Assembly: GCF_000148645.1 (NCBI RefSeq)
Contig: NC_014541.1
Span: 2,999,139 to 3,063,138 of the forward strand
Length of the DNA stretch: 64,000 bases
Direction of reading: 5' to 3'
Source of the DNA: Ferrimonas balearica DSM 9799
Lineage (GTDB): Bacteria; Pseudomonadota; Gammaproteobacteria; Enterobacterales; Shewanellaceae
How positions within the stretch are numbered: the first letter of the stretch is position 1; the number at the start of each line of letters is the position of its first letter. The notes beneath the pieces are model-generated. The model saw only the letters and a list, made by a program, of their open reading frames with translations, was not told where the DNA came from and made no database searches. Of this stretch, positions 1 through 64,000 are shown piece by piece. The position numbers and the translations under genes are program-made.

Positions 1-123
1 ATCGCCGGGGGCACCGCACTGACCACCCTGCTCTCCTTTATCTTCGTACCGGCCGCCTACCGGCTGGTGCGGCAGTGGCGCAATCCGGTCAGCCGACCGG
101 AACCGGTCGCCATCGCTGCCTGA
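1..123 (+). CDS. RND efflux permease, C-terminal fragment
   Basis: The last 40 codons of a gene that begins before the window, read in frame 1 to TGA at 121-123. The fragment GGTALTTLLSFIFVPAAYRL matches the final transmembrane helix and conserved VPxxY end of HAE1-type RND efflux permeases such as AcrB and MexF, followed by a short basic tail. These inner-membrane proton antiporters work with a periplasmic adaptor and an outer-membrane channel. The substrate cannot be told from this fragment. A hairpin with a T run follows directly, so this is probably the last gene of its operon. Confidence 0.7.
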   Translation: MAGGTALTTLLSFIFVPAAYRLVRQWRNPVSRPEPVAIAA

Positions 124-130
124 GCACAAA

Positions 131-154
131 AAAACGGGCCATTCGGCCCGTTTT
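131..154 (+). terminator. Bidirectional intrinsic terminator
   Basis: A-tract, CGGGCC/GGCCCG stem with a short loop, then TTTT. It lies between the converging RND gene and the DUF465 gene and can serve both. Confidence 0.75.
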
Positions 155-170
155 CTTTGCTTGCCCTGAT

Positions 171-419
171 TCAGCCACCGTGGCCGTTCAACAAGCGCTT
201 GTGCAGCTCATCCTTTAACGCCACCCGACGCGACTTCAGCGCCACAAAGTTCTCATCAGTGGTGGGCACCGCATTGACCTCCAGACCGCGGATTTTATGG
301 TCAAGCTCATGGTACTCCTTGGCCAGCTGAGCAAACGCTTCATCGGTCTCTTTCAGGTGATGAATGACATCCCGGTACTCCGGAAAGTCGAAGATCAGAG
401 CATGGTTCTCCCCAAGCAT
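171..419 (-). CDS. DUF465 (YdcH-like) small protein
   Basis: An 82-residue, highly charged, mostly helical protein. The stretch HDLxxEFPEY-like 'NHALIFDFPEYRDVIHHLK' near the N-terminus followed by a heptad-rich helix (HELDHKIRGLE) is typical of the DUF465/YdcH family, whose function is unknown. The ATG at 419 was chosen because GAGGAG lies about 8 bases upstream; an upstream in-frame start at 434 would add five residues but lacks that site. It is a single gene converging on the RND gene. Confidence 0.8.
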   Translation of the reverse strand: MLGENHALIFDFPEYRDVIHHLKETDEAFAQLAKEYHELDHKIRGLEVNAVPTTDENFVALKSRRVALKDELHKRLLNGHGG

Positions 420-500
420 GGCACGGCTCCTCAAGCTATTGTCATTCTGCTAAACATAGCCAAGACGGTCTCAGCGCGCCTTGTTGTTGAGCCAACCGTC

Positions 501-1076
501 TTACTTCACCGGGCTTTTCGCGGCCAGCGCCGCTTCAATGGCCGCCAGTTCGTCCGCGCTGAATTCGCCGTGCTCAATCATCGACGTGATGGCCTTGGCC
601 GTGGCGGCGCGTTGCTCAATGAAGATTTTGGGCAGCACCACCTCCGCCATGTGCTTTTCCATCCGCGCGGCTTCCTCCTGCAGGCGAACCCCTTGTTCGG
701 CCAGGCGCTGATGCATCTCGGCGATCTCCAGCTCCATCTCGCCATCCTCTAATATCAGCTCGATATTGGGCACCCGAATCACCTTAACCCCGGCTTCATT
801 GTGCAGGGCCAGGGTCAGCGGCCCCTCACCGTTCAGTACCGACTCAATCATCGAGCGCCAACGCTCGGCATTCGGGTCATCACCCAGTGCCGCATCCAGC
901 GCATCCCAGTCCGGGTTGGCGGGATCCAGCTCCAGCGTGACGCGCTCCTCATCGCGCTCCACCTCCACCGATACCGGCCCCTCGGCAGCGCGTTCAATCC
1001 GGATGCTGTTGGCCAGCACCCCGGTAGACACCAGGCCCAGTAATGCCACTACCATCCAGCGAGTCAGTCGTTTCAT
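501..1076 (-). CDS. Predicted periplasmic protein of unknown function
   Basis: 191 residues with a clear signal peptide (MKRLTRWMVVALLGLVSTG, cleavage near VLA-NS). The mature part is acidic. A beta-like N-terminal half is followed from about residue 125 by a long charged helix rich in Glu, Gln and Met. I recognise no family. The ATG at 1076 has AAGGAGC just upstream. It is transcribed away from a histidine kinase/sigma54-type regulator pair, an arrangement that recalls zraP next to zraSR, so it may be a target or accessory of that system. That is inference from position only. Confidence 0.6.
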   Translation of the reverse strand: MKRLTRWMVVALLGLVSTGVLANSIRIERAAEGPVSVEVERDEERVTLELDPANPDWDALDAALGDDPNAERWRSMIESVLNGEGPLTLALHNEAGVKVIRVPNIELILEDGEMELEIAEMHQRLAEQGVRLQEEAARMEKHMAEVVLPKIFIEQRAATAKAITSMIEHGEFSADELAAIEAALAAKSPVK

Positions 1077-1130
1077 TGGTCTTGCTCCTTTTTTGCGGTC
1101 AATGGGGACAACGGCCCCGCTCACACAAAC

Positions 1131-1150
1131 CATTGAAAAAACCGTACCAA
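1131..1150 (-). promoter_or_regulatory. Possible sigma54-like promoter
   Basis: On the minus strand the sequence reads TTGGTACG-N4-TTTCA, close to the YTGGCACG-N4-TTGCW consensus with correct spacing but a T instead of G in the -12 GC. It would start transcription about 45 bases before the periplasmic-protein gene, which lies beside a sigma54-activator gene. The -12 mismatch makes this tentative. Confidence 0.25.
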
Positions 1151-1344
1151 CCCGACAAACCCCGCCAGAACCGGCATTATCAACGCCACCACGCAGTCAA
1201 TCTGCCCATATCGGCATGCCCCACCTGCCGTTATCGGGAACCCCTTGCCCCTTGCACCCCCGCTAACGCCCTGACAAGCTGGGAAACTGGCTTGGCACGA
1301 AAGCTGTATTGCCTGTTCCACCTTGTGTTGGAGTTCGCTATCCC

Positions 1345-2844
1345 ATGTCTTTGAAGCGCTACCTGTTCCTCGCCTTTGGCTCTCTGATGTTGCTGTTCAC
1401 TGTGATGCAGTGGTTCCTGCTCAGCACCCTGACCGATGACTTCCACCAAACCCTGGGCGACCAGTCCGGCCAGGTGGCCCGGCGGGTGGCTGAGGTGACG
1501 GTGGAAAACCTGTTTGATGGTGAGCAGTTCCTGATCCAGCTGCCCGAGGCACCCCACTGGCCCAACCCGGAAGCCGCCCACGAATTCGCTGAGCAGCAAC
1601 GTGAGGTGGTGATTCAGCAACTGGAAGCGGAGCGGCAACGGCAGGAGTCGATCCACCAGGAGTTGGAAGCGCTGAGCGAACAGGGCCGCGCCGTGACCGA
1701 GCACATCCTCACCCTGAATGAACCTTCCGCCCTCAGCGAAGCGGAGCAGGCCCAGCTCAAAGCCGAACTGGAAGCGGTGCGCGAACAGGCGCTGGCCCAG
1801 GCCCGCCGCATCAAGGTGGAGTTTGAACAGAACAGTGATCGGGTGTGGATCCAGGGTCTGGCGGCCCCGGTGGAGATGCACCTGATGCAGGCGCCGGAGC
1901 AACGGCTGCTGGAGGAGTTTCGCCAGACCCTGTTGATATTCCTGGCCGGTTCCGGCCTGGTGGGGCTGGGGCTGGTGTACTGGCTGGCGCAACGACTGGC
2001 GCGTCCGCTGGAGGCGCTGGATCAGGGCTGTCAGCGCTTGAGTGAAGGGGATCTGGGGCACACCATTCCGCCCCAGGGCAGCTCCGAAGTGCGCCACGCC
2101 ATCGGCGCCTTTAACCATATGAGTGGTTCGCTGGCGCGGATGACCGAACAACAGAAAACCCTGCAAAGCCGCCAGCATCTGGCGGAGATTGGCGAGATCG
2201 CCCGGGGCCTGGCCCACGCCCTGCGTAACCCGCTGCACACCATCGGCCTGGCACTGGAGCATCTGGACCAGTCCAAGCCCGACGAACGCGCCCGCTGGCG
2301 TGACCAGATCCGCGCCAAGCTGCGCCATATGGACCGCACCCTCACCGCCCTGCTGACCCTGGCCGCCAATGGCATCGACCGGCAGACTCAGAACAACGCA
2401 CGGGCGCTGGTGGACGACATCGTGCTGGAGTTGGCGATGGCCAACACCAGCGGCGTGCGGTTTGACAATCAGGTGCCCGCCGAGCTGACGCTCACCGGTG
2501 CCCACTCTGAGCTGCGCACCATGCTTCACACCCTGATGGTGAACGCTCAGGAAGCGCTGGCAGAACAGGGCGGCGAGGATGCCGAGGTGGTGATCAGCGC
2601 CCGCCAGCAGCCGGGCAGTGTCAGCCTGCTGGTCAGCGACAATGGGCCGGGCCTGTCGGCGGCGGTGGCCAATCGCCTGTTTGAGCCGCACCAAACCACC
2701 AAATCCGATGGCTCCGGCATGGGCCTCTATCTGGCCCGACGCCTCGCCCGCTTGTGGTATCAGGGTGATGTGACACTCAGCAATCGCCAGCCCGGTCCCG
2801 GCTGCCAGGCCACCCTGACCCTCAGCCAAGGAGAACAACAATGA
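1345..2844 (+). CDS. Sensor histidine kinase (HAMP, HisKA, HATPase)
   Basis: 499 residues. Transmembrane helices lie at about 7-27 and 195-214 and flank a periplasmic domain with a long Gln/Glu-rich coiled coil (about 80-160). A HAMP region (about 215-265) and an H-box with the phosphoacceptor H291 (AHALRNPLHT) follow, then an N-box (HTLMVNAQEAL) and G boxes DNGPGL and GSGMGLYLARRLA. It is a membrane sensor that phosphorylates the regulator encoded next, with which it overlaps by four bases (ATGA). The start at 1345 removes 12 unlikely residues and has GGAG upstream. The signal is unknown; the coiled-coil sensor domain suggests an envelope signal. Confidence 0.9.
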   Translation: MSLKRYLFLAFGSLMLLFTVMQWFLLSTLTDDFHQTLGDQSGQVARRVAEVTVENLFDGEQFLIQLPEAPHWPNPEAAHEFAEQQREVVIQQLEAERQRQESIHQELEALSEQGRAVTEHILTLNEPSALSEAEQAQLKAELEAVREQALAQARRIKVEFEQNSDRVWIQGLAAPVEMHLMQAPEQRLLEEFRQTLLIFLAGSGLVGLGLVYWLAQRLARPLEALDQGCQRLSEGDLGHTIPPQGSSEVRHAIGAFNHMSGSLARMTEQQKTLQSRQHLAEIGEIARGLAHALRNPLHTIGLALEHLDQSKPDERARWRDQIRAKLRHMDRTLTALLTLAANGIDRQTQNNARALVDDIVLELAMANTSGVRFDNQVPAELTLTGAHSELRTMLHTLMVNAQEALAEQGGEDAEVVISARQQPGSVSLLVSDNGPGLSAAVANRLFEPHQTTKSDGSGMGLYLARRLARLWYQGDVTLSNRQPGPGCQATLTLSQGEQQ

Positions 2845-4166
2845 GCCACTGCCCCATTCTGGTGTTGGAGGATGATCAGGCCCAACGCACCCTGCTGACC
2901 CAGATTCTGGCGGAAGCCGGACACCCGGTTGAGGGCGTTGCCACCGCCGAACAGGCTGATAAAGCCCTGGCCCAGGGGCACTGGCAGCTGCTGCTGTCAG
3001 ACTGGAAACTGGCCGAAGGGGACGCCGCCGAACTGATCCAGTCCGCCCGCCAGCGCTACCCCACCCTCGGCATCATCGTCGCCACCGCGTACGGCTCAAT
3101 CGCCCACGCGGTCAGCGCCATCCAATTGGGCGCAGACGATTACCTGGCCAAGCCGTTCCAGCGTCAGGAGCTGATGCTGGCCATCGATAAGGTCAGCCGG
3201 GCCCGCCGCCTGCGGGAAGACAACGCCGCCCTGTCGGCCCAACTGTCGGAGCAGGAGCGGCTGGTGGATCTGGTTGGCCACTCCGCACCGATGCAGCGGG
3301 TTTATCAGCGCATCCAGCGGATCAGCCAGGTGGCCGCCACAGTGTTGATTCAAGGGGAGAGCGGCACCGGCAAGGAGCTGGCTGCCCGTGCCCTGCACAA
3401 GCTGTCGCCCCGGCGCGGCCCCTTTATTGCGGTGAACTGCGGCGCCATTCCGGAGAGCCTGGCGGAGTCCGAGCTTTTTGGCGCTGAGAAGGGGGCCTAC
3501 ACCGGCGCCCATCAGACCATCGTCGGCAAGATTGAAGCGTCCAGCGGCGGCACCCTGTTCCTTGATGAGATTGGCGAACTGCCGCTGGAGCTGCAAACCC
3601 GCTTATTACGGGTGTTGCAGGAGGGCTGCATCACCCGGCTCGGCAGCAGCGAAGAGCGCAAAGTGGACCTGCGGGTGATCGCCGCCACCCACCAGGATCT
3701 GGCCAACGCCGTGGCCGATGGCCGCTTCCGCGAAGACCTCTACTACCGCCTCAACGTGATCCCGCTTGCCATGCCGCCGCTGCGGGAGCGTCCCGAGGAC
3801 ATCCCTGCGCTGGTCAACTGCCTGCTGACCCGCAGCGCCCAGCGCCACAAGCTCACCCCGCCAGAACTGACGCCGGCGCAGCTGAAGGCGCTGATGGACT
3901 GCCCCTGGCCGGGCAATGTGCGGGAGCTGGCCAACGCGGTGGAACGGCTGGTGCTGCTGGGCGAGCTGGAGCTGAGCCCCCTGCCCGCCAATCCGGGCAA
4001 TGCACCGCTGCTGCCCAGCGAGGGGATTCAGTGGGAGGTGTTGGAGCAGCGCTACCTGCAGGCGGCGCTGGAACGGGCCGAGGGCAACCGTTCCGAAGCG
4101 GCGCGACTGCTGGGGCTGGGCTACAAAGCGTTTCTCTACCGGGCGGAGAAATACGGCCTGACCTGA
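2841..4166 (+). CDS. NtrC-family sigma54-dependent response regulator
   Basis: 441 residues. Receiver domain with acidic pocket E10/D11/D12 and phosphoacceptor D54; AAA+ domain with Walker A GESGTGKE (about 172-179), Walker B LFLDE (about 239-243) and a GAYTGA loop (about 218-223) for sigma54 contact (the usual form is GAFTGA); C-terminal Fis-type helix-turn-helix ([19 protein letters not shown]). It should activate sigma54 promoters once phosphorylated by the upstream kinase. The two genes overlap by four bases and so are translationally coupled. The targets are unknown; the divergent periplasmic-protein gene is the nearest candidate. Confidence 0.93.
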
Positions 4167-4170
4167 AACG

Positions 4171-4200
4171 CAACAGGGCGGCCCATTGGCCGCCCTGTTG
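4171..4200. terminator. Strong hairpin between convergent genes
   Basis: A 13-bp perfect stem (CAACAGGGCGGCC and its complement) with a 4-base loop lies just after the regulator stop codon. There is no good T run on either strand, so termination is likely but not certain. Confidence 0.5.
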
Positions 4201-4215
4201 CTGCATGGGAATGAA

Positions 4216-4467
4216 TTACTTCAGACCCTTGCTGGTGAACAGCACCGCGTTGTCGCCGGCGAAGCCCACTTTAATCTGTTTGTCGTCGTTGCCCCAGACG
4301 CAGCTTTCGGTGCCCATCGCCTGTTCGCACTTGTCCGCCCCGCCCAGAATGCCTTCCACTTCGGTTTTGCTCATGCCCATTTCGATTTTATCGTAGTTCT
4401 CTTGGGTCAGCTTGCTGCAGCCGGCCAGCAGCAGTACGGCCAGAGCGCCCATCATCAGCGGTTTCAT
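4216..4467 (-). CDS. Small lipoprotein, DUF3862/SmpA-like
   Basis: 83 residues with a lipobox (LLLAGC) giving a lipidated Cys at about residue 17. The rest (LTQENYDKIEMGMSKTEVE, then a Cys pair) fits the DUF3862 group of BamE/SmpA-like small lipoproteins. A role in the outer envelope is likely but its job is unknown. The ATG at 4467 was preferred to a TTG three bases earlier because it sits 7 bases from AAGGAG. Confidence 0.75.
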   Translation of the reverse strand: MKPLMMGALAVLLLAGCSKLTQENYDKIEMGMSKTEVEGILGGADKCEQAMGTESCVWGNDDKQIKVGFAGDNAVLFTSKGLK

Positions 4468-4499
4468 CAATTCACTCCTTACTCGCCAGAAAGTGGCGC

Positions 4500-5399
4500 C
4501 TAGGGTAACAGATCAAAGCGCGCAGGACAGCGTTGTTGTCCCCGGTAGGGCTGAGGTTTCGCCTGGTTCGGCTGCTCCGGCAGCGCCGGTTTCAGGTAAA
4601 CCCGCACCTCCTCCAGGTAGCCGCTCTTGCAGTGAAGACTAACCGCGCCCCCAAAACCCCACTCATCAAACCACCCCAGCACCGCAGCACGGCTGACCGA
4701 GCCCCCGGCATTGGCACGCAGCTGATTGGCCGGGGCAGAGGTGCGCAGCCACTGGCTGTAGGCCACCGCCTGTTCAAAGTAGGGCTGCTGAGCCAGGCCG
4801 GAACAGCTGCCGTGCTTGTGCCACTGGTAACGATCAAGACACACCTTGCTACCGGGCATCACCCTGTCCAGCCCCTCACGGGTGTCTTGCTCCAGCGCCA
4901 GCGGGCCATAGCCGCAGAATCGCTGCTTTTGGCTGCCGTCGCAAAACGCCGGGTGGGCCCCACGGGAATTGGAGGGCCAGAGGCCGTGCAGCACCAGGTC
5001 CGGCTTAGCACCCCGGCAATCGGGCCGGTTGCGGCCATTGCAGAAACCGGTATGCCAGCTCATCGCCAGGGTATAGAAGTCGAAATCCGCCTGGTGGGTT
5101 TTCGCCGGTGCCGGTTGGCCGGTGCTGCCCCCCTGGTGGCGCCCGCAGGTTTTGGCCACCCAGCGGCGCTGGCCTTCAACCTCCAGCAACCACCAGTCGC
5201 CCCCCGGCTTATTCTCCGCCAGCACCCGGTAATCCTGGCCGGGGCTCACCACCAGATTGCCGGGATTGGTTTGCTTGCGGATGGACTGGTAGGCCGGGCA
5301 GGCCTGCTCCGCACTCAGTGCACCGCTGGCAGGGCTTTGGCCGTGGGCAACAAAGGGCAACAGGGAGAGGGAAAACAACAGGGGCAAAAACGCGCGCAT
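4500..5399 (-). CDS. Secreted ribonuclease T2 family (RNase I-like)
   Basis: 299 residues. Signal peptide (about 1-20), an SH3-like segment (about 50-85, ending WVAKTC), then the RNase T2 fold. Both catalytic motifs are present: CAS1 as LHGLWPS with H138, and CAS2 as WHKHGSC with H194/K195/H196. The many Cys residues fit a disulfide-bonded periplasmic or secreted enzyme that cuts RNA through a 2',3'-cyclic intermediate, probably for nucleotide scavenging. The start at 5399 is chosen because the signal peptide begins there; neither it nor the ATG at 5444 has a good ribosome site. The N-terminal SH3-like domain is absent from E. coli RNase I. Confidence 0.88.
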   Translation of the reverse strand: MRAFLPLLFSLSLLPFVAHGQSPASGALSAEQACPAYQSIRKQTNPGNLVVSPGQDYRVLAENKPGGDWWLLEVEGQRRWVAKTCGRHQGGSTGQPAPAKTHQADFDFYTLAMSWHTGFCNGRNRPDCRGAKPDLVLHGLWPSNSRGAHPAFCDGSQKQRFCGYGPLALEQDTREGLDRVMPGSKVCLDRYQWHKHGSCSGLAQQPYFEQAVAYSQWLRTSAPANQLRANAGGSVSRAAVLGWFDEWGFGGAVSLHCKSGYLEEVRVYLKPALPEQPNQAKPQPYRGQQRCPARFDLLP

Positions 5400-5452
5400 G
5401 GCGATGAAATACCGAAATATCAGGGAACCGCGAAAGGGTAGCATGGCGGCAC

Positions 5453-5477
5453 AAAAAAGGGCTCCTTTCGGAGCCCT
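5453..5477 (-). terminator. Intrinsic terminator of the TonB receptor gene
   Basis: AGGGCTCC/GGAGCCCT stem with loop TTTC, followed on the minus strand by TTTTTT. Confidence 0.85.
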
Positions 5478-5492
5478 AAACGATGACGACCA

Positions 5493-8177
5493 TCAGAAAC
5501 TTTGCTTGTAGGTGGCGTACCAGGTACGGCCACGGATGTCGTACAGGGCGGTATCGGTTTCGCCGTTTTCGTCCAGACGCGGGTCTTCATCAAACAGGTT
5601 GCGGCCACCCACGCTCAGCGACCCCTGCCACGGCAGGTGATAGGTGTAGCTGGCGTTGACCGAGGTGTAACTGTCGAACTGGTCATACACTTCGCGGACG
5701 CCGGTCTCCGGGTCAACCCAGTCGTTTTCCTGCTTGCTGATGTAGTAGGCGTACAGCGCAACGGCGTGGTCGCCCAAAGTCCAGTCAACGGAGACGTTGA
5801 TGCGGTCATCCGGGTAGTACTTGCGACCGGCCTTGTCTTCCGACACGGCGGTTTCGCCAGTCTCTTCGTCGGTGTACTCCTCGGTGTACTTGAGGTAGTG
5901 GGACCAGGCCAGGTTCCAGCCAATGTCACCCAGCTGAGTCTCGTAGTTACCGCCCAGCTCGATATCCAGACCCTCACGCTCGGACGCGCCGAAGTTGCCG
6001 GTCAGGGAGTAGATCCCCTGCAGACGGCCATTGGCGCCAATCTCGTAACCCAGGCCAGGCACCACGTCACCGATGTATTCGTCGACGCCGTTCTCCCACA
6101 GGAACACCTGGGACAGCAGCACCAGATTTGGGTTGTAGTCCTGGATCAGGTTCTCCAGCTCCAGATGCCAGTAGTCGGCCTTCACATAGTGGTTGTCGCC
6201 GATGTTCCAGACCGCGCCGAAGTTGTAGCTTTCGGACTCTTCCGGCTCCAGGTCTTCGTTGCCCCCGGTGTAGGCGGCAGCGTAATCCCACTCGCCGCAA
6301 TCCGCCGGTGAGGTGCCGTTGTCGTAGCAGCGCACGTAGTTCTTACGCCAGCCGTAGCCCTCCTGCAGACCGGAGTAGAGGTCGGTCAGGGTCGGGGCAC
6401 GGAAACCGGTGCCCCATGAGGCGCGGAACATCAGGTCTTCGATGGGGTTGTAACGCAACGCCACCTGCGGGTTAAAGGTGTCGCCAAAGTCGGAGTAGTC
6501 GTCGTAGCGGCCCGCCACGTTCAACTCCAGGTTGTCCAGAATCGGGAACAGCATCTCAAAGTACGCCGCCCACACTTCACGCTCTGCGGTGCCGCCCGCA
6601 CCCCCATTGCCGCCGTAGACGTTACCGGCTTCCGCCTGGGCATCCACTTCGGAGCGGTACGCCTCCTCGCGGTAGCTGGCGCCGACATACACGCTGGTGG
6701 TGCCGCCGGGCAGCTCAAACACGTCGACGGACACGCCACCCATGGCCTCCCAGTAGGAGGATTCGTTGCGCTTGTCGTAGTTGGCTTTCACCGCATCCGG
6801 CACTTCGGAGTACGGGTCACGGGGGTCCCAGCCTTCAAACTCCCCGGTTTCGGCGTTGTAGTCGCCCACCGCGTCGGTCAGGGAGGGGGTATGGATGTAG
6901 TTCTGGCCCCAGGTGAAGTTGTTGTAGCGGTTGTGGTTAAAGGAGAAGTCCCAGCTCAGCAGGTCGTGGCTGCCATCCAGCGCGATCATAAAGTCGAGGA
7001 TGGAGTCGTTATGCTCGGCGCGGCGGTTGCCCATGGTGTTGAAGCGGTACAGCATGTGGTCGCCATTGAACACCTCCACCAGCTCATGGCCTTCGGCGGT
7101 GGTGTAGCTGGGCAGATCTTTGTCGAACCAGATCCCGGCCGGAGTCGGCGCTGAGGTGTCGATGGTTTCGTTGTAGGCCCAGTAGGCGCGGGCGGTCAGC
7201 GCGATCTCGTCGTTGATGTTGTAGCGGTAGTTCACCAACGCGTTGTCGCGGCGCTGGTCATTCTGAATGGCCGCTTCCAGGGTGTAGTCGTAGGCGCAGA
7301 TGCGGTCATTGGGGTAGCTGGCGTCCTCCAGCGGGCCAAAGAACTCGTTCTTGCCGGAGGTGTTGTAGGCGCTGCAATCACCGCTGGTCAGCGGCACCAG
7401 GTAATCCCAGCTGTCGGAGGAACGCACCAGGGTGCGGCCACTGGCCGACAGGCCGGTGTAGTCGTAGACGTAGCGCGGGTCACCGCCCTCTTTGAGCTGG
7501 TTGCGGCTGTAGTCGCGGTCCTTCATAAAGATGGCGTCGCGCTCGTAGTGTTCCCAGGTGAACACCACGGAACCCAGGTCGCCGGAGATGCCGCCGGTAA
7601 AGGTGTAGTGGTTGGACTCGCCGCCCTCCGCTTCCGGCCACTCCCCCTTGGCCGCGACTTCCACCCCGGAGAACTCCTTTCTGAGGATGATGTTGATCAC
7701 CCCGGCGATGGCATCGGTGCCATAGATGGCCGAGGCGCCGTCGGTCAGGATCTCGATGCGCTCTACCGCCGCCATCGGAATGGTATTGAGGTTGGCGGCC
7801 CCGCCATCCATTACCGGTGACTTGGCCATGCGGTGGCCATCCAGCAGCACCAGGGTATGGAAGGCACTGGACCCTTTCAGTGCAACGGTGGATTGGGAAC
7901 CCCAGCCGTTGTTGGCACCGCCGCCCCAGGAGCCGAAGGAGTTGAGGTTGGAGCTGCGCAGCGCGTCGCCCACGGTGGAGAAGCCGGTGTTGATCAGGTC
8001 TTCTGCGGACAACACGGTGACCGGCGAGGCCCCCTCCATGTCGATGCGCTTAATGTGGGACCCGGTCACCTCGATCCGTTCCGGTTCCTCGTTGTTGCTG
8101 GTCTCTTCGGCCCAGACCGGAGCGGTCGCCAGTGCCCAGGCAGCGCCGATGGAGAGCGCCAGTTGGCTGCGATTCAT
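5493..8177 (-). CDS. TonB-dependent outer-membrane receptor
   Basis: 894 residues. Signal peptide, then a plug domain that starts with ERIEVTGSHIKR and contains typical segments (VLSAEDLINTG, VLLDGHRMAKS, AVERIEILTDGASAIYGTDAIAGVINIILR), then a long beta-barrel ending in phenylalanine (YATYKQSF). It should import a substrate through the outer membrane using TonB/ExbBD energy. This type, common in Alteromonadales, often takes peptides or sugars; the substrate here cannot be read. The start at 8177 has GAGGG 7 bases upstream. It is divergent from a chemoreceptor gene, and the shared region carries two copies of a palindrome, so uptake and chemotaxis may answer the same compound. Confidence 0.93.
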   Translation of the reverse strand: MNRSQLALSIGAAWALATAPVWAEETSNNEEPERIEVTGSHIKRIDMEGASPVTVLSAEDLINTGFSTVGDALRSSNLNSFGSWGGGANNGWGSQSTVALKGSSAFHTLVLLDGHRMAKSPVMDGGAANLNTIPMAAVERIEILTDGASAIYGTDAIAGVINIILRKEFSGVEVAAKGEWPEAEGGESNHYTFTGGISGDLGSVVFTWEHYERDAIFMKDRDYSRNQLKEGGDPRYVYDYTGLSASGRTLVRSSDSWDYLVPLTSGDCSAYNTSGKNEFFGPLEDASYPNDRICAYDYTLEAAIQNDQRRDNALVNYRYNINDEIALTARAYWAYNETIDTSAPTPAGIWFDKDLPSYTTAEGHELVEVFNGDHMLYRFNTMGNRRAEHNDSILDFMIALDGSHDLLSWDFSFNHNRYNNFTWGQNYIHTPSLTDAVGDYNAETGEFEGWDPRDPYSEVPDAVKANYDKRNESSYWEAMGGVSVDVFELPGGTTSVYVGASYREEAYRSEVDAQAEAGNVYGGNGGAGGTAEREVWAAYFEMLFPILDNLELNVAGRYDDYSDFGDTFNPQVALRYNPIEDLMFRASWGTGFRAPTLTDLYSGLQEGYGWRKNYVRCYDNGTSPADCGEWDYAAAYTGGNEDLEPEESESYNFGAVWNIGDNHYVKADYWHLELENLIQDYNPNLVLLSQVFLWENGVDEYIGDVVPGLGYEIGANGRLQGIYSLTGNFGASEREGLDIELGGNYETQLGDIGWNLAWSHYLKYTEEYTDEETGETAVSEDKAGRKYYPDDRINVSVDWTLGDHAVALYAYYISKQENDWVDPETGVREVYDQFDSYTSVNASYTYHLPWQGSLSVGGRNLFDEDPRLDENGETDTALYDIRGRTWYATYKQSF

Positions 8178-8244
8178 GGTAATCCCTCTTTCTTGTTGTG
8201 ATTGCGATTCGGGGCGCCATGGGGACCGCTCACCTCCCACGAAT

Positions 8245-8282
8245 ATTGTATACATTTTATGCCCGGGTACATTGTATACATT
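8245..8282. promoter_or_regulatory. Paired TGTATACA operator candidates
   Basis: Two perfect TGTATACA palindromes at 8247-8254 and 8273-8280, 26 bp apart, each within ATTGTATACAT. The form resembles operators of GntR-type repressors (TTGTATACAA). They lie 70-103 bases before the TonB receptor start and about 130 bases before the chemoreceptor start, in an AT-rich patch. Confidence 0.5.
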
Positions 8283-8408
8283 ATTCGTTTACATATTTGC
8301 AACATCATTGAACAACGCTTTTCTTGAGGGGGATCAATTCCGTTCCTTGCTTCGAACCCTATTCTTGTCGCTGTAATTACAATGAAAAATGAGCAGTTAG
8401 AGGCGGAT

Positions 8409-10424
8409 ATGAGGTTTTCTCAATGGCGATTCGGACAGCAGATAGGCTCCCTGTCGCTGGTTATCTCTATGGTGGTGTTGGCCGGGTTGGGCACCCTGAC
8501 CTACCAGTTGTCAGCCCAGGCACTGCGCCAGACCACAATGGCCGGAGTCCAGAGCCAGCTGGATGCGATGGCCGCACTGGTGGGGATTCAGTACCAATCG
8601 CAACGTGACCTGGCCGAACACAATGCCCGCCTCTTTGCCGATCTCTTTCCTGGCGACTTTGAGCTGACCGGCAAGCGCGTCACCGTTGCCGGCACCAATG
8701 CGCCGGAACTGCGCAGCGGGCCCCGCCTGATCAACACCACCCTGGCCCAGGTGGACCGCTACGCCAAAATCACCGGTGGCAGTGCCACGGTGTTCGTGCG
8801 GGACGGCGATGACTTCCTTCGCATTGCCACCTCACTGCGCACCGAAACGGGCAACCGCGCCACCGGCACCTGGCTGGGCACCGCCCACCCGGGCTACCAG
8901 GCGCTGATCAACGGCCAGCCCTATATCGGCTACGCCACCCTGTTTGGACGCGAGCAGATCACCGTGTATGAGCCGGTGATTGACGCCAGTGGCACCGTCA
9001 TCGCCGTGCGCTTTATCGGTCAGGATGTGACTCAGGCCAGCGAGCAGTTGGCCAGCACCCTGGCCAACATCCGGCTGGGACAGAGTGGCTATTTCAGCCT
9101 GATTGACCGACGCAGCGGCCAGTTCCTCTACCACCCGGAGATGAAGGACAACGCCGACGTGGCCACCCAAACCGATGATCAGGGCACGCCCCGTTACCAG
9201 CGCGCCCTTGGCGGCGACCACAGTCGCATCGAGCGCCTCATCATCAACGGTGAACCCTGGCTGCAAAGCAGCGCTGAGGTGGCGGGTCCGGGCTGGGTGC
9301 TGACCGCCGCCGCGCCCGAGCAGGAGCTGGAGAGCGCCCTCTCCAACCTGCGCCGCTTCTCCGTGATGGCCTCAATCGTGGGCTGTGGTCTGATTGGCCT
9401 GCTGCTCACCCTGATGCTGGCCCGCACCCTCAATCGCCCTCTGGAAGCCCTGTGCCAGCGCATTGATGCCATTGGCCACGGCGACCTTGCCCAGCGACTG
9501 CCCGAGGTGCCGGCAAACTCCAGCAACGAAGTCCACCGCATTACCGCCAGCGTGGCCACCATGGCAGAGCGTCTGCGCCAGCTGCTGACCGCGATGAACC
9601 AGTCGGCCCAGGTGCTGGAGCAGTCCGCCTCCGGCTTGCAGACGGTGGCCCAGCAGAACGGCAGCAGTGCCGCAGAGTTGATGCGCCAAACCGACCAGAT
9701 CGCCACGGCGATGGAGGAGATGAGTTGTTCTGTGCGGGAGGTGGCGCGCCACGCCAGTGGTTCGGCAGAGCACTCGCAGCAGGTGGACCATGCCGCCAAG
9801 GATGGGGACCGCCAGGTGGATGCGGTCATTGGCCAGATGGAAACCCTGGCGCAATCCCTGCGCGAAGGCGCCAACAGCATGGATCGGGTGGCCGAAGAGA
9901 GCCAGGCGATCGCCAAGGTGGTGCAGGTGATCAATGAGATTGCTGAGCAGACCAATCTGCTGGCCCTCAACGCGGCCATTGAAGCCGCCCGTGCCGGTGA
10001 GCAGGGCCGGGGGTTCGCCGTCGTGGCCGACGAAGTGCGCTCCCTCGCGCAGCGAACCCAGCACTCCACCAAAGAGATTGGCGACACCATCGAGCGGCTG
10101 CACCAACGCACCCGTGATGCGGTGGACCAGATGGCGCAGAACCTGTCCCTGAGCCAGCAAGCCACCGGTCAGTCCGGTGAGGCCGGGGTGGCGCTGACCC
10201 AGATCAGCCGCAGTGTCACCCAGCTGGCCGAAAACGCCACCTCCATCGCCAGTGCCGCCGAACAGCAAGGGGTGGTGGCCGATGAGATCGCCTCCAACCT
10301 CGGCCACATCACCGAACTGGCCCGCACCAGCGAGCAGGACGCCGGACAAACCGTGGATGCCGCCAATGAACTGAGCCGCCTGTCGGAATCCCTGCGCGAC
10401 CATCTCGGCCGGTTCCGCCTGTAA
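8409..10424 (+). CDS. Methyl-accepting chemotaxis protein, Cache_3-Cache_2 type
   Basis: 671 residues. N-terminal membrane helix (about 10-32), a large periplasmic sensor of the Cache_3-Cache_2 fusion kind (motifs [44 protein letters not shown]), a second helix (about 320-340), HAMP, and the signalling hairpin with [20 protein letters not shown] and FAVVADEVR. It signals through CheA/CheW. The ATG at 8409 was preferred to 8382 because AGAGG lies 5 bases upstream and the paralogue begins at the matching place. There is no CheR/CheB pentapeptide tail. The next gene is a close paralogue. Confidence 0.92.
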
Positions 10425-10442
10425 CCCCCCTTCCCTCCCTTC

Positions 10443-10468
10443 GCGCCGCCTCCGGGCGGCGCACTTTT
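10443..10468 (+). terminator. Probable terminator after first MCP gene
   Basis: GCGCCGCC/GGCGGCGC stem with a 4-base loop followed by ACTTTTCA. The T run is short, so partial read-through into the second MCP gene is possible. Confidence 0.55.
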
Positions 10469-10609
10469 CACGCCGCGCCCCCCCATAGATACAAACGACA
10501 TACAAAACATTCGCTAATGTTTGAGTTTCAACAGTAATCCGTGCGGCCTTAAACCGTACGCTGTGCCTGCAATTATGGAAATTCAAAAACTATAAGAAAG
10601 GAGCAGGCA

Positions 10610-12625
10610 ATGTCGTTCTCAACATGGCGCGTTGGCAGCCAAATCAGCGTGTTGGCGCTCGGAATATTGACCCTGGTTATGGCCGGTTTGGGCACTACCG
10701 CCTACCAGCTGTCCGCCACGGCGCTGCACCAGAAAGCCATACAAAATGTACGAAATGAGTTGGATGCCATGGCCTCATTGGTGGACATCCAATACCAGGC
10801 CCAACGCCAACTTGCGCAACACAACGCGCAGGTTTTCTCTGAGCTCTTTCCCGGCCCCTTCCGGCTGGCTGGCCAGAGTGGCACCTCCGGCAGCCCGCGG
10901 GTGCCCCAACTGCTCAGTAATCAGGAGGTGATGAATGGGCGGGACCAGGAGGTCGACCGTTTTGCCAGCCTGACCGACGGTAACGCCACCGTGTTTGTAC
11001 GCTCCGGCGACGACTTTGTCCGGATCGCCAGCTCGCTGCGCAAGGAGGATGGCAGCCGGGCCACGGGCACGACTCTGAAAACCGCCCACCCCGCCTATCA
11101 GCGACTGCTGGCCGGGCAAAACTATGTCGGTTACGCCACCCTGTTTGGCCGACAGCTGATCGCCGTCTACACCCCAATCACCAATAACGACAATCACGTG
11201 ATTGGCGCGCTCTATATTGGCCAGGACGTCACTGACGTGTTCACCCAGTTGTCGGCCACACTGACCAAAATCGAGTTTGCAGACAGCGGCTATTTCAGCC
11301 TGCTGGACCGAAGTAATGGCCGATTCCTGCATCACCCATCGCTTGAGGGGGACAGCCTCGCCAGTGACCTTAAGGACGACCTGGGACAACCCCGCTACCA
11401 GCAAGCGATGACGTCACCGGACGGGGAGATCATCCGGTTCAGCCTCAACGGCGAAAACTGGCTGCAAAGCCGCACCGAGGTCACCGGCCCCAACTGGCTG
11501 CTGCTGGCTGAAGCGCCGGAACAGGAACTGGTGGCCGCACTGTCTACGCTGCAGATCTTCTTTATCTGCGCCTCAGTGGTTGCCGCTCTGTTGCTGGGGC
11601 TGTCCCTGCTCTGGGTGCTGCAACGCACCCTCAACCGGCCTCTGGATGCGCTGTGTCAATCCATCGATGCCATTGGCCAGGGCCAACTGAATCTGGAACT
11701 CCCCCATGCTCCGGAGAATTCGAAAAACGAGGTGCATCGGATCGTCGCCAGCGTTGGCGCCATGCGAGAGGGTTTGTACACCCTGCTGCAAGCGCTCAAT
11801 CACTCGGTGGAAGCGCTTGAGCAGGCCGGCAGCGACCTGCAGGGCATGGCCCAGCGCAACAGCAACGGCGCCGCCGACCTGAAGCAGCAGACTGAGCTTA
11901 TCGCCACCGCCATGGAGGAGATGAGTTGCACCGCGCGGGAAGTGGCCCAGCATGCCAGTCAATCGGCGGAGCACTCGCGCCAGATGGACAGCACCGCGGA
12001 CACCGGAGACAAGGAGGTGCATGCGGTTATCCGGCAGATGGACACCCTGGCCGAGTCGCTCAACCAGGGCTCCACCAGCATTGATAGGGTGGCGCGGGAG
12101 AGCCAGGCCATTGCCAAGGTGGTGCAGGTGATCGATGAGATCGCCGAGCAAACCAATCTGCTGGCACTCAATGCCGCCATCGAAGCGGCCCGCGCCGGTG
12201 ATCAGGGCCGCGGCTTTGCCGTGGTGGCCGACGAGGTTCGGCAACTGGCCAAGCGGACACAACACTCCACCACCGAAGTGAACAGCACCATTGAGCAGCT
12301 TCACAGCCGCACCAGCGACGCGGTGTCGCAGATGAATGCCAGCCTTGAGCTGGGTAAGCGCTCCAGCGAGCAATCCAATGCCGCCGGTGCCGCGCTGCAG
12401 GCGATCACCCAGGGGATTGGCCAGCTTTCTGCCAGCACCAACACCATCGCCAGCGCCGCCGAAGAGCAGGAGGCGGTGGCCGCCGACATCGCCGCCAACC
12501 TCAGTAAGATCTCGGATCTGGTCAGGCTGAGTGAGGACGATGCGGCCCAGACCGTCCATGCCGCCAGTGAGCTCAATCAGGTGGCCAACAAGCTGCGCAC
12601 CCATCTGGCCCGCTTCCAGTTGTAA
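10610..12625 (+). CDS. Methyl-accepting chemotaxis protein, paralogue of the preceding one
   Basis: 671 residues, the same length and domain order as its upstream neighbour: membrane helix, Cache_3-Cache_2 sensor ([48 protein letters not shown]), membrane helix, HAMP, signalling hairpin with the same core. AAGGAG is 6 bases before the ATG. The cytoplasmic half is nearly the same as in the first copy, while the sensor differs more, as expected of a tandem duplication followed by ligand divergence. A 185-base gap with its own AT-rich stretch suggests its own promoter. Confidence 0.92.
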
Positions 12626-12648
12626 CCGCGTCCGGACGCACCGCCATG

Positions 12649-12677
12649 CGCCGCCCTGCCGGGCGGCGTTTTTTTTT
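12649..12677 (+). terminator. Intrinsic terminator after second MCP gene
   Basis: CGCCGCCC/GGGCGGCG stem, loop TGCC, then nine T. Confidence 0.9.
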
Positions 12678-12893
12678 GGGGGGGGCCCGCTGGCTCAATC
12701 CCTGCCCGGGCTTATCGAGGCCACAGCTTTCCACGCTCAACCGACACCTGCCACCGCGCCGCAGCGGATGCCCTTGCCCCCAGCCGATGGCCCGTGGTCG
12801 CGATACGCATCGGCTACGTGCTCTGCTGGCCCTGCCCGGTGGCAAGGCCACTGCGGGCCCCGGCGACGAAGCATCACACCGTCCAGAAACGAC
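12678..12893. other. Intergenic region, nothing recognised
   Basis: GC-rich spacer between the MCP and cyd terminators. It opens with a G run. I see no convincing gene, promoter or repeat. Confidence 0.6.
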
Positions 12894-12919
12894 AAAACGC
12901 CGTCCCGAAGGACGGCGTT
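12894..12919 (-). terminator. Intrinsic terminator of the cyd operon
   Basis: AACGCCGTCC/GGACGGCGTT stem with a 4-base loop; the minus strand continues in T after the stem. Confidence 0.85.
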
Positions 12920-12981
12920 CTCAGTATTGGGTTGGCCCACCACCTGAGCAGTGAGCCAGGACGCGAACTAACGAGGAGTTG

Positions 12982-13089
12982 TTAGTCTTCGTCCTTGTCC
13001 AGCGCTTCCTGAGCTTCCAGCCACAGGCCGTTGATGATGCCAAAGGCACAAGCCAGCAGCACACCCAGGATCCAAGCGAAATACCACAT
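12982..13089 (-). CDS. cydX: Cytochrome bd oxidase small subunit CydX
   Basis: 35 residues beginning MWYFAWILGVLLACAFG, almost the same as the start of E. coli CydX, with one transmembrane helix and an acidic tail (DKDED). CydX binds CydA and is needed for stable, active cytochrome bd. TAGGAG precedes the ATG. The gene follows cydB after 27 bases in the same direction and ends the operon before the terminator. Confidence 0.95.
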   Translation of the reverse strand: MWYFAWILGVLLACAFGIINGLWLEAQEALDKDED

Positions 13090-13116
13090 AGTGTTTAGCT
13101 CCTAATTTCCCAGGCC

Positions 13117-14256
13117 TTAGTACAGAGAGGCCGAGTTCTTCTCAATGTGGGCGTCGTTCAGACGACCAAACATCTTCACGTAACACCAGATGGTGTAACC
13201 CAGGATGATCGGTACGAAGATCACCGCGGCAACCAGCATCACCTTCAGGGTCAGCTCAGAAGCAGTGGCATCCCACATGGTCAGAGAGTGGTTCGGGTTC
13301 TTGGAAGACGGCATAACGAACGGGAACAACGCCACAACCGCAGTCACAATCACACCCACGATGTTCAGGCTGGAGAACAGGAAGGCAAAGCCGTTCTTGT
13401 TCGCCTTAGTGGCGCCCATTACCAGCAGCGGCATCAGCACGGCCAGGGCCGGGAATACCCACAGTACCGGGTAGCTGTAGAAGTTGTTCCACCAGGCACC
13501 AGCCTGCAGCTCAACGGTCTTGGTCAGCGGGTTAGTGGCCGCACCGGTATCGATGGCGGAGGTGATCACGTAGCCGTCGATGAAGCTGTTCTGCCATACA
13601 CCAGCAATCACGAACAGCAGCACGGAAGCGGTCGCCAGCACCATGGTGGCCTTACGGGCACGCAGGTACAGTTCGCCTTCGGTCTTCATCTGCAGCCAGG
13701 TGGCACCGTGCAGAGTCAGCATGGCGAAGGACAGCAGACCCGCCAGCAGGCCGAACGGATTCAGCAGGCCGAAGAAGCCGCCATCGTAGTAGCTGCGCAT
13801 CCACTCGTCGTAGTAGAACGGCACGCCCTGGAACAGGTTACCGAAGGCCACACCGAACACCACCGGCGGAACGAAGCCACCAATGAACAGACCCCAGTCC
13901 CAGCTCTTACGCCAGCGCGGATCTTCAATCTTGGAACGGTAGTCGAAACCGATCGGACGGAAGAACAGGGCGAACAGGGTCAGCACCATGGCGATGTAGA
14001 AGCCGGAGAACGATGCCGCGTAGACCAGAGGCCAGGCCGCGAACAGTGCACCACCGGCGGTCAGCAGCCAAACCTGGTTGCCGTCCCAGTGCGGGGCGAT
14101 GGAGTTGATCATCACCCGGCGCTCGTTGTCGGTTTTACCAATGATGGGCAGCAGGGCGCCCACACCCATATCGAAGCCGTCAGTTACGGCGAAGCCAATC
14201 AGCAGGACTACTACCAGTACCCACCAAATCAGGCGTAGCATTTCATAATCAAGCAT
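13117..14256 (-). CDS. cydB: Cytochrome bd ubiquinol oxidase subunit II
   Basis: 379 residues, the usual CydB length, starting [19 protein letters not shown] and containing the family motif [13 protein letters not shown]. It is a multi-span inner-membrane protein that pairs with CydA to form the high-affinity quinol oxidase used at low oxygen. The start codon lies inside the last codons of cydA (8-base overlap), so the two are translationally coupled. Confidence 0.97.
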
Positions 14257-15871
14257 TGCTCGGAGTCTCCTTGGCCGGTGCAGTCACGGCTGCATCAAAC
14301 GCCGCTTCTTGTTGTTGCTGTTGACCTTGCTCGAAGTGGTAGCGGCCGGTTTTCAGGCTGCTCGGACCCAGGCGGGCAAAGCGGAACATCAGGAACATCT
14401 CAACCACCAGGGCCACGGTGTAGAAACCGCAGATCAGGATGATGGAGAACCACAGTTCACCAACCGACAGACTGGAGGCGGACATGTAGGTGGGTAGCAC
14501 CTCAGCAATGGTCCACGGCTGACGACCGTACTCAGCAACGAACCAACCACACAGGATGGCGATCCACGGTGCCGGCAGGATAAACATCAGACCCTTCAGC
14601 AGCCACGGCTTCTCGTCGACTTTCTGTTTGCAGCTCTGGTAGAACGCCAGACCAATGGCACCCAGCATCAGGAAGCCCAGACCAACCATCACACGGAAGT
14701 TCCAGAACAGCGGGCCCACGGCCGGGATGGAGTCATCCACTGCCTTAGCGATCATCTCTTCAGAGGCGTTCGGAATGTCGTCGGTGTAGCGCTTCAGCAG
14801 CATGCCGTAACCGATGTCGTTCTTATGCTCTTCGTAGATGGCGCGCTCTTCCTCGGTCAGCTCGCCTGCGCGCAGCTTCTCCAGCAGACCAAACGCCATC
14901 ATGCCGTTGCGGATGCGCACTTCGTGCTCCGCTTTCAGGTCGATGATGCCGGTAACCTGCTCGTCCAGGGAGCGGGTTGCGATGATGCCCATCACGTACG
15001 GAATGCGTACCGCGAAATGGGTTTCCATGTTCTCGCTGTCCGGGATACCGAAGGCGGTAAAGGCGGCCGGGGCCGGGTGGGTTTCCCACTCCGCCTCAAT
15101 GGCAGCCAGTTTCACCTTCTGCACGTCACCCACCTCGTAGCCGGACTCGTCACCCAGTACCAGTACGGACAGGATGGAAGCCATACCAAAGGCAGCGGCA
15201 ACGGAGAAAGAGCGACGGGCAAACGGCAGGTCGCGCTTCTTCAGCAGGTAGTAGGAGCTGATGGCCAGAACAAAGATGGAGCCGGTCACGTAGCCTGCGG
15301 CCACGGTGTGAACGAACTTAACCTGAGCAACCGGGTTAAACATCACTTCGGCAAAGGAGACCATCTCCATTCGCATGGTTTCGTAGTTGAACTCGGCGCC
15401 GATCGGGTGCTGCATCCAGCCGTTCGCGATCAGAATCCACAGGGCGGACATGTTGGAGCCGATGGCCACCAGCCAGGTTACCGCCAAGTGCTGACGCTTG
15501 GAGAGGCGGTCCCAACCGAAGAACATCAGACCCACAAGGGTGGACTCAAGGAAGAAGGCCATCAGGCCCTCGATAGCGAGGGGGGCACCGAAGATGTCGC
15601 CCACATAGTGGGAGTAGTAAGCCCAGTTGGTACCGAACTGGAACTCCATGGTGATACCGGTGGTAACACCCAGGGCAAAGTTGATAGCAAACAACTTACC
15701 CCAGAACTTACACATGTCTTTATAGACTTGCTTGTTGGTCATCACATAGAGCGATTCCATGATGGCCAACAGGAAAGCCAGACCCAAAGTCAGGGGCACG
15801 AACAGGAAGTGGTACATCGCGGTTAACGCGAACTGCAACCTCGATAGATCGACGACTTCATCGATAATCAT
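14249..15871 (-). CDS. cydA: Cytochrome bd ubiquinol oxidase subunit I
   Basis: 540 residues, the catalytic subunit carrying hemes b558, b595 and d. The N-terminus [20 protein letters not shown] contains the conserved heme-ligand His, and the GRQPW motif is present as [16 protein letters not shown]. The quinol-binding Q loop is of the long, E. coli-like type, judging from total length (E. coli 522). GAGGAG lies 6 bases before the ATG. The enzyme oxidises quinol and reduces oxygen to water with proton-motive force. An ArcA-like box lies about 210 bases upstream. Confidence 0.97.
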
Positions 15872-16522
15872 TGCGTTCTCCTCAACACCTGCGCGCCCAC
15901 CTAAAAGTAGGCCACACAGGCAACGCCTAGTTCAACAAATGCAGCTTAAGGACGGTAACCCGAAAGTCACCATCCTCAGCTCTGAAAAGGGGCGCGCAAA
16001 GACACGACTGAAGGGCGTCAAAGGGGGGGACAGTCCAACCAAGGTCAGAAATGTACTCTTCCATGTCGCGACTCCGCGCAAATAACATCCACTTAACACC
16101 GGCTTCGGCAAAATTGCCGCCGATGAGACGGGAAAAAAGTGCGGAAAGCGAATATGATGAAGACCACACTTTTCCTGCTGTTTATAGCATCGCTAGCAGA
16201 ACGCTCTCAATCCCTGCCAGACCGCGGGATCCCATTTTGTGAGCCACCCCTCAGAACAAGATTTCCGGGCGAAAAACTTTGCCTTGTTTCCAGAATGTTG
16301 CAATCACCAGCGGGTACAGATCTCCGGAGCAGAAAAAATGCCCGTCGACGCCAAAACACCAACTGCGTCACATTTTTGGCAGACTTATATTTATCATTTA
16401 CATTGAATAACTATTCACCACTTCATTTAAGTTATTGTTTTTAAGCGCATTCCAAATCCGAACAAAAAACACACCAAACACAATGGATTAGTTTTCCTAA
16501 TTTCAAATACAATTTTTCTCGG
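15872..16522. other. Long cydA upstream region, AT-rich towards its far end
   Basis: About 650 bases without a convincing gene. The part nearest cydA is GC-average and carries the ArcA-like box. From about 16370 to 16520 the sequence is strongly AT-rich, unlike the surroundings, and probably holds promoter and regulator sites for the small transcript that follows or for cydA. A possible ORF from 16154 has a signal-like start but no ribosome site and was not called. Confidence 0.5.
16083..16098 (-). promoter_or_regulatory. ArcA-like box upstream of cydA
   Basis: On the minus strand TGTTA-N6-TGTTA, an 11-bp direct repeat that matches the ArcA consensus core. It lies 212-227 bases before cydA, in keeping with the distant ArcA sites of E. 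coli cydAB. Confidence 0.5.
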
Positions 16523-16551
16523 TTGTTGGGTTGACCCCCTCTCACTACACT
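16523..16551 (+). promoter_or_regulatory. Candidate sigma70 promoter of the 25-codon ORF
   Basis: TTGTTG (16523-16528), a 17-base spacer and TACACT (16546-16551), each four of six to consensus, directly downstream of an AT-rich stretch. Confidence 0.35.
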
Positions 16552-16654
16552 AGCGCTGCGACATTGAGACAGGCTTTAACCGCGGCGCTGCGTGCCCCGC
16601 CTCAGCCACGTCTCTGCGCAAAGTGTTCTTAATACTGTGTGTGTGGAGGCCCTG

Positions 16655-16732
16655 ATGAAAAAGTTTGTAGATTCCCTGGTGGCAAAGTATCAGCGTTCTT
16701 TTGTTGAGCTTTACCGTCAGCAGGCGAAATAA
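16655..16732 (+). CDS. Candidate 25-residue small protein
   Basis: ATG with TGGAGG 5 bases upstream opens a 25-codon frame beginning MKKFVDSLVAKYQ and ending ELYRQQAK. The peptide is basic and could form an amphipathic helix. The frame lies inside a short unit with a candidate promoter at 16523, a duplicated sequence after the stop and an intrinsic terminator at 16807. I do not recognise it. It could be a functional microprotein, or a leader peptide on a regulatory RNA. The strong ribosome site and closed transcription unit favour real translation. Confidence 0.5.
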   Translation: MKKFVDSLVAKYQRSFVELYRQQAK

Positions 16733-16753
16733 GATTTCGACTGCAACCCCCTT

Positions 16754-16802
16754 CTTGCGTTACTTGCTAGTGCTTTAAAAACTTGCGTTACTGCTAGTGC
16801 TT
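16754..16802 (+). repeat. Tandem direct repeat in the small transcript 3' part
   Basis: Two copies of CTTGCGTTAC(TT)GCTAGTGCTT at 16754-16775 and 16782-16802, the second shorter by two bases, separated by 6 bases and placed just before the terminator stem. Confidence 0.8.
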
Positions 16803-16806
16803 ATTT

Positions 16807-16835
16807 GACCGCTCACTTTGAGCGGTCTTTTTTTT
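16807..16835 (+). terminator. Intrinsic terminator of the small transcript
   Basis: GACCGCTC/GAGCGGTC stem, loop ACTTT, then eight T. Confidence 0.9.
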
Positions 16836-16962
16836 GCCTGAAAACAAAACAACAACAGATGAGATTCACTCATCCGTGTCTTTTTTCTCGCCCGTCCCAA
16901 TATTTCACTCTCTTAATTTTCATTAAGCCTCGGGTTTCCAAGTCTTTTTCTCCCGCCAGCGC

Positions 16963-16976
16963 GTGATCCAGATCAA
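16963..16976. promoter_or_regulatory. FNR-type box with no gene directly downstream
   Basis: GTGATCCAGATCAA matches TTGAT-N4-ATCAA at nine of ten positions. It is also a weak match to the CRP pattern (GTGA-N6-TCA). The nearest gene on the plus strand is about 680 bases away, but a terminator lies at 17172. Confidence 0.5.
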
Positions 16977-17010
16977 GCCGCCAGTGCATCTATCCCATTT
17001 GGGGTATGTT

Positions 17011-17197
17011 GCGAACGCCGCTCTGGCAGTACTTTTAAACCTTCATCGGATCTCCTCACATCGTCGGTGCCGTCCCGACTGATGTGATTCCGGATTACTG
17101 ACCAGACACGATCCATCGTCTCCAATACACTCGATTACGGTTCCCTGCAAACCGGATCGTCTTGGTCAAACGCCCCCTTTCCAGGGGGCTTTTTTTT
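17011..17197 (+). ncRNA. Possible FNR-controlled small RNA
   Basis: No gene is seen between the FNR-type box and an intrinsic terminator about 200 bases further on (GCCCCC/GGGGGC stem, 17172-17189, then eight T). This layout is what an oxygen-responsive small RNA such as E. coli FnrS would show, although the sequence does not resemble FnrS. A weak -10 (TATGTT, 17005-17010) would put the start near 17017. The start and the existence of the RNA are inferred. Confidence 0.35.
17172..17197 (+). terminator. Intrinsic terminator without an upstream gene
   Basis: GCCCCC/GGGGGC stem with loop TTTCCA followed by eight T, on the plus strand. The nearest upstream plus-strand frame ends at 16732 and has its own terminator. 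Confidence 0.8.
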
Positions 17198-17656
17198 GGT
17201 TCATCGCATATTTTCGTGGGAGTTTTGGCTCCGGGTCCGTTGCTACCTCCCGAGCCGTTGCCGGGATGCCCCGGCGGGCACCAGAAGGGCGTTGCCCCTC
17301 TGGACTCCCCTTTGCCTCCGGCGCGGCGAAAGCCCCCTCGCTCCCACTCCTTCCCGTTCAGCACTGGCCAGACTCGCATCCTTGCTCGACTGGCACTCCC
17401 AGTCGCTCCCGCTCGGCGCCGCGAGTCGGCCTTTGGTGGACGGCTACGCCGTGATAGTTGGGTGCTCATTCCAATTCGAAATCAGCAGCGATCCCTCGCT
17501 TACATGAGGTATGTGCTTTGATAAGTCGCTCATGTCTTCTTTCCCCGCTAATCCGCGAAGAACCTTTTTTTTGCCTTATCAACCGCCCTTGATCTCTGCC
17601 CGCCGCCCCGCCACCATGGCGCTTGTCCCCTACCTCAACGCACAAGGAGTGCCAGC
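17198..17656. other. Carboxypeptidase upstream region with an unexplained hairpin
   Basis: About 460 bases of unusual composition, rich in CCC and TCC. It contains an imperfect hairpin at 17281-17303 (CCAGAAGGGC with a complementary arm, loop GTT). No gene is convincing on either strand. It may be a remnant of a dispersed noncoding element, but I cannot see a second copy in the window. Confidence 0.4.
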
Positions 17657-18787
17657 GTGCAGATCACCAGCGCTTTTGACAGTGGCAATATCGACGTGGT
17701 GTCCATTGAGGACGCCGCCAACATCCAACTGACCATCCGGGCCGACCACAACACCGAGAAGTTCCAGTGGTTCCACTTTGCCCTGCACGGTGCCGCCGGG
17801 CAGGACTGCCGCCTTAATCTGACCAACGCCGGCAGCGCCGCCTACGTCGATGGCTGGAAGGACTACCACGCCGTCGCCAGCTACGACCGGGAGACCTGGT
17901 TCCGGGTCGAGACCGAATTCGATGGTTCCACCCTGACCATCCTCCACACCCCGGAGCGCAACCAGGTGCACTACGCCTACTTCGCGCCCTACACCAGTGA
18001 ACGCCACCACGACCTGATTGCCGCCTGCCAGGATGATGACCGGGTCTACTACCAGAGCCTTGGCCTGACCCCGGACGGCCAAAGCCTCGATCTGCTGCGC
18101 ATCGGCAGCCCGGATGAGGGCAAGAAGGTGTGCTGGATCATCGCCCGCCAGCATCCGGGTGAGACCATGGCCCAGTGGTGGATGGAGGGTTGCCTGGCCG
18201 CCCTGCTCGATGATGCGGATGCGGTCAGCCATGCCCTGCTCAGCCAGTGTGTGTTCTACCTGGTGCCCAACATGAACCCGGATGGCAGCCGCCGTGGCCA
18301 TCTGCGCCATAACGCCCACGGCACCGACCTGAACCGCGCCTGGCGCCAGCCCAGCCTGGAGACCAGCCCGGAAGTGTTCCATGTCCGTCAGAAGATGGAG
18401 CAAACCGGCGTCGACTTCTTCCTCGACGTCCACGGCGATGAGGGGCTGCCCTACAACTTTATCGCCGGTGCGGAAGGGATCCCGTCCTGGAGTGAGCACA
18501 AGCAGGCCCAGCTGGACGGTTTCAAACAGGCACTGGTGGCCGCCAGCCCGGAGTTCCAAACCGAGTTTGGCTATGACGTTGATGCCCCCGGCCAGGCCAA
18601 CCTGGACATCGGCAGCAACTTTATTGCCCAGCACTTCGACTGCCTGTCGATGACGCTGGAGATGCCGTTCAAAGACAATGCGGCGCTGCCCAACCCCATT
18701 GTCGGCTGGAGCCCGGAGCGCGCTGCCGCGTTTGCCCCGGCCAACCTAAAGGCCCTGCTGGCCTGTTTGCAGCAGCAACTGCTGTAA
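17657..18787 (+). CDS. M14-family cytosolic carboxypeptidase-like protein
   Basis: 376 residues without a signal peptide. An N-terminal beta-domain (about 1-120) typical of the cytosolic carboxypeptidase/AGBL branch is followed by the M14 zinc peptidase domain: HPGE with zinc ligands H166 and E169, NPDGSRRGHLRHNAHGTDLNR with substrate-binding Asn/Arg, DVHGD with H259, and a catalytic-type Glu in TLEMPF (about 335). It probably removes C-terminal residues from peptides or proteins in the cytoplasm. It starts with GTG, 7 bases after AAGGAG. It is a single-gene unit ended by a terminator. Confidence 0.88.
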   Translation: MQITSAFDSGNIDVVSIEDAANIQLTIRADHNTEKFQWFHFALHGAAGQDCRLNLTNAGSAAYVDGWKDYHAVASYDRETWFRVETEFDGSTLTILHTPERNQVHYAYFAPYTSERHHDLIAACQDDDRVYYQSLGLTPDGQSLDLLRIGSPDEGKKVCWIIARQHPGETMAQWWMEGCLAALLDDADAVSHALLSQCVFYLVPNMNPDGSRRGHLRHNAHGTDLNRAWRQPSLETSPEVFHVRQKMEQTGVDFFLDVHGDEGLPYNFIAGAEGIPSWSEHKQAQLDGFKQALVAASPEFQTEFGYDVDAPGQANLDIGSNFIAQHFDCLSMTLEMPFKDNAALPNPIVGWSPERAAAFAPANLKALLACLQQQLL

Positions 18788-18800
18788 GCCCTGAGCTCAT

Positions 18801-18830
18801 AAAAAAACGCCCCGGTCGGGGCGTTTTTTT
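18801..18830. terminator. Bidirectional intrinsic terminator
   Basis: A7, ACGCCCCG/CGGGGCGT stem with a 2-base loop, T7. It serves the converging carboxypeptidase and subtilase genes. Confidence 0.92.
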
Positions 18831-18845
18831 GTTTCTGGCGTTCGC

Positions 18846-20615
18846 TCAGTCCACGGTCACCGTCAGGGTGGCGCCAGAGTAGGCGCGGTAGCCGTAGATG
18901 CCGATGTACCAGGTGCCAGCGGTGGGATTGGCGCCGCTGCAGGTTTCGTTGTTGCCGTTGAGGTAGGGGCGGCAATCGTAGCTGTTACGGGTCGGGTTGC
19001 TGCCGTAACGCACGTACAGATCCGCATCGCCGCTGCCGCCAGCCAGACTGATGGTCAGGTTGCTGGCCCCATCGGGCACCTCAACACTGAAGTACTGCCA
19101 GCTGCGACGGGCCCCATCGAGATTCTCATAGGTATCAGTGGTGCCATCACCCCCGCCGCCACCGGTATCGCCATTGATGGCAGCGGTCACCGCCGCATCA
19201 GAATCCACCAGGCCAGCCCCGCAGTTGCTGCAGTTGTCCGCCCGGGAGGTGGACTTCAGCAGGCTTTCAGCGCGATCCGGCGTCATGGTGGGGTCCGCCT
19301 CATACAGCATCGCCACCAGGCCCGCTACGTGCGGCGCCGCCATGGAGGTACCCTGCAGGTAGTCGTAGCTGTCGCTGCCCGGCGACGTGGCACCACTGTT
19401 GTAGGTGGAGAGCACGCCGTTGGGATCACTGGCAAAGCTCTGAGCGCCGCCCGGAGCGGAGATGTCTACCGAGGCACCGTAGTTGGAGTAGTAAGCCCGC
19501 GCGCCATCGCGGCCCAGAGCCGCCACGTTAATCACGCCACTGCAGTTGGCAGGATTGAAACCACTGGCGTCAGCATTGCTGTTGCCCGCCGCCACCACCA
19601 CCGCCGCGCCATTGCTGCGGGCGGTGTTGATCGCCGCCTGCGTGGTGCTGCTGCAACTGCCACTGCCCCCCAGGCTCATATTGATCACGTTGGCCGGATT
19701 GGCGTTGGTCGGTACCCCGGACACGTTGCCCCCGGAGGCCCAGATGATGCCGTCAGCAATGTCGGAGGTGTAACCGCCGCACTTACCCAGCACCCGAACC
19801 GGCACCACCTTGGCGTCATAGGCCACGCCCACCACGCCGGTGCTGTTGTTGGCCACCGCCGCCACGGTGCCCGCCACATGGGTGCCGTGCCAGCTGCTGT
19901 CATAGTCTGATGGGGGATAGCCACCACCACATTCACCCTGGGTCATGGCATCGCCAGGATCCTGAGCATCACTGTCGCGACCATCGCCATCCACCGACAC
20001 AAAGGTATCGCTGATCATGTCATAGCCGGGCAGCAGGTTGGCGTTCAGGTCCGCGTGGGGGCGATAACCGGTATCCAGTACTGCCACCACGGTGCCCGCG
20101 CCGGTGGCATTGTCCCAGGCCGCCGGCAGATTCATCCCGGCAGTGGCCTCAAAGTAGTGCCACTGGTCACCGTAGCGGGGATCAGTGGGGGTGGCCGCGG
20201 GGCGCAACAGCTGGTCCACTTCAATGGAAACGATATTGGGATCGTTCGCCATCATATCGCTCATCATCGCTTCCGCATCGGCGCGGTTCAGCGCACGATC
20301 AGCCCGCATCACGTGACGCTGGGCCAGGCCCATTGCACGAAGGTATTGAATCTCTCGACCCAGATTACGGCCCAGCGCTTCGGTGCGCTCCAGCATCTGC
20401 GCCCGGCGCTGCTGAGCGTTCATCAGTCCCCACTGGTTGGGGCTGGCCGTCAGCGCTGCTTCGTCGTACTGGACGATAAAGCGGGTGGCCGGTCCGTCAT
20501 TCAGGCTGGCCCCCACCGACTTAGCGGCGGGGACATTGGGGCGTTCCAGTGCCGATACGGCAGGGCTGGCCAACAGCACACCGCTCAGCGCGGCACAAAG
20601 TAACGTCGGTTTCAT
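18846..20615 (-). CDS. Secreted subtilisin-like (S8) serine protease with PPC domain
   Basis: 589 residues. Signal peptide (1-22), an inhibitor-like propeptide (to about 140), S8 catalytic domain with D181 (VLDTGYRPH), H243 (HGTHVAGT), oxyanion Asn (AAGNSN) and S424 (GTSMAAPHVAG), then a Gly-rich linker and a C-terminal pre-peptidase domain (about 500-589, ending LTVTVD). The linker Gly run is near residue 492. It is likely an extracellular protease of the kind common in marine Alteromonadales. AAGGAA precedes the ATG at 20615. The PPC domain is normally removed or aids secretion. Confidence 0.95.
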   Translation of the reverse strand: MKPTLLCAALSGVLLASPAVSALERPNVPAAKSVGASLNDGPATRFIVQYDEAALTASPNQWGLMNAQQRRAQMLERTEALGRNLGREIQYLRAMGLAQRHVMRADRALNRADAEAMMSDMMANDPNIVSIEVDQLLRPAATPTDPRYGDQWHYFEATAGMNLPAAWDNATGAGTVVAVLDTGYRPHADLNANLLPGYDMISDTFVSVDGDGRDSDAQDPGDAMTQGECGGGYPPSDYDSSWHGTHVAGTVAAVANNSTGVVGVAYDAKVVPVRVLGKCGGYTSDIADGIIWASGGNVSGVPTNANPANVINMSLGGSGSCSSTTQAAINTARSNGAAVVVAAGNSNADASGFNPANCSGVINVAALGRDGARAYYSNYGASVDISAPGGAQSFASDPNGVLSTYNSGATSPGSDSYDYLQGTSMAAPHVAGLVAMLYEADPTMTPDRAESLLKSTSRADNCSNCGAGLVDSDAAVTAAINGDTGGGGGDGTTDTYENLDGARRSWQYFSVEVPDGASNLTISLAGGSGDADLYVRYGSNPTRNSYDCRPYLNGNNETCSGANPTAGTWYIGIYGYRAYSGATLTVTVD

Positions 20616-20883
20616 AGCGGTTCCTTGCATAGACAAGTTGGCGGACAGAACGTCATAAGCGTGTCGTTTCCACTTATTTCCCTGCCAACACGACGTATCA
20701 AAATCTCGGACAACCGAGCCAAGGCCGACGCCTACCCTGAGCCCATCGGGGACATATCTCCATGCACGGAGGCTATTTGGCAGCCAACGTCAGAACGCAC
20801 TCACGAGCGAATGGGTGCAAAGCCCCGTTTCACTCCAGCAGGACAAGCCATCTCAGCGCAACTTGACGATTCGCACCCAAAAA
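20616..20883. other. Divergent promoter region of the protease and LexA-boxed gene
   Basis: About 270 bases with no gene. Beyond the LexA boxes at its right edge I see no further clear regulatory site. Confidence 0.5.
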
Positions 20884-20917
20884 CTGTATATATAACCAGC
20901 ACTGTTCATTTATACAG
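20884..20917 (+). promoter_or_regulatory. Two adjacent LexA (SOS) boxes
   Basis: Box 1 is CTGT-N8-CCAG at 20884-20899 with an alternating AT core; box 2 is CTGT-N8-ACAG at 20902-20917, a perfect core match to the gammaproteobacterial LexA consensus. They are 18 bp apart and end 9 bases before the next ATG, so LexA would block transcription directly. Confidence 0.8.
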
Positions 20918-20926
20918 ATACGTACC

Positions 20927-21655
20927 ATGAGCACATTTCAATTGAGCCATAGCCAGCCAGTGGCCTGGCTGAAATCTCTGGGCCGCCACTCGGTTGACCT
21001 GGTGGTGACCGAATTGCCGACCCCGCGTCGCGGGCCAGCCATCGCCACCGAACTGAAAAATGCCCGCTCGGTGCGTAATCAGTGGTTTGCCATCTTCCCC
21101 AATGACCCCTACCCCGGCCTGTTTGAACAGCTCTACCGGGTGCTCAAGCCCAACAGCCACTTCTACCTGTTTTGCCGTCAGGAGGCGCTGTTCGTGGTGA
21201 AGCCCCTGGCCGAAGCCGCCGGCTTCCGTTTCCAGACCGTGCTGGTGTGGGACCAGCAGCGCAAGAAAACGGGCCGCAACTACCGCAACCAGCTGGGCTG
21301 GATCTGCCTGTTTGAAAAGGGCCAGCGGGCGGTGGCCGACCCCAGCCAGAGCGACCTGCTGAGCTACGCCCTGGAGAACCAACACAAGCCCCACGCCCTG
21401 CTGGCACTGCTGATGGCGCAAAGCAGCGCTCCCGGCCAGCTGGTGATCGATCCCTTCTGCCTCGACGCCCAGATAGCCCAATCCGCCCTTACGGAGGGCC
21501 GACGCTTCTGCGGTGCCTGTGCCGACGAGGCTCAGCATCTGGCCCTGCGCACTCAACTGCGGGCCCTGCCCGACATCACCGAACTGCTGACCCGCCCCGC
21601 CAGCACGCCCCTGCCCGGCTGGGCCCAGGGCAGTGCGCAGATGGCGCTGCTCTGA
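20927..21655 (+). CDS. Degenerate N6/N4-type DNA methyltransferase-like protein, SOS-boxed
   Basis: 242 residues. The order of segments is that of the PF01555 DNA methyltransferase family: VDLVVTELP (about 23-31) at the place of the catalytic VDLIITDPPY, LYRVLKPNSHFYLFC, then KPHALLALLM and VIDPFCLDAQIA (about 173-184) at the place of DPFxGSGTT. The catalytic DPPY is replaced by TELP and the glycines of the SAM motif are lost, so methylation is unlikely. Two LexA boxes overlap its promoter. It may bind DNA or act as a partner in the damage response; the function is unknown. It stands alone with its own terminator. No strong ribosome site is seen before the ATG. Confidence 0.75.
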   Translation: MSTFQLSHSQPVAWLKSLGRHSVDLVVTELPTPRRGPAIATELKNARSVRNQWFAIFPNDPYPGLFEQLYRVLKPNSHFYLFCRQEALFVVKPLAEAAGFRFQTVLVWDQQRKKTGRNYRNQLGWICLFEKGQRAVADPSQSDLLSYALENQHKPHALLALLMAQSSAPGQLVIDPFCLDAQIAQSALTEGRRFCGACADEAQHLALRTQLRALPDITELLTRPASTPLPGWAQGSAQMALL

Positions 21656-21670
21656 ACCCGGCGAAAAAAA

Positions 21671-21692
21671 CCACCTGCATAGCAGGTGGCTT
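21671..21692 (+). terminator. Intrinsic terminator after the SOS-boxed gene
   Basis: CCACCTGC/GCAGGTGG stem with a 3-base loop followed by CTTTG. Confidence 0.65.
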
Positions 21693-21717
21693 TGATGACC
21701 CGAATCCCCTTGGGCTC

Positions 21718-21802
21718 CGTGCGGCGCAGCCGCACGCTACGGTATAGGCCACCTCTTCGGTTTTAAGTACGGATTCGGCCGTAGTGTGCGCCTATGGCGC
21801 AC
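21718..21802. repeat. Pair of REP elements, outward orientation
   Basis: At 21718-21740 a CGTGCGGC/GCCGCACG hairpin followed by CTAC; at 21781-21802 GTAG followed by a GTGCGCC/GGCGCAC hairpin. A GTAG tetranucleotide beside an imperfect palindrome is the hallmark of REP elements handled by RAYT transposases. A truncated third copy (GCACGCTACGG) follows at about 21830. They belong to the same family as the array after punC. No RAYT gene is in the window. Confidence 0.75.
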
Positions 21803-21884
21803 GAACTGAACCAGCATGGGCACGCTACGGGCATAGCCCCGGAGTTCTGTTCACCAGCGCTATCGGCAGTGGTTTAGGGATGGC

Positions 21885-21920
21885 AATAAAAAACACCGCC
21901 CGAGGGCGGTGTTTTTTATT
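21885..21920 (-). terminator. Intrinsic terminator of purL
   Basis: A long perfect stem made of CACCGCCC/GGGCGGTG extended by A-rich and T-rich arms, working in both directions. Confidence 0.92.
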
Positions 21921-21933
21921 GCCGGTTGGCCGA

Positions 21934-24900
21934 TTAACCCAGGGTCACCCGGGCGCTGCGGAACATCCGCATCCACGGGCTGTCTTCGCCCCAGCCGTCC
22001 GGGTGCCAGGAGTTGGCCACGGTACGGAACACCCGCTCCGGGTGCGGCATCATGATGGTGGCGCGACCGTCGGTGGTGGTCAGGCCGGTGATGCCGGCCG
22101 GCGAACCGTTGGGGTTAGCCGGGTACTGGGTGGCAATCTGGCCACGGTGGTTGAGGTAACGCAGCGCCACGGTGCCGGAGTTGTCTGCGGCCTGGAACGC
22201 GTCCAGGTTGGCAAACTCGGCACGGCCTTCACCGTGAGACACGGCGATCGGCATGATGGAGCCAGCCATACCGCCGAGGAAGGCGGACGGGCTGTCCTGC
22301 ACTTCCACCAGCGAGAAGCGGGCTTCAAAGCGCTCAGAGCGGTTACGCACAAAGTGCGGCCAGTGCTCGGAACCGGGGATGATGCTCTTCAGGTTGGAGA
22401 GCATCTGGCAGCCGTTACATACCCCCAGAGAGAGGGTGTCCGGACGCTCGAAGAAGCCCTGGAACTGCTCACGGGCACGGTCATTGAACAGGATGGACTT
22501 GGCCCAGCCCTCACCGGCACCCAGTACGTCACCGTAGGAGAAGCCACCACAAGCCACCAGAGCCTGGAACTGCTCCAGAGTCAGGCGACCTTCCAGGATG
22601 TCACTCATGTGCACGTCGATGGCTTCAAAGCCTGCGCGGTCAAACGCCGCCGCCATCTCAACGTGGGAGTTCACCCCCTGCTCACGCAGGATCGCCACCT
22701 TGGGCGCGGTGCCCTTGGTGATGTAAGGCGCGGCGATGTCTTCAGCCGGGTTGAAGGTGAGTTGGGTAAACAGGCCCGGATCCTCAGCATCCTGCTTGGC
22801 CTTGAACTCCTCTTCCGCACACTCCGGGTTGTCACGCAGAGACTGCATGCGGAAGGTGGTTTCGCCCCACAGGGTGCGCAGCTCGGTGCGGGACTCATCC
22901 ACCAGCACCTGCTCGCCCTGGCGGATCACGATGCGATCCGCGTCGGACAGGCCACCAATCACGTGGCTGCATGCGGCCAGGCCATGCTCAGCCAGTACCG
23001 CCTGCACCGAGGCGAGGTCGTCGTTGCGCACCTGGATAACGGCACCCAGCTCTTCGTTGAACAGCAGGGCCAGCGGGTCGTTGCCCAGGCCAGTCAGATC
23101 CACATCCAGACCCAGCTTACCGGCGAACGTCATCTCAGCCAGGGTCACCAGCAGACCGCCATCGCCCTTGTCGTGGTAGGCGATCAGCTTCTGCTCAGCG
23201 ATCAGGCTCTGAATCGCCAGCCAGAAACCTTTCAGGCGGGCGGCATCGTCCACATCCGGAGCCACGTTACCCAGCTGGTTGTACACCTGGGCCAGGGCAG
23301 AACCGCCCAGACGCTGCTGGCCTGCGGCCAGGTCCAGGTACACCAGGGTGCTGTCGCCAAGGTCATTGCGCAGCTGCGGCGTCACGGTGTTGCGGGCGTC
23401 TTCCACCCGGCCAAAGGCGGTGATCACCAGCGACATCGGCGCGGTCACGCTCTTGGCTTCGCCGTTCTCTTCCCAGGCGGTCTTCATCGACATGGAGTCT
23501 TTGCCCACCGGGATGGTCAGGCCGAGGGCCGGACACAGCTCTTCACCCACGGCTTTCACCGCTTCGTACAGACCCGCGTCTTCACCCGGGTGACCGGCAG
23601 CGGCCATCCAGTTGGCGGACAGCTTAACGTGCTTGAGTGCGCCAACGTGGGCAGACGCCAGGTTGGTGAGCGCTTCACCCACCGCCATGCGGGCGGAGGC
23701 GCCGTAGTTGATCAGGGCCAGCGGGGTGCGTTCACCCATCGCCATCGCTTCACCGTGGTAGGTGTCGAGGGTGGCGGTGGTGACGGCGCAGTTGGCCACC
23801 GGGATCTGCCAGGGGCCGACCATCTGGTCACGGGCCACCAGGCCGGTCACGGAGCGGTCACCGATGGTGATCAGGAAGGTTTTCTCGGCCACGGCCGGCA
23901 GGCGCAGCACCCGACGGATGGCGTCTTTCAGCTCAATGCCGCTGGTGTCCAGCGCCGGGGCCGCACACACCGTGGAGGCCACATCGCGGTGCATCTTCGG
24001 TGCTTTGCCCAGCAGCACCTCCATCGGCATGTCGATGGGGTTGTTGCCGAAGTGGCTGTCTTCCAGCACCAGCTGCAGCTCTTCAGTGGCTTCACCGATC
24101 ACCGCGTAAGGGGCACGCTCACGTTTACAGATGGCGTCGAACACATCGAGGTTCTCGGCCGCCACCGCCATCACGTAACGCTCCTGGGATTCGTTACACC
24201 ACAGCTCCAGCGGGCTCATGCCCGGCTCGTCGCAGGGCACATCGCGCAGTTTGAAGCGGCCACCACGGCCACCGTCGTCCACCAGTTCCGGCATGGCGTT
24301 GGAGAGGCCACCGGCACCCACATCGTGGATAAAGGCGATGGGGTTGCCGTCACCCAGCTGCCAGCAGCGGTCGATCACTTCCTGGCAACGGCGCTCAATC
24401 TCCGGGTTGTCACGCTGCACGGAGGCAAAGTCGAGGTCTTCGGAGGACTGGCCGGAGGCCATGGAGGAAGCCGCGCCGCCGCCCAGGCCGATGTTCATGG
24501 CCGGGCCACCCAGCACAATCAGTTTGGCGCCAACCGGGATCTCGCCCTTCTGCACGTGCTCCTCACGGATGTTGCCGAAACCGCCCGCCAGCATGATCGG
24601 CTTGTGGTAACCGCGCACCTCGGTGCCGTTGAAACTCTGCACCTGCTGCTCGTAGGTACGGAAGTAACCGTTCAGGGCCGGACGACCAAATTCGTTGTTG
24701 AACGCGGCGCCGCCCAGCGGCCCCTCAATCATGATGTCCAGCGCGGTGACGATGCGGTCCGGCTTGCCGTAGGGCTGCTCCCAGGGCTGTTCAAAGCCGG
24801 GGATGTTCAGGTTGGACACGGTAAAACCGGTCAGACCCGCCTTCGGCTTGGAGCCACGGCCGGTGGCACCCTCATCGCGGATCTCACCACCGGAACCGGT

Positions 24901-25827
24901 GGCCGCGCCCGGGTAGGGGGAGATGGCGGTGGGGTGGTTGTGGGTTTCCACCTTCATCAGGATGTGGACCGGCTCCTGGTGATAGCGGTAGACGCCATCG
25001 GCGTCAGCGAAGAAGCGACCCGCGTTGGAACCGGTCATTACCGCGGCGTTGTCCTTGTAGGCGGACAGCGTCTCTTCCGGGGTCACTTCAAAGGTGTTCT
25101 TGATCATCTTGAACAGCGACTTGGGCTGCTCAACGCCGTCGATGGTCCAGTCGGCGTTAAAGATCTTATGACGGCAGTGCTCAGAGTTGGCCTGCGCGAA
25201 CATGTAGAGTTCGATGTCGTTGGGGTTACGGCCCAGCTTCTGGAAGTTCTCGACCAGGTAGTCGATCTCATCCTCGGCCAGCGCCAGACCCAGGGAAACG
25301 TTGGCCTGAGCCAGCGCTTCACGGCCGCCAGCGAGGATGTCCACGCTGGTAAACGGCTTGGGTTCCGCCGCTTCAAACAACACCTTGGCGTCGTCGAAGC
25401 CCGGCAGTACCGCTTCCACCATGCGGTCGTGGATCAGCCCCAGCAGGGCTTTCTGTTCGGCCGGCTCCAGGTTACGGTCCAGTTTGACGTACCAGGCCAG
25501 GCCGCGCTCCAGTCGTTTCACCTCAGACAGGCCGCAGTTGCGGGCGATGTCAGTGGCCTTGGAGGACCAGGGTGAAATGGTGCCCGGGCGAGGCACCACC
25601 AACAACAGGGTGCCTTCCGGGGTATGCTCCTCCATACGGGGACCATAAGTCAGAATTTGGGCAAGTTGTTGGGTGTGTTGCTCAGACAGGGGAGCGGAGA
25701 GATGGGCGAAGTGAGTGTATTCAGCGTAGAGGTCTGTGACGGGCAGTTTGGCATCTCGGCAAGCTTGCATTAGCTTGTTGACCCGAAACGCGGATAACGC
25801 CGGAGCGCCGCGAAGGATCTCAATCAC
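21934..25827 (-). CDS. purL: Phosphoribosylformylglycinamidine synthase
   Basis: 1297 residues, the large single-chain PurL of proteobacteria. It converts FGAR, glutamine and ATP to FGAM in de novo purine synthesis. The N-terminus [18 protein letters not shown] and [17 protein letters not shown] match E. coli closely. The synthetase part contains [20 protein letters not shown], and the C-terminal glutaminase has the nucleophile in GVCNGCQML and the His in HGEGRAEF. It starts with GTG (25827), 7 bases after AAGGTG. No PurR-type box is obvious in the short divergent region. The purL/mltF/tadA neighbourhood is shared with E. coli. Confidence 0.98.
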
Positions 25828-25927
25828 GTCGGTTCACCTTATATATTGTTATGATGCAGGGTATGGTTGAGGTGGGCGCTATTATAGAGAAAAGCCCTGC
25901 CTAAAACACCCTCAGTCAATCAGGAAG

Positions 25928-27316
25928 ATGACCCGAATCGTTCACCCCGTGAAGCCAGTCCTGCTGCCGCTGCTGCTGACTCTGCTGTTAAGTGGCTGCC
26001 TCGAACTGGCACAACCGCAAACCCAGGCCCGCGCCGTGCCCAGTCGCACCACGCTGGATGTCGGTACCCTGTATGGCCCCACCACCTATGTGGTGGAGGG
26101 TCAGGGCGCGTCCGGCTTCGATTATGACCTGGCCACCGAGTTTGCCGCCTACCTCGGGGTGCCCCTGAAAATCCACGCTTACCACACCCATGAAGCGCTG
26201 TTTCATGCCATGGAAGCGGGCCGCGTTGACCTGATGGCCGCGGGCCTCACCAGCACGCCGACCCGCCGCCAGTTCTGGCGTTTTGGCCCGCCGCTCTACG
26301 ACATCACCAACCAGCTGGTGTACCGCAATGGCGTGATGCGCCCCAGAAACCTCGGCAACCTGCACGGCACCCTGATGGTGGCCAAAGGCAGCAGCCACGT
26401 TGAGCTGCTGCACCGACAAAGTCAGCAATATCCGGATCTGACCTGGCAGGAGAGCAGTGACTACGATGCCCAGGAGCTGCTGGCGATGGTGGCCGAAGGC
26501 AAGCTCGATTACACCCTGGCCGACTCCACTGCGGTGTCCGTCACCCAACGTTTCCACCCGGAGCTGCGGGTCGCCTTCGACCTCGGCCAACCCATGCCCA
26601 TCGCCTGGGCCCTGCCCCGCACCAACGACAGCGTCCTGTTCAGCGACCTTCTGGATTTCTGGGACAGTCAGGTGCGCGGCGAAAGACTGGAGCGGCTGGA
26701 GGAGCGTTACTTCGGCCACGTTCAGGGGTTTGATTACGTCGACACCCGGGCCTTTATCCGCGCCACCCAGTCCAAACTGCCCCGCTACCAGCCGCTGTTT
26801 GAGCGCTATGCCGGTGATCTGGACTGGCGCAAACTGGCCGCCATCAGTTACCAGGAGTCCCACTGGAACCCCAACGCCCGCTCACCCACCGGGGTGCGCG
26901 GCCTGATGATGCTGACCCTGCCCACCGCCAAGCGGATGGGGATCCGCAACCGCCTCGACCCGGAGCAAAGCATCCGCGGCGGCAGTGAGTACCTGCAACA
27001 GCTGCTCACCCGTCTGCCCCCGCGCATCCCCGAAGAGGAGGCGATCTGGTTCGCCATGGCCGCCTACAACATTGGACTCGGCCACCTCGAGGACGCCCGG
27101 GTGATCACCGAACGCCACGGCAAGGATCCCAACAGCTGGAAGGACGTGAAGGAGTACCTGCCGCTGCTGCGCAAGCGCAAGTATTACCAGAACACCCGCT
27201 ACGGTTTTGCCCGCGGCGACGAGGCCGCCCACTACGTCGACAACATCCGCCGCTACTACGACACCCTGGTGTGGCTGGACAGCCAGTCTCGCTTGCCCGA
27301 CGCCAGCCACTTCTGA
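25928..27316 (+). CDS. mltF: Membrane-bound lytic murein transglycosylase F
   Basis: 462 residues. Lipoprotein signal with LLLSGC, a periplasmic solute-binding-like domain (about 45-265; GFDYDLATEFAAYLG, EAGRVDLMAAGLT) and a C-terminal SLT lysozyme-like domain whose catalytic Glu is in ISYQESHWNPNARS, followed by GVRGLMML and AYNIGLGH. It cleaves peptidoglycan strands, forming anhydromuropeptides, from the outer membrane. It is divergent from purL, as in E. coli. The ribosome site lies very close to the ATG, but no better start precedes the lipobox. Confidence 0.95.
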   Translation: MTRIVHPVKPVLLPLLLTLLLSGCLELAQPQTQARAVPSRTTLDVGTLYGPTTYVVEGQGASGFDYDLATEFAAYLGVPLKIHAYHTHEALFHAMEAGRVDLMAAGLTSTPTRRQFWRFGPPLYDITNQLVYRNGVMRPRNLGNLHGTLMVAKGSSHVELLHRQSQQYPDLTWQESSDYDAQELLAMVAEGKLDYTLADSTAVSVTQRFHPELRVAFDLGQPMPIAWALPRTNDSVLFSDLLDFWDSQVRGERLERLEERYFGHVQGFDYVDTRAFIRATQSKLPRYQPLFERYAGDLDWRKLAAISYQESHWNPNARSPTGVRGLMMLTLPTAKRMGIRNRLDPEQSIRGGSEYLQQLLTRLPPRIPEEEAIWFAMAAYNIGLGHLEDARVITERHGKDPNSWKDVKEYLPLLRKRKYYQNTRYGFARGDEAAHYVDNIRRYYDTLVWLDSQSRLPDASHF

Positions 27317-27521
27317 ACCGATACCAGGGTGTGCGCGCCATCACGCCGACGGCGAAATCTCTGTGAGCCGAACCACAACTGAGCCGCGAAACGTGGACCG
27401 AAAACTTGACGGTTCAGCGGGGCCGGGTTAAGGATTAGGTCTGGATGTCGCTTAGAAATAAGGGGAAATCGGCCGTCACTTTGATGTCATCATGACGACA
27501 CGCCGCCGTCATCCAGGAAGG

Positions 27522-27543
27522 TCATCGTGATCCCTCACGATGA
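27522..27543. promoter_or_regulatory. Perfect 9-bp inverted repeat before the small basic gene
   Basis: TCATCGTGA, spacer TCCC, TCACGATGA. It ends 16 bases before the AAAGGAGG ribosome site. It may be an operator or a 5' leader hairpin. A smaller GTCATCATGAC palindrome lies about 40 bases upstream. Confidence 0.45.
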
Positions 27544-27574
27544 GTATCAGCAGCACCTAAAGGAGGCATCAGGT

Positions 27575-28218
<644 letters not shown>

Positions 28219-28299
28219 TTACAGGGCGGCCATTTTACTCCTTCATCCCGGTTATGCCATGGCTGGCGCCAAACGCATCCGCTTCTGCAATAAATTTGC

Positions 28300-28327
28300 T
28301 TACATCCACGTTACTTCTTGGTATAAA
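28300..28327 (+). promoter_or_regulatory. Sigma70 promoter of the envelope operon
   Basis: TTACAT (28300-28305), a 16-base spacer and TATAAA (28322-28327), about 34 bases before the first ATG of the operon. Confidence 0.6.
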
Positions 28328-28360
28328 TTTTAATCAGTTACAAACGCTTGAGAGAAATGG

Positions 28361-29149
28361 ATGTCTCCGACTGAGTCTGTAAACAGCCCGGTGACCTCGC
28401 GGCTGAAGCCAAAATGGCGCGTACTGCGTTCCGGTGCACTCTACACCGTGGGCCTGATGATCGCCTTCGGCAACTTTAACGACACCAAAGATCTGACCAT
28501 CAGCCTCTATGAATGGGGCACCACCCATTTCACCCACCAGGCCGAGCTCAACCGGCTCGAACAGCTGGATGTCGGCAACTTCCTCGCCTACACCGAAACG
28601 GTGTTCGGCATCCCCCAGGTGGTGAAAGCCTCACGCCTGGACACCGAGCTGCAGTACCGCTACTACAAAACCGACAAATACCTGCTCACCCTGCAGGTGA
28701 AAGAACAGCGGGTACTCGGCTATCTGGTGCAGGCCCTGTCGCTGGAGAACCAGTTCAATACCGCAGGCCCCTTCAGCCCGCCGGTCCCCTTTACTGAGCG
28801 CACACTCGACAACGCCCCGTTGGCCACCCTGCCCTTTGCCGATGAGGGTTTTGCCCTGGACAACCACAACCTGGTCTATTTCCTTGAGCGCCACCCGCTG
28901 GCCGCCGACGGACTCTACCTCAACCTCTATCTGGGCATCACTGAGTACGACACGCCCCATCCGGGGCTGAGCCAAACCCTGGGCGAACTGGATGAGGCGC
29001 TGGTGTTTGGTGAGGAGATCCAAACCCTGGAATCCCTCAACGCGGTGCGGGAACGCTACGCCCCCAACTTCTATGGACTCAGCGAACTGGATAACCCCTA
29101 CATGGCGGAGTCGCTGTTAACCCGCCACGAATTCAACGCCTACTTCTGA
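28361..29149 (+). CDS. ETEC_3214-like membrane-anchored protein
   Basis: 262 residues. One membrane helix near the N-terminus (SGALYTVGLMIAFGNF, about 25-40) and a soluble remainder with many Tyr and Leu residues. Segments such as SLYEWGTTHF and FLAYTETVFGIPQVVK agree with what I recall of the ETEC_3214 domain family; this assignment is from memory and moderate. The function is unknown. It is the first gene of a cluster with an LPP20 lipoprotein and an MltC-like transglycosylase, so a cell-envelope role is likely. The start at 28361 has only a weak ribosome site. Confidence 0.65.
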   Translation: MSPTESVNSPVTSRLKPKWRVLRSGALYTVGLMIAFGNFNDTKDLTISLYEWGTTHFTHQAELNRLEQLDVGNFLAYTETVFGIPQVVKASRLDTELQYRYYKTDKYLLTLQVKEQRVLGYLVQALSLENQFNTAGPFSPPVPFTERTLDNAPLATLPFADEGFALDNHNLVYFLERHPLAADGLYLNLYLGITEYDTPHPGLSQTLGELDEALVFGEEIQTLESLNAVRERYAPNFYGLSELDNPYMAESLLTRHEFNAYF

Positions 29150-29165
29150 CCATGGAGTGTCAGCC

Positions 29166-29354
29166 ATGAGATACGGCTATCTGCCGATGACCTCCGGCCC
29201 TCATCCGCACAACAGGGCGGATTGCGGCAACCGCAAAGCGGGCAGACACACCGGCCAACCGGCCGCTCAAAGAGTTGCGCAAACTCGTTGGCTGTTGCAG
29301 CCGACGGACGCGCCGAACCACGCCATCGCGATGGCGAATCACAAAGGGACCTGA
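29166..29354 (+). CDS. Doubtful 62-codon ORF between operon genes
   Basis: Opens with ATG after GGAG (8 bases) and stops at TGATG, where the A of its stop is the first base of the next start. The peptide is rich in His, Arg, Pro and Asn and does not look like a folded protein. The position and coupling speak for translation, the composition against it. It may only be a translated leader of the lipoprotein gene. Confidence 0.25.
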   Translation: MRYGYLPMTSGPHPHNRADCGNRKAGRHTGQPAAQRVAQTRWLLQPTDAPNHAIAMANHKGT

Positions 29355-29929
29355 TGATGAAAAAACGGCTGATTTCTCTGTTGGCAGTGGCCACTCTGGC
29401 GGGCTGCGCTTCCAACGACGACGTAACCCTGGCCTGCACCTTCCCCGATGCTGCAGAAACCGCGGCGCCGGAGTGGGTGTGCGACGAAGCGGTGGCGGGC
29501 TACGCCCTGACCGGCGTGGGCTACGCCAAGCAGAACCCGGCGGGGATCGGCTTTATGAAAGAGGTGGCCGCCAACGATGGTCGGGTCAAGATGGCGCAAG
29601 CCTTCCGCACCCGGATTGCCGCCACGTTCCGTTCCAGCGTGGTGGCCAGCGGCATCGACGGTGACGACACCACCAACACCCTGATCGAGACCGCTTCACG
29701 CAACCTGACCGAACAAACCCTGTCCGGCGCCCGCATCCTCAAATCCCGCACCAGCCCCACCGGTGCCCTGTATGTGTTGGTCGGCATGAGCGACGCCGAT
29801 TACGAGCGCACCATGAAAGCGGCGCTGAAAGCCAGCAAGAATCAGGACAGTGAACTGTGGCAGCGCTTCAAGGAAGACGAAGCCGCCAAGCTGCTGGAAG
29901 CGATGCTGCAAACCACCAGCCAGCTGTAA
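29354..29929 (+). CDS. LPP20-family lipoprotein
   Basis: 191 residues (190 if the second ATG is used). Lipobox LATLAGC gives a lipidated Cys near residue 18. APEWVCDEAVAGYALTGVGYA and the following Ala-rich helix with repeated R..A..A resemble the LPP20 family (PF02169), outer-membrane lipoproteins of unclear job. The end of the protein is helical (QDSELWQRFKEDEAAKLLEAML). It is followed 15 bases later by the MltC-like gene. Confidence 0.8.
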   Translation: MMKKRLISLLAVATLAGCASNDDVTLACTFPDAAETAAPEWVCDEAVAGYALTGVGYAKQNPAGIGFMKEVAANDGRVKMAQAFRTRIAATFRSSVVASGIDGDDTTNTLIETASRNLTEQTLSGARILKSRTSPTGALYVLVGMSDADYERTMKAALKASKNQDSELWQRFKEDEAAKLLEAMLQTTSQL

Positions 29930-29944
29930 CGGCAAGGAGAGCCC

Positions 29945-31369
29945 ATGACAGGCGACAGCGCAGGGCCGAAGCGAACGCTTTCGGCCATCACTCTGGCGCT
30001 GTTTGCTGGTTTGGCGGGGGCGGCCACGGCCAACACCCCGGCGCCCGGTAGTGAGTTGGCGAGATTCCAGGCCTACAAACAGCAACAACAGTCGGCGTTT
30101 GAGCAGTACCGCAGCGCCTACCTTAATGCCTTCGATGCCTATCGGAAGGCGGTGCTGGCGCACTGGGACGACGCGCCCCTGAGTGACCGCCACACGCTGG
30201 TGCAGTACAGCGACGACAAGCGCCAGCGCACCGAGGTGGATTACCAGAGCGGCACCATCACCATTGCGGTGGTGCATCAGCCCGACCAGATGCCGGACCC
30301 GGCCCAGATCCAGGCCTCCCTGGCCCAACTGGTGCAGGAGGATGTGGCCTCGGCCCAGGCCGCGGACCCGATTATGGCCGAGCTGGATTCCGCCCCCGGG
30401 GCGACCGTGGCGACGCCTCTGCCGCTGGTGCCGGCGCTGAACCAGCAACTGGCAGGGCCAGAACAGGACAGCCGTGCCCGGCTGGCGCAAATGGTGGCAA
30501 ACGCCGAGGTCAACACCCGGCCCCGGGATTACAGTGCCGAGCGACTGGCGGCCCTGCAGGCGGAGCTTAAAGCTCAGGAGCAGGCGGCCCTGCGTGAGCT
30601 GGAACGGCAGCAGGAGCTGATCGCTCTGGCCAGGGCGGAAACCCCAGAGCAGGCAGAACCGGCCCCGGTGCCCGCCAGCCAGAGTGCTGCCGTAGTGAGC
30701 CAAAGCCTGGAGCGCCAACAGGCGCTGACCACCGCCTACCAGGCGCGCGCTGAGGATCCCACCAGTAAGCAGATCACCACCTACCGCATCCAGCTGCCCA
30801 GCCAAAGCCTGCAGAAACGGGCCCGCCCCTTCCTGCCCCAGGCTCAGCAGCAGTCGGCTCAGTTTGAGGTGGAACTGGAGCTGGTGCTGGCAATCATGCA
30901 GGCGGAGAGCAGCTTTAACCCGATGGCGCGCTCCCACATCCCGGCCTTCGGCCTGATGCAGATTGTGCCCGGCAGCGCTGGCCGCGATGTGCGCGAGAAG
31001 TTTGAGAACTCGAGCCAGCCGCCCAGCGCCGAAGAGCTGTACCAGCCAGAGTTGAATATCCGTTTTGGCAGCGCCTACCTGAACATTCTGGATCAGCGCT
31101 ACCTGCGCGGGGTGAGTGACCCACAAAGTCGGCTCTACTGCGTTATCGCCGCCTACAACACCGGCGCGGGCAACGTCGCCAAAGCCTTTAATGCCGATGG
31201 CAGCCGCCGCCTGAAAAGCGCCCTGCCCCGCATCAACGCCATGGCGCCGGAAGCGGTCTACCAGCACCTGCTGGAACACTTGCCCTATGAGGAAACCCGC
31301 AAGTACTTGAAGAAGGTGCGCAGCTACCAGGAGGGCTACGCCGCACTTGGGGATACGCTGCGGCTGTAA
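29945..31369 (+). CDS. MltC-like lytic murein transglycosylase
   Basis: 474 residues. Signal sequence (about 10-30, no lipobox), an N-terminal helical DUF3393-like domain (FQAYKQQQQSAFEQYRSAYL), a Gln/Ala-rich coiled coil (about 180-235) and a C-terminal SLT domain with the catalytic Glu in MQAESSFNPMARSHIPAFGLMQIVP and CVIAAYNTGAGNVAKAF. It cleaves peptidoglycan to anhydromuropeptides. It is longer than E. coli MltC (359) because of the coiled-coil insert, and it seems soluble in the periplasm rather than lipid-anchored. AAGGAG lies 5 bases before the ATG. It is the last gene of the operon. Confidence 0.88.
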   Translation: MTGDSAGPKRTLSAITLALFAGLAGAATANTPAPGSELARFQAYKQQQQSAFEQYRSAYLNAFDAYRKAVLAHWDDAPLSDRHTLVQYSDDKRQRTEVDYQSGTITIAVVHQPDQMPDPAQIQASLAQLVQEDVASAQAADPIMAELDSAPGATVATPLPLVPALNQQLAGPEQDSRARLAQMVANAEVNTRPRDYSAERLAALQAELKAQEQAALRELERQQELIALARAETPEQAEPAPVPASQSAAVVSQSLERQQALTTAYQARAEDPTSKQITTYRIQLPSQSLQKRARPFLPQAQQQSAQFEVELELVLAIMQAESSFNPMARSHIPAFGLMQIVPGSAGRDVREKFENSSQPPSAEELYQPELNIRFGSAYLNILDQRYLRGVSDPQSRLYCVIAAYNTGAGNVAKAFNADGSRRLKSALPRINAMAPEAVYQHLLEHLPYEETRKYLKKVRSYQEGYAALGDTLRL

Positions 31370-31372
31370 CGC

Positions 31373-31400
31373 AACGGGGCGCCACAAGGCGCCCCGTTTT
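31373..31400. terminator. Bidirectional intrinsic terminator
   Basis: AACGGGGCGCC/GGCGCCCCGTT stem, loop ACAA, then TT. It lies between the converging transglycosylase and punR genes. Confidence 0.85.
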
Positions 31401-31408
31401 CTGTTGTG

Positions 31409-32308
31409 TCAGGCCAGCCACTCCCGGTGCAACTGCTGCTCATCCCCCAGATAATCCAGTAACCAGCGCATCAGCGCCGAATCACTCTCCTTACGCCAGG
31501 CCAGGCAGCAGGCGCTGGGCCGTTGCCCGCCTGCCATATGACGCTCCACCAGCGTCCCCCCCGCCAGCAACGGCCGGGCCAGGTGGCGGGGCATGTAGTT
31601 CAGCCCCAGTCCGGCCTGAACACAGGCCACCGCATTGGGCCAGTCCGGCACCATGATGCGGCGCTGGTTGTCCTGCAGCCAGGTGGTGCGCTTGGGCAGG
31701 GTGCGGGAGGTGTCCTCCAGACAGATAAGCGGAAACTGGCGAACGCTCTCCGGGGTCAGTTCCGCCATCGCTGCCGCCGGGTGGTCGGGAGTCATCACCA
31801 GCGCCCAGTCGAGAATGCCCATATCCCGGTACCCGAAGTCGCCGCCCACCGGAATGGCCGTGGTGGCGCCGATGCCGATCTCGGCCCGCCCCTCCGCCAG
31901 CGCGTCCCACACTCCATTGAACACCTCAATGCTGAGGATCAGCTCAGCGTCATCAAAGGCGGCGTAGAAGTCCCGTACCAGAGCGGTAATGCGGTCCGCT
32001 TTCACCACGTTATCCAGCGCCACCCGCAGGCTGCGCTGCCAGCCATTGGCCACCCGTTGGGTTTGCAGCCGTACCTGCTCGGTCTCCCTCAGCCACTGGC
32101 GAACCTGCACCAGAAAGTGTTCACCCGCCGGGGTCAGCACCACCTTGCGGTGCTGACGCTCAAACAGGGTGGCCCCCAGCTGTTCCTCGACCTGCCGTAC
32201 CGCGTAGCTGACCGCGGAGGGCACTTTGTGAAGCTGGGTCGCGGCAGCACTGAAACTGCCGTGGCGGGCGACGAGGTCGAGCATCTGCAAGGTACTTTGG
32301 GCAAACAT
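31409..32308 (-). CDS. punR: LysR-type regulator of purine nucleoside uptake
   Basis: 299 residues. Winged-helix N-terminus (GSFSAAATQLHKVPSAVSYAVRQVEEQLG) and an effector domain with VFNGVWDALAEGRAEIGIGATTAIPVGG, both very close to E. coli PunR (YdhB). PunR activates punC when purine nucleosides such as adenosine are present. It is divergent from punC across 131 bases. The ATG at 32308 was chosen by alignment of the start to the family; an upstream frame to 32410 would cover the promoter. Confidence 0.92.
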   Translation of the reverse strand: MFAQSTLQMLDLVARHGSFSAAATQLHKVPSAVSYAVRQVEEQLGATLFERQHRKVVLTPAGEHFLVQVRQWLRETEQVRLQTQRVANGWQRSLRVALDNVVKADRITALVRDFYAAFDDAELILSIEVFNGVWDALAEGRAEIGIGATTAIPVGGDFGYRDMGILDWALVMTPDHPAAAMAELTPESVRQFPLICLEDTSRTLPKRTTWLQDNQRRIMVPDWPNAVACVQAGLGLNYMPRHLARPLLAGGTLVERHMAGGQRPSACCLAWRKESDSALMRWLLDYLGDEQQLHREWLA

Positions 32309-32439
32309 GGTGCTTTCAAATTTTTTGACAGGAAAGGGCAAAATATACCGTTTAACAGCGACTCGATCACCCAGTAGACTGCGCGGCCAACTGAAATCAG
32401 CCAGTTTCATGGGAAATTGGCGACAAATTGATTGAAACG

Positions 32440-33633
32440 ATGTCTCAGAAAATCCCCTTTATTGAGCTGTTCTACCTGGCGGGCCTGTCGATGCTGGCGT
32501 TCGTTGCCACCGACATGTACCTGCCGGCGTTTAAGGCGATGGAGAGCTACTACGGCACCGGCCCCGAGTCGATTGCCCTGTCTCTCTCCGTGTTCCTGGC
32601 GGGTCTGGCCGGTGGCCAGCTGCTGTGGGGCCTGGCCTCCGACCGCTACGGCCGTCGCAACACCCTGCTGGCCGGTCTGGCGCTGTACACCATCGCCTCT
32701 CTGGGCCTGACCTTCAGTGACGCCATCTGGCAACTGCTGGCCCTGCGCTTTGTGCAGGCCATGGGCGTTTGTGCTCCGGCCGTGATCTGGCAGGCGCTGG
32801 TGATCGATCGCTACCCCGGCGAGCGTGCCCAGCAGGTGTTTGCCACCATCATGCCGCTGGTGGCCCTGTCTCCGGCCCTGGCGCCGCAGCTGGGCGTGGG
32901 CCTGACCCTGATGTTTGGCTGGCAGAGCATCTTCCTGGCCCTGACCGCCATCGGCATCGTCTGGCTGGGCCTGACCCTGCGCCTGCCCAAAGAGACGCCG
33001 GTCGCCAGCGAGCGCTCCGTCCGTGGTGACATTGCCGGCCTGCTGCGCTCCCGGGTTTACCTGGGCAACGTGGTGATGTTCGGCTCTGCCTCCGCCGCGT
33101 TCTTCGCCTACCTGACGGGTCTGCCGGAGATCATGGCCAGCATGGGCTACGACGCCAGCCAGATCGGCCTCTCCTTTGTGCCGCAAACCATCGCCTTTAT
33201 GGCCGGTGGCTACTTTGGCAAACGCCTGGTGAGCCGCTGTGGTGCGGACACCGTGCTGAAGGGCCTGCTGATGCTGTTCGTCTTGGCCTCCGCCATGATC
33301 CTGGTGGCCAGCCAGATGAGCATTACCACCATCTGGCCGCTGCTGGTGCCGTTCTGCTTCCTGGCCGTCACCAACGGGGCGCTCTACCCGATCATTGTTA
33401 ACCGCGCCCTCTCCAGTGCCCCGCACTGCGCTGCCACTGCGGCGGGCCTGCAGAACAGCCTGCAGATCACCATCAGCTTTGGTGCCAGCGCGCTGGTGGC
33501 CTCGTTTGCCAGCATCGCCCTGCCGGTAACCGGCATCACCATCGGCGCCAGTGCCCTGGTGGTTCTGCTGGGGGCCTACTGGGCCAACACCGCCACCCGC
33601 GCCGAGCCCGAGCCGGAACTGGTGACCGAGTAA
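32440..33633 (+). CDS. punC: Purine nucleoside MFS transporter
   Basis: 397 residues, 12 predicted membrane helices of the DHA1 branch. LAGLSMLAFVATDMYLPAF, DRYGRRNTLL, RFVQAMGVCAPAVIWQAL and FATIMPLVALSPALAP agree with E. coli PunC (YdhC), which takes up adenosine and other purine nucleosides. It is divergent from punR. The start ATG at 32440 follows a weak ribosome site; a TTG four codons earlier is possible. The last 16 codons and stop, with the terminator, are repeated four more times downstream. Confidence 0.92.
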   Translation: MSQKIPFIELFYLAGLSMLAFVATDMYLPAFKAMESYYGTGPESIALSLSVFLAGLAGGQLLWGLASDRYGRRNTLLAGLALYTIASLGLTFSDAIWQLLALRFVQAMGVCAPAVIWQALVIDRYPGERAQQVFATIMPLVALSPALAPQLGVGLTLMFGWQSIFLALTAIGIVWLGLTLRLPKETPVASERSVRGDIAGLLRSRVYLGNVVMFGSASAAFFAYLTGLPEIMASMGYDASQIGLSFVPQTIAFMAGGYFGKRLVSRCGADTVLKGLLMLFVLASAMILVASQMSITTIWPLLVPFCFLAVTNGALYPIIVNRALSSAPHCAATAAGLQNSLQITISFGASALVASFASIALPVTGITIGASALVVLLGAYWANTATRAEPEPELVTE

Positions 33634-33635
33634 CG

Positions 33636-33665
33636 AAAAAGCCGCTCAAATGAGCGGCTTTTTTT
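33636..33665 (+). terminator. Intrinsic terminator of punC (first of five copies)
   Basis: A5, GCCGCTC/GAGCGGC stem, 4-base loop, T7. Nearly the same sequence returns near 33920, 34203, 34430 and 34656 in the downstream array. Confidence 0.9.
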
Positions 33666-33702
33666 ATGGATTGCTTATCGTCGGTTACGGCCACAATAGG
33701 GC

Positions 33703-33776
33703 GTAGCGTGGGCTTATAGCCCACGGGACTTTCGGAGTTCAGAGCACCACAGCCGTGGGCTCAAAGCCCACGCTAC
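33703..33776. repeat. REPIN 1
   Basis: GTAG plus a CGTGGGC/GCCCACG hairpin at 33703-33725, 28 bases, then the inverted copy ending in CTAC at 33754-33776. A separate REP hairpin with GTGCGC/GCGCAC stem and CTAC lies at 33811-33833. Confidence 0.85.
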
Positions 33777-33985
33777 GAAGAGGCGACGCCATTTCTAATC
33801 CAGTGCGGTTCGTGCGCCACAGGCGCACGCTACGGTTGCCCTGCACCATATCCAATCCAGTGCTGGGCCAACACCGCCAGCCGCGCCGAGCCCGAGCCGG
33901 AACTGGTGACCGAGTAACGAAAAAGCCGCTCAAATGAGCGGCTTTTTTATGGATTGCTTATCGTCGGTTACGGCCACAATAGGGC

Positions 33986-34059
33986 ATAGCGTGGGCTTAT
34001 AGCCCACGGGACTTTCGGAGTTCAGAGCACCACAGCCGTGGGCTCAAAGCCCACGCTAC
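33986..34059. repeat. REPIN 2
   Basis: Same structure as the first, but the left tetranucleotide is ATAG instead of GTAG. A single extra REP follows at 34094-34116. Confidence 0.85.
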
Positions 34060-34269
34060 GAAGAGGCGACGCCATTTCTAATCCAGTGCGCTTTGTGCGC
34101 CACAGGCGCACGCTACGGTTGCCCAGCACCATATCCAATCCAGTGCTGGGCCAACACCGCCAGCCGCGCCGAGCCCGAGCCGGAACTGGTGACCGAGTAA
34201 CGAAAAAGCCGCTCAAATGAGCGGCTTTTTTTATGGATTGCTTATCGTCGGTTACGGCCACAATAGGGC

Positions 34270-34343
34270 GTAGCGTGGGCTTATAGCCCACGGGACTTTC
34301 GGAGTTCAGAGCACCACAGCCGTGGGCTCAAAGCCCACGCTAC
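34270..34343. repeat. REPIN 3
   Basis: GTAG-hairpin and hairpin-CTAC pair, 74 bases. The unit lacks the extra REP hairpin found after the first two. Confidence 0.85.
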
Positions 34344-34496
34344 GAAGAGGCGATGCCATTTCCAATCCAGTGCTGGGCCAACACCGCCAGCCGCGCCGAG
34401 CCCGAGCCGGAACTGGTGACCGAGTAACGAAAAAAGCCGCTCAAATGAGCGGCTTTTTTGTGGATTGCTTATCGTCGGTTACGGCCACAATAGGGC

Positions 34497-34570
34497 GTAG
34501 CGTGGGCTTATAGCCCACGGGACTTTCGGAGTTCAGAGCACCACAGCCGTGGGCTCAAAGCCCACGCTAC
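34497..34570. repeat. REPIN 4
   Basis: GTAG-hairpin and hairpin-CTAC pair, 74 bases, in a short unit without the extra REP. Confidence 0.85.
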
Positions 34571-34723
34571 GAAGAGGCGATGCCATTTCCAATCCAGTGC
34601 TGGGCCAACACCGCCAGCCGCGCCGAGCCCGAGCCGGAACTGGTGACCGAGTAACGAAAAAAGCCGCTCAAATGAGCGGCTTTTTTATGGATTGCTTATC
34701 GTCGGTTACGGCCACAATAGGGC

Positions 34724-34797
34724 GTAGCGTGGGCTTATAGCCCACGGGACTTTCGGAGTTCAGAGCACCACAGCCGTGGGCTCAAAGCCCACGCTAC
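34724..34797. repeat. REPIN 5
   Basis: The last pair of the array. It is followed by a truncated REP (CGCGCACGCTACGG, about 34830-34845) where the homology ends. Confidence 0.85.
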
Positions 34798-34870
34798 GAA
34801 GAGGCGACGCTATTTCCAATCCGGTACGGCTCGCGCACGCTACGGTTAGCCAGGGATATGGCGCCAATAG

Positions 34871-34900
34871 AAACGCCGCTCGATGAGCGGCGTTTTTGTT
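34871..34900. terminator. Terminator of the hcp-hcr operon
   Basis: AAACGCCGCTC/GAGCGGCGTTT stem with a 3-base loop and A/T flanks, just after the hcr stop codon. Confidence 0.85.
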
Positions 34901-34910
34901 TCCGGATGGG

Positions 34911-35900
34911 TCAGTCGTTCAGCTCGACCGCCATATCGCCGGTCACGGTGCTGGAACAGGCCAGGAAGTACCCCGCTTCAATCTCCTCCGGCGTCAGCCC
35001 TAGGGTGGAGGTGCTTTCCAGCTTGTCCTTCTCCCCTTTGCATTTGCAGGAGCCGCACACCCCGGTGCGACAGGCGGCAAAGATGGGCAAACCGCCCTGC
35101 TCCAGGCTCTCCAGTACGGTCTGGCCCGGCAGGATCGGCAACTCAATGCCGTCCACCGCCAGCTGGTGGCCCGCGCTGGGGCTGGCCTCGGTCAGGCTGG
35201 CCGGTTGCGGTGCCACAAAGGCTTCACTGTGGATCCGCCCCTCCTCGACACCGAACTCCCGCAGCATGGTTTTCACCGCGTCCATATAGCCCTGGGGACC
35301 GCAGATCATCGCGGTGCGCTGCTTCAGGTCCGGTACCCGGGCCTGCAACTGGGCCGCATCAAGCCGACCCTTAAACGGCTCCGGATCGACCGCATCCCCC
35401 AGCACCCAATGCAGTTTGAGGTTGGGGTGGGCCGCGGCCAGCGCTTCCAGCGGTTCCGGGAAGAGGCGGTCGGCGGCGGTACGGGCGCTGTGGACAAACA
35501 CGATGTCCGCGTCCGGTTTCCGCTGCAAACGCTCACGCAGCATGGAGAACACCGGCGTGATGCCGCAACCGGCGGAGAGCAGCAGCCAGGCGCCATCGCC
35601 GGCCAGATCCCGATGGAACTCGCCAGCCGGGGCCAACGCTTCCAGTGTGTCACCGGGCTTGAGGGCGTCCAGCAGGTGGTTGGACACCCGGCCACCGGGC
35701 ACCCGCTTGATGGTGAGCTGCAGCTCGGTTTCACCGGGAATGGAAGCCAGGCTGTAGGCGCGGGCACTGGTGCGCTCTTCAATCGGCACCAGCAGGGTCA
35801 GGAACTGGCCCGGAATAAAATCCACAGCCTGGTCGCTGCTGAAGATAAAACTGGTGACGTCCGACGTTTCAGGACGCACCTGATGACAGGTCAAAAGCAT
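34911..35900 (-). CDS. hcr: NADH oxidoreductase for hybrid cluster protein
   Basis: 329 residues. FAD-binding ferredoxin reductase domain (ARAYSLAS), NAD-binding domain (GCGITPVFSML, CGPQGYM) and a C-terminal 2Fe-2S ferredoxin domain with CRTGVCGSCKCK and a distal Cys in FLACSS. It passes electrons from NADH to Hcp. It lies 62 bases after hcp in the same direction. The ATG at 35900 fits the family start (MLLTCHQVRPET) and removes 22 residues from a longer frame. Confidence 0.94.
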   Translation of the reverse strand: MLLTCHQVRPETSDVTSFIFSSDQAVDFIPGQFLTLLVPIEERTSARAYSLASIPGETELQLTIKRVPGGRVSNHLLDALKPGDTLEALAPAGEFHRDLAGDGAWLLLSAGCGITPVFSMLRERLQRKPDADIVFVHSARTAADRLFPEPLEALAAAHPNLKLHWVLGDAVDPEPFKGRLDAAQLQARVPDLKQRTAMICGPQGYMDAVKTMLREFGVEEGRIHSEAFVAPQPASLTEASPSAGHQLAVDGIELPILPGQTVLESLEQGGLPIFAACRTGVCGSCKCKGEKDKLESTSTLGLTPEEIEAGYFLACSSTVTGDMAVELND

Positions 35901-35929
35901 GGTGATTCCAACGCTAGAGAAACGACAAA

Positions 35930-35947
35930 GGGGCCGAGTACGGCCCC
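35930..35947 (-). terminator. Hairpin between hcp and hcr
   Basis: GGGGCCG/CGGCCCC stem with a 4-base loop followed on the minus strand by TTTG. It may attenuate or process the hcp-hcr message rather than end it, since hcr has no promoter of its own that I can see. Confidence 0.4.
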
Positions 35948-35962
35948 CTAATTTAGCTCGGC

Positions 35963-37639
35963 TCAAGCCGCAAGAATGTCGGCGATGTCCTGTTCCACGG
36001 TGGTGATCAGGCGCAGGCCAAACTGCTCGTTCAGGGCCGCAATCAGGTTGTCGGTCAGGAACGCCGGGGCGGTCGGCCCCACGCGGATGTCCTTGATGCC
36101 CAGGGCCAGCAGGGTCAGCAGAATGGCGATCGCCTTCTGTTCAAACCAGGACAGCACCAGAGAAAGCGGCAGGTCGTTCACCCCACACTCGAAGGCATCG
36201 GCCAGGGCCAGAGCCAGCTGGATGGCGGAGTAAGCGTCGTTGCACTGACCCACATCGAGGAAGCGCGGGATGCCGTTGATGTCGCCGAACTCCAGGTCGT
36301 TGAACTTAAACTTGCCGCAAGCCAGGGTCAGGATCAGAGTGTCTTTCGGCGCCTGCTTGGCGAACTCGGTGTAGTAGTTGCGCTCAGCCTTGTCGCCGTC
36401 GCAGCCACCGAGCAGGAAGAAGTGCTTGATGTTGCCGGCCTTGACCTGGTCAATCACTGCCGGGGCCGCCGCCATCAGGGCATTACGGGCAAAACCGGTG
36501 GTGGTGTAGTGCGGGATCTCGTCGTACTTGAAGCCTTCACAGGCCAGTGCTTTGTCGATCACGGTGCTGAAGTCGTCACCAATCAGGTGAGTAACGCCCG
36601 GCCAGCCCACGATGGAGCGGGTAAACAGGCGGTCGGCGTAGCCCTCAATGCCGCGGCCCGGATTGGGGTCGATCAGGCAGTTTGAGGTCATCACGATGGC
36701 GCCGGGGAAGTTGGCAAACTCTTTCTGCTGGTTCTGCCAGGCGGTGCCGTAGTTGCCCACCAGGTGCGGGTATTTGTGGCCCAGTTCCGGGTAAGCGTGG
36801 GCTGGCAGCATCTCACCGTGGGTGTAGACGTTGATGCCTTTACCCTGGGTCTGTTCGAGGATGTGTTGCAGGTCGATCAGGTCGTGACCGGACACCAGAA
36901 TCGCTTTGCCCGCCACCGGCTTCATATTGACCTGAACCGGCACCGGGTGACCAAATACGTTGGTTTCGCCCAGGTCCAGCAGCGCCATCACGCCGAAGTT
37001 CAGGTGGCCAATATCCATGCTCAGTGCCAGCAGGTCGCCCATCTCGCTCGGGTCTTCACCCAGGCGCGCCATAATGCGGTGGAACTCGCCGTACAGCTTC
37101 TCATCCTGCTGGCCCAGTACCCGGGCGTGCTCCAGATAGGCGGCCACACCTTTGAGGCCATACAGGCACAGCAGGCGCAGGCCGACGATGTCTTCACCCA
37201 CTTCGGCATGGCCACGGTTGACCATGGTTTGCGGCGCAGCGGCCAGCATGGCGGCTTTATCAACGGACAGCTCGAACTGACCGGCTCCCACCGGCTCTGC
37301 CGGCACGATGCCGCGCTCGGCACAGGCGGCCAGATAAGCGGCCTTGATGCGCTGGCGCAGGGCCATCGCTTGTTCGGTGTAGGCCACCAGGCGTTCGGCA
37401 TCGAAGTTCACGTTGGTCAGTGTGGCGAAAAATGCCTGAGGCAGATAGGCATCCACCTCTCCATCCACCACGTCCACCTGACGAGCCAGATGGGCGTAGG
37501 CGCTGACGCCCTGGATCAGGTACACCAACACGTCCTGAAGATCGGAAATCTCGGCGGTCTTGCCGCACATCCCCATGCTGTAGCTGCAGCCACTGCTGAC
37601 CGGGGTACGGATGGTTTGCTCACACTGAACACAAAACAT
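35963..37639 (-). CDS. hcp: Hybrid cluster protein (NO reductase / hydroxylamine reductase)
   Basis: 558 residues. N-terminal cluster ligands C3, C6, C18 and C25 in [24 protein letters not shown], as in the class II (enteric-type) proteins, and hybrid-cluster ligands further on ([24 protein letters not shown]). The enzyme removes nitric oxide at low concentration and reduces hydroxylamine in the test tube. It acts with Hcr. GGAG precedes the ATG. An FNR-type box and three ATGCATC repeats lie upstream, which fits anaerobic and nitrosative induction. Confidence 0.97.
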
Positions 37640-37665
37640 GGTCTCACTCCATTAGTTGCAAACAT

Positions 37666-37718
37666 AATGCATCTTTTGGAATGCATCATACGCCGACTGA
37701 AATGAGATAACATGCATC
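37666..37718 (-). promoter_or_regulatory. ATGCATC repeats in the hcp promoter, NsrR-like half sites
   Basis: ATGCATC occurs at 37667, 37681 and 37712. The first, within AATGCATCTT, equals one half of the NsrR consensus, but the spacing of the copies (14 and 31 bp) is not the 11 bp of a classic NsrR site. They may be NsrR half sites or bind another regulator of nitrosative stress. Confidence 0.4.
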
Positions 37719-37741
37719 AGTAATGCTCTTTTAATGATTCT

Positions 37742-37755
37742 CTGATCCGGATCAA
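37742..37755 (-). promoter_or_regulatory. FNR-type box of hcp
   Basis: On the minus strand TTGAT-CCGG-ATCAG, nine of ten to consensus, 103-116 bases before the hcp start. FNR activation of hcp-hcr is established in E. coli. Confidence 0.65.
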
Positions 37756-37756
37756 C

Positions 37757-37824
37757 AAAACCCCGGATGGCTGGCCGCATTTTCAAACACCTTAAGTGTT
37801 GATACAGCCTCCATCCGGGGTTTT
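37757..37824 (-). terminator. Terminator of the ribose operon with a long branched loop
   Basis: A 14-bp perfect stem (AAAACCCCGGATGG and complement) encloses about 40 bases with an inner AACAC..GTGTT hairpin. It lies 30 bases after rbsR, and the minus strand continues TTTTGTTG. Its outer arm almost touches the hcp FNR box. Confidence 0.6.
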
Positions 37825-37853
37825 GGGGTAACGCGAAAAGAGAAGAAGGTGGG

Positions 37854-38858
37854 TCAGTTCACCGGGGCCACGCTGTCCCGCCCCACCAGTGCCGGTGGCA
37901 ACACCACCTGGCGACCGGGCAGGCTGGGCTCGCGGATGCGGTCCAGCAGCATCGACAACGCCTGCTCCGCCAGCGCTTCCATCGGCTGACGCACGGTGGT
38001 CAGAGGCGGATTGCAGTAACGGGCGGCCGGAATGTCGTCATAGCCCACCACGGACACGTCTTCGGGCACCCGCAGTCCCGCTTCCATCAGCGCCCGCATG
38101 GCGCCCATGGCCATCAGGTCGTTGCTGGCGAACACGGCGGTGAGTTGCTGCTGCCGGGCCAACAGCGCGTGCATGGCGCGGTAGCCCCCCTCAAAGCTGA
38201 GCTCATCGGAACAGACCCAGTTGTCGTCCGCCGCCAGCCCGGCCTTGGTCAGCGCGTGGCGATAGCCACTCAGGCGGCTTTGGCTGTTGCGCTTGCTGAG
38301 CGGGCCCGCCAGCAAACCGATGCGCTGGTGCCCCTGCTCAATCAGGTGGGTTACCGCCAGCTCACCGCCCATCTCTGAGTCGTCGAGGATGCGGTCATAG
38401 CCCGCTTCCGCCGGGGCGGAGTCCATCACCACGGCGGGCATGGCCAGACGCTCGCTGAGGTCCGCCATGGTCTCCTGTTGGGTGTCGGAGCTCATCAGCA
38501 GCATGCCATCCACCCGACGCTGAGCCAGCATCGCCAGGTAGTCGCGGGCGCGGTCGGCGTTGCCCTGAGTATTGCACAGCATCAGATTGTAGCCGTGGCG
38601 GTAGGCGACCCGGTCCACCCACTGGATCAGGTCGGCATAGAAAGGGTTGTTGGTGTCGGTCACCAGCATCCCCAGCACCCGGCTGCTGCCGCCTTTCAGG
38701 CTTCGGGCCACGGTGTTGGGGACGTAGTTCAGGGCCGCCACCGCCTGCATCACCCGCGCCTTGGCGTCCTCGGACACGAAACGGGTTTCGTTAAGAACGT
38801 GGGAGACCGTGGTGGTGGAGACCCCGGCGAGGCGGGCCACATCTTTGATCGTGGCCAT
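37854..38858 (-). CDS. rbsR: LacI-family ribose operon repressor
   Basis: 334 residues. LacI-type helix-turn-helix (MATIKDVARLAGVSTTTVSHVLN), hinge helix (VARSLKGGSS) and a ribose-binding-protein-like core (VLGMLVTDTNNPFYADL, FASNDLMAMGAMRAL, VVGYDDIPAARY). It should repress the rbs operon until ribose binds. It is the last gene of rbsDACBKR, three bases after rbsK, so it represses its own transcription. Overlapping palindromes before rbsD are the likely operator. Confidence 0.94.
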   Translation of the reverse strand: MATIKDVARLAGVSTTTVSHVLNETRFVSEDAKARVMQAVAALNYVPNTVARSLKGGSSRVLGMLVTDTNNPFYADLIQWVDRVAYRHGYNLMLCNTQGNADRARDYLAMLAQRRVDGMLLMSSDTQQETMADLSERLAMPAVVMDSAPAEAGYDRILDDSEMGGELAVTHLIEQGHQRIGLLAGPLSKRNSQSRLSGYRHALTKAGLAADDNWVCSDELSFEGGYRAMHALLARQQQLTAVFASNDLMAMGAMRALMEAGLRVPEDVSVVGYDDIPAARYCNPPLTTVRQPMEALAEQALSMLLDRIREPSLPGRQVVLPPALVGRDSVAPVN

Positions 38859-38861
38859 CGC

Positions 38862-39785
38862 TCAGCCCTGACTGGCCAGCAAACCCAGCACCTCATCCCG
38901 GGTCGGGATGGAGCTTTGAGCGCCCATGCGGGTCACCGACAGGGCCGCAGCGGCCTGGCCAAAGCGCACCGCCTCGGCCAACGACTGGCCCTCCAGCAGG
39001 GCCGTCACCATGCCACCGTTAAAGGTGTCACCGGCGGCGGTGGTGTCCACCGCGTCCACCACAAAACCGGGGATCGAACGCCCCTCACCCGCTTCGCTCA
39101 ACCACACGCCGCGCTTACCCAGGGTGATCATCACGGTCTTGATGCCGAAACGCTGGTGCAGTGCCTGGGCCGCACGGTCAGCGTCATCCAGGCTGTCGAT
39201 GGCGATGCCGGTGAGCTGCTCCGCTTCGGTCTCGTTGGGGGTGATGATGTCCACGTGGCGCAGCAGGCTGTCCGGCAGGTCACGGGCCGGGGCCGGGTTC
39301 AGCACCACGGTGGTGCCGCTGGCGCGGGCCAGTTCTGCGGCCTGCTCCAGGCTTTCAACGGGGGTTTCCAGTTGCAGCAGCAACAGGTCAGCATCGGTGA
39401 TGCGGTCGTGGTGCGCCAGCACCCGCTCCGGGCTCAGGGCCGCGTTGGCACCGGGCCAGATGCCGATGTTGTTTTCACCCTGGCTGTCGACGTAGATCAT
39501 CGCCAGGCCGGTGTTCTGGCCAGGCACGGTATCGATGGCCGCGGTGTCGATGCCGTCGGCGCCAAACTGCGCCACCATCTGGGCACCGATGGCGTCTTCA
39601 CCCACACAGCCGATCATGGTGGTGGTGGCTCCCAGCCGGGCCGCGGCCACGGCCTGGTTGGCGCCTTTGCCGCCGGCGACGATGTCGTACTGGTTGGCGG
39701 TGAGGGTTTGCCCCGGGCGGGGGAAGTGGTCCACCTGCAACAGGTGGTCCACGTTGATGCTGCCCAATACGGTGAGTGTTGCCAT
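38862..39785 (-). CDS. rbsK: Ribokinase
   Basis: 307 residues of the PfkB family. It contains the GGKGANQAVAAARLG motif, NETEAEQLTG, and the C-terminal DTTAAGDTFNGGMV motif with the catalytic Asp. It phosphorylates ribose at O5, giving ribose 5-phosphate for the pentose phosphate pathway and nucleotide synthesis. AAGGAA precedes the ATG. Confidence 0.96.
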   Translation of the reverse strand: MATLTVLGSINVDHLLQVDHFPRPGQTLTANQYDIVAGGKGANQAVAAARLGATTTMIGCVGEDAIGAQMVAQFGADGIDTAAIDTVPGQNTGLAMIYVDSQGENNIGIWPGANAALSPERVLAHHDRITDADLLLLQLETPVESLEQAAELARASGTTVVLNPAPARDLPDSLLRHVDIITPNETEAEQLTGIAIDSLDDADRAAQALHQRFGIKTVMITLGKRGVWLSEAGEGRSIPGFVVDAVDTTAAGDTFNGGMVTALLEGQSLAEAVRFGQAAAALSVTRMGAQSSIPTRDEVLGLLASQG

Positions 39786-39813
39786 CGATTCTGTTCCTTA
39801 CCCGGAAAATGAC

Positions 39814-40692
39814 TTACTTGGTGATCAGTTTGAGCGGTACCGGCTGGTAGGCTTCCACCGCTTCGCCCGCGAGGATCTTCGCGGCCATCTCCACACCGAG
39901 GCGACCGATCAGCTCCGGCTGCTGGGCCACAGTGGCACCCAGCAGGCCGCGCTTGACCGCAGCAATACCGTCGTCAGTGCCGTCAAAGCCGACAATCAGC
40001 ACGGATTTGCCGGCGCCGCGAACGGCCTGCAGCGCGCCCAGTGCCATCTCGTCGTTCTGGGCAAAAATGGCCTGCACGTCGCCGTTACCGGCCAGCAGGT
40101 TCTCCGCCACGTTGAGGCCCTTGGTGCGGTCAAAATCCGCCGGCTGGCTGGCCATCAGTTGCAGCTGGTTGGCCGCTACGGCCTGGGCAAAGCCTTCGCC
40201 GCGCTCACGGGCGGCGGAGGTGCCGGCCACGCCTTCGAGCTGCAGCACCTTGGCGCCCTGGCCCAGCTGCTCAGTGATGAAGTCACCGGCCAGCTTGCCG
40301 CCCGCCACGTTGTCGGAAGCGATGTGGCTGGCCACGTCGCCGCGGGTCACGCCCCGGTCCAGAGTCAGCAGCGGGATGCCTGCCCGGTTCACCATACGGG
40401 CGGCATTGCTGGCCGCGTCGGAGTCGGTGGGGTTGAGCATGATCGCCTTGACCTGGCGCACGGTCAAATCTTCGATGTTGGCCAGCTCGCGGGCCGGATC
40501 ATTCTGAGAATCCAGCACAATCAGGTCGTAGCCCAGCTCCGCGGCTTTCTGTTCGGCCCCCTCTTTCAGGGTGACGAAGAACGGGTTGTTCAGGGTGGAG
40601 ACCACCAGCGCCAGAGTGTCCTTGGCGGAAGCGGTGGCGGTCAGGCCCAGGGCCAGGGTCAGTGCCGCGGCACGGCGCATCCAGTGTTTCAT
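39814..40692 (-). CDS. rbsB: Periplasmic ribose-binding protein
   Basis: 292 residues. Signal peptide (about 1-23, cleavage near ASA-KD) followed by the type I periplasmic binding fold: [35 protein letters not shown]-like [45 protein letters not shown]. It delivers ribose to RbsAC. AGGAG precedes the ATG. It follows rbsC by 19 bases. Confidence 0.96.
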
Positions 40693-40711
40693 GTCAGGCT
40701 CCTAATCGTTC

Positions 40712-41677
40712 TTATGCGTGAGATTTGCGATCGGCCAGCACGGCCAACAGGATCACCGCCGCTTTGGCGATCATCTGGTAGTAAGAGGAGACGTCCAGCA
40801 GGTTCAGGGCGTTGTTCAGGAAACCGATGATCAACGCGCCCACCAGGGTGCCCCAGATAAAGCCACGGCCACCGGCCAGGCTGGCGCCACCCACCACCAC
40901 CGCAGCGATGGCATCCAGCTCATAGGCGGTACCGGCAGTGGGCTGGGCGGAGGAGAGACGGGAGGTCACGATCAGACCCGCCAGCGCAGCCATCATGCCG
41001 CTGATGCCGTACACCGCCACCTTGACCCGATCCACCCGGATGCCGGACAGGCGTGCCGCCGCTTCGTTACCGCCGATGGCGTAGATGTAGCGGCCCAGGC
41101 GGGTGTGGTTGAGCAGGAACCAGGCACCGACAAAGCACAGCAGCATCAGCCACACCGGCATCGGCACACCAAACAGGTAGCCGGTGCCGAGGAAGGCGAA
41201 CGCGTCAGAGGCGTCAGTAAAGCCGGTGGAGATGGGACGGCCGTCGGTGTACACCATGGTCAGGCCGCGGATGGCGGTCATGGTCACCAGGGTGGCAATA
41301 AACGCCTGTACTTTACCCTTGGCCACCAGCAGACCGTTGAGGCTGCCGAGGAACAGGCCGAACAGCAAGGTGGCCACCAGCGTCACCGCCAGGGGCAGCT
41401 CCAGTCCCACCATGGAGGCGCCGAGGGCGCCACACAGGGCCAGTACCGCGCCCACCGACAGGTCGATGCCGGCGGTCAGGATCACCAGGGTCATGCCCAC
41501 GGCGATGATGGCGTTGACCGAGGTCTGACGCAGGATGTTCATCAAGTTGCCGGTGGTAAAGAACTGGTCGTTCAGGGTGGAGACCACCGCGATCAGCACC
41601 AGCAGGGCCAGCAGGGCTTTTTGGTTTTTCAGCCCATCCAGCAGCTTGGGCATCAGGGTCTGTGCTTGAGAGGTCAT
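40712..41677 (-). CDS. rbsC: Ribose ABC transporter permease
   Basis: 321 residues with about eight to ten membrane helices. [40 protein letters not shown] is the family signature region, followed by [18 protein letters not shown], the contact site for the ATPase. It forms the inner-membrane channel for ribose. Its ATG overlaps the rbsA stop (ATGA), so the two are coupled. Confidence 0.96.
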
Positions 41678-43176
41678 GCTTGGTTCTCGTTCTGGGTTTT
41701 GCCGAGCGCAGCGGCCAGCAACTGGGATTGGGTAGCGGTTTTGGCGGTGAACTCACCGCTGATGCGGCCGTGATGCATCACCAGGATGCGGTCGCTCAGG
41801 CCCATCACCTCGGGCAGGTCGGAAGAGACGATGATGATGCTCATGCCGCCCTGCTTGAGCTGGTTAATCAGCTCATAAATCTCTTTCTTGGCGCCGACGT
41901 CCACGCCGCGGGTCGGCTCATCCAGGATCAGCACCTTGGGCTGGGCCATCACGCCCTTGGCGATGGCGGCCTTCTGCTGGTTCCCCCCGGAGAGCTTGCC
42001 GATGGGCTGGTCCAGGGTCGGGGTCTTGATGTTAAAGCGCTGACGGAACTGCTCGGTCTCGCTGGCTTCAGCGCCGTGCTGCAGGCGACCCAGTTGGCTG
42101 AAGTGGTTCAGCGCCGACAGGCTCATGTTGGCTTTGACTGACATCCCCAGCACCAGGCCATCGCCTTTACGGTCTTCGGAGATGTAGGTGATGCCAGCCT
42201 TGATGGCGTCGGCCGGATGGCGCACGGTCAGGGCCTCGCCATTGAGGCGAACGACACCGGACTCGGCCCAGACATCGCCGCACAGCAGGCGCATCAGCTC
42301 ACTGCGGCCCGCGCCCATCAGGCCACTGAAGCCTAGGATTTCGCCCTGGTGCAGGGTAAAGGAGACGTCCTCCACACCGGCGCCACTGAGGCGTTCCACC
42401 GCCAGTGACTCAGCACCGGGGGTCACCTCAACACGGGGGTAGAGGTCGGACAGCGGACGCCCCACCATCAGCTCAATCAGGCGCGCCTCATCCAACTCGT
42501 CGGCGCCGTGTTCGGCAATGAACTGGCCATCGCGCATGACGGTGATGCGATCGCAGATGGCGAAGATCTCCTGCATCCGGTGGGAGATGTAAACGATGCC
42601 GACACCATCGGCTTTCAGTTCGGCGATCACCTTAAACAGGGTCTCGGTTTCCCGGTCACTGAGGGCGTCGGTAGGCTCGTCCATCACGATCACTTTGGAC
42701 TGGAACGACAGCGCCTTGGCGATCTCCACCATCTGTTGTTCACCGATGGAGAGGCGGGATACCGGCTCACGGCTGGAGCGGGCTACACCCAGACGGGCCA
42801 GCAGCGCATCGGCCTGGCGGTAAAGGCTGGGCCAGTCGATGCGGGCACCGGCACGCATCGGTTCGCGACCCAGAAAGATGTTTTCGGCGATGGAGAGGCC
42901 ACCAATCAGGTTCAGCTCCTGGTGGATGATGCTGATGCCCGCCTGCTGGGAGGCGCGGGGCTCATCGAACCAGCACGCTTCACCCTGGTAGCGGAGCTGG
43001 CCAGCGTCAGCGCTGTAGATGCCGGTGAGCACCTTCATCAGGGTGGACTTGCCAGCGCCGTTCTCTCCCATCAGGCCCATCACCTGGCCGGGGTAGACGT
43101 GCAGGCGGGCACCATCCAGGGCTTTCACCCCGGGGAAGGCTTTGTCGATGCCGTCGAGTTGCAGTACCGGCTCCAT
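41674..43176 (-). CDS. rbsA: Ribose ABC transporter, double ATPase
   Basis: 500 residues with two ABC domains in one chain. The first has Walker [10 protein letters not shown], signature [15 protein letters not shown] and Walker B VIVMDEPT; the second has a changed Walker A ([10 protein letters not shown]), signature [14 protein letters not shown] and Walker [10 protein letters not shown], as is normal for sugar ATPases of this family. The start at 43176 was chosen by family length and by overlap with the rbsD stop; a longer frame would add 38 unlikely residues. Confidence 0.96.
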
Positions 43177-43595
43177 CAGAACGCCACTCCCGCTTTCAGA
43201 ATGATGTTGGCGTAGGGCTGGCACTCGCCGGTGCGCACCACGGCACGGCTGTTGCGGCTGCGCTGCTTGAACTGTTCGTGGCTGACCCACTCGATGGCAA
43301 TGGCTTGCCCCTGCGCCTGACCCAGCTGTTCCAGCATAGTGGTCAATTGCGCCAGCAGGGCTGGGCTGTGGCTCTGCATCTCTTCGGCCAGTACCACTGA
43401 CTCAATCTGCAGATCACCGGCGATGGCGTTCAGGGTATCGAGAAACGTCGGCACACCCCGTATCAGGGCCAGGTCGATGCGCTGGCATTCGTCCGGGATC
43501 GGCAGGCCGGCATCGGCGATGGTCAGCTCATCGGTGTGGCCGGAGAGGCTAATCAGCTGGGACAGGTGACTGTTCAGTAGCGCGCCGCGTTTCAT
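43176..43595 (-). CDS. rbsD: D-ribose pyranase
   Basis: 139 residues. [34 protein letters not shown] contains the catalytic His of the family (SGHTD) and the C-terminus ends in the Tyr-Asn active-site motif ([14 protein letters not shown]). It converts beta-pyranose ribose to the furanose form used by RbsK. It is the first gene of the operon. GAGGAAA precedes the ATG at 43595. Confidence 0.95.
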
Positions 43596-43630
43596 AGGTT
43601 TCCTCGACATCAAATCATCCGCAACCATCA

Positions 43631-43658
43631 GCGCAAACGTGTGCGCAAACGATTGCGC
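43631..43658. promoter_or_regulatory. Overlapping RbsR operator candidates
   Basis: GCGCAA-ACGA-TTGCGC at 43643-43658 is a perfect LacI-family palindrome. A second, imperfect one (GCGCAA-ACGT-GTGCGC) at 43631-43646 shares four bases with it. They lie 36-63 bases before rbsD. Confidence 0.65.
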
Positions 43659-43934
43659 GTATTGTAGATCCGCCTTTTGGGGCAACTGAATGGGGATCGA
43701 AGCGATCCGGATCACAATTCCGGCGGGGATTTTGTCAGGGAGTTTCAGGACTGGCGGGAGGGCCACGAGCCGATGGCTGGAAACGGTGGGATTGTCGCCA
43801 ATTTTTGTTGTAGGGAACCCAGGGGAACACCCGCAATGACGATATTACTCTTTATATTTCTGACAGTTATCGTGGAATGAAATTTTCTTTCACCCGTGCT
43901 CCGCTCAACCCCGGATTGGCTGGCGTTCAGCCAC
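43659..43934. other. Spacer between rbs and lld clusters
   Basis: The 5' region of rbsD beyond the operators and the 3' end of the lactate unit. A GATCCGGATCA sequence near 43705 could be a weak FNR- or CRP-type site. No gene is seen. Confidence 0.4.
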
Positions 43935-43964
43935 AAAAAAGCCCGCGCGGTTTCCCGCACGGGC
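43935..43964 (-). terminator. Intrinsic terminator of lldEFG
   Basis: Stem of GCCCG-C-GCGG against CCGC-A-CGGGC with loop TTTC; the minus strand continues with six T. Confidence 0.88.
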
Positions 43965-43982
43965 AATGGGTCTGCATCGCTG

Positions 43983-44555
43983 TTAACTGAGCAGAAAAAC
44001 GGTCATGGAGCTGGCACCGTGGGCACCAATCACCAGCGCCTGTTCAATGTCGGCGGTTTTGGACGGGCCGGCAATAAAGGCACCGTGGCTGCCGGGCGCC
44101 AGGTCGATGGCCGGTGCGGCCTGATGCATGGTCGGGTAGATGGCGTCTGCCTTCACCACCGCAGCCAGATGCTCGGTGATGTAGGGGGCCACGCGGTGGC
44201 CGGTCACGGTGTCCTTGATGAACACCGCGCCGTTCTCCGCGACGGCAAACTCCGCTGAGACCAGAGTGTGGTCAACATCGCGCAGATCGTGGGCTTGTTC
44301 ATTCAGCTCACGGTTACCGGTCAGCCCTTCCACCAGACTCATCACCTGGCCGCCCTCTTCCATGCGGTCATTCAGGTAGGTCTGGATCTCGTCGAGGCTG
44401 GTGACCCGAACCAGGGTGCCGCCGACTTTGGCCAGGCTGGCCTCGTACTGGCCAGGCAGGTCTTCGGTGTTGGGTTCAACGTCGATCACCGGCAGCGGCT
44501 GGTCCGGCAGGGTGATCTGGCCCAGGGCCTGCAGAATTTGGTCACGGCTGGACAT
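43983..44555 (-). CDS. lldG: L-lactate dehydrogenase complex LUD-domain subunit
   Basis: 190 residues of the LUD (LutC/YkgG) family; the C-terminal part has VTGHRVAPYITEHLAAVVKA and GPSKTADIEQALVIGAHG, typical of LutC. With LldE and LldF it forms the non-flavin Fe-S L-lactate dehydrogenase first described in Shewanella oneidensis and as LutABC in Bacillus. Its ATG overlaps the stop of lldF (TAATG). It is the last gene before the terminator. Confidence 0.92.
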   Translation of the reverse strand: MSSRDQILQALGQITLPDQPLPVIDVEPNTEDLPGQYEASLAKVGGTLVRVTSLDEIQTYLNDRMEEGGQVMSLVEGLTGNRELNEQAHDLRDVDHTLVSAEFAVAENGAVFIKDTVTGHRVAPYITEHLAAVVKADAIYPTMHQAAPAIDLAPGSHGAFIAGPSKTADIEQALVIGAHGASSMTVFLLS

Positions 44556-45946
44556 TACTTGTTCTCCCGATTCTTCTTAAACCAGCTCTCGAACGAGCCC
44601 GTGGTCGGTGCTTCCGGCAGTTCGCGGTGCTTGGTCCAGGCACCCCCAAACGGCTTCATCAGCGAGCCCGGCAGGATGCGCAGCGCACCACGGGCCATGC
44701 CCATACCGGCGTTGAGCAGGGTTTCGCTGCCCATAAACTTGCCAACAAAGGGCATGTAGCTGCCTTTGCCGTAGGGCAAGCGGCCATCTTTGGCCTGGAT
44801 CTTACGCCAGTGGTGGATGATCTGGTCCAGCGGCACCTTGGTGGGACACACCTTGGTGCAGGAGCCACACAGGGTGCAGGCCCAGGCCATGGAGTGGGTC
44901 TCGTCATTGCCGGCGGAGACGGCGATGCCGATGGGGCCGGGGATCAGCGCGTTGTAGCTGTAGCCACTGGAGCGACGGTAGACCGGACAGGTATTCAGGC
45001 AGCCGCCACAACGGATGCACTTGTAAGCTTCCGCCAGCAGCTTGTCCTTGAACAGCTCGGTGCGGCCGTTGTCCACCATCACAATGTGCATCTCGCCGCC
45101 CGCTTTCGGGCCTTTGTAGATGGTGTTGTAGGTGGTGCTGGGCTGGCCGGTGGCGTTGCGGGCCAGGGTGCGGGTCAGCACGCCCACCGCGTCCAGGTTG
45201 GGCACAATCTTGTCGATGCCCATGGAGTGGATCTGCAGCTTGGGCAGGTTCACCCCCATGTCGGCGTTGCCTTCGTTGGTGCACACCACCACAGCGCCTT
45301 CGCTGGCGATGGCCATGTTGACACCGGTCAGGGCCGCGTCGGCGGTCAGGAAGTGTTCACGCAGATGGTAACGAGCCTGCTTGGTCAGGTAGGTCGGGCA
45401 GGAGGCGCCCTTCTCGGAACCGATCTTGCGGTGGAACAGCTCGCCAACCTCCTCTTTCTTGAGGTGGATGGCCGGCACCACGATGTGGCTCGGCGGCTGC
45501 TCATTGAGCTGGATGATGCGCTCACCCAGGTCGGTGTCGATCACCTCGATGCCCCGCTCAATCAGGTAGGGGTTGAGGTGACACTCTTCGGTCAGCATCG
45601 ACTTGGATTTGACCAGCTTCTTAACCTGATGCTTGGCCAGCAGGCTGTGCACAATCTCGTTGTGCTCCTTGCCGTCCTTCGCCCAGTGCACCACGATGCC
45701 GTTGTTCTGGCAGTTGGCCTCGAACTCTTGCAGGTACTTGGCCAGGTTCGCCAGGGTGTGATACTTGATTTCGGAGCCGAGCTGTTTGACCCGCTCCCAT
45801 TCGTCGCCACCAATGCTGTCGGCGGCCAGGTCACGCTTGTGGCGCAGGGTCCACAGCGCCTTGTCGTGCCAGTCCACCCGCGCTTCGTCACGGTTGAACT
45901 TCTCCGCCGCGCTGGCGTGGCTCTCAATCTCACCAATCAGTGCCAT
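44555..45946 (-). CDS. lldF: L-lactate dehydrogenase iron-sulfur subunit
   Basis: 463 residues. An N-terminal LUD domain (ANCQNNGIVVHWAKDG, SMLTEECHLNPYL, TGVNMAIASEGAVVVCTNEGN) and a C-terminal ferredoxin-like part with two cluster motifs, CIRCGGCLNTCPVYR and CTLCGSCTKVCPTKV. It is the LutB/LldF electron-transfer subunit. A LldE-lldF gap of 11 bases and overlap with lldG show one operon. Confidence 0.95.
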   Translation of the reverse strand: MALIGEIESHASAAEKFNRDEARVDWHDKALWTLRHKRDLAADSIGGDEWERVKQLGSEIKYHTLANLAKYLQEFEANCQNNGIVVHWAKDGKEHNEIVHSLLAKHQVKKLVKSKSMLTEECHLNPYLIERGIEVIDTDLGERIIQLNEQPPSHIVVPAIHLKKEEVGELFHRKIGSEKGASCPTYLTKQARYHLREHFLTADAALTGVNMAIASEGAVVVCTNEGNADMGVNLPKLQIHSMGIDKIVPNLDAVGVLTRTLARNATGQPSTTYNTIYKGPKAGGEMHIVMVDNGRTELFKDKLLAEAYKCIRCGGCLNTCPVYRRSSGYSYNALIPGPIGIAVSAGNDETHSMAWACTLCGSCTKVCPTKVPLDQIIHHWRKIQAKDGRLPYGKGSYMPFVGKFMGSETLLNAGMGMARGALRILPGSLMKPFGGAWTKHRELPEAPTTGSFESWFKKNRENK

Positions 45947-45957
45947 GGGATGTCTCC

Positions 45958-46701
45958 TTACAGCGCTTGGTTGATCAGTTCTGCGATGTGCAGAGTCTGA
46001 ATGGGATGCAGCTGCTTGCGGATTACGCCGTCCAGGTGCATCAGGCAGGAGGGGTCAAAACCCACCACGTAGGCAGCGCCGGTGTCGGCGTGCGCCTGGG
46101 CCTTGTCTTTGCCCATCTTGCCGGAGACGGCGCCCTCATCCAGGGCGAAGGTGCCACCAAAACCGCAGCATTCGTCTTTGCGGTCCGGGTAAACGATGTC
46201 GATGCCTTCGATGCGGGACAGCAGGGCTTCCACCTTGTTGTAGCTCTTGCCCTTGGTCTCAGACGGGGTCGCCAGGTCCAGCATGCGGATACCGTGGCAG
46301 GACATCTGCAGGCTGATCTTGTGGTTGAAGGGCTTGTTGAAGCGCTCCAGGCCGTGGATGTCGTGCAGGAACTCGGTCAGCTCTTTGAGCTTGCCAATCA
46401 CCGCAGTGGCTTCCGGGCTGCAGTCGAACTCGTGGAAGTTCTCCTTGGCCGCCACCAGGCAGGAAGCGGCCGGGCAGACAATGTAGTCGCAGTCCACGCC
46501 TTTAAAGGCGTTCAGCAGCTTCAGGGTGGTCTTCTTGGCGTCCTCGTAGCAGCCGGAGTTGGTCATCGGCTGGCCACAGCAGGTTTGGCCGTGGGGCAGA
46601 ATCACCTCGTGGCCCAGCTTCTCCAGAAGCTCCACGGTGGCGATGCCCACTTGAGGAACCATATGGTTCACCAGGCAGGGTACGAACAGGGCGATTTTCA
46701 T
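45958..46701 (-). CDS. lldE: L-lactate dehydrogenase cysteine-rich subunit
   Basis: 247 residues with two CCG domains (TCCGQPMTNSG and ECCGFGGTFAL, each with its partner Cys earlier, VPCLVNHM and SCHGIRML). This is the LutA/LldE subunit, thought to carry a special Fe-S centre like that of heterodisulfide reductase. It passes lactate electrons to the quinone pool with LldFG. GGAG precedes the ATG. A FadR-subfamily type operator lies about 195 bases upstream. Confidence 0.95.
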   Translation of the reverse strand: MKIALFVPCLVNHMVPQVGIATVELLEKLGHEVILPHGQTCCGQPMTNSGCYEDAKKTTLKLLNAFKGVDCDYIVCPAASCLVAAKENFHEFDCSPEATAVIGKLKELTEFLHDIHGLERFNKPFNHKISLQMSCHGIRMLDLATPSETKGKSYNKVEALLSRIEGIDIVYPDRKDECCGFGGTFALDEGAVSGKMGKDKAQAHADTGAAYVVGFDPSCLMHLDGVIRKQLHPIQTLHIAELINQAL

Positions 46702-47134
46702 CGTTATCTCCGCTAATGCTTAGTTCGCGCGAGAAGCCTGTGTCCTTGCCCGCGCACGGGAAGTAATGTACTCCTTTCCCCCATCTCTGGCGCGGGTTAG
46801 CAAATTGTGAAAACCCCTCGGGCATAGCCCCGCCGCAACCTTCCCGCAACCTCGACATTAACCTTTCGATCACCTCCGGATCGCTTCTCACTATCTTGGT
46901 CAGACCAATCCGGCCCCAAATGTTGCAATTGCGTACCCCCATCGCTAACCCGCCGTTAACATTCGCTGTGGTTTTTTTGTCCATTTATGGGATGGCGATC
47001 ACCCTTTATCGACACAAGGCGAAAAGATACACATCGGAGGATAAGAATTGTCGAGATGGATCGGGTCAGATTGTCCCGGCCAATTCGGCAATGCGGTCGT
47101 TAACATGGCGATAATGTCGTTCGAACCGGATCAA
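46702..47134. other. Promoter region of lldEFG
   Basis: About 430 bases between dld and lldE without a gene. It contains the TTGGT-N3-ACCAA palindrome at 46896. The presence of a separate promoter region and a dld terminator means lldEFG is its own unit. Confidence 0.5.
46896..46908. promoter_or_regulatory. LldR/PdhR-type operator candidate
   Basis: TTGGT-CAG-ACCAA, a perfect inverted repeat of the FadR-subfamily GntR form used by E. coli LldR and PdhR. It lies 195-207 bases before lldE. No GntR gene is in the window. Confidence 0.6.
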
Positions 47135-47158
47135 AAAAGGGGCCCCTGAGGGCCCCTT
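47135..47158 (-). terminator. Intrinsic terminator of dld
   Basis: AAGGGGCCC/GGGCCCCTT stem, 4-base loop; the minus strand continues with T. Confidence 0.88.
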
Positions 47159-47176
47159 ACTCACCGTTGCCAGCCC

Positions 47177-50017
47177 TTAGTGGCGGGCTTTCGGCTTGGA
47201 CGCTTTGTCCAGCAGGGTGAGGATGTTTTTGTAAGGAATGCCGGAGTGGGTGGTCAAACCCACTTCACAGGTGGCAGAGACGGAGTAACCGCTGGTGCAG
47301 CCCTTGTCCTTGGTCTCCTCTTTGAGGTGACGCAGGCCGTGCTCGTTCAGCTCGGGGTAGTTCATGCCCCGGTTACCGGCCATGCCACAGCAACCCACCT
47401 TCTCCGGTACCACCACTTCGGTGGCACAGAGTTCGGCCAGGCCCACCAGATCACCGACGATGCCCAGCTTGCGGCAGGTACAGGTCGGGTGCACCGCGAT
47501 CTTCTCTTCGATCTTGGTGATGTCGAGACGCTCCACCAGGAACTGCATGGCAAACTCTTCCGGACCCAGCAGGTTCAGGCGCTTGTCACAGGCACGACGC
47601 ATCCGCTCCAGACAGGCGGTGGTTTCCACCAGGATCGGGTATTCGCCGTTGTTGGACACCTGCATCAGCCAGTCGGACAGCTCGTCAGACTTGCGGTCGG
47701 CCTGCTCGTTATGACCGTAGGATTCCCACGGCTGGCCGCAGCACAGGCCCTTGGGCTTGTGACCGCTGACCATCTCCAGACCCGCTTTCTCAAACAGCGC
47801 CTTGATGGTTTCCGGAATGGAGCGCTGATCCTCATGCTTGGGCGAGGTGCCCATCATGCGGTTCAGACAGGCCGGGAAGTAGACCGCTTTCACATCACCC
47901 ACGGTTTTCAGTTCCGGCAGGGCTTTGCCGCGCTTCGGCATCCCTTCGGACCACTGCGGGATCGGCAGGCCGGTCTTACGCAGACCCTTGGTGATGCCGG
48001 TGATGGCACCGTCGCCAATCACGGCGCGGGTCAGGTCAGTGGCGCCCAGGGCGAAGCGGGCCACGGACTCCAGAGAACCAAACTTGTCGGCGGTGAAGTT
48101 GGAGATCTTGCGGTCGCCTTCGCTGGCGTACTCGGCACGCATCGCTTTGACGAACTTGCCGGTGTCGATGCCCATCGGGCAGCCCATTTTGCACAGGCCG
48201 TCGGCGGCACAGGTGTCCAGCGCGAAGTAGGGGTACTGCTTCTTGAGGTCGGCCAGCACTTCCGGCTCGGCACCGGTGGTTTCCAGGGTTTTGATCACCC
48301 GGGCCACAGCGGTACGCTGACGCGGCGACAGGGTCAGGCCGTGGGCCACACAGTGGGCTTCACAGAAACCACACTCGATGCACTTGTCGACGATGTCGTG
48401 GATGGTCGGCAGCGGCTTAAAGCCCTTGGCGTGGCAATCCGGGTCGTCGTTGATGATCACGCCGGGGTTGAGGATCCCGGCCGGGTCCATCACCTGCTTA
48501 ACCCGGGCCATCAGGCCGTAGATCTCGCTGCCCCACTCCTTCTCAACGAAGGAGGCCATGCCGAAGCCGGTACCGTGCTCGGCTTTCAGGGAGCCGTCGT
48601 ACTTCACCGCCACCAGCTCAACCATCTCCTGCATAAAGCGGTCGAAGCGGTCGATCTCTTCCTGGGTGCCGAAGTTCTGGGAGAAGATAACGTGGTAGTT
48701 GCCTTCCAGCGCGTGGCCGTAGATCACCGCATCGTTGTAGCCGTGCTCAAACGACAGGGCCTGCAGGTCCAGGGTGGCTTGCGGCAGCACTTCGATGGGG
48801 AAGGCGATGTCTTCAATCACGCAGGAGGTGCCCGCCGGGCGCATGGAGCCCGCCAGCGGGAATACCGCCTTACGGATCGCCCACATGTTGGTGATTTCGG
48901 CGGTGTCCTGAGTGAACTCAACCGGACGGTACAGGCCATGCTTGGCCATGATGGCGCCCATCTTGGCGATGTTGGCGTCGATCTCCTCCTGGCTCATGCC
49001 GAAGGTTTCGAACAGCACGGCGGTCACATCCTTATGGATGTCCGCCAGGAACTCGGGAGTCTGGTACTTGGACGCGGCCACCGCTTTGAGGGCGAAGTTG
49101 TCCAGCAGCTCAGCGGCGTTGGTTTCATCGAACGCGTCTTTGCGCAGCTCCACGATCGCTTCACAGGCGCCCTTGAGGCTGTCGAAGTAAACCATGGCGG
49201 AGGCGCTGTGGGTGGCCTTCGGCACGCTCTTCATAGTGATCTCAGAGAGGAAACCCAGGGTACCTTCCGAGCCCACCATCAGGTGCAGCATGATGTCGAA
49301 CGGGTCGCTGAACTCGACAAAGGAGTTCATGCCGAAACCGGTTACGTTCTTAATGGAGTACTTGCGCTTGATGCGTGCCACCAGGGCTTCGTCGGCCATG
49401 ATGGTGTCGCGGATCTCGGCCAGACCTTCCAGCACTTCAGGGTGCTTGATGGCAAACTGGGCGCGGCTCTGCTCACAGCCGGTGTCCAGTACCGTACCGT
49501 CCGCCAGCACGATGCGGGCAGAGTCGATCAGGCGGTAGGCGTTCTGGTGGGTACCACAGTTCATGCCGGAGGCGTTGTTGGCGACGATGCCGCCCACCAT
49601 GGCAGAGGCGATGGTGGCCGGGTCAGGGCCAAACTTCCAGCCCAGCGGGGCCAGCACCTGGTTCACCTTGGCGCCAATCACGCCCGGCTGCAGCTTGATG
49701 CGCGCGCCGTCTTCCAGTACTTCGTAGTCGGTCCAGTGGGCACCGGCCACCATCAGTACGGAGTCAGACAGGGCCTGGCCACACAGAGCGGTACCGGCGG
49801 CACGGAAAGTCACCGGGGTTTTGGCCTGGTAACACTCGGCCAAGGCCGCGGCCACTTCGGATTCGGTTTTCGGGTGCAGCACCACTTGCGGGCGCTTCTG
49901 ATAGAAAGAGGCGTCAGTCCCCCACGCCACGCGGCGCAGATTGTCGGTGTAGACGCGATCCTGGTCAAGGATCTGGCCCAATTTGTCGGCCAGCACACTG
50001 ATGTTGGATTGCAGCAT
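47177..50017 (-). CDS. dld: FAD/Fe-S D-lactate dehydrogenase (Dld-II type)
   Basis: 946 residues. N-terminal FAD-binding PCMH domain (VTFRAAGTALCGQALSDSV, GMNCGTHQNAYR), FAD-oxidase C-terminal domain (EHGTGFGMASFVEKEWG), then two 4Fe-4S motifs (CIECGFCEAHCVAHG and CAADGLCKMGCPMG) and a CCG-type region (GLCCGQPWES, GCCGMAGNRG). This is the architecture of the S. oneidensis Dld-II respiratory D-lactate dehydrogenase. AGGAAG precedes the ATG at 50017; the longer frame to 50056 runs into the intergenic hairpin. It follows lldP by 80 bases. Confidence 0.93.
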   Translation of the reverse strand: MLQSNISVLADKLGQILDQDRVYTDNLRRVAWGTDASFYQKRPQVVLHPKTESEVAAALAECYQAKTPVTFRAAGTALCGQALSDSVLMVAGAHWTDYEVLEDGARIKLQPGVIGAKVNQVLAPLGWKFGPDPATIASAMVGGIVANNASGMNCGTHQNAYRLIDSARIVLADGTVLDTGCEQSRAQFAIKHPEVLEGLAEIRDTIMADEALVARIKRKYSIKNVTGFGMNSFVEFSDPFDIMLHLMVGSEGTLGFLSEITMKSVPKATHSASAMVYFDSLKGACEAIVELRKDAFDETNAAELLDNFALKAVAASKYQTPEFLADIHKDVTAVLFETFGMSQEEIDANIAKMGAIMAKHGLYRPVEFTQDTAEITNMWAIRKAVFPLAGSMRPAGTSCVIEDIAFPIEVLPQATLDLQALSFEHGYNDAVIYGHALEGNYHVIFSQNFGTQEEIDRFDRFMQEMVELVAVKYDGSLKAEHGTGFGMASFVEKEWGSEIYGLMARVKQVMDPAGILNPGVIINDDPDCHAKGFKPLPTIHDIVDKCIECGFCEAHCVAHGLTLSPRQRTAVARVIKTLETTGAEPEVLADLKKQYPYFALDTCAADGLCKMGCPMGIDTGKFVKAMRAEYASEGDRKISNFTADKFGSLESVARFALGATDLTRAVIGDGAITGITKGLRKTGLPIPQWSEGMPKRGKALPELKTVGDVKAVYFPACLNRMMGTSPKHEDQRSIPETIKALFEKAGLEMVSGHKPKGLCCGQPWESYGHNEQADRKSDELSDWLMQVSNNGEYPILVETTACLERMRRACDKRLNLLGPEEFAMQFLVERLDITKIEEKIAVHPTCTCRKLGIVGDLVGLAELCATEVVVPEKVGCCGMAGNRGMNYPELNEHGLRHLKEETKDKGCTSGYSVSATCEVGLTTHSGIPYKNILTLLDKASKPKARH

Positions 50018-50056
50018 GTGATCTTCCTTTGGTTTTTTGCTCACAAAAGACGACAA

Positions 50057-50077
50057 AGCCGGGCATCACGCCCGGCT
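50057..50077 (-). terminator. Hairpin between lldP and dld
   Basis: AGCCGGGC/GCCCGGCT stem with a 5-base loop, followed on the minus strand by TTGTCG. The T run is weak, so it may only lower dld expression relative to lldP. Confidence 0.4.
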
Positions 50078-50097
50078 GTCGTTGGCTTACCGACCTA

Positions 50098-51771
50098 TCA
50101 GAGGCCGCCCCACATAAAGGCGATGGTACCGGCAATCATCGCGTAGCCCAGCGCCACTGGCAGGGTCTTGCGGATGATCTCAGACTCACGTCCGGCCATG
50201 CCTACAACGGTAGCCGCGGCTACCACGTTCATTACACACATCATGTTACCGGCGTTGGCACCGATGCCCTGCAGGGCCAGTACCAGCGCGTGGTTCATGC
50301 CGATGTTGTCCGCCACGCCATACTGCAGGCCGGAGAACATCATGTTGGAGAAGGTGGCAGAACCGGACAGGAAGGCACCGAAGATGCCCACGACCGGCGC
50401 CATCCAGGCCCACACGGCACCCATGGAACCTGCCAGCAGTTCAGCCAGCTGGTTCGGCATGGATTCCAGACCCGCGGCGTTGGTGCCGGAGTTCAGGAAG
50501 ATCTTCACCATCGGTACAGAAGCACCGAGGGAGATGATGGTGGGTACCATGGATTTACAGGAGCTGGTGAAGCTGTGCTTAAAGGCGTGCGGTTTCATCT
50601 TGAAGATGAAGTAACCCAGGATACACACGGTCACAAAGAAGGCGCCCGGCGCATACAGGGTCTGGAAGCCAGCCTTGAGGTTGGTGCCCAGCAGATCGGT
50701 CCAGCCGATGTTGAAGCTCAGCAGGAAGGATTTGAGCGGGGCCACAGTACGGGACAGCACCAGCAGGGCCGCCATCACCAGGTAGGGGGTCCAGGCAGCG
50801 ATCTGGGAGATCTCATTCTTGGTGGCAGCGGCGCCAACAGACTGAGGCTGACCCACCGGAGCGTCGTCAGACTTCGGCTCGTTGTCAGCAAAATCGTGCC
50901 AGGCTTCGCTCGGCAGCAGGAAGCCTTTCTTGGCGGCCGGGATCACGATGGCCATGCCGATCAGCGCACCGATAACGGACGGGAACTCCGGGCCGGCGAT
51001 GTAGTTGATGGTCCAGGCCGGGAGGGTGAATGCCAGACCGGCGAACAGGGCAAACTTCCAGATCGCCAGACCTTCGGCGAAGGACTTGTTGCGACCGAAG
51101 AAGCCAGTCAGTACCGCCACCAGCACCAGCGGGATCAGGGTACCGGTCACCAGGTCGATGGTGATCATGTGCATGGCGATAAAGCGGGCGTAGTCAGCGA
51201 AGCTGCCGCCGTGCTCAGCGATCTGAGCCGCAGCCATGGACACACCACCTTCCATCAGGCCCTGCTCCATACCGAACAGTACCGGCAGACCGATGGCACC
51301 GAAGGACACGGAAGTGGAGTCGGCAATCAGCGCAACCACCGCCGCCGCAATCGGCGGCACACCCAGCAGCACCAGCAGCGGGGCACCGATGGCAGCAGGC
51401 GTACCGAAGCCGGCAGAACCCTCAATAAAGGAACCGAACAGCCAGCAGATGATGATCACCTGCACCCGTGCGTCAGCACTGATGTTGGTGAAACCGGCAC
51501 GGATGGTATCCATGGCACCGGAGTTCTTCAGGGTGTTCAGCAGGAAAATCGCGCCGAAGATGATGGAAAGCGGGGTTAGCGCAGAAAGGAAGCCTTCAAC
51601 AACGGAGGCCATCAGCATGGTGCCTTCCATCTCCCAGATGAAGAAAGCCACCAGGCCGGTCAGTACGGCGGAGATGGGCATGGCACGGGATGCGGGCATC
51701 CGCATCAGTACCAGGAACACCAGCACCGAGATCACCGGCGTCAGCGTCGCCAGAGTTTGAATGAGGGTCAC
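50098..51771 (-). CDS. lldP: Lactate permease
   Basis: 557 residues with about 12-14 membrane helices, of the LctP family (EGSAGFGTPAAIGAPLLVLLGVPP, SDSTSVSFGAIGLPV-like ADSTSVSFGAIGLPV, GIFGAFLSGSATFSN). It imports L- and D-lactate and glycolate with protons. It starts with GTG (51771), with AGAGGA and AAGG upstream. It is the first gene of the lactate locus and has the richest promoter, with a CRP box, an FNR-like box and a perfect palindrome upstream. Confidence 0.96.
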   Translation of the reverse strand: MTLIQTLATLTPVISVLVFLVLMRMPASRAMPISAVLTGLVAFFIWEMEGTMLMASVVEGFLSALTPLSIIFGAIFLLNTLKNSGAMDTIRAGFTNISADARVQVIIICWLFGSFIEGSAGFGTPAAIGAPLLVLLGVPPIAAAVVALIADSTSVSFGAIGLPVLFGMEQGLMEGGVSMAAAQIAEHGGSFADYARFIAMHMITIDLVTGTLIPLVLVAVLTGFFGRNKSFAEGLAIWKFALFAGLAFTLPAWTINYIAGPEFPSVIGALIGMAIVIPAAKKGFLLPSEAWHDFADNEPKSDDAPVGQPQSVGAAATKNEISQIAAWTPYLVMAALLVLSRTVAPLKSFLLSFNIGWTDLLGTNLKAGFQTLYAPGAFFVTVCILGYFIFKMKPHAFKHSFTSSCKSMVPTIISLGASVPMVKIFLNSGTNAAGLESMPNQLAELLAGSMGAVWAWMAPVVGIFGAFLSGSATFSNMMFSGLQYGVADNIGMNHALVLALQGIGANAGNMMCVMNVVAAATVVGMAGRESEIIRKTLPVALGYAMIAGTIAFMWGGL

Positions 51772-51903
51772 AACCTTGTCCTCTTTAGTGTCACTCGCGT
51801 GTTTATTTTATGTTCGTTTACCGTTCCGCACATCGGAATGGAGCGAGATCGTCCCTTAAGAGGCACAATCGGCAGGCAGGAACTCCACACCTGGGGATCG
51901 GCG

Positions 51904-51917
51904 GGAAGAATTCTTCC
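51904..51917. promoter_or_regulatory. Perfect 14-bp palindrome upstream of lldP
   Basis: GGAAGAATTCTTCC, 133-146 bases before lldP. It is unlike the LldR-type site before lldE. It could be the operator of another regulator; none is identified. Confidence 0.4.
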
Positions 51918-51936
51918 AGTCTGACCCATGCAATTC

Positions 51937-51952
51937 TGTGACGGCGGTCACC
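51937..51952. promoter_or_regulatory. CRP box upstream of lldP
   Basis: TGTGA-CGGCGG-TCACC matches the TGTGA-N6-TCACA consensus at nine of ten positions. It lies 166-181 bases before the lldP start. Confidence 0.65.
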
Positions 51953-51988
51953 CGGACTGGAATGAATGCTCGCATGAATGCCCATCAC

Positions 51989-52002
51989 TTGAGCGAGATC
52001 AA
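51989..52002. promoter_or_regulatory. FNR-like box between lrgB and lldP
   Basis: TTGAG-CGAG-ATCAA, nine of ten to TTGAT-N4-ATCAA. Being 218-231 bases from lldP, its target is uncertain. Confidence 0.35.
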
Positions 52003-52004
52003 AA

Positions 52005-52025
52005 GGTCGCACCAATGTTGCGACC
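52005..52025 (-). terminator. Likely terminator of lrgAB
   Basis: GGTCGCA/TGCGACC stem with a 7-base loop; on the minus strand TTTT follows. It is about 110 bases after the lrgB stop. It could instead be an operator, as the arms are a perfect inverted repeat. Confidence 0.45.
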
Positions 52026-52132
52026 CGGTTACATCCAGCTCACATCTCGCGCAAATGTTTGTTCTTCAGGGTGTTTTTGTGGCAATTCAAGAATTCCCTT
52101 ATGGGCAATTTGGGGCTATTTTGACGCGCCTC

Positions 52133-52834
52133 TCAACTGGAAAACCACTGATGGATCAATGGCATGACCAATGACGCAGCAATGGCGGTGAGGGCCATTG
52201 CCAATCCGGCAAAGGCACCGGACTCCGGATGGAGCTGAAATGCCCGGGCTGCCCCCTGGCCATGAGCGGTCGCCCCCAGTGCCAAACCCATCACTTTTGG
52301 ATCGCGCACCCCGATCCGGGACAACACGCCGCTGCCGATGATGCTGCCCAGGTTGCCGGTGATCACCACAAACACAATGGTGAGGGACACCACGGCCTCG
52401 ATGCGGTCACTGATCCCCATCGCCACCGGCACCGTCACCGACTTCAATGCCAGTGACTGCCCCACTTCGCTGGGCATCGCCAGCATCCGCCCCAACTGCA
52501 CTGCCGAGAAATAGCTGATCAGCACCGAAGCCAGGATAGCCAGGCCAATCGGCAGCCACAGCCGCAGTACGTGCTCACGCTGCCGGTACAGTGGTACCGC
52601 CAGTGCCACGGTCGCCGGGCCGAGCAGCAGGTGGATCATCTGGGTATCAGCAAAGTAACGGCTGTAGGGGATGTCCAACGCCACCAGCAGGGCGATCAGG
52701 GTGAGAATGGCGAACGCCACGGGGTTGAACAGTGGGTGACGGCCGCTGCGTTCAAACAGCCACTGGCCACAGGCGAACACCAGCAGGGTCAGCATCAGGC
52801 AGAACACGGGATGAGACAGAACCACGGCGCTCAT
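52133..52834 (-). CDS. lrgB: LrgB/CidB-family membrane protein
   Basis: 233 residues with about six membrane helices. FNPVAFAILTLIALLVALDIPYSRYF, LLGPATVALAVPLYRQ, ALKSVTVPVAMGISDRIE and GLALGATAHGQGAARAF are LrgB family landmarks. It forms a pair with LrgA; in different bacteria the pair is linked to murein hydrolase control, glycolate/pyruvate transport and overflow metabolism. The start at 52834 overlaps the lrgA stop (ATGA). Its place next to lldP fits a carboxylate-related role, which is inference. Confidence 0.9.
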   Translation of the reverse strand: MSAVVLSHPVFCLMLTLLVFACGQWLFERSGRHPLFNPVAFAILTLIALLVALDIPYSRYFADTQMIHLLLGPATVALAVPLYRQREHVLRLWLPIGLAILASVLISYFSAVQLGRMLAMPSEVGQSLALKSVTVPVAMGISDRIEAVVSLTIVFVVITGNLGSIIGSGVLSRIGVRDPKVMGLALGATAHGQGAARAFQLHPESGAFAGLAMALTAIAASLVMPLIHQWFSS

Positions 52835-53187
52835 TGCCGGCCTCGCTTCAGGCGCATGGTCGCGGCCATCACACCGGCGCTGACCAGCAGCGTCAACATC
52901 GTCGCCGCCAGCACCGCAATGGTGGTGGGCAACCAGGCCGCCAGCAACTGGTCGCCGTACACCATCACACCCACCCCCGCCGGGACAAATAGCAGGGCCA
53001 GGTAACGCAATAAGCCATCGCTGGCCTCGGCGATGGCGACAGGCACCCGCCCCAGGCCACACAGCAGCGCAAACAGCATCAATAAGCCGATCACCGAGCC
53101 CGGCACCGGCCAGTCAAAGGCGTGACTGAGCCCCTCCCCCAGCAACCAGAACCCCAATAGGGCAGTAAAACCAAACAACGTCTGCAT
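52831..53187 (-). CDS. lrgA: CidA/LrgA-family membrane protein
   Basis: 118 residues with four membrane helices (LLGFWLLGEGLSHAF, VPGSVIGLLMLFALL, LLFVPAGVGVMVYG, TMLTLLVSAGVM). The PGSVIGLLMLF motif and FVPAGVGVM are typical of the LrgA/CidA holin-like family. It is coupled to lrgB by overlapping codons. GGAG precedes the ATG. A divergent DUF2726 gene begins 178 bases away. Confidence 0.9.
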   Translation of the reverse strand: MQTLFGFTALLGFWLLGEGLSHAFDWPVPGSVIGLLMLFALLCGLGRVPVAIAEASDGLLRYLALLFVPAGVGVMVYGDQLLAAWLPTTIAVLAATMLTLLVSAGVMAATMRLKRGRQ

Positions 53188-53364
53188 CCTCTCTCCGGGC
53201 GCTTTTCAGGTTTTGGCGGCATAGAATGCCTCGCCGGACAGAAAATGCCCGCCGGGTCGCTGAGGCTGTGAAGCGGATCAAGCCCTTACCCCCCTGCTGA
53301 CGGTTTTCTCGCGGGGGATCAACAGGTAGAGTGGTGGGGTTGATTAATTCACGGAGAAACCCGA

Positions 53365-53856
53365 GTGGAGTGGCTGATTCTGGCTTCCATCCTGGTCGCC
53401 GCCCTATGGTGGTGGCAACGTGCAACCCCCTCGGAACCGGCCCGACCGTTGCTGAGCCCAACCGAACAACAATGTGAGCGCACACTGCGCGCGCTGACTG
53501 GAGAATCCGTACTGCTGCACAGCAAGGTGCATCTGGCGACCCTGCTGCCCAACCGCTACCGGGCGCGCAAACGCACCCTGGATTTCCTGCTGACCGACGC
53601 CCACACCCATCAGCCGCTGCTGGCGGTGACCCTCAGTACCGATCCGGTCTTGCGACGGCTGTGCCGCGAAGCCAATCTGCCGCTGGTTTGTGGCTGCAAC
53701 GGCATCGATCCGGCCCGACTTGGCGCCCTTCTGCCCGACAACGCCGGTCCGGCCGTGACGCCCCACGGCCATCTGAGCGACGACGAACGGGACAGTCTGT
53801 TTGACATGATCCAGTCGCTGCACGGCGACGGGGCCAAACCCAGCTCCGGCGCTTAA
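53365..53856 (+). CDS. DUF2726 membrane-anchored protein, short form
   Basis: 163 residues. One N-terminal membrane helix (WLILASILVAALWWW) and a cytoplasmic domain with SPTEQQCERTLRAL, VLLHSKVHLATLLP, LDFLLTDAHTHQPLLAVTL and REANLPLVC, the layout of DUF2726, a nuclease-like (restriction-fold) domain of unknown role. It starts with GTG 9 bases after GGAG. It has no winged-helix tail, unlike its neighbour of the same family at 54494. Confidence 0.75.
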   Translation: MEWLILASILVAALWWWQRATPSEPARPLLSPTEQQCERTLRALTGESVLLHSKVHLATLLPNRYRARKRTLDFLLTDAHTHQPLLAVTLSTDPVLRRLCREANLPLVCGCNGIDPARLGALLPDNAGPAVTPHGHLSDDERDSLFDMIQSLHGDGAKPSSGA

Positions 53857-53862
53857 TCGCGC

Positions 53863-54381
53863 TTAGTAACGATCCAGCATCGCCGTCTCAAAGGGCGGCG
53901 GGCTGATCTGCCACTGGGCCAAGCGCTCAGCCAACGCCTCCTGTTCACGCACCACCTCGGAAAGGGTCAGCGTGTTGTTGTCCAGCCGATACACCTGGAT
54001 GCGACTGTCGTGGTAATAACTCAGGATGCTGAGCGCCTCCGGCTCCTTTCGTTCCGCCGCGGCCTGAATCGCCGCCAGCTTGCGGAAGATGCGGTTGTGG
54101 CGCTGCTTGGTCTGCCACACCAGCATCACCTCGGCCATAAACGGCTTGTCCTTTAATCCCGCCAGCACCGCAGAACACAGCGCCAACGCCAGCACCACCC
54201 CCATCAGGTTAAGGTGAAAATGTCCGGTACTCTCACCGGAGGCCACCGGCCCCTGGCCAAACAGGGCGATCAACAGGCTGCCAAAGGCCACGGACAGCAA
54301 CGCCAGTGCCGCAACAAATCCCAGTGAAATTTGGTTAACCCGACGTCGATAGTGACCCGGTTCAATGGCACTCAACTCCAT
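53863..54381 (-). CDS. DUF3087 membrane protein
   Basis: 172 residues. PGHYRRRVNQISLGFVAALALLSVAFGSLLIALFG opens with a basic segment and a membrane helix; a second helix follows (LMGVVLALALCSAVLAGL), then a cytoplasmic helical region ending in Tyr. This matches DUF3087, of unknown function. The ATG at 54381 has AAGGAG upstream. It converges with the DUF2726 gene on its left (6 bases apart) and is divergent from the one on its right. Confidence 0.8.
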   Translation of the reverse strand: MELSAIEPGHYRRRVNQISLGFVAALALLSVAFGSLLIALFGQGPVASGESTGHFHLNLMGVVLALALCSAVLAGLKDKPFMAEVMLVWQTKQRHNRIFRKLAAIQAAAERKEPEALSILSYYHDSRIQVYRLDNNTLTLSEVVREQEALAERLAQWQISPPPFETAMLDRY

Positions 54382-54493
54382 CCTGCTCTGCTCCTTATGA
54401 GGGTTATCTGGGCCGCAGTGTACGCTGGCAAAAGCCAACCGCCTAATGCCGGTCTATCTTTACCATTCCCCGTCACGTCGTGGTGGTTGTCCG

Positions 54494-55297
54494 ATGGGAA
54501 TGATCGGTTATCTGTTGATCCTGTTGATATTGGTACTGGCACTGCTGCTGGCCCTGTGGTGGCGACAACGTCGCGAAACCGACCGTGGCCCCGGCCTGAG
54601 CCATCAGGAGCGCACCTTCCAGGCGGCGCTGCAGAGCGCGCTGGATACCCTGTCGCTGCCCTTGCGCCCCTTTGCCCGGGTTAAGGTGTCTGACGTTCTG
54701 GCGCCGGGACGCGGCCAGCAGCGCAAACATTGGCTGGCCCAATACGCCGAACTGAAGGACGCCACCTTCGACTTCGTCCTGTGTGACGCCAAAAGCCTGA
54801 CCATCCGGGCCGCCATCACCCTGGACCAAAACCATAAGGGCCAGCGTACCCGCGATGCGCTGATTGCCACCGCCTGTGAGGCCACCGGCCTGCCACTGCT
54901 GCACTTCCCGGCCCAGCGCCACTACCCGCAGGAACCGCTGCAGGCGGCGCTGCTGAAAACCCTGCCGCTGGCGACGGAAACCGCGCAATCCGGCACGTCG
55001 TTAGCGGACAGCACACCCGACCCCACCACCGCGCCCCGCCCTGCCATCGATCCGCGGGTTATTGAGCGCCTCAGCACCGAAGAGTTTGCCGCCCGATTGT
55101 CACTGCATCCCCGTGCCTTGCTGGCGATGCTGGCCCGGCTGGGGTATCTGGAGTGGGATGACCACGGCCAGCTGCAACTGACCAGCAAAGGCAAGCGAAA
55201 AGGGGCGGTTCAATGGCAGGATGAGAGTGAGAAGCGACAGTTTCAGTGGTCGGTCAGGGATCGCCACCGGGCCAGCGGACAGTTGGTAAAAACCTAA
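54494..55297 (+). CDS. DUF2726 membrane-anchored protein with C-terminal helical domain
   Basis: 267 residues. N-terminal membrane helix (MIGYLLILLILVLALLLAL), DUF2726 domain (SHQERTFQAALQSALD, VKVSDVLAPG, FDFVLCDAKSLTIRAAITLD, ACEATGLPLLHFP; about 35-150), an Ala/Thr/Pro linker, and a possible winged-helix region (RLSLHPRALLAMLARLGYLEWDDHGQLQLTSKG). The start is uncertain (54446, 54494 or 54500), as none has a strong ribosome site; 54494 gives a normal membrane anchor. Function unknown. Confidence 0.72.
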   Translation: MGMIGYLLILLILVLALLLALWWRQRRETDRGPGLSHQERTFQAALQSALDTLSLPLRPFARVKVSDVLAPGRGQQRKHWLAQYAELKDATFDFVLCDAKSLTIRAAITLDQNHKGQRTRDALIATACEATGLPLLHFPAQRHYPQEPLQAALLKTLPLATETAQSGTSLADSTPDPTTAPRPAIDPRVIERLSTEEFAARLSLHPRALLAMLARLGYLEWDDHGQLQLTSKGKRKGAVQWQDESEKRQFQWSVRDRHRASGQLVKT

Positions 55298-55324
55298 CCT
55301 AGCGCCCATTTTTCTCTTTCCTGC

Positions 55325-55352
55325 TTGCGTTGGGCTGCGCCACAGGTAGAAT
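55325..55352 (+). promoter_or_regulatory. Sigma70 promoter of the riboswitch operon
   Basis: TTGCGT (55325-55330), 16 bases, TAGAAT (55347-55352). The start would lie near 55359, about 15 bases before the aptamer. Confidence 0.6.
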
Positions 55353-55373
55353 GCGCGCCCAACAATTTATGGC

Positions 55374-55438
55374 GCTGTATATCTCTGGAAATCTGGTCCA
55401 GAAGTCTCTACCACAAGACCGAATCTTGTGACTACAGT
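55374..55438 (+). ncRNA. Guanine-class purine riboswitch aptamer
   Basis: P1 is formed by CTGTA (55375-55379) and TACAG (55433-55437); P2 by TCTGG and TCCAGA; J2/3 is GTCTCTAC; P3 is CACAAG and CTTGTG with loop ACCGAAT; J3/1 reads ACTAC. The TATATC after P1 and the TCTCTAC are conserved core bases. The pyrimidine at the ligand-contact position is C, which pairs with guanine or hypoxanthine (U would mean adenine). It stands before a purine permease-xpt operon. Confidence 0.88.
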
Positions 55439-55445
55439 CCAACCC

Positions 55446-55470
55446 CCATCCGGCGCTCTGCGCCGGGTGG
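55446..55470 (+). promoter_or_regulatory. Expression-platform hairpin of the riboswitch
   Basis: An 11-bp stem (CCATCCGGCGC with GCGCCGGGTGG, one G-T pair) with loop TCT begins 8 bases after the aptamer. No T run follows, so it is not a standard intrinsic terminator. Control may act through Rho or through access to the ribosome site at 55516. Confidence 0.5.
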
Positions 55471-55528
55471 TTCCAGTGATACCGCCGGTAAATTGCCCTG
55501 AAAACATTAAAACCGAAAGGCAAATTCT

Positions 55529-56899
55529 GTGGCGATCACCTCCATCCTCAATCGAGCGGGAAGCTCGACCCTGCTGGACTCGACCTTTAAGCTCAGCCAG
55601 CGCAACACCACCGTCGGTACCGAACTGTACGCGGGTTTCGTCACCTTCCTGGCGATGAGCTACATCCTGGCCGTGAACCCGGCCATCCTCGGCAGCATCG
55701 AGGGCATGGACAAGGGTGCGGTCTTTACCGCCACCGCTCTGGCTTCCGCCTTCGCCACCCTGATCATGGGCCTGTTTGGCAACTACCCGGTGATGCTGGC
55801 CCCCGGCATGAGCATGAATGGCTTTTTCAAAGGCATGCTGCTGTCCGGTTCCGTTGCCCTGATCTGGCACGAAGCCCTGTTTGGCATCTTCCTGTCCGGC
55901 ATCGTCTACCTGATCTTCTCCATGACCCGCATCCGCAAGCAGATGATCGAATCCATTCCGGAGGATCTGAAGCTCGCCATCACCGTGTCGCTGGGTCTGT
56001 TTATCGCCTTCCTCGGCCTGAAAAACGCGGGCATTATCGTCGCCAACCCGGTGGTACTGGTCGGCCTGGGTGACATCAGCTCGCCCCAGGTGGCCATCGC
56101 CTTTATCAGCCTGTTTGTGGCGCTGGGCTGCATGGTACGGGACGTGAAACTGGCCACCTTTATCGCCTTTGTCACCTCCATCGTGCTGACCCTGCTGTGC
56201 GATGCGGTACTGGGTACCCAGTTTGCGCCGCTGCCGGAGCAGTGGGTTTCCGCGCCGCCGAGCCTGGAGCCGAGCTTCGGCCAGATCTTCAACTTTGAAT
56301 TCCTGACCGCCGACAAGCTGTTTGACCTGCTGTTTATCGTGCTGGTGTTCTTTATCGTCGATTTCTTCGATGGCCTCTCCACCATCGTGGGTGTGGGCCG
56401 CGATGCCGGCATCATCAATAAAGACGGCAAGGTGCCAAACGCCCGTTCCGCCCTGGTGGCTGACGCCAGCGGCACCATCGCCGGTTCCGTGCTGGGCACC
56501 ACCTCCATCACCTCCTTCTCCGAGTCCGGTATCGCGTCCGCCCAGGGTGCCAAAACCGGTCTGGCTGCGGTGATGGTGGCGGTACTGTTCCTGCTGTCGC
56601 TGTTCCTGTACCCGGTGTTCTCGCTGTTCTCCACCGCCATCGTGGCCCCGGCGATGATCGTGGTCGGCATCTATATGGTGGGCCGCCTGGGCCAGATCCA
56701 GTGGGAGCACAAAGCGTCTCGCATCGCCGCCTTCTTCACTATCATGTTCACCATTCTGAGCTTCTCCCCGGCCAACGGTATGGCGATGGGCTTTATCAGC
56801 TACGCCTTCGCCATGGTGGTGGCTGGCAAGGCGCGTGAGGTGCACCCCATCATCTACGCCCTGTCGCTGATCTTCGTCGCCTACCTGGTGATGCTCTGA
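55529..56899 (+). CDS. NCS2-family purine permease
   Basis: 456 residues and 12-14 membrane helices. TTVGTELYAGFVTFLAMSYILAVNPAIL, FGNYPVMLAPGMSMNGFF and DASGTIAGSVLGTTSITSFSESG are landmarks of the AzgA/GhxP group of NCS2 carriers, which import guanine, hypoxanthine or adenine. It starts with GTG after AAAGG. It is followed by xpt after 22 bases and preceded by a guanine-type riboswitch, so guanine/hypoxanthine is the likely substrate. Confidence 0.88.
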   Translation: MAITSILNRAGSSTLLDSTFKLSQRNTTVGTELYAGFVTFLAMSYILAVNPAILGSIEGMDKGAVFTATALASAFATLIMGLFGNYPVMLAPGMSMNGFFKGMLLSGSVALIWHEALFGIFLSGIVYLIFSMTRIRKQMIESIPEDLKLAITVSLGLFIAFLGLKNAGIIVANPVVLVGLGDISSPQVAIAFISLFVALGCMVRDVKLATFIAFVTSIVLTLLCDAVLGTQFAPLPEQWVSAPPSLEPSFGQIFNFEFLTADKLFDLLFIVLVFFIVDFFDGLSTIVGVGRDAGIINKDGKVPNARSALVADASGTIAGSVLGTTSITSFSESGIASAQGAKTGLAAVMVAVLFLLSLFLYPVFSLFSTAIVAPAMIVVGIYMVGRLGQIQWEHKASRIAAFFTIMFTILSFSPANGMAMGFISYAFAMVVAGKAREVHPIIYALSLIFVAYLVML

Positions 56900-56921
56900 C
56901 ACAACCTTTGTGAGACCTAAG

Positions 56922-57488
56922 ATGAACCCATTACAACAGCGGATTTTGGAACAGGGCGTGGTTAAGAGCGCCGCCGCTCTGGACGCCAGCGCCTTCCTGA
57001 CCAAGCAGGTGGACGCGGTGTTGCTGAACTGGTGTGCCAACGCCATCGCCGAGCAGTTCCGTGATGCCAACATCGATAAGGTGGTCACCATTGAAGCCGG
57101 TGGCATCGCCATCGGCACCCTCACCGCACTGGCTCTGAACAAGCCGTTGGTGGTGTGTAAGAAAGCCGCCAGCATTCTCGACAATGCCGAGCTTTACACC
57201 GCCGAGGTGAAAAGCTTTACCAAGAACACTCAGTACACCCTCACCTGCGACAAGCGCCACATCACTGCCGGTGAGAAGGTGCTGTTTGTGGATGACTTCC
57301 TGGCCCACGGCCAGGCCCTGCTGGGCATGAAGAGTGTCTGTGAACAGGCCGGTGCCGAACTGGCTGGCCTGGGCATCGTGATTGAAAAATCGTTCCAGGA
57401 GGGCCGCGGCATCGCCGAGCAACTCGCTCTGCCCATTCTCTCTCTGGCGCGCCTCAAATCCCTGGAACACGGTATCGAGTTCCACTAA
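56922..57488 (+). CDS. xpt: Xanthine phosphoribosyltransferase
   Basis: 188 residues. MNPLQQRILEQGVV, VTIEAGGIAIG, AEVKSFTK, the PRPP motif VLFVDDFLAHGQA and GIGIVIEKSF-like GLGIVIEKSFQEGR align with B. subtilis Xpt rather than with the Hpt/Gpt types common in enterics. It converts xanthine and PRPP to XMP. The ATG at 56922 matches the start of the family; a GTG four codons upstream is possible. The order permease-xpt under one riboswitch mirrors the xpt-pbuX operon of Bacillus. Confidence 0.9.
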   Translation: MNPLQQRILEQGVVKSAAALDASAFLTKQVDAVLLNWCANAIAEQFRDANIDKVVTIEAGGIAIGTLTALALNKPLVVCKKAASILDNAELYTAEVKSFTKNTQYTLTCDKRHITAGEKVLFVDDFLAHGQALLGMKSVCEQAGAELAGLGIVIEKSFQEGRGIAEQLALPILSLARLKSLEHGIEFH

Positions 57489-57541
57489 CAGCGGACCGCT
57501 ACGGCGGCACCACTGTGCCCTACGAAAAATAAAAACGAATC

Positions 57542-57580
57542 GAGCCCCCGGCAGCAGGGATACTGTCGGGGGCTCACCCT
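57542..57580 (+). terminator. Intrinsic terminator of the permease-xpt operon
   Basis: GAGCCCCCG-CAG paired with CTG-CGGGGGCTC, loop of about 8 bases, then ACCCTTTT. Confidence 0.7.
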
Positions 57581-57592
57581 TTTCAGGGCCCC

Positions 57593-57973
57593 TCACTTCA
57601 TCGAGTGCAGGCCAATCATATTGCCGTCGGGATCCGCCGCGATGGTGATAAAACCATACTCGCCGATGCTCATCTTCGGCCGCAGCACCTGGCCACCGGC
57701 CCCCGCCACCCTGTCCTGCTGAATCTGGCAGTCGTCACAGCCAAAGTAGACGATGGTGCTGTTGCCTCCGGGGCTCACCCCCTCCATCTGGCATATCGCG
57801 CCCGGTGCCCCCGGGGCATTGTCCTGCCAGGGAAACGCCCACATCACCGGCCCGCCATCGGCACCGGGATTCAGTTCAAACAGCTCAACATCAAACAGGG
57901 CCTGGTAAAACGCCACGCCCCGCTGAATGTCCGACACATAGATCTCAAACCACCCTACTGGATTGCCCATCAT
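57593..57973 (-). CDS. VOC-family (glyoxalase/bleomycin-type) protein
   Basis: 126 residues. VGWFEIYVSDIQRGVAFYQALFDVE and a second half ending ADPDGNMIGLH give two beta-alpha-beta-beta-beta units of the VOC fold. The family includes glyoxalases, dioxygenases and resistance proteins; this one cannot be assigned further. The start at 57973 (or 57970) follows GGGGG. The frame extends further upstream but the family begins here. Confidence 0.82.
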   Translation of the reverse strand: MMGNPVGWFEIYVSDIQRGVAFYQALFDVELFELNPGADGGPVMWAFPWQDNAPGAPGAICQMEGVSPGGNSTIVYFGCDDCQIQQDRVAGAGGQVLRPKMSIGEYGFITIAADPDGNMIGLHSMK

Positions 57974-58060
57974 TCGCCCCCATTGTCCAATTTCGCCCCT
58001 ACAGCATAGCCGCCGGTGTTCGCAGTGCACCGGGCGCACGCCATCAACGGAAAGCCGCAA

Positions 58061-58086
58061 AAAAATAGCGCCCCGAAGGGCGCTAT
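58061..58086 (-). terminator. Intrinsic terminator of the large protease gene
   Basis: TAGCGCCC/GGGCGCTA stem, 4-base loop; the minus strand continues with T5 after the stem. Confidence 0.88.
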
Positions 58087-58093
58087 GTCAGTG

Positions 58094-61000
58094 TTATGCG
58101 CGGTAACGACGCCACGCAAATGGCAACAGCATCAAAAGGAACCAGCTCATACTGCCGCTGCTGCTTCCACTGTCGCCGGGTGCTTCTTGAGGCGGTTCAA
58201 CACCATCAGAGTTCACAGTCAGCGCAAACTGGGTGCTGGCTGCGTCCTGCGGGTTGGCCGCGTCGTACACTGTCACGGTGACCAGGGAAGTCCCGTGCCA
58301 ATGCTCGGTTGGTGTCAGGCTGAAGCTCATGCCATCAATTTCAGCATTCACGTTCTCACCTTCCACCATAAGGGCCACAGCGCGATTACCGCTGTGTACG
58401 TAGTCCACGGTCAGACCGGACAACGTGGTGTTCTCCTCCATCTCCTGATCGGCCAGGCCAAACACGGTGATGTTGCCACCCACCGCCAGGCTGTGGGTGC
58501 GGGTTACGGTGTTGCCACCGTCGGCCTCTGCGGTAAGGGTTACCGGCAGGCTGCTGGCCACCGCCTCCGGGGTCACCAGTGCGGCAAAGCGGACCACCGC
58601 CCGGGTGCTTTCCGGACCCTGGTAGTTGGCACACACCAGCAGGTTGCTGCCCAGCTTCTCCGGCTCATTGATGGCGTAATCGTCATAGTGATAACCGTTG
58701 ACCGGGTACCAGAAGCCCCGCACCCCTTCGTACCCTTTAAGGCCGACGGTGTGCTCACCCAGGTTGCTGTCCATCTCGGCGTAGGAGAAGAACAGCTCAT
58801 ACACGCCCGGAGTAAAATCGATGCTGCTGGAGGCCAGGGTCATAAAGTCGAAGTGGGTGTCCTTATCGACAACCAGTCCGCCCCAGGGCCCGCCACTGGA
58901 TTCCGCGTGGTACATCCGCTTCCACTGGGTGGCCATATAGGCACCGCCGTTGAGGGAAGCGGCGTAGACGCCGTACTCGTAGGGCTGGAAGGTGTCCAGA
59001 TCAACACCGGACTCATTGATGGAGACCGCGTTGGCCCGCCAGTAAGGCGCCACCATCAGGTCACGGGCCCCATCGCTGGCCAGGGAGTAGCCCGGCAGGT
59101 GCAACAGCGCATGAGCGTCAAAGCGCATCAGGCCGTCCCCCTCAATGGTGACGATGTTGGTGGTGTCTTTGGCCTGGACGCCGTACAGCGGGATGTGGGG
59201 GAAGTAGGTGTCCGCACCCACGAAGTCCGGAATTTCGAACAGCTGGTCCCACTCGTTGCTGAAGGCCGGCAGCTGACCCACGCCGATGCCGGGCAGATCC
59301 ACAAACTGCGGATAGTTGCTGAACGGCAGGCGACACATGGGGTCATCCAGATTGGTGCTGTACTCGTAGGTGCGCGGCGCATCCTTAGAGGAGACCTGGG
59401 TGCCCTGCAGGACCACGCGGTTACCATCCACGCCAATCAGCGGGGTGGCAAACTCGTTGCCCCGGAGGCTCTCCTCAATCAGGGTGAGGCCACTGGGCAG
59501 TTCGACGCTCAGGGTGATGTTGCGCTCGCTGCCAAACAGGTTGGCCTGCTGCACCACGTCAAACTCCACCACGTCGCCCACTCGGGCGCCATCGTGGCTG
59601 GCGGTGAACTGGACATCCTGTTCAGCGCGCTGCAGACGTACCGGCATCATACCGATGTCGCCGGGGTTGAGGCTGTCGGTGCCCAGCTCCACCACCGCGT
59701 GCAGCGTTTCCCCTTCGCCAACGCCTGCCACATCCCAATTCAACTGCAGTTGCTGGGCGCTGACACCATCGCTGTCGGTGGCGCTGAGGGTGAGTCGGTC
59801 AGTGACCTGATCACCAATCATTACCACATTGGTGACGATACGGTGCGCTTCATCGTAGGGGTCCCACCAGCCGGTACCAAACTTCACGTTGGAGACCATG
59901 TACCAGTACACCCCTGGCTCGGGATTGTTGATGGCGCAGTAGTCGGCCAGACGCCAATCGGAGACGCAGATCGTCTCTTCGCCCCAGTTGATCAGGCTGT
60001 CGCCGTTCACATCTTTACCGAGGTCGATGCGGCTGCCAAAGCGAGCCCAGTCGTCCTCTTCGGCGATCTCCACCACCAGACGCTTGGTGCCGGTCGGTAC
60101 GGTGAACATGCGGTAACCGATCTGGCTCTCCTCACTGGGCAGGGCATCGACGATGTCCCAGGGCCACAGGGTGTTCATCCGCAGCGCGTACTCTTTGGTT
60201 TCGCCCGCCACCATGCCGTAGACATTGGCGTCGATGGCGCCGGAGGGCGGTAAAATCACGCTCGGCGTCAGCAGGTTGCCCTGGTCCCGGCCCACATCGG
60301 CCTGAACGATAACCGGCAACGCGGCACGGTCGTAGGCGGCGATCACCGGCAGGGTCTGTACCGGCTTGGCAGTGTCAGCCGGCGCCAGCACCAGTTTGCC
60401 GTAGAAGGTGGCGCCGGCAGAGTTGCCCGGGCCAATGGGCGAATCGCTCTGGAAATCCACGTCCGGCAGGGTGGCGGTCACCATCACCCGCTGGGTTTGG
60501 CCCGCTTCCAGTGAGAACTGGCTCGGCGTTACCTCAAGGTTCATCAGCGACGCGCCGACGTAATCCACCTCCTCGGCAGAAACGTTCCAGCTGCCGCTTT
60601 CGGTGGCGGTAAAGGTCCGGAACCAGGAGCAGCTGCCCTTGCAGTCCCGATCCACCAGATAGGGGGTGTTGAGAGTACGGACATCCCCTCCACTCAGCGG
60701 GTTGGCGGCGTGGTAGTTGGCCACGGTTTCATCCTGAATCAGGGTGGCATTGACCGCCAGATCGACGTTGATCACCCCGGCACCGGCGTCATCAAAGCCC
60801 ACCGGACCGGTATTGCCGTAGTCATCCACCTCGACCGCCACCTTGGAGGCAGTGGTGGTCAGTGCCGACTGGATCTGGGCGGGCGTCCAATCCGGGCGAA
60901 CGGCCTTGATCAGTGCCATGGCACCGGCAACATGGGGCGATGCCATCGAGGTGCCGCTGATCATCGACCAGTTCATGCCAAACCCTTCCAGGGTGAGGAT

Positions 61001-63007
61001 GCGGTCATTGGCGTAAGCGGCAAACACGTCCACACCCGGTGCTGCAACACTCGGCGCCATCACATTGGGGTTGGTGGTGCTGGGACCGCGCGAGGAGAAC
61101 AGCGCCAGCTGGTCGGCCGGGCGCTCGTCGGTATAGAGCGAGCCGTCGGTCAGTGACGCACGATGACCGGTGCCGGTGGCCAGCCAGTCGAGGATCTTGC
61201 CGCCGTCATAGTTGCCGATGTGCGCGGAAGGCAGGGAGTAGTAGTCACTCACCTTCTGATAACGGGAGTCGCCGTAATCCCAGTCCGGTTGCGTGTTGTA
61301 GAGAATCATCCCGCCAGCACCGCCGGCTTTGACGTTGTCGGACTTGGCGATACGGGGCTGGTCGCTGCGGCCACACACCACGATGGGGGCTTCCGCCAGC
61401 GGCGTACCGTCCGGCAGTACGGCAAAGGTGCCCGCCGCGAACTCGCTGTCACAGTTGCCATCGCCATAATCGGCCGCGGAGACCACCGGGCCGGTGTAGG
61501 GGCCGGTGAGACTGGCGGCACTCATGCCCCAACTGGCGGGGTTGCTCTCGCCGCCTTCGAAGTTCTCGATGCGCTTCTCACCCGCATCCAGCACCCGACC
61601 GTGCGTCGTGGCAGCCACGGAGGTCAGCCAAGGAGAGACATGATCCATCCAGGCGTGTCCGGCATTACCGGCCGAGGTGGCCACAGAGATCCCCGCTTCC
61701 CGGGCGGCGAGGAAGGCCAGCTCGGTGGGGGAGGCCCAGGGCAGACGCTCCGCGCCACCGACGGAGTAGTTGATCACATCCACACCGTCCTGGATCGCAT
61801 GCTCCACGGCCATCAGTGTCACCTCTTCCGGGCAACCGCTATAGGGCGCCGCGCCACCACCGGCCCAGCACACCTGGTAGGAGATGAGGTTGGCGTGGGG
61901 GGCAACACCGGAAACCCGGGGGAACACCAGGTCGGTGTCCCGGCCGGTAATGGTTTCGCCGTACCCCGCTTCGGACATCTGGTAAGGCACATCAAACAGG
62001 ATGTTGCCTGCCGCCGTTGAGGCAGTGTGAGAGCCGTGGCCGTTGTAGTCTTCGCCATTGGCCGGGCGCACCATCTCCCAGGGCGCCAGCGGGTGCAGGT
62101 TGCGGAACGCCGGGTCGCCATAGGTGTCGGTGATGATGGAGTAGGAACGCACCCCAATCAGCTTGTCGTTACACAGGCTGGCAAACTCCGCTTCGGCGCA
62201 ATCGCCGACGTAATTGCCGGTGCCCCAGGGGTTTTCAATCGCGACACCGTCGTCGCCCATCGCCGCGAATGACGGGTGCGAGCTATTGATGCCGGTATCC
62301 AGAATGCCAACGATGACGCCTTTACCGGTAAATCCGCTGCCGGCGGTGGCATCGCCGCTCCAGATCTTATCCGCGCCGATGTGCTGCGGACCCACATCGG
62401 TGTGCAGCTCCAGAATGGTGGAGCGGGTCACTGCGCGTACGCCCGCCATTCTGGCCACCTGCGCTGCCTGCTGTTGAGTCAGGCTCATGCTCATGCCGTT
62501 GAAGGCGTACTGGAACGACTGCTTGACCGGCTGATGGGTTCTCAGCGTACCGGTGATGGCACGGTGCACCTCAGCCTGTCGGCTGCTCAGGTACTGCAGG
62601 TAGTTGCGGCTGTCGCCGCTGTGAATATTCAGCTTGCTGCTCTGACCGAATACGGAGGGCGCGCTGCCCGGTGCCGTGGCGTTCAGGCCGGGGATGCCGC
62701 CCTGGTAGGTCGCCAGGGGCTGCTCATCCAGTTGAATGATGTAGGTGTGCTCACCGGTCAGCCCATCTTCGTAAACGAAGGGCACCTTGGCGTTATTGCC
62801 AATGTGCTGGTTGGGGCCACTGGTCAGCCCGGGGCGATTCTGCAAGCGTTGCTGATGATCCTGAATCTCGGCGTATTGCTCAGCCGTAAGGTTGAAGGGA
62901 TCCACCGTGATACCACCGGAGGGGTGAGGGGCAGCTTGCCCCGATGCCAACACTCCAGCGGCATAAAGTGCCGCCGAGGTGGCGATGGTCAGATGTTTTA
63001 TTTTCAA
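58094..63007 (-). CDS. Very large secreted S8 serine protease with GlyGly-CTERM-like tail
   Basis: 1637 residues. Signal peptide (MKIKHLTIATSAALYAAGVL), inhibitor propeptide (about 80-170), S8 domain with the Asp in GILDTGINSSHP, His in NGHGSHTAST, Asn in SAGNAGHA, a protease-associated insert (PIVVCGRSDQPRIAKSDNV) and the Ser in GTSMASPHVAG. Some 900 residues of beta-rich repeats follow. The end, GSSSGSMSWFLLMLLPFAWRRYRA, has the Ser/Gly, hydrophobic and Arg parts of a GlyGly-CTERM signal processed by rhombosortase. The start is taken as TTG at 63007, 7 bases after AAGGG and exactly at the signal peptide; a second TTG at 63079 is unlikely. Confidence 0.9.
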   Translation of the reverse strand: MKIKHLTIATSAALYAAGVLASGQAAPHPSGGITVDPFNLTAEQYAEIQDHQQRLQNRPGLTSGPNQHIGNNAKVPFVYEDGLTGEHTYIIQLDEQPLATYQGGIPGLNATAPGSAPSVFGQSSKLNIHSGDSRNYLQYLSSRQAEVHRAITGTLRTHQPVKQSFQYAFNGMSMSLTQQQAAQVARMAGVRAVTRSTILELHTDVGPQHIGADKIWSGDATAGSGFTGKGVIVGILDTGINSSHPSFAAMGDDGVAIENPWGTGNYVGDCAEAEFASLCNDKLIGVRSYSIITDTYGDPAFRNLHPLAPWEMVRPANGEDYNGHGSHTASTAAGNILFDVPYQMSEAGYGETITGRDTDLVFPRVSGVAPHANLISYQVCWAGGGAAPYSGCPEEVTLMAVEHAIQDGVDVINYSVGGAERLPWASPTELAFLAAREAGISVATSAGNAGHAWMDHVSPWLTSVAATTHGRVLDAGEKRIENFEGGESNPASWGMSAASLTGPYTGPVVSAADYGDGNCDSEFAAGTFAVLPDGTPLAEAPIVVCGRSDQPRIAKSDNVKAGGAGGMILYNTQPDWDYGDSRYQKVSDYYSLPSAHIGNYDGGKILDWLATGTGHRASLTDGSLYTDERPADQLALFSSRGPSTTNPNVMAPSVAAPGVDVFAAYANDRILTLEGFGMNWSMISGTSMASPHVAGAMALIKAVRPDWTPAQIQSALTTTASKVAVEVDDYGNTGPVGFDDAGAGVINVDLAVNATLIQDETVANYHAANPLSGGDVRTLNTPYLVDRDCKGSCSWFRTFTATESGSWNVSAEEVDYVGASLMNLEVTPSQFSLEAGQTQRVMVTATLPDVDFQSDSPIGPGNSAGATFYGKLVLAPADTAKPVQTLPVIAAYDRAALPVIVQADVGRDQGNLLTPSVILPPSGAIDANVYGMVAGETKEYALRMNTLWPWDIVDALPSEESQIGYRMFTVPTGTKRLVVEIAEEDDWARFGSRIDLGKDVNGDSLINWGEETICVSDWRLADYCAINNPEPGVYWYMVSNVKFGTGWWDPYDEAHRIVTNVVMIGDQVTDRLTLSATDSDGVSAQQLQLNWDVAGVGEGETLHAVVELGTDSLNPGDIGMMPVRLQRAEQDVQFTASHDGARVGDVVEFDVVQQANLFGSERNITLSVELPSGLTLIEESLRGNEFATPLIGVDGNRVVLQGTQVSSKDAPRTYEYSTNLDDPMCRLPFSNYPQFVDLPGIGVGQLPAFSNEWDQLFEIPDFVGADTYFPHIPLYGVQAKDTTNIVTIEGDGLMRFDAHALLHLPGYSLASDGARDLMVAPYWRANAVSINESGVDLDTFQPYEYGVYAASLNGGAYMATQWKRMYHAESSGGPWGGLVVDKDTHFDFMTLASSSIDFTPGVYELFFSYAEMDSNLGEHTVGLKGYEGVRGFWYPVNGYHYDDYAINEPEKLGSNLLVCANYQGPESTRAVVRFAALVTPEAVASSLPVTLTAEADGGNTVTRTHSLAVGGNITVFGLADQEMEENTTLSGLTVDYVHSGNRAVALMVEGENVNAEIDGMSFSLTPTEHWHGTSLVTVTVYDAANPQDAASTQFALTVNSDGVEPPQEAPGDSGSSSGSMSWFLLMLLPFAWRRYRA

Positions 63008-63745
63008 CTTATTTCCCTTAGCTGCTCTCGGACAGCTCCCTGCTCTTAGTCGTATCGTTGCTCCATAAATCCAGGCCAAAGTGAGGCAACGATGAATGGC
63101 GGATTTACCGCTTCGATTTCATTCTGTTGCACACCCGCAAAATTTATCCAATGCATTATTTGATCGATGTTCATATTCATTATGCATATCGGTAAATTGC
63201 ATTTTTTGGAATTCTAAATATTTCCCCAATAAAACATAAAGATATATTAATCATGACATTTTTATGACGGCGAACGTCTCTCCCAAAAAAACATAGATGC
63301 AGGAACGGCACATATTTACGGGCAAGAACCATTCAATGGGAAGATAAAGTCGGGCGCAGAGACAAAGGGGGACGGCCCAGCCAAAACGAAGACTTAAGCC
63401 TTTACTTTCAGGCACTTAATATTGCACCAGCGAGAGGCGGCGCCATGCTTAAAGCCAGATAAAATCAGACCCAGGCATCTGATTGGCATAATATTTCCGA
63501 AGAGTAATCCGATTGGATCGCAATATTTGCCGAAAGCGATTTATCGCGAAAATCCCGCAAATGCACAGTTGAAATCAACGAAGAAGAGAGGAACGACTGA
63601 AATACACACTTGTTTTTCACAAAAAACAAGCCAAAAAACCAAGCGCAAAAACAAGCCCGCACTTTTGTACCAATACATCAATACACCCACACACCCCATG
63701 CACTAATGGTATAGACAATTCAAAAGCATTAACTCGCCCATAAAT
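63008..63745. other. AT-rich region without recognised genes
   Basis: About 740 bases, much richer in A and T than the rest of the window. ORFs of 65-94 codons on both strands look random in composition and lack ribosome sites. It includes the protease promoter. It may be a regulatory region bound by nucleoid proteins or the mark of an old insertion. Confidence 0.5.
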
Positions 63746-63774
63746 AAAAAACGCCTTCATCTGAAGGCGTTTTC
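63746..63774 (-). terminator. Intrinsic terminator of the right-edge gene
   Basis: AAAACGCCTTC/GAAGGCGTTTT stem; the minus strand continues with T. Confidence 0.85.
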
Positions 63775-63788
63775 TTTCCGGAGTGTCC

Positions 63789-64000
63789 TTAAAACAGCGG
63801 CAGGTTTTCCAGCCGTTGCCACAACATGGCACGCATCATTGGCGAGGTGTCACTGCCCCACATTCCGGCGGCGTAAAAGAACAACGGCAATACAAACAGA
63901 AAGCCTATCAGTACCAGCACCATGGCCCGGGGGGTCATTGGCCAGCGACGGCCCGGCGCACTGAGACTGACCGCGCCCTTGACCGGACAGGCGGCCACGC
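63789..64000 (-). CDS. Membrane protein, C-terminal part
   Basis: The open frame runs off the right edge. It ends in one membrane helix (AMVLVLIGFLFVLPLFFYAAG) followed by a Met/Arg-rich tail (MMRAMLWQRLENLPLF). An ATG at about 63941 could be the start of a 49-residue protein, but it has no ribosome site, so a larger protein beginning outside the window is more likely. Not recognised. Confidence 0.5.
   Translation of the reverse strand, partial: VAACPVKGAVSLSAPGRRWPMTPRAMVLVLIGFLFVLPLFFYAAGMWGSDTSPMMRAMLWQRLENLPLF

Follow-up and report, generated by a model that had tools for sequence, protein, structure and literature searches.

An old methyltransferase fold under LexA boxes in Ferrimonas: a degenerate protein with a clamp-binding-like C-terminus suggests a previously undescribed DNA-damage-response protein

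To our knowledge, the genes under strong LexA control usually encode repair enzymes, polymerases or division inhibitors. A gene of Ferrimonas balearica DSM 9799 which starts directly behind two LexA boxes and encodes a protein resembling a DNA methyltransferase without its active site therefore raises the question of what such a protein could do in the SOS response. The gene was analyzed within a stretch of 64,000 nucleotides (contig NC_014541.1, positions 2,999,139 to 3,063,138), called the window in the following. At a probability of about 0.5 we favor the reading that the gene encodes an SOS-induced, catalytically dead methyltransferase fold, which is tethered to the sliding clamp and there probably competes with polymerases or MutS.

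The position and sequence of both boxes were right in the initial annotation of the locus (Table 1); their starts are 18 bp apart and a gap of 2 bp separates them. With a matrix built from seven sites of the same genome, from which the topB site identical to box 2 was left out, the two boxes took the first two ranks (22.5 and 18.2 bits) among all positions on the plus strand of the window, followed by a site with 11.0 bits. Since boxes of this type were also found upstream of the genes with the NCBIfam names recA, lexA (double), recN (double), ruvA, ImuA and topB, the box type is, judged by its gene neighbors, the LexA site of this organism. The box in front of topB, which encodes DNA topoisomerase III, matches box 2 in all 16 bases (L087:872-887). 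Directly 3′ of lexA lies a gene for a protein of 154 amino acids (L093:2102-2566), which scored 75 bits against the ImuA model, short of the 150 bits required, and is perhaps SulA-like.

Single LexA boxes are no evidence: the window contains 14 boxes with at most one mismatch against 22.7 expected from shuffles, and genome-wide 29 perfect boxes face 20 for the reversed pattern. The pair of boxes is exceptional. In the single contig of 4.28 Mb that makes up the genome, the double pattern CTGT-N9-CAG, 0-24 bases, CTGT-N8-ACAG has three matches, namely at lexA, recN and the gene described here, a restriction which holds for this single mismatch pattern; the reversed control of the pattern occurs at none in the same genome. 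A chance origin of the boxes was thus rejected by the pair, not by the single boxes. No sigma-70 promoter reached the threshold of the scan.

Conservation of the boxes in related genomes had been proposed as a check in the initial annotation, and they are not absent from the orthologues: two box-like sequences lie 5′ of the ATG in 8/8 (weak in G303), with spacing and layout differing between subclades. The gap is 2 bp in the four nearest orthologues, and the boxes of G300 overlap by a single base. The box starts of G303, G306 and G030 are 38 bp apart; by eye, a TGGACA overlaps with the first box and 8 bp separate the second from the ATG. Scores range from 15.7 to 24.3 bits in the four nearest orthologues and G300 and from 12.1 to 17.4 bits in G306 and G030; the weak boxes of G303 (11.8 and 9.3 bits) compare with 11.0 bits for the best unrelated site of the window and 9.2 bits for one catalytic relative. 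Upstream of the catalytic relatives LexA boxes were found in none of the 11 scanned (best score 9.2 bits). That LexA control was apparently kept despite the changes in layout argues for a function, and from the sequence comparison the damage control of the gene by LexA, as initially annotated, is well supported.

The gene consists of one open frame and its product matched PF01555 with an E-value of 1.1e-11 (45.6 bits, cut-off 26.7); the domain is present in all eight orthologues. A single-chain AlphaFold2 model reached a mean pLDDT of 84.9 and a pTM of 0.81; the pLDDT falls below 50 at residues 38-59 and 232-242. The best Foldseek matches were M.BceJIV (best E-value 6.2e-13), a rotifer N4-cytosine methyltransferase, MboIIA, TTHA0409, RsrI, CcrM and M1.HpyAVI, and structures of METTL3-METTL14 were among the fold matches as well. 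The models matched by PADLOC were mostly those of generic methyltransferases.

The features of the locus were compared by means of a residue column table comprising the eight degenerate and seven catalytic proteins, together with a structure alignment of the window protein, four of five loci from genome contigs and 32 of 79 viral loci. The dead methyltransferase fold postulated in the initial annotation, which noted TELP in place of the catalytic DPPY, is supported by the orthologues. All eight have lost the catalytic Asp, the first Pro, the Tyr, the first SAM-loop Gly (G179) and the Asp of motif II (D198); the second SAM-loop Gly (G181) is lost in six of them. Two short segments are missing relative to the seven catalytic proteins. 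The catalytic (D/N/S)PP(Y/F/W) is absent in 8/8, and SAM FxGxG and the acidic residue of motif II are absent as motifs, the SAM loop FGSG of the catalytic relatives reading CLDA in the window protein. Because catalytic and SAM residues are lost throughout the group, SAM-dependent catalysis by the protein of 242 amino acids is very unlikely. Kept in 8/8 are N51, W53, R71, K131-G132, P155, D175-P176 and R192. The fold may have retained a contact to DNA, in which the loop with residues 45-53 is possibly involved; against this stand a net charge of just +1 to +6 and the low model confidence of the loop 38-59.

Table 1. Features of the degenerate methyltransferase locus (coordinates of the window).
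Feature	Position	Strand	Basis and remarks
LexA box 1, CTGTATATATAACCAG, one mismatch	20884..20899	+	Pattern search and matrix scan; equivalent box in G304, G296 and G297
LexA box 2, CTGTTCATTTATACAG, perfect	20902..20917	+	Ends 9 bp 5′ of the ATG at 20927
Gene for the 242-aa degenerate beta-class (PF01555) DNA methyltransferase-like protein	20927..21655	+	ORF, PF01555 profile, homologues, AlphaFold2, Foldseek
Catalytic motif IV remnant, residues 28-31, TELP for TDPPY (Tyr deleted)	21008..21019	+	Alignment to seven catalytic relatives
Residues 45-53 including N51 and W53	21059..21085	+	Kept in 8/8 degenerate and 7/7 catalytic proteins; low-confidence loop
SAM motif I remnant, residues 175-184, DPFCLDAQIA versus DPFFGSG in catalytic relatives	21449..21478	+	Alignment
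Residue 198, Cys for the motif II Asp (present in all seven catalytic relatives compared)	21518..21520	+	Column table
TELL, residues 218-221, in the C-terminal extension	21578..21589	+	Alignment (TEL invariant in 8/8); short strand at 217-219 in the model
Clamp-binding-motif-like pentapeptide QMALL, residues 238-242	21638..21652	+	Alignment (Q..LL invariant in 8/8); motif according to PMC11139829

The degenerate orthologue was detected in eight of 14 genomes of the genus with an intact frame in each case and identities down to 32%; close relatives in records of Ferrimonas balearica share 79% and 70% identity. A contig titled Marinobacter nauticus DP3N21-5 (NZ_JAHVJZ010000003.1, L005) carries the gene at 82% identity; G304, which is placed in the genus of the window, gives the same match, so that the title is probably wrong. 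Within the family, 26 of 152 genomes matched the profile. Eight of these have the degenerate form, nine strong matches (including G301) all have DPPY and the G-loop, and the remaining weak matches are to methyltransferases of other kinds or are fragments that were left unread, for instance L064. In the sample of the order 26 of 295 genomes matched; among the full-length relatives read the degenerate form was seen only in the genome of the window and in G030, and the weak partial matches L027-L035 and L037-L039 were not carried into the comparisons. As six of the 14 genus genomes and the other members of the family searched lack the degenerate gene, it is dispensable for the SOS response in general.

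In accordance with the initial description as a stand-alone gene, it lies alone between a divergent gene for a subtilisin-like protease and a convergent purL. The upstream neighbors match those of the window in 7/7 other carriers and purL was present within the fetched 18 kb in four of the seven. The neighboring carboxypeptidase shares 53-55% identity with that of the window in six non-carriers against 70-86% in six other carriers; in the carrier G303 it gave no match. From this split the presence of the gene seems to follow a deep division of the genus. Both this restriction to part of the genus and the conserved clamp-like pentapeptide at the C-terminus described below go beyond the initial annotation.

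A tree was calculated from the eight degenerate proteins, 20 of the 79 viral loci and 13 catalytic proteins of bacteria, six of which were trimmed to 230 residues where they exceeded this length. The degenerate proteins form one group on a long stem with a support of 100/99; the tree was flagged for long branches and unusual composition, so that the exact sister of the group is unsettled. The four closest orthologues give pairwise dN/dS values of 0.11-0.36 (dS 0.64-1.22), and by these estimates the close pairs show purifying selection. The other pairs, including those with a dN/dS of 0.10-0.19 among G303, G306 and G030, have dS values exceeding 1 and are at or close to saturation. On this comparative evidence the gene is an old, retained pseudo-enzyme.

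Catalytic relatives with about 40% identity over most of their length occur in Ferrimonas G301, in viral contigs and in further members of the order and family (e.g., Alteromonas sp. a30), and relatives on plasmids reach up to 39.5% identity. In the catalytic relatives read, the active-site motifs (DPPY and G-loop) are intact with one DLPY exception. This protein (L036, G157) comprises 434 amino acids, with the G-loop intact and the C-terminus extended by a long stretch; L036 apart, the chains of the catalytic relatives read stop close to the end of the fold. G301 belongs to the genus but lacks the degenerate gene; its copy (L043) is a catalytic DPPY relative, around which no gene of the window neighborhood was matched. 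A close catalytic paralogue was found in none of the eight carriers with the same profile that detected the G301 copy at an E-value of 1.9e-43; weak matches in G300 (E-value 0.012) and G030 (0.68) are SPPY-type methyltransferases of another kind. A phage or plasmid as source of the degenerate form was considered and rejected: viral contigs contained no relative when searched with the window protein, and the phage and plasmid matches are 24-40% identical.

In all eight degenerate proteins the fold is followed by TEL[LM] and a stretch of variable sequence, and the chain closes with the pentapeptide Q[MI]xLL. Between TEL and the Gln of the tail no column is invariant; the positions TEL and RRF.GA, which are specific to the family, do not vary. 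The tail of the window protein has a pLDDT below 50 and is predicted to be disordered, which suits clamp-binding motifs as described from disordered tails (PMC11139829). According to a 2024 review, the clamp-binding motif has the form Q-phi-x-[L/M]-[F/L] and is in some cases located in C-terminal tails; the optimum is QLxLF, a Met or Ile at the second position together with a final Leu being weaker, and the C-terminal carboxylate of Pol IV contacts Arg152 of the clamp (PMC11139829). A motif of this type in a flexible region is thus present in 8/8 orthologues, the flexibility being taken from the model of the window protein. Among 123 non-overlapping ORFs of at least 100 amino acids from the window and the seven orthologous regions, only these eight end with Q[LIVM]x[LM][FL]; the ORFs were picked mechanically and in orthologous sets, and are hence not independent, and counting Met at the second position as aliphatic was our choice. 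From amino acid composition the chance of the terminal motif is 0.0003 per protein.

Proteins of the same genus carry similar motifs. In all 14 Pol IV sequences read for the genus a QL motif lies near the end, mostly in a longer form; just one of the 14, that of the sister genome G306, ends exactly with such a pentapeptide (QLSLL). In the genome of the window QLPLL was seen by eye in MutS and QLPLF in an error-prone polymerase. MutS of E. coli carries QMSLL; a literature search combining this motif with the sliding clamp gave no match. Binding of the degenerate protein to the sliding clamp by its pentapeptide is predicted from these similarities.

None of the bacterial catalytic relatives read has the Q..LL end. 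Among the viral relatives, 17 of 77 contain Q..[LM][FL] in their last 30 residues; these were taken from the best 79 of 205, two loci with short frames being left out. After dereplication the motif was present in 13 of 51 tails (from the best 79 of 205) versus four of 322 internal windows; when the tails were shuffled 500 times, the mean was 0.76 and the maximum 4 versus the 13 observed. With a stricter motif the counts were eight of 51 tails versus none of 322 internal windows. Examples are QLPLF, QMPLF and QPSLF, and the respective loci lie within L119-L197 (e.g., L161, L176, L180, L172, L178, and L183). As the motif-bearing viral proteins are distant, with identities of about 26-32% to the catalytic query, and the motif is missing from the closest catalytic relatives of the Ferrimonas proteins, the viral and the Ferrimonas tails probably arose separately.

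These observations can be combined into a mechanism whose first part, comprising LexA operator, conservation and loss of the active site, derives from comparison of sequences, whereas clamp docking is a prediction and we infer DNA contact and the role as competitor. In the undamaged cell LexA bound to the two adjacent boxes would shut the gene off; upon damage LexA would be cleaved and the protein made. It would be a methyltransferase fold which no longer binds SAM or methylates and may still contact DNA with its retained groove and loop. The C-terminal tail would dock the protein on the sliding clamp, whose cleft it would fill at stressed forks in competition with polymerases and MutS. Occupancy of the cleft might limit or redirect the access of polymerases and mismatch repair, the protein acting as a brake or traffic factor.

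The main rival of this competitor model is an adaptor held at the clamp by the same tail, whose dead fold would recognize a DNA structure or sequence, such as the ancestral methylation site, and bring the clamp or a partner enzyme there after damage. We regard this as rather unlikely, but it would account for the preservation of the fold with N51 and W53 in 8/8 orthologues and for the invariant TEL and RRF.GA positions, and a fold of 200 residues would seem needless for a pure clamp blocker; against it, no partner gene adjoins the locus between protease gene and purL. A partner of another kind would be an active methyltransferase with the degenerate protein as its regulatory subunit, as METTL14 is to METTL3. 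The METTL3-METTL14 structures among the fold matches and the existence of other methyltransferases, seen as the weak SPPY-type matches in G300 and G030, would fit this idea, which is nevertheless disfavored and quite improbable because the profile-based search, which covered relatives of the degenerate protein, found no close catalytic paralogue in the eight genomes.

The clamp itself would drop out of the explanation if the gene encoded a LexA-controlled DNA-binding or inhibitory protein, close to what was initially supposed, and the pentapeptide were a signal for degradation or a structural element. Proteases can recognize short hydrophobic C-termini, and the clamp motif is predicted from sequence alone; yet the invariant Gln at the right spacing, the predicted disorder of the tail and the similar motif at the C-termini of Pol IV in the genus make this reading doubtful. 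Least probable, and already contradicted, is a decaying methyltransferase gene that is transcribed by accident. The lost catalytic signatures are what decay would produce, but the frame is intact in 8/8, dN/dS is low in the close pairs, the boxes are kept, the eight proteins form one group and they share a new conserved tail. Local decay in particular was rejected by the eight intact orthologues, the low dN/dS and the kept boxes. The initial annotation had singled out orthologues with DPPY as the sign of such decay: none at this locus has an intact DPPY, which occurs in the more distant relatives of about 40% identity and, where examined (G301), not at this locus.

Comparison with known systems helps to place the competitor model. 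With beta-class DNA methyltransferases such as M.BceJIV, MboIIA, RsrI, CcrM and M1.HpyAVI the Ferrimonas protein has PF01555 and the fold in common; in contrast to them it has lost the catalytic motif, the SAM-loop Gly and the acidic SAM residue, and has gained a C-terminal extension with the clamp-like pentapeptide as well as LexA control. Pol IV (DinB) is likewise under SOS control. By sequence, the tail of the Ferrimonas protein resembles the C-terminal clamp-binding motif described for Pol IV (PMC11139829), but Pol IV is an active polymerase and the Ferrimonas protein a dead methyltransferase. For the type of mechanism proposed, the SocB toxin of Caulobacter is a precedent: it binds the clamp cleft and blocks replication elongation (PMC9690074). 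The likeness lies in the proposed mechanism, and SocB belongs to a toxin-antitoxin pair, whereas the Ferrimonas gene stands alone under LexA. Pseudo-methyltransferases derived from the N6-adenine methyltransferase fold are represented by METTL14 and MTA9 of ciliates, both partners of an active paralogue; for the Ferrimonas protein no close one was found in the eight genomes.

LexA-controlled clamp clients and pseudo-methyltransferases are thus known kinds of proteins, and their combination appears to be new: among the titles and abstract openings listed for the open-access literature searched, neither an SOS-controlled dead methyltransferase nor a bacterial methyltransferase with a clamp motif was found. 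LexA control, loss of the active site and the clamp-like tail together suggest a previously undescribed DNA-damage-response protein. Tentatively, a methyltransferase turned pseudo-enzyme that seizes the clamp during damage, as a LexA-controlled replication brake or as a switch between polymerases and repair, might represent a new kind of SOS effector. The reading predicts that the protein binds DnaN through its last five residues. If it is true, a pseudo-enzyme would join the list of LexA-controlled genes, and the Ferrimonas protein would be a convenient example for studying how an enzyme fold takes on a new task in directing traffic at the fork. Similar motifs at the C-termini of phage methyltransferases would mean that clamp docking evolved repeatedly in this fold, and tethering to the clamp may generally couple methylation to replication.
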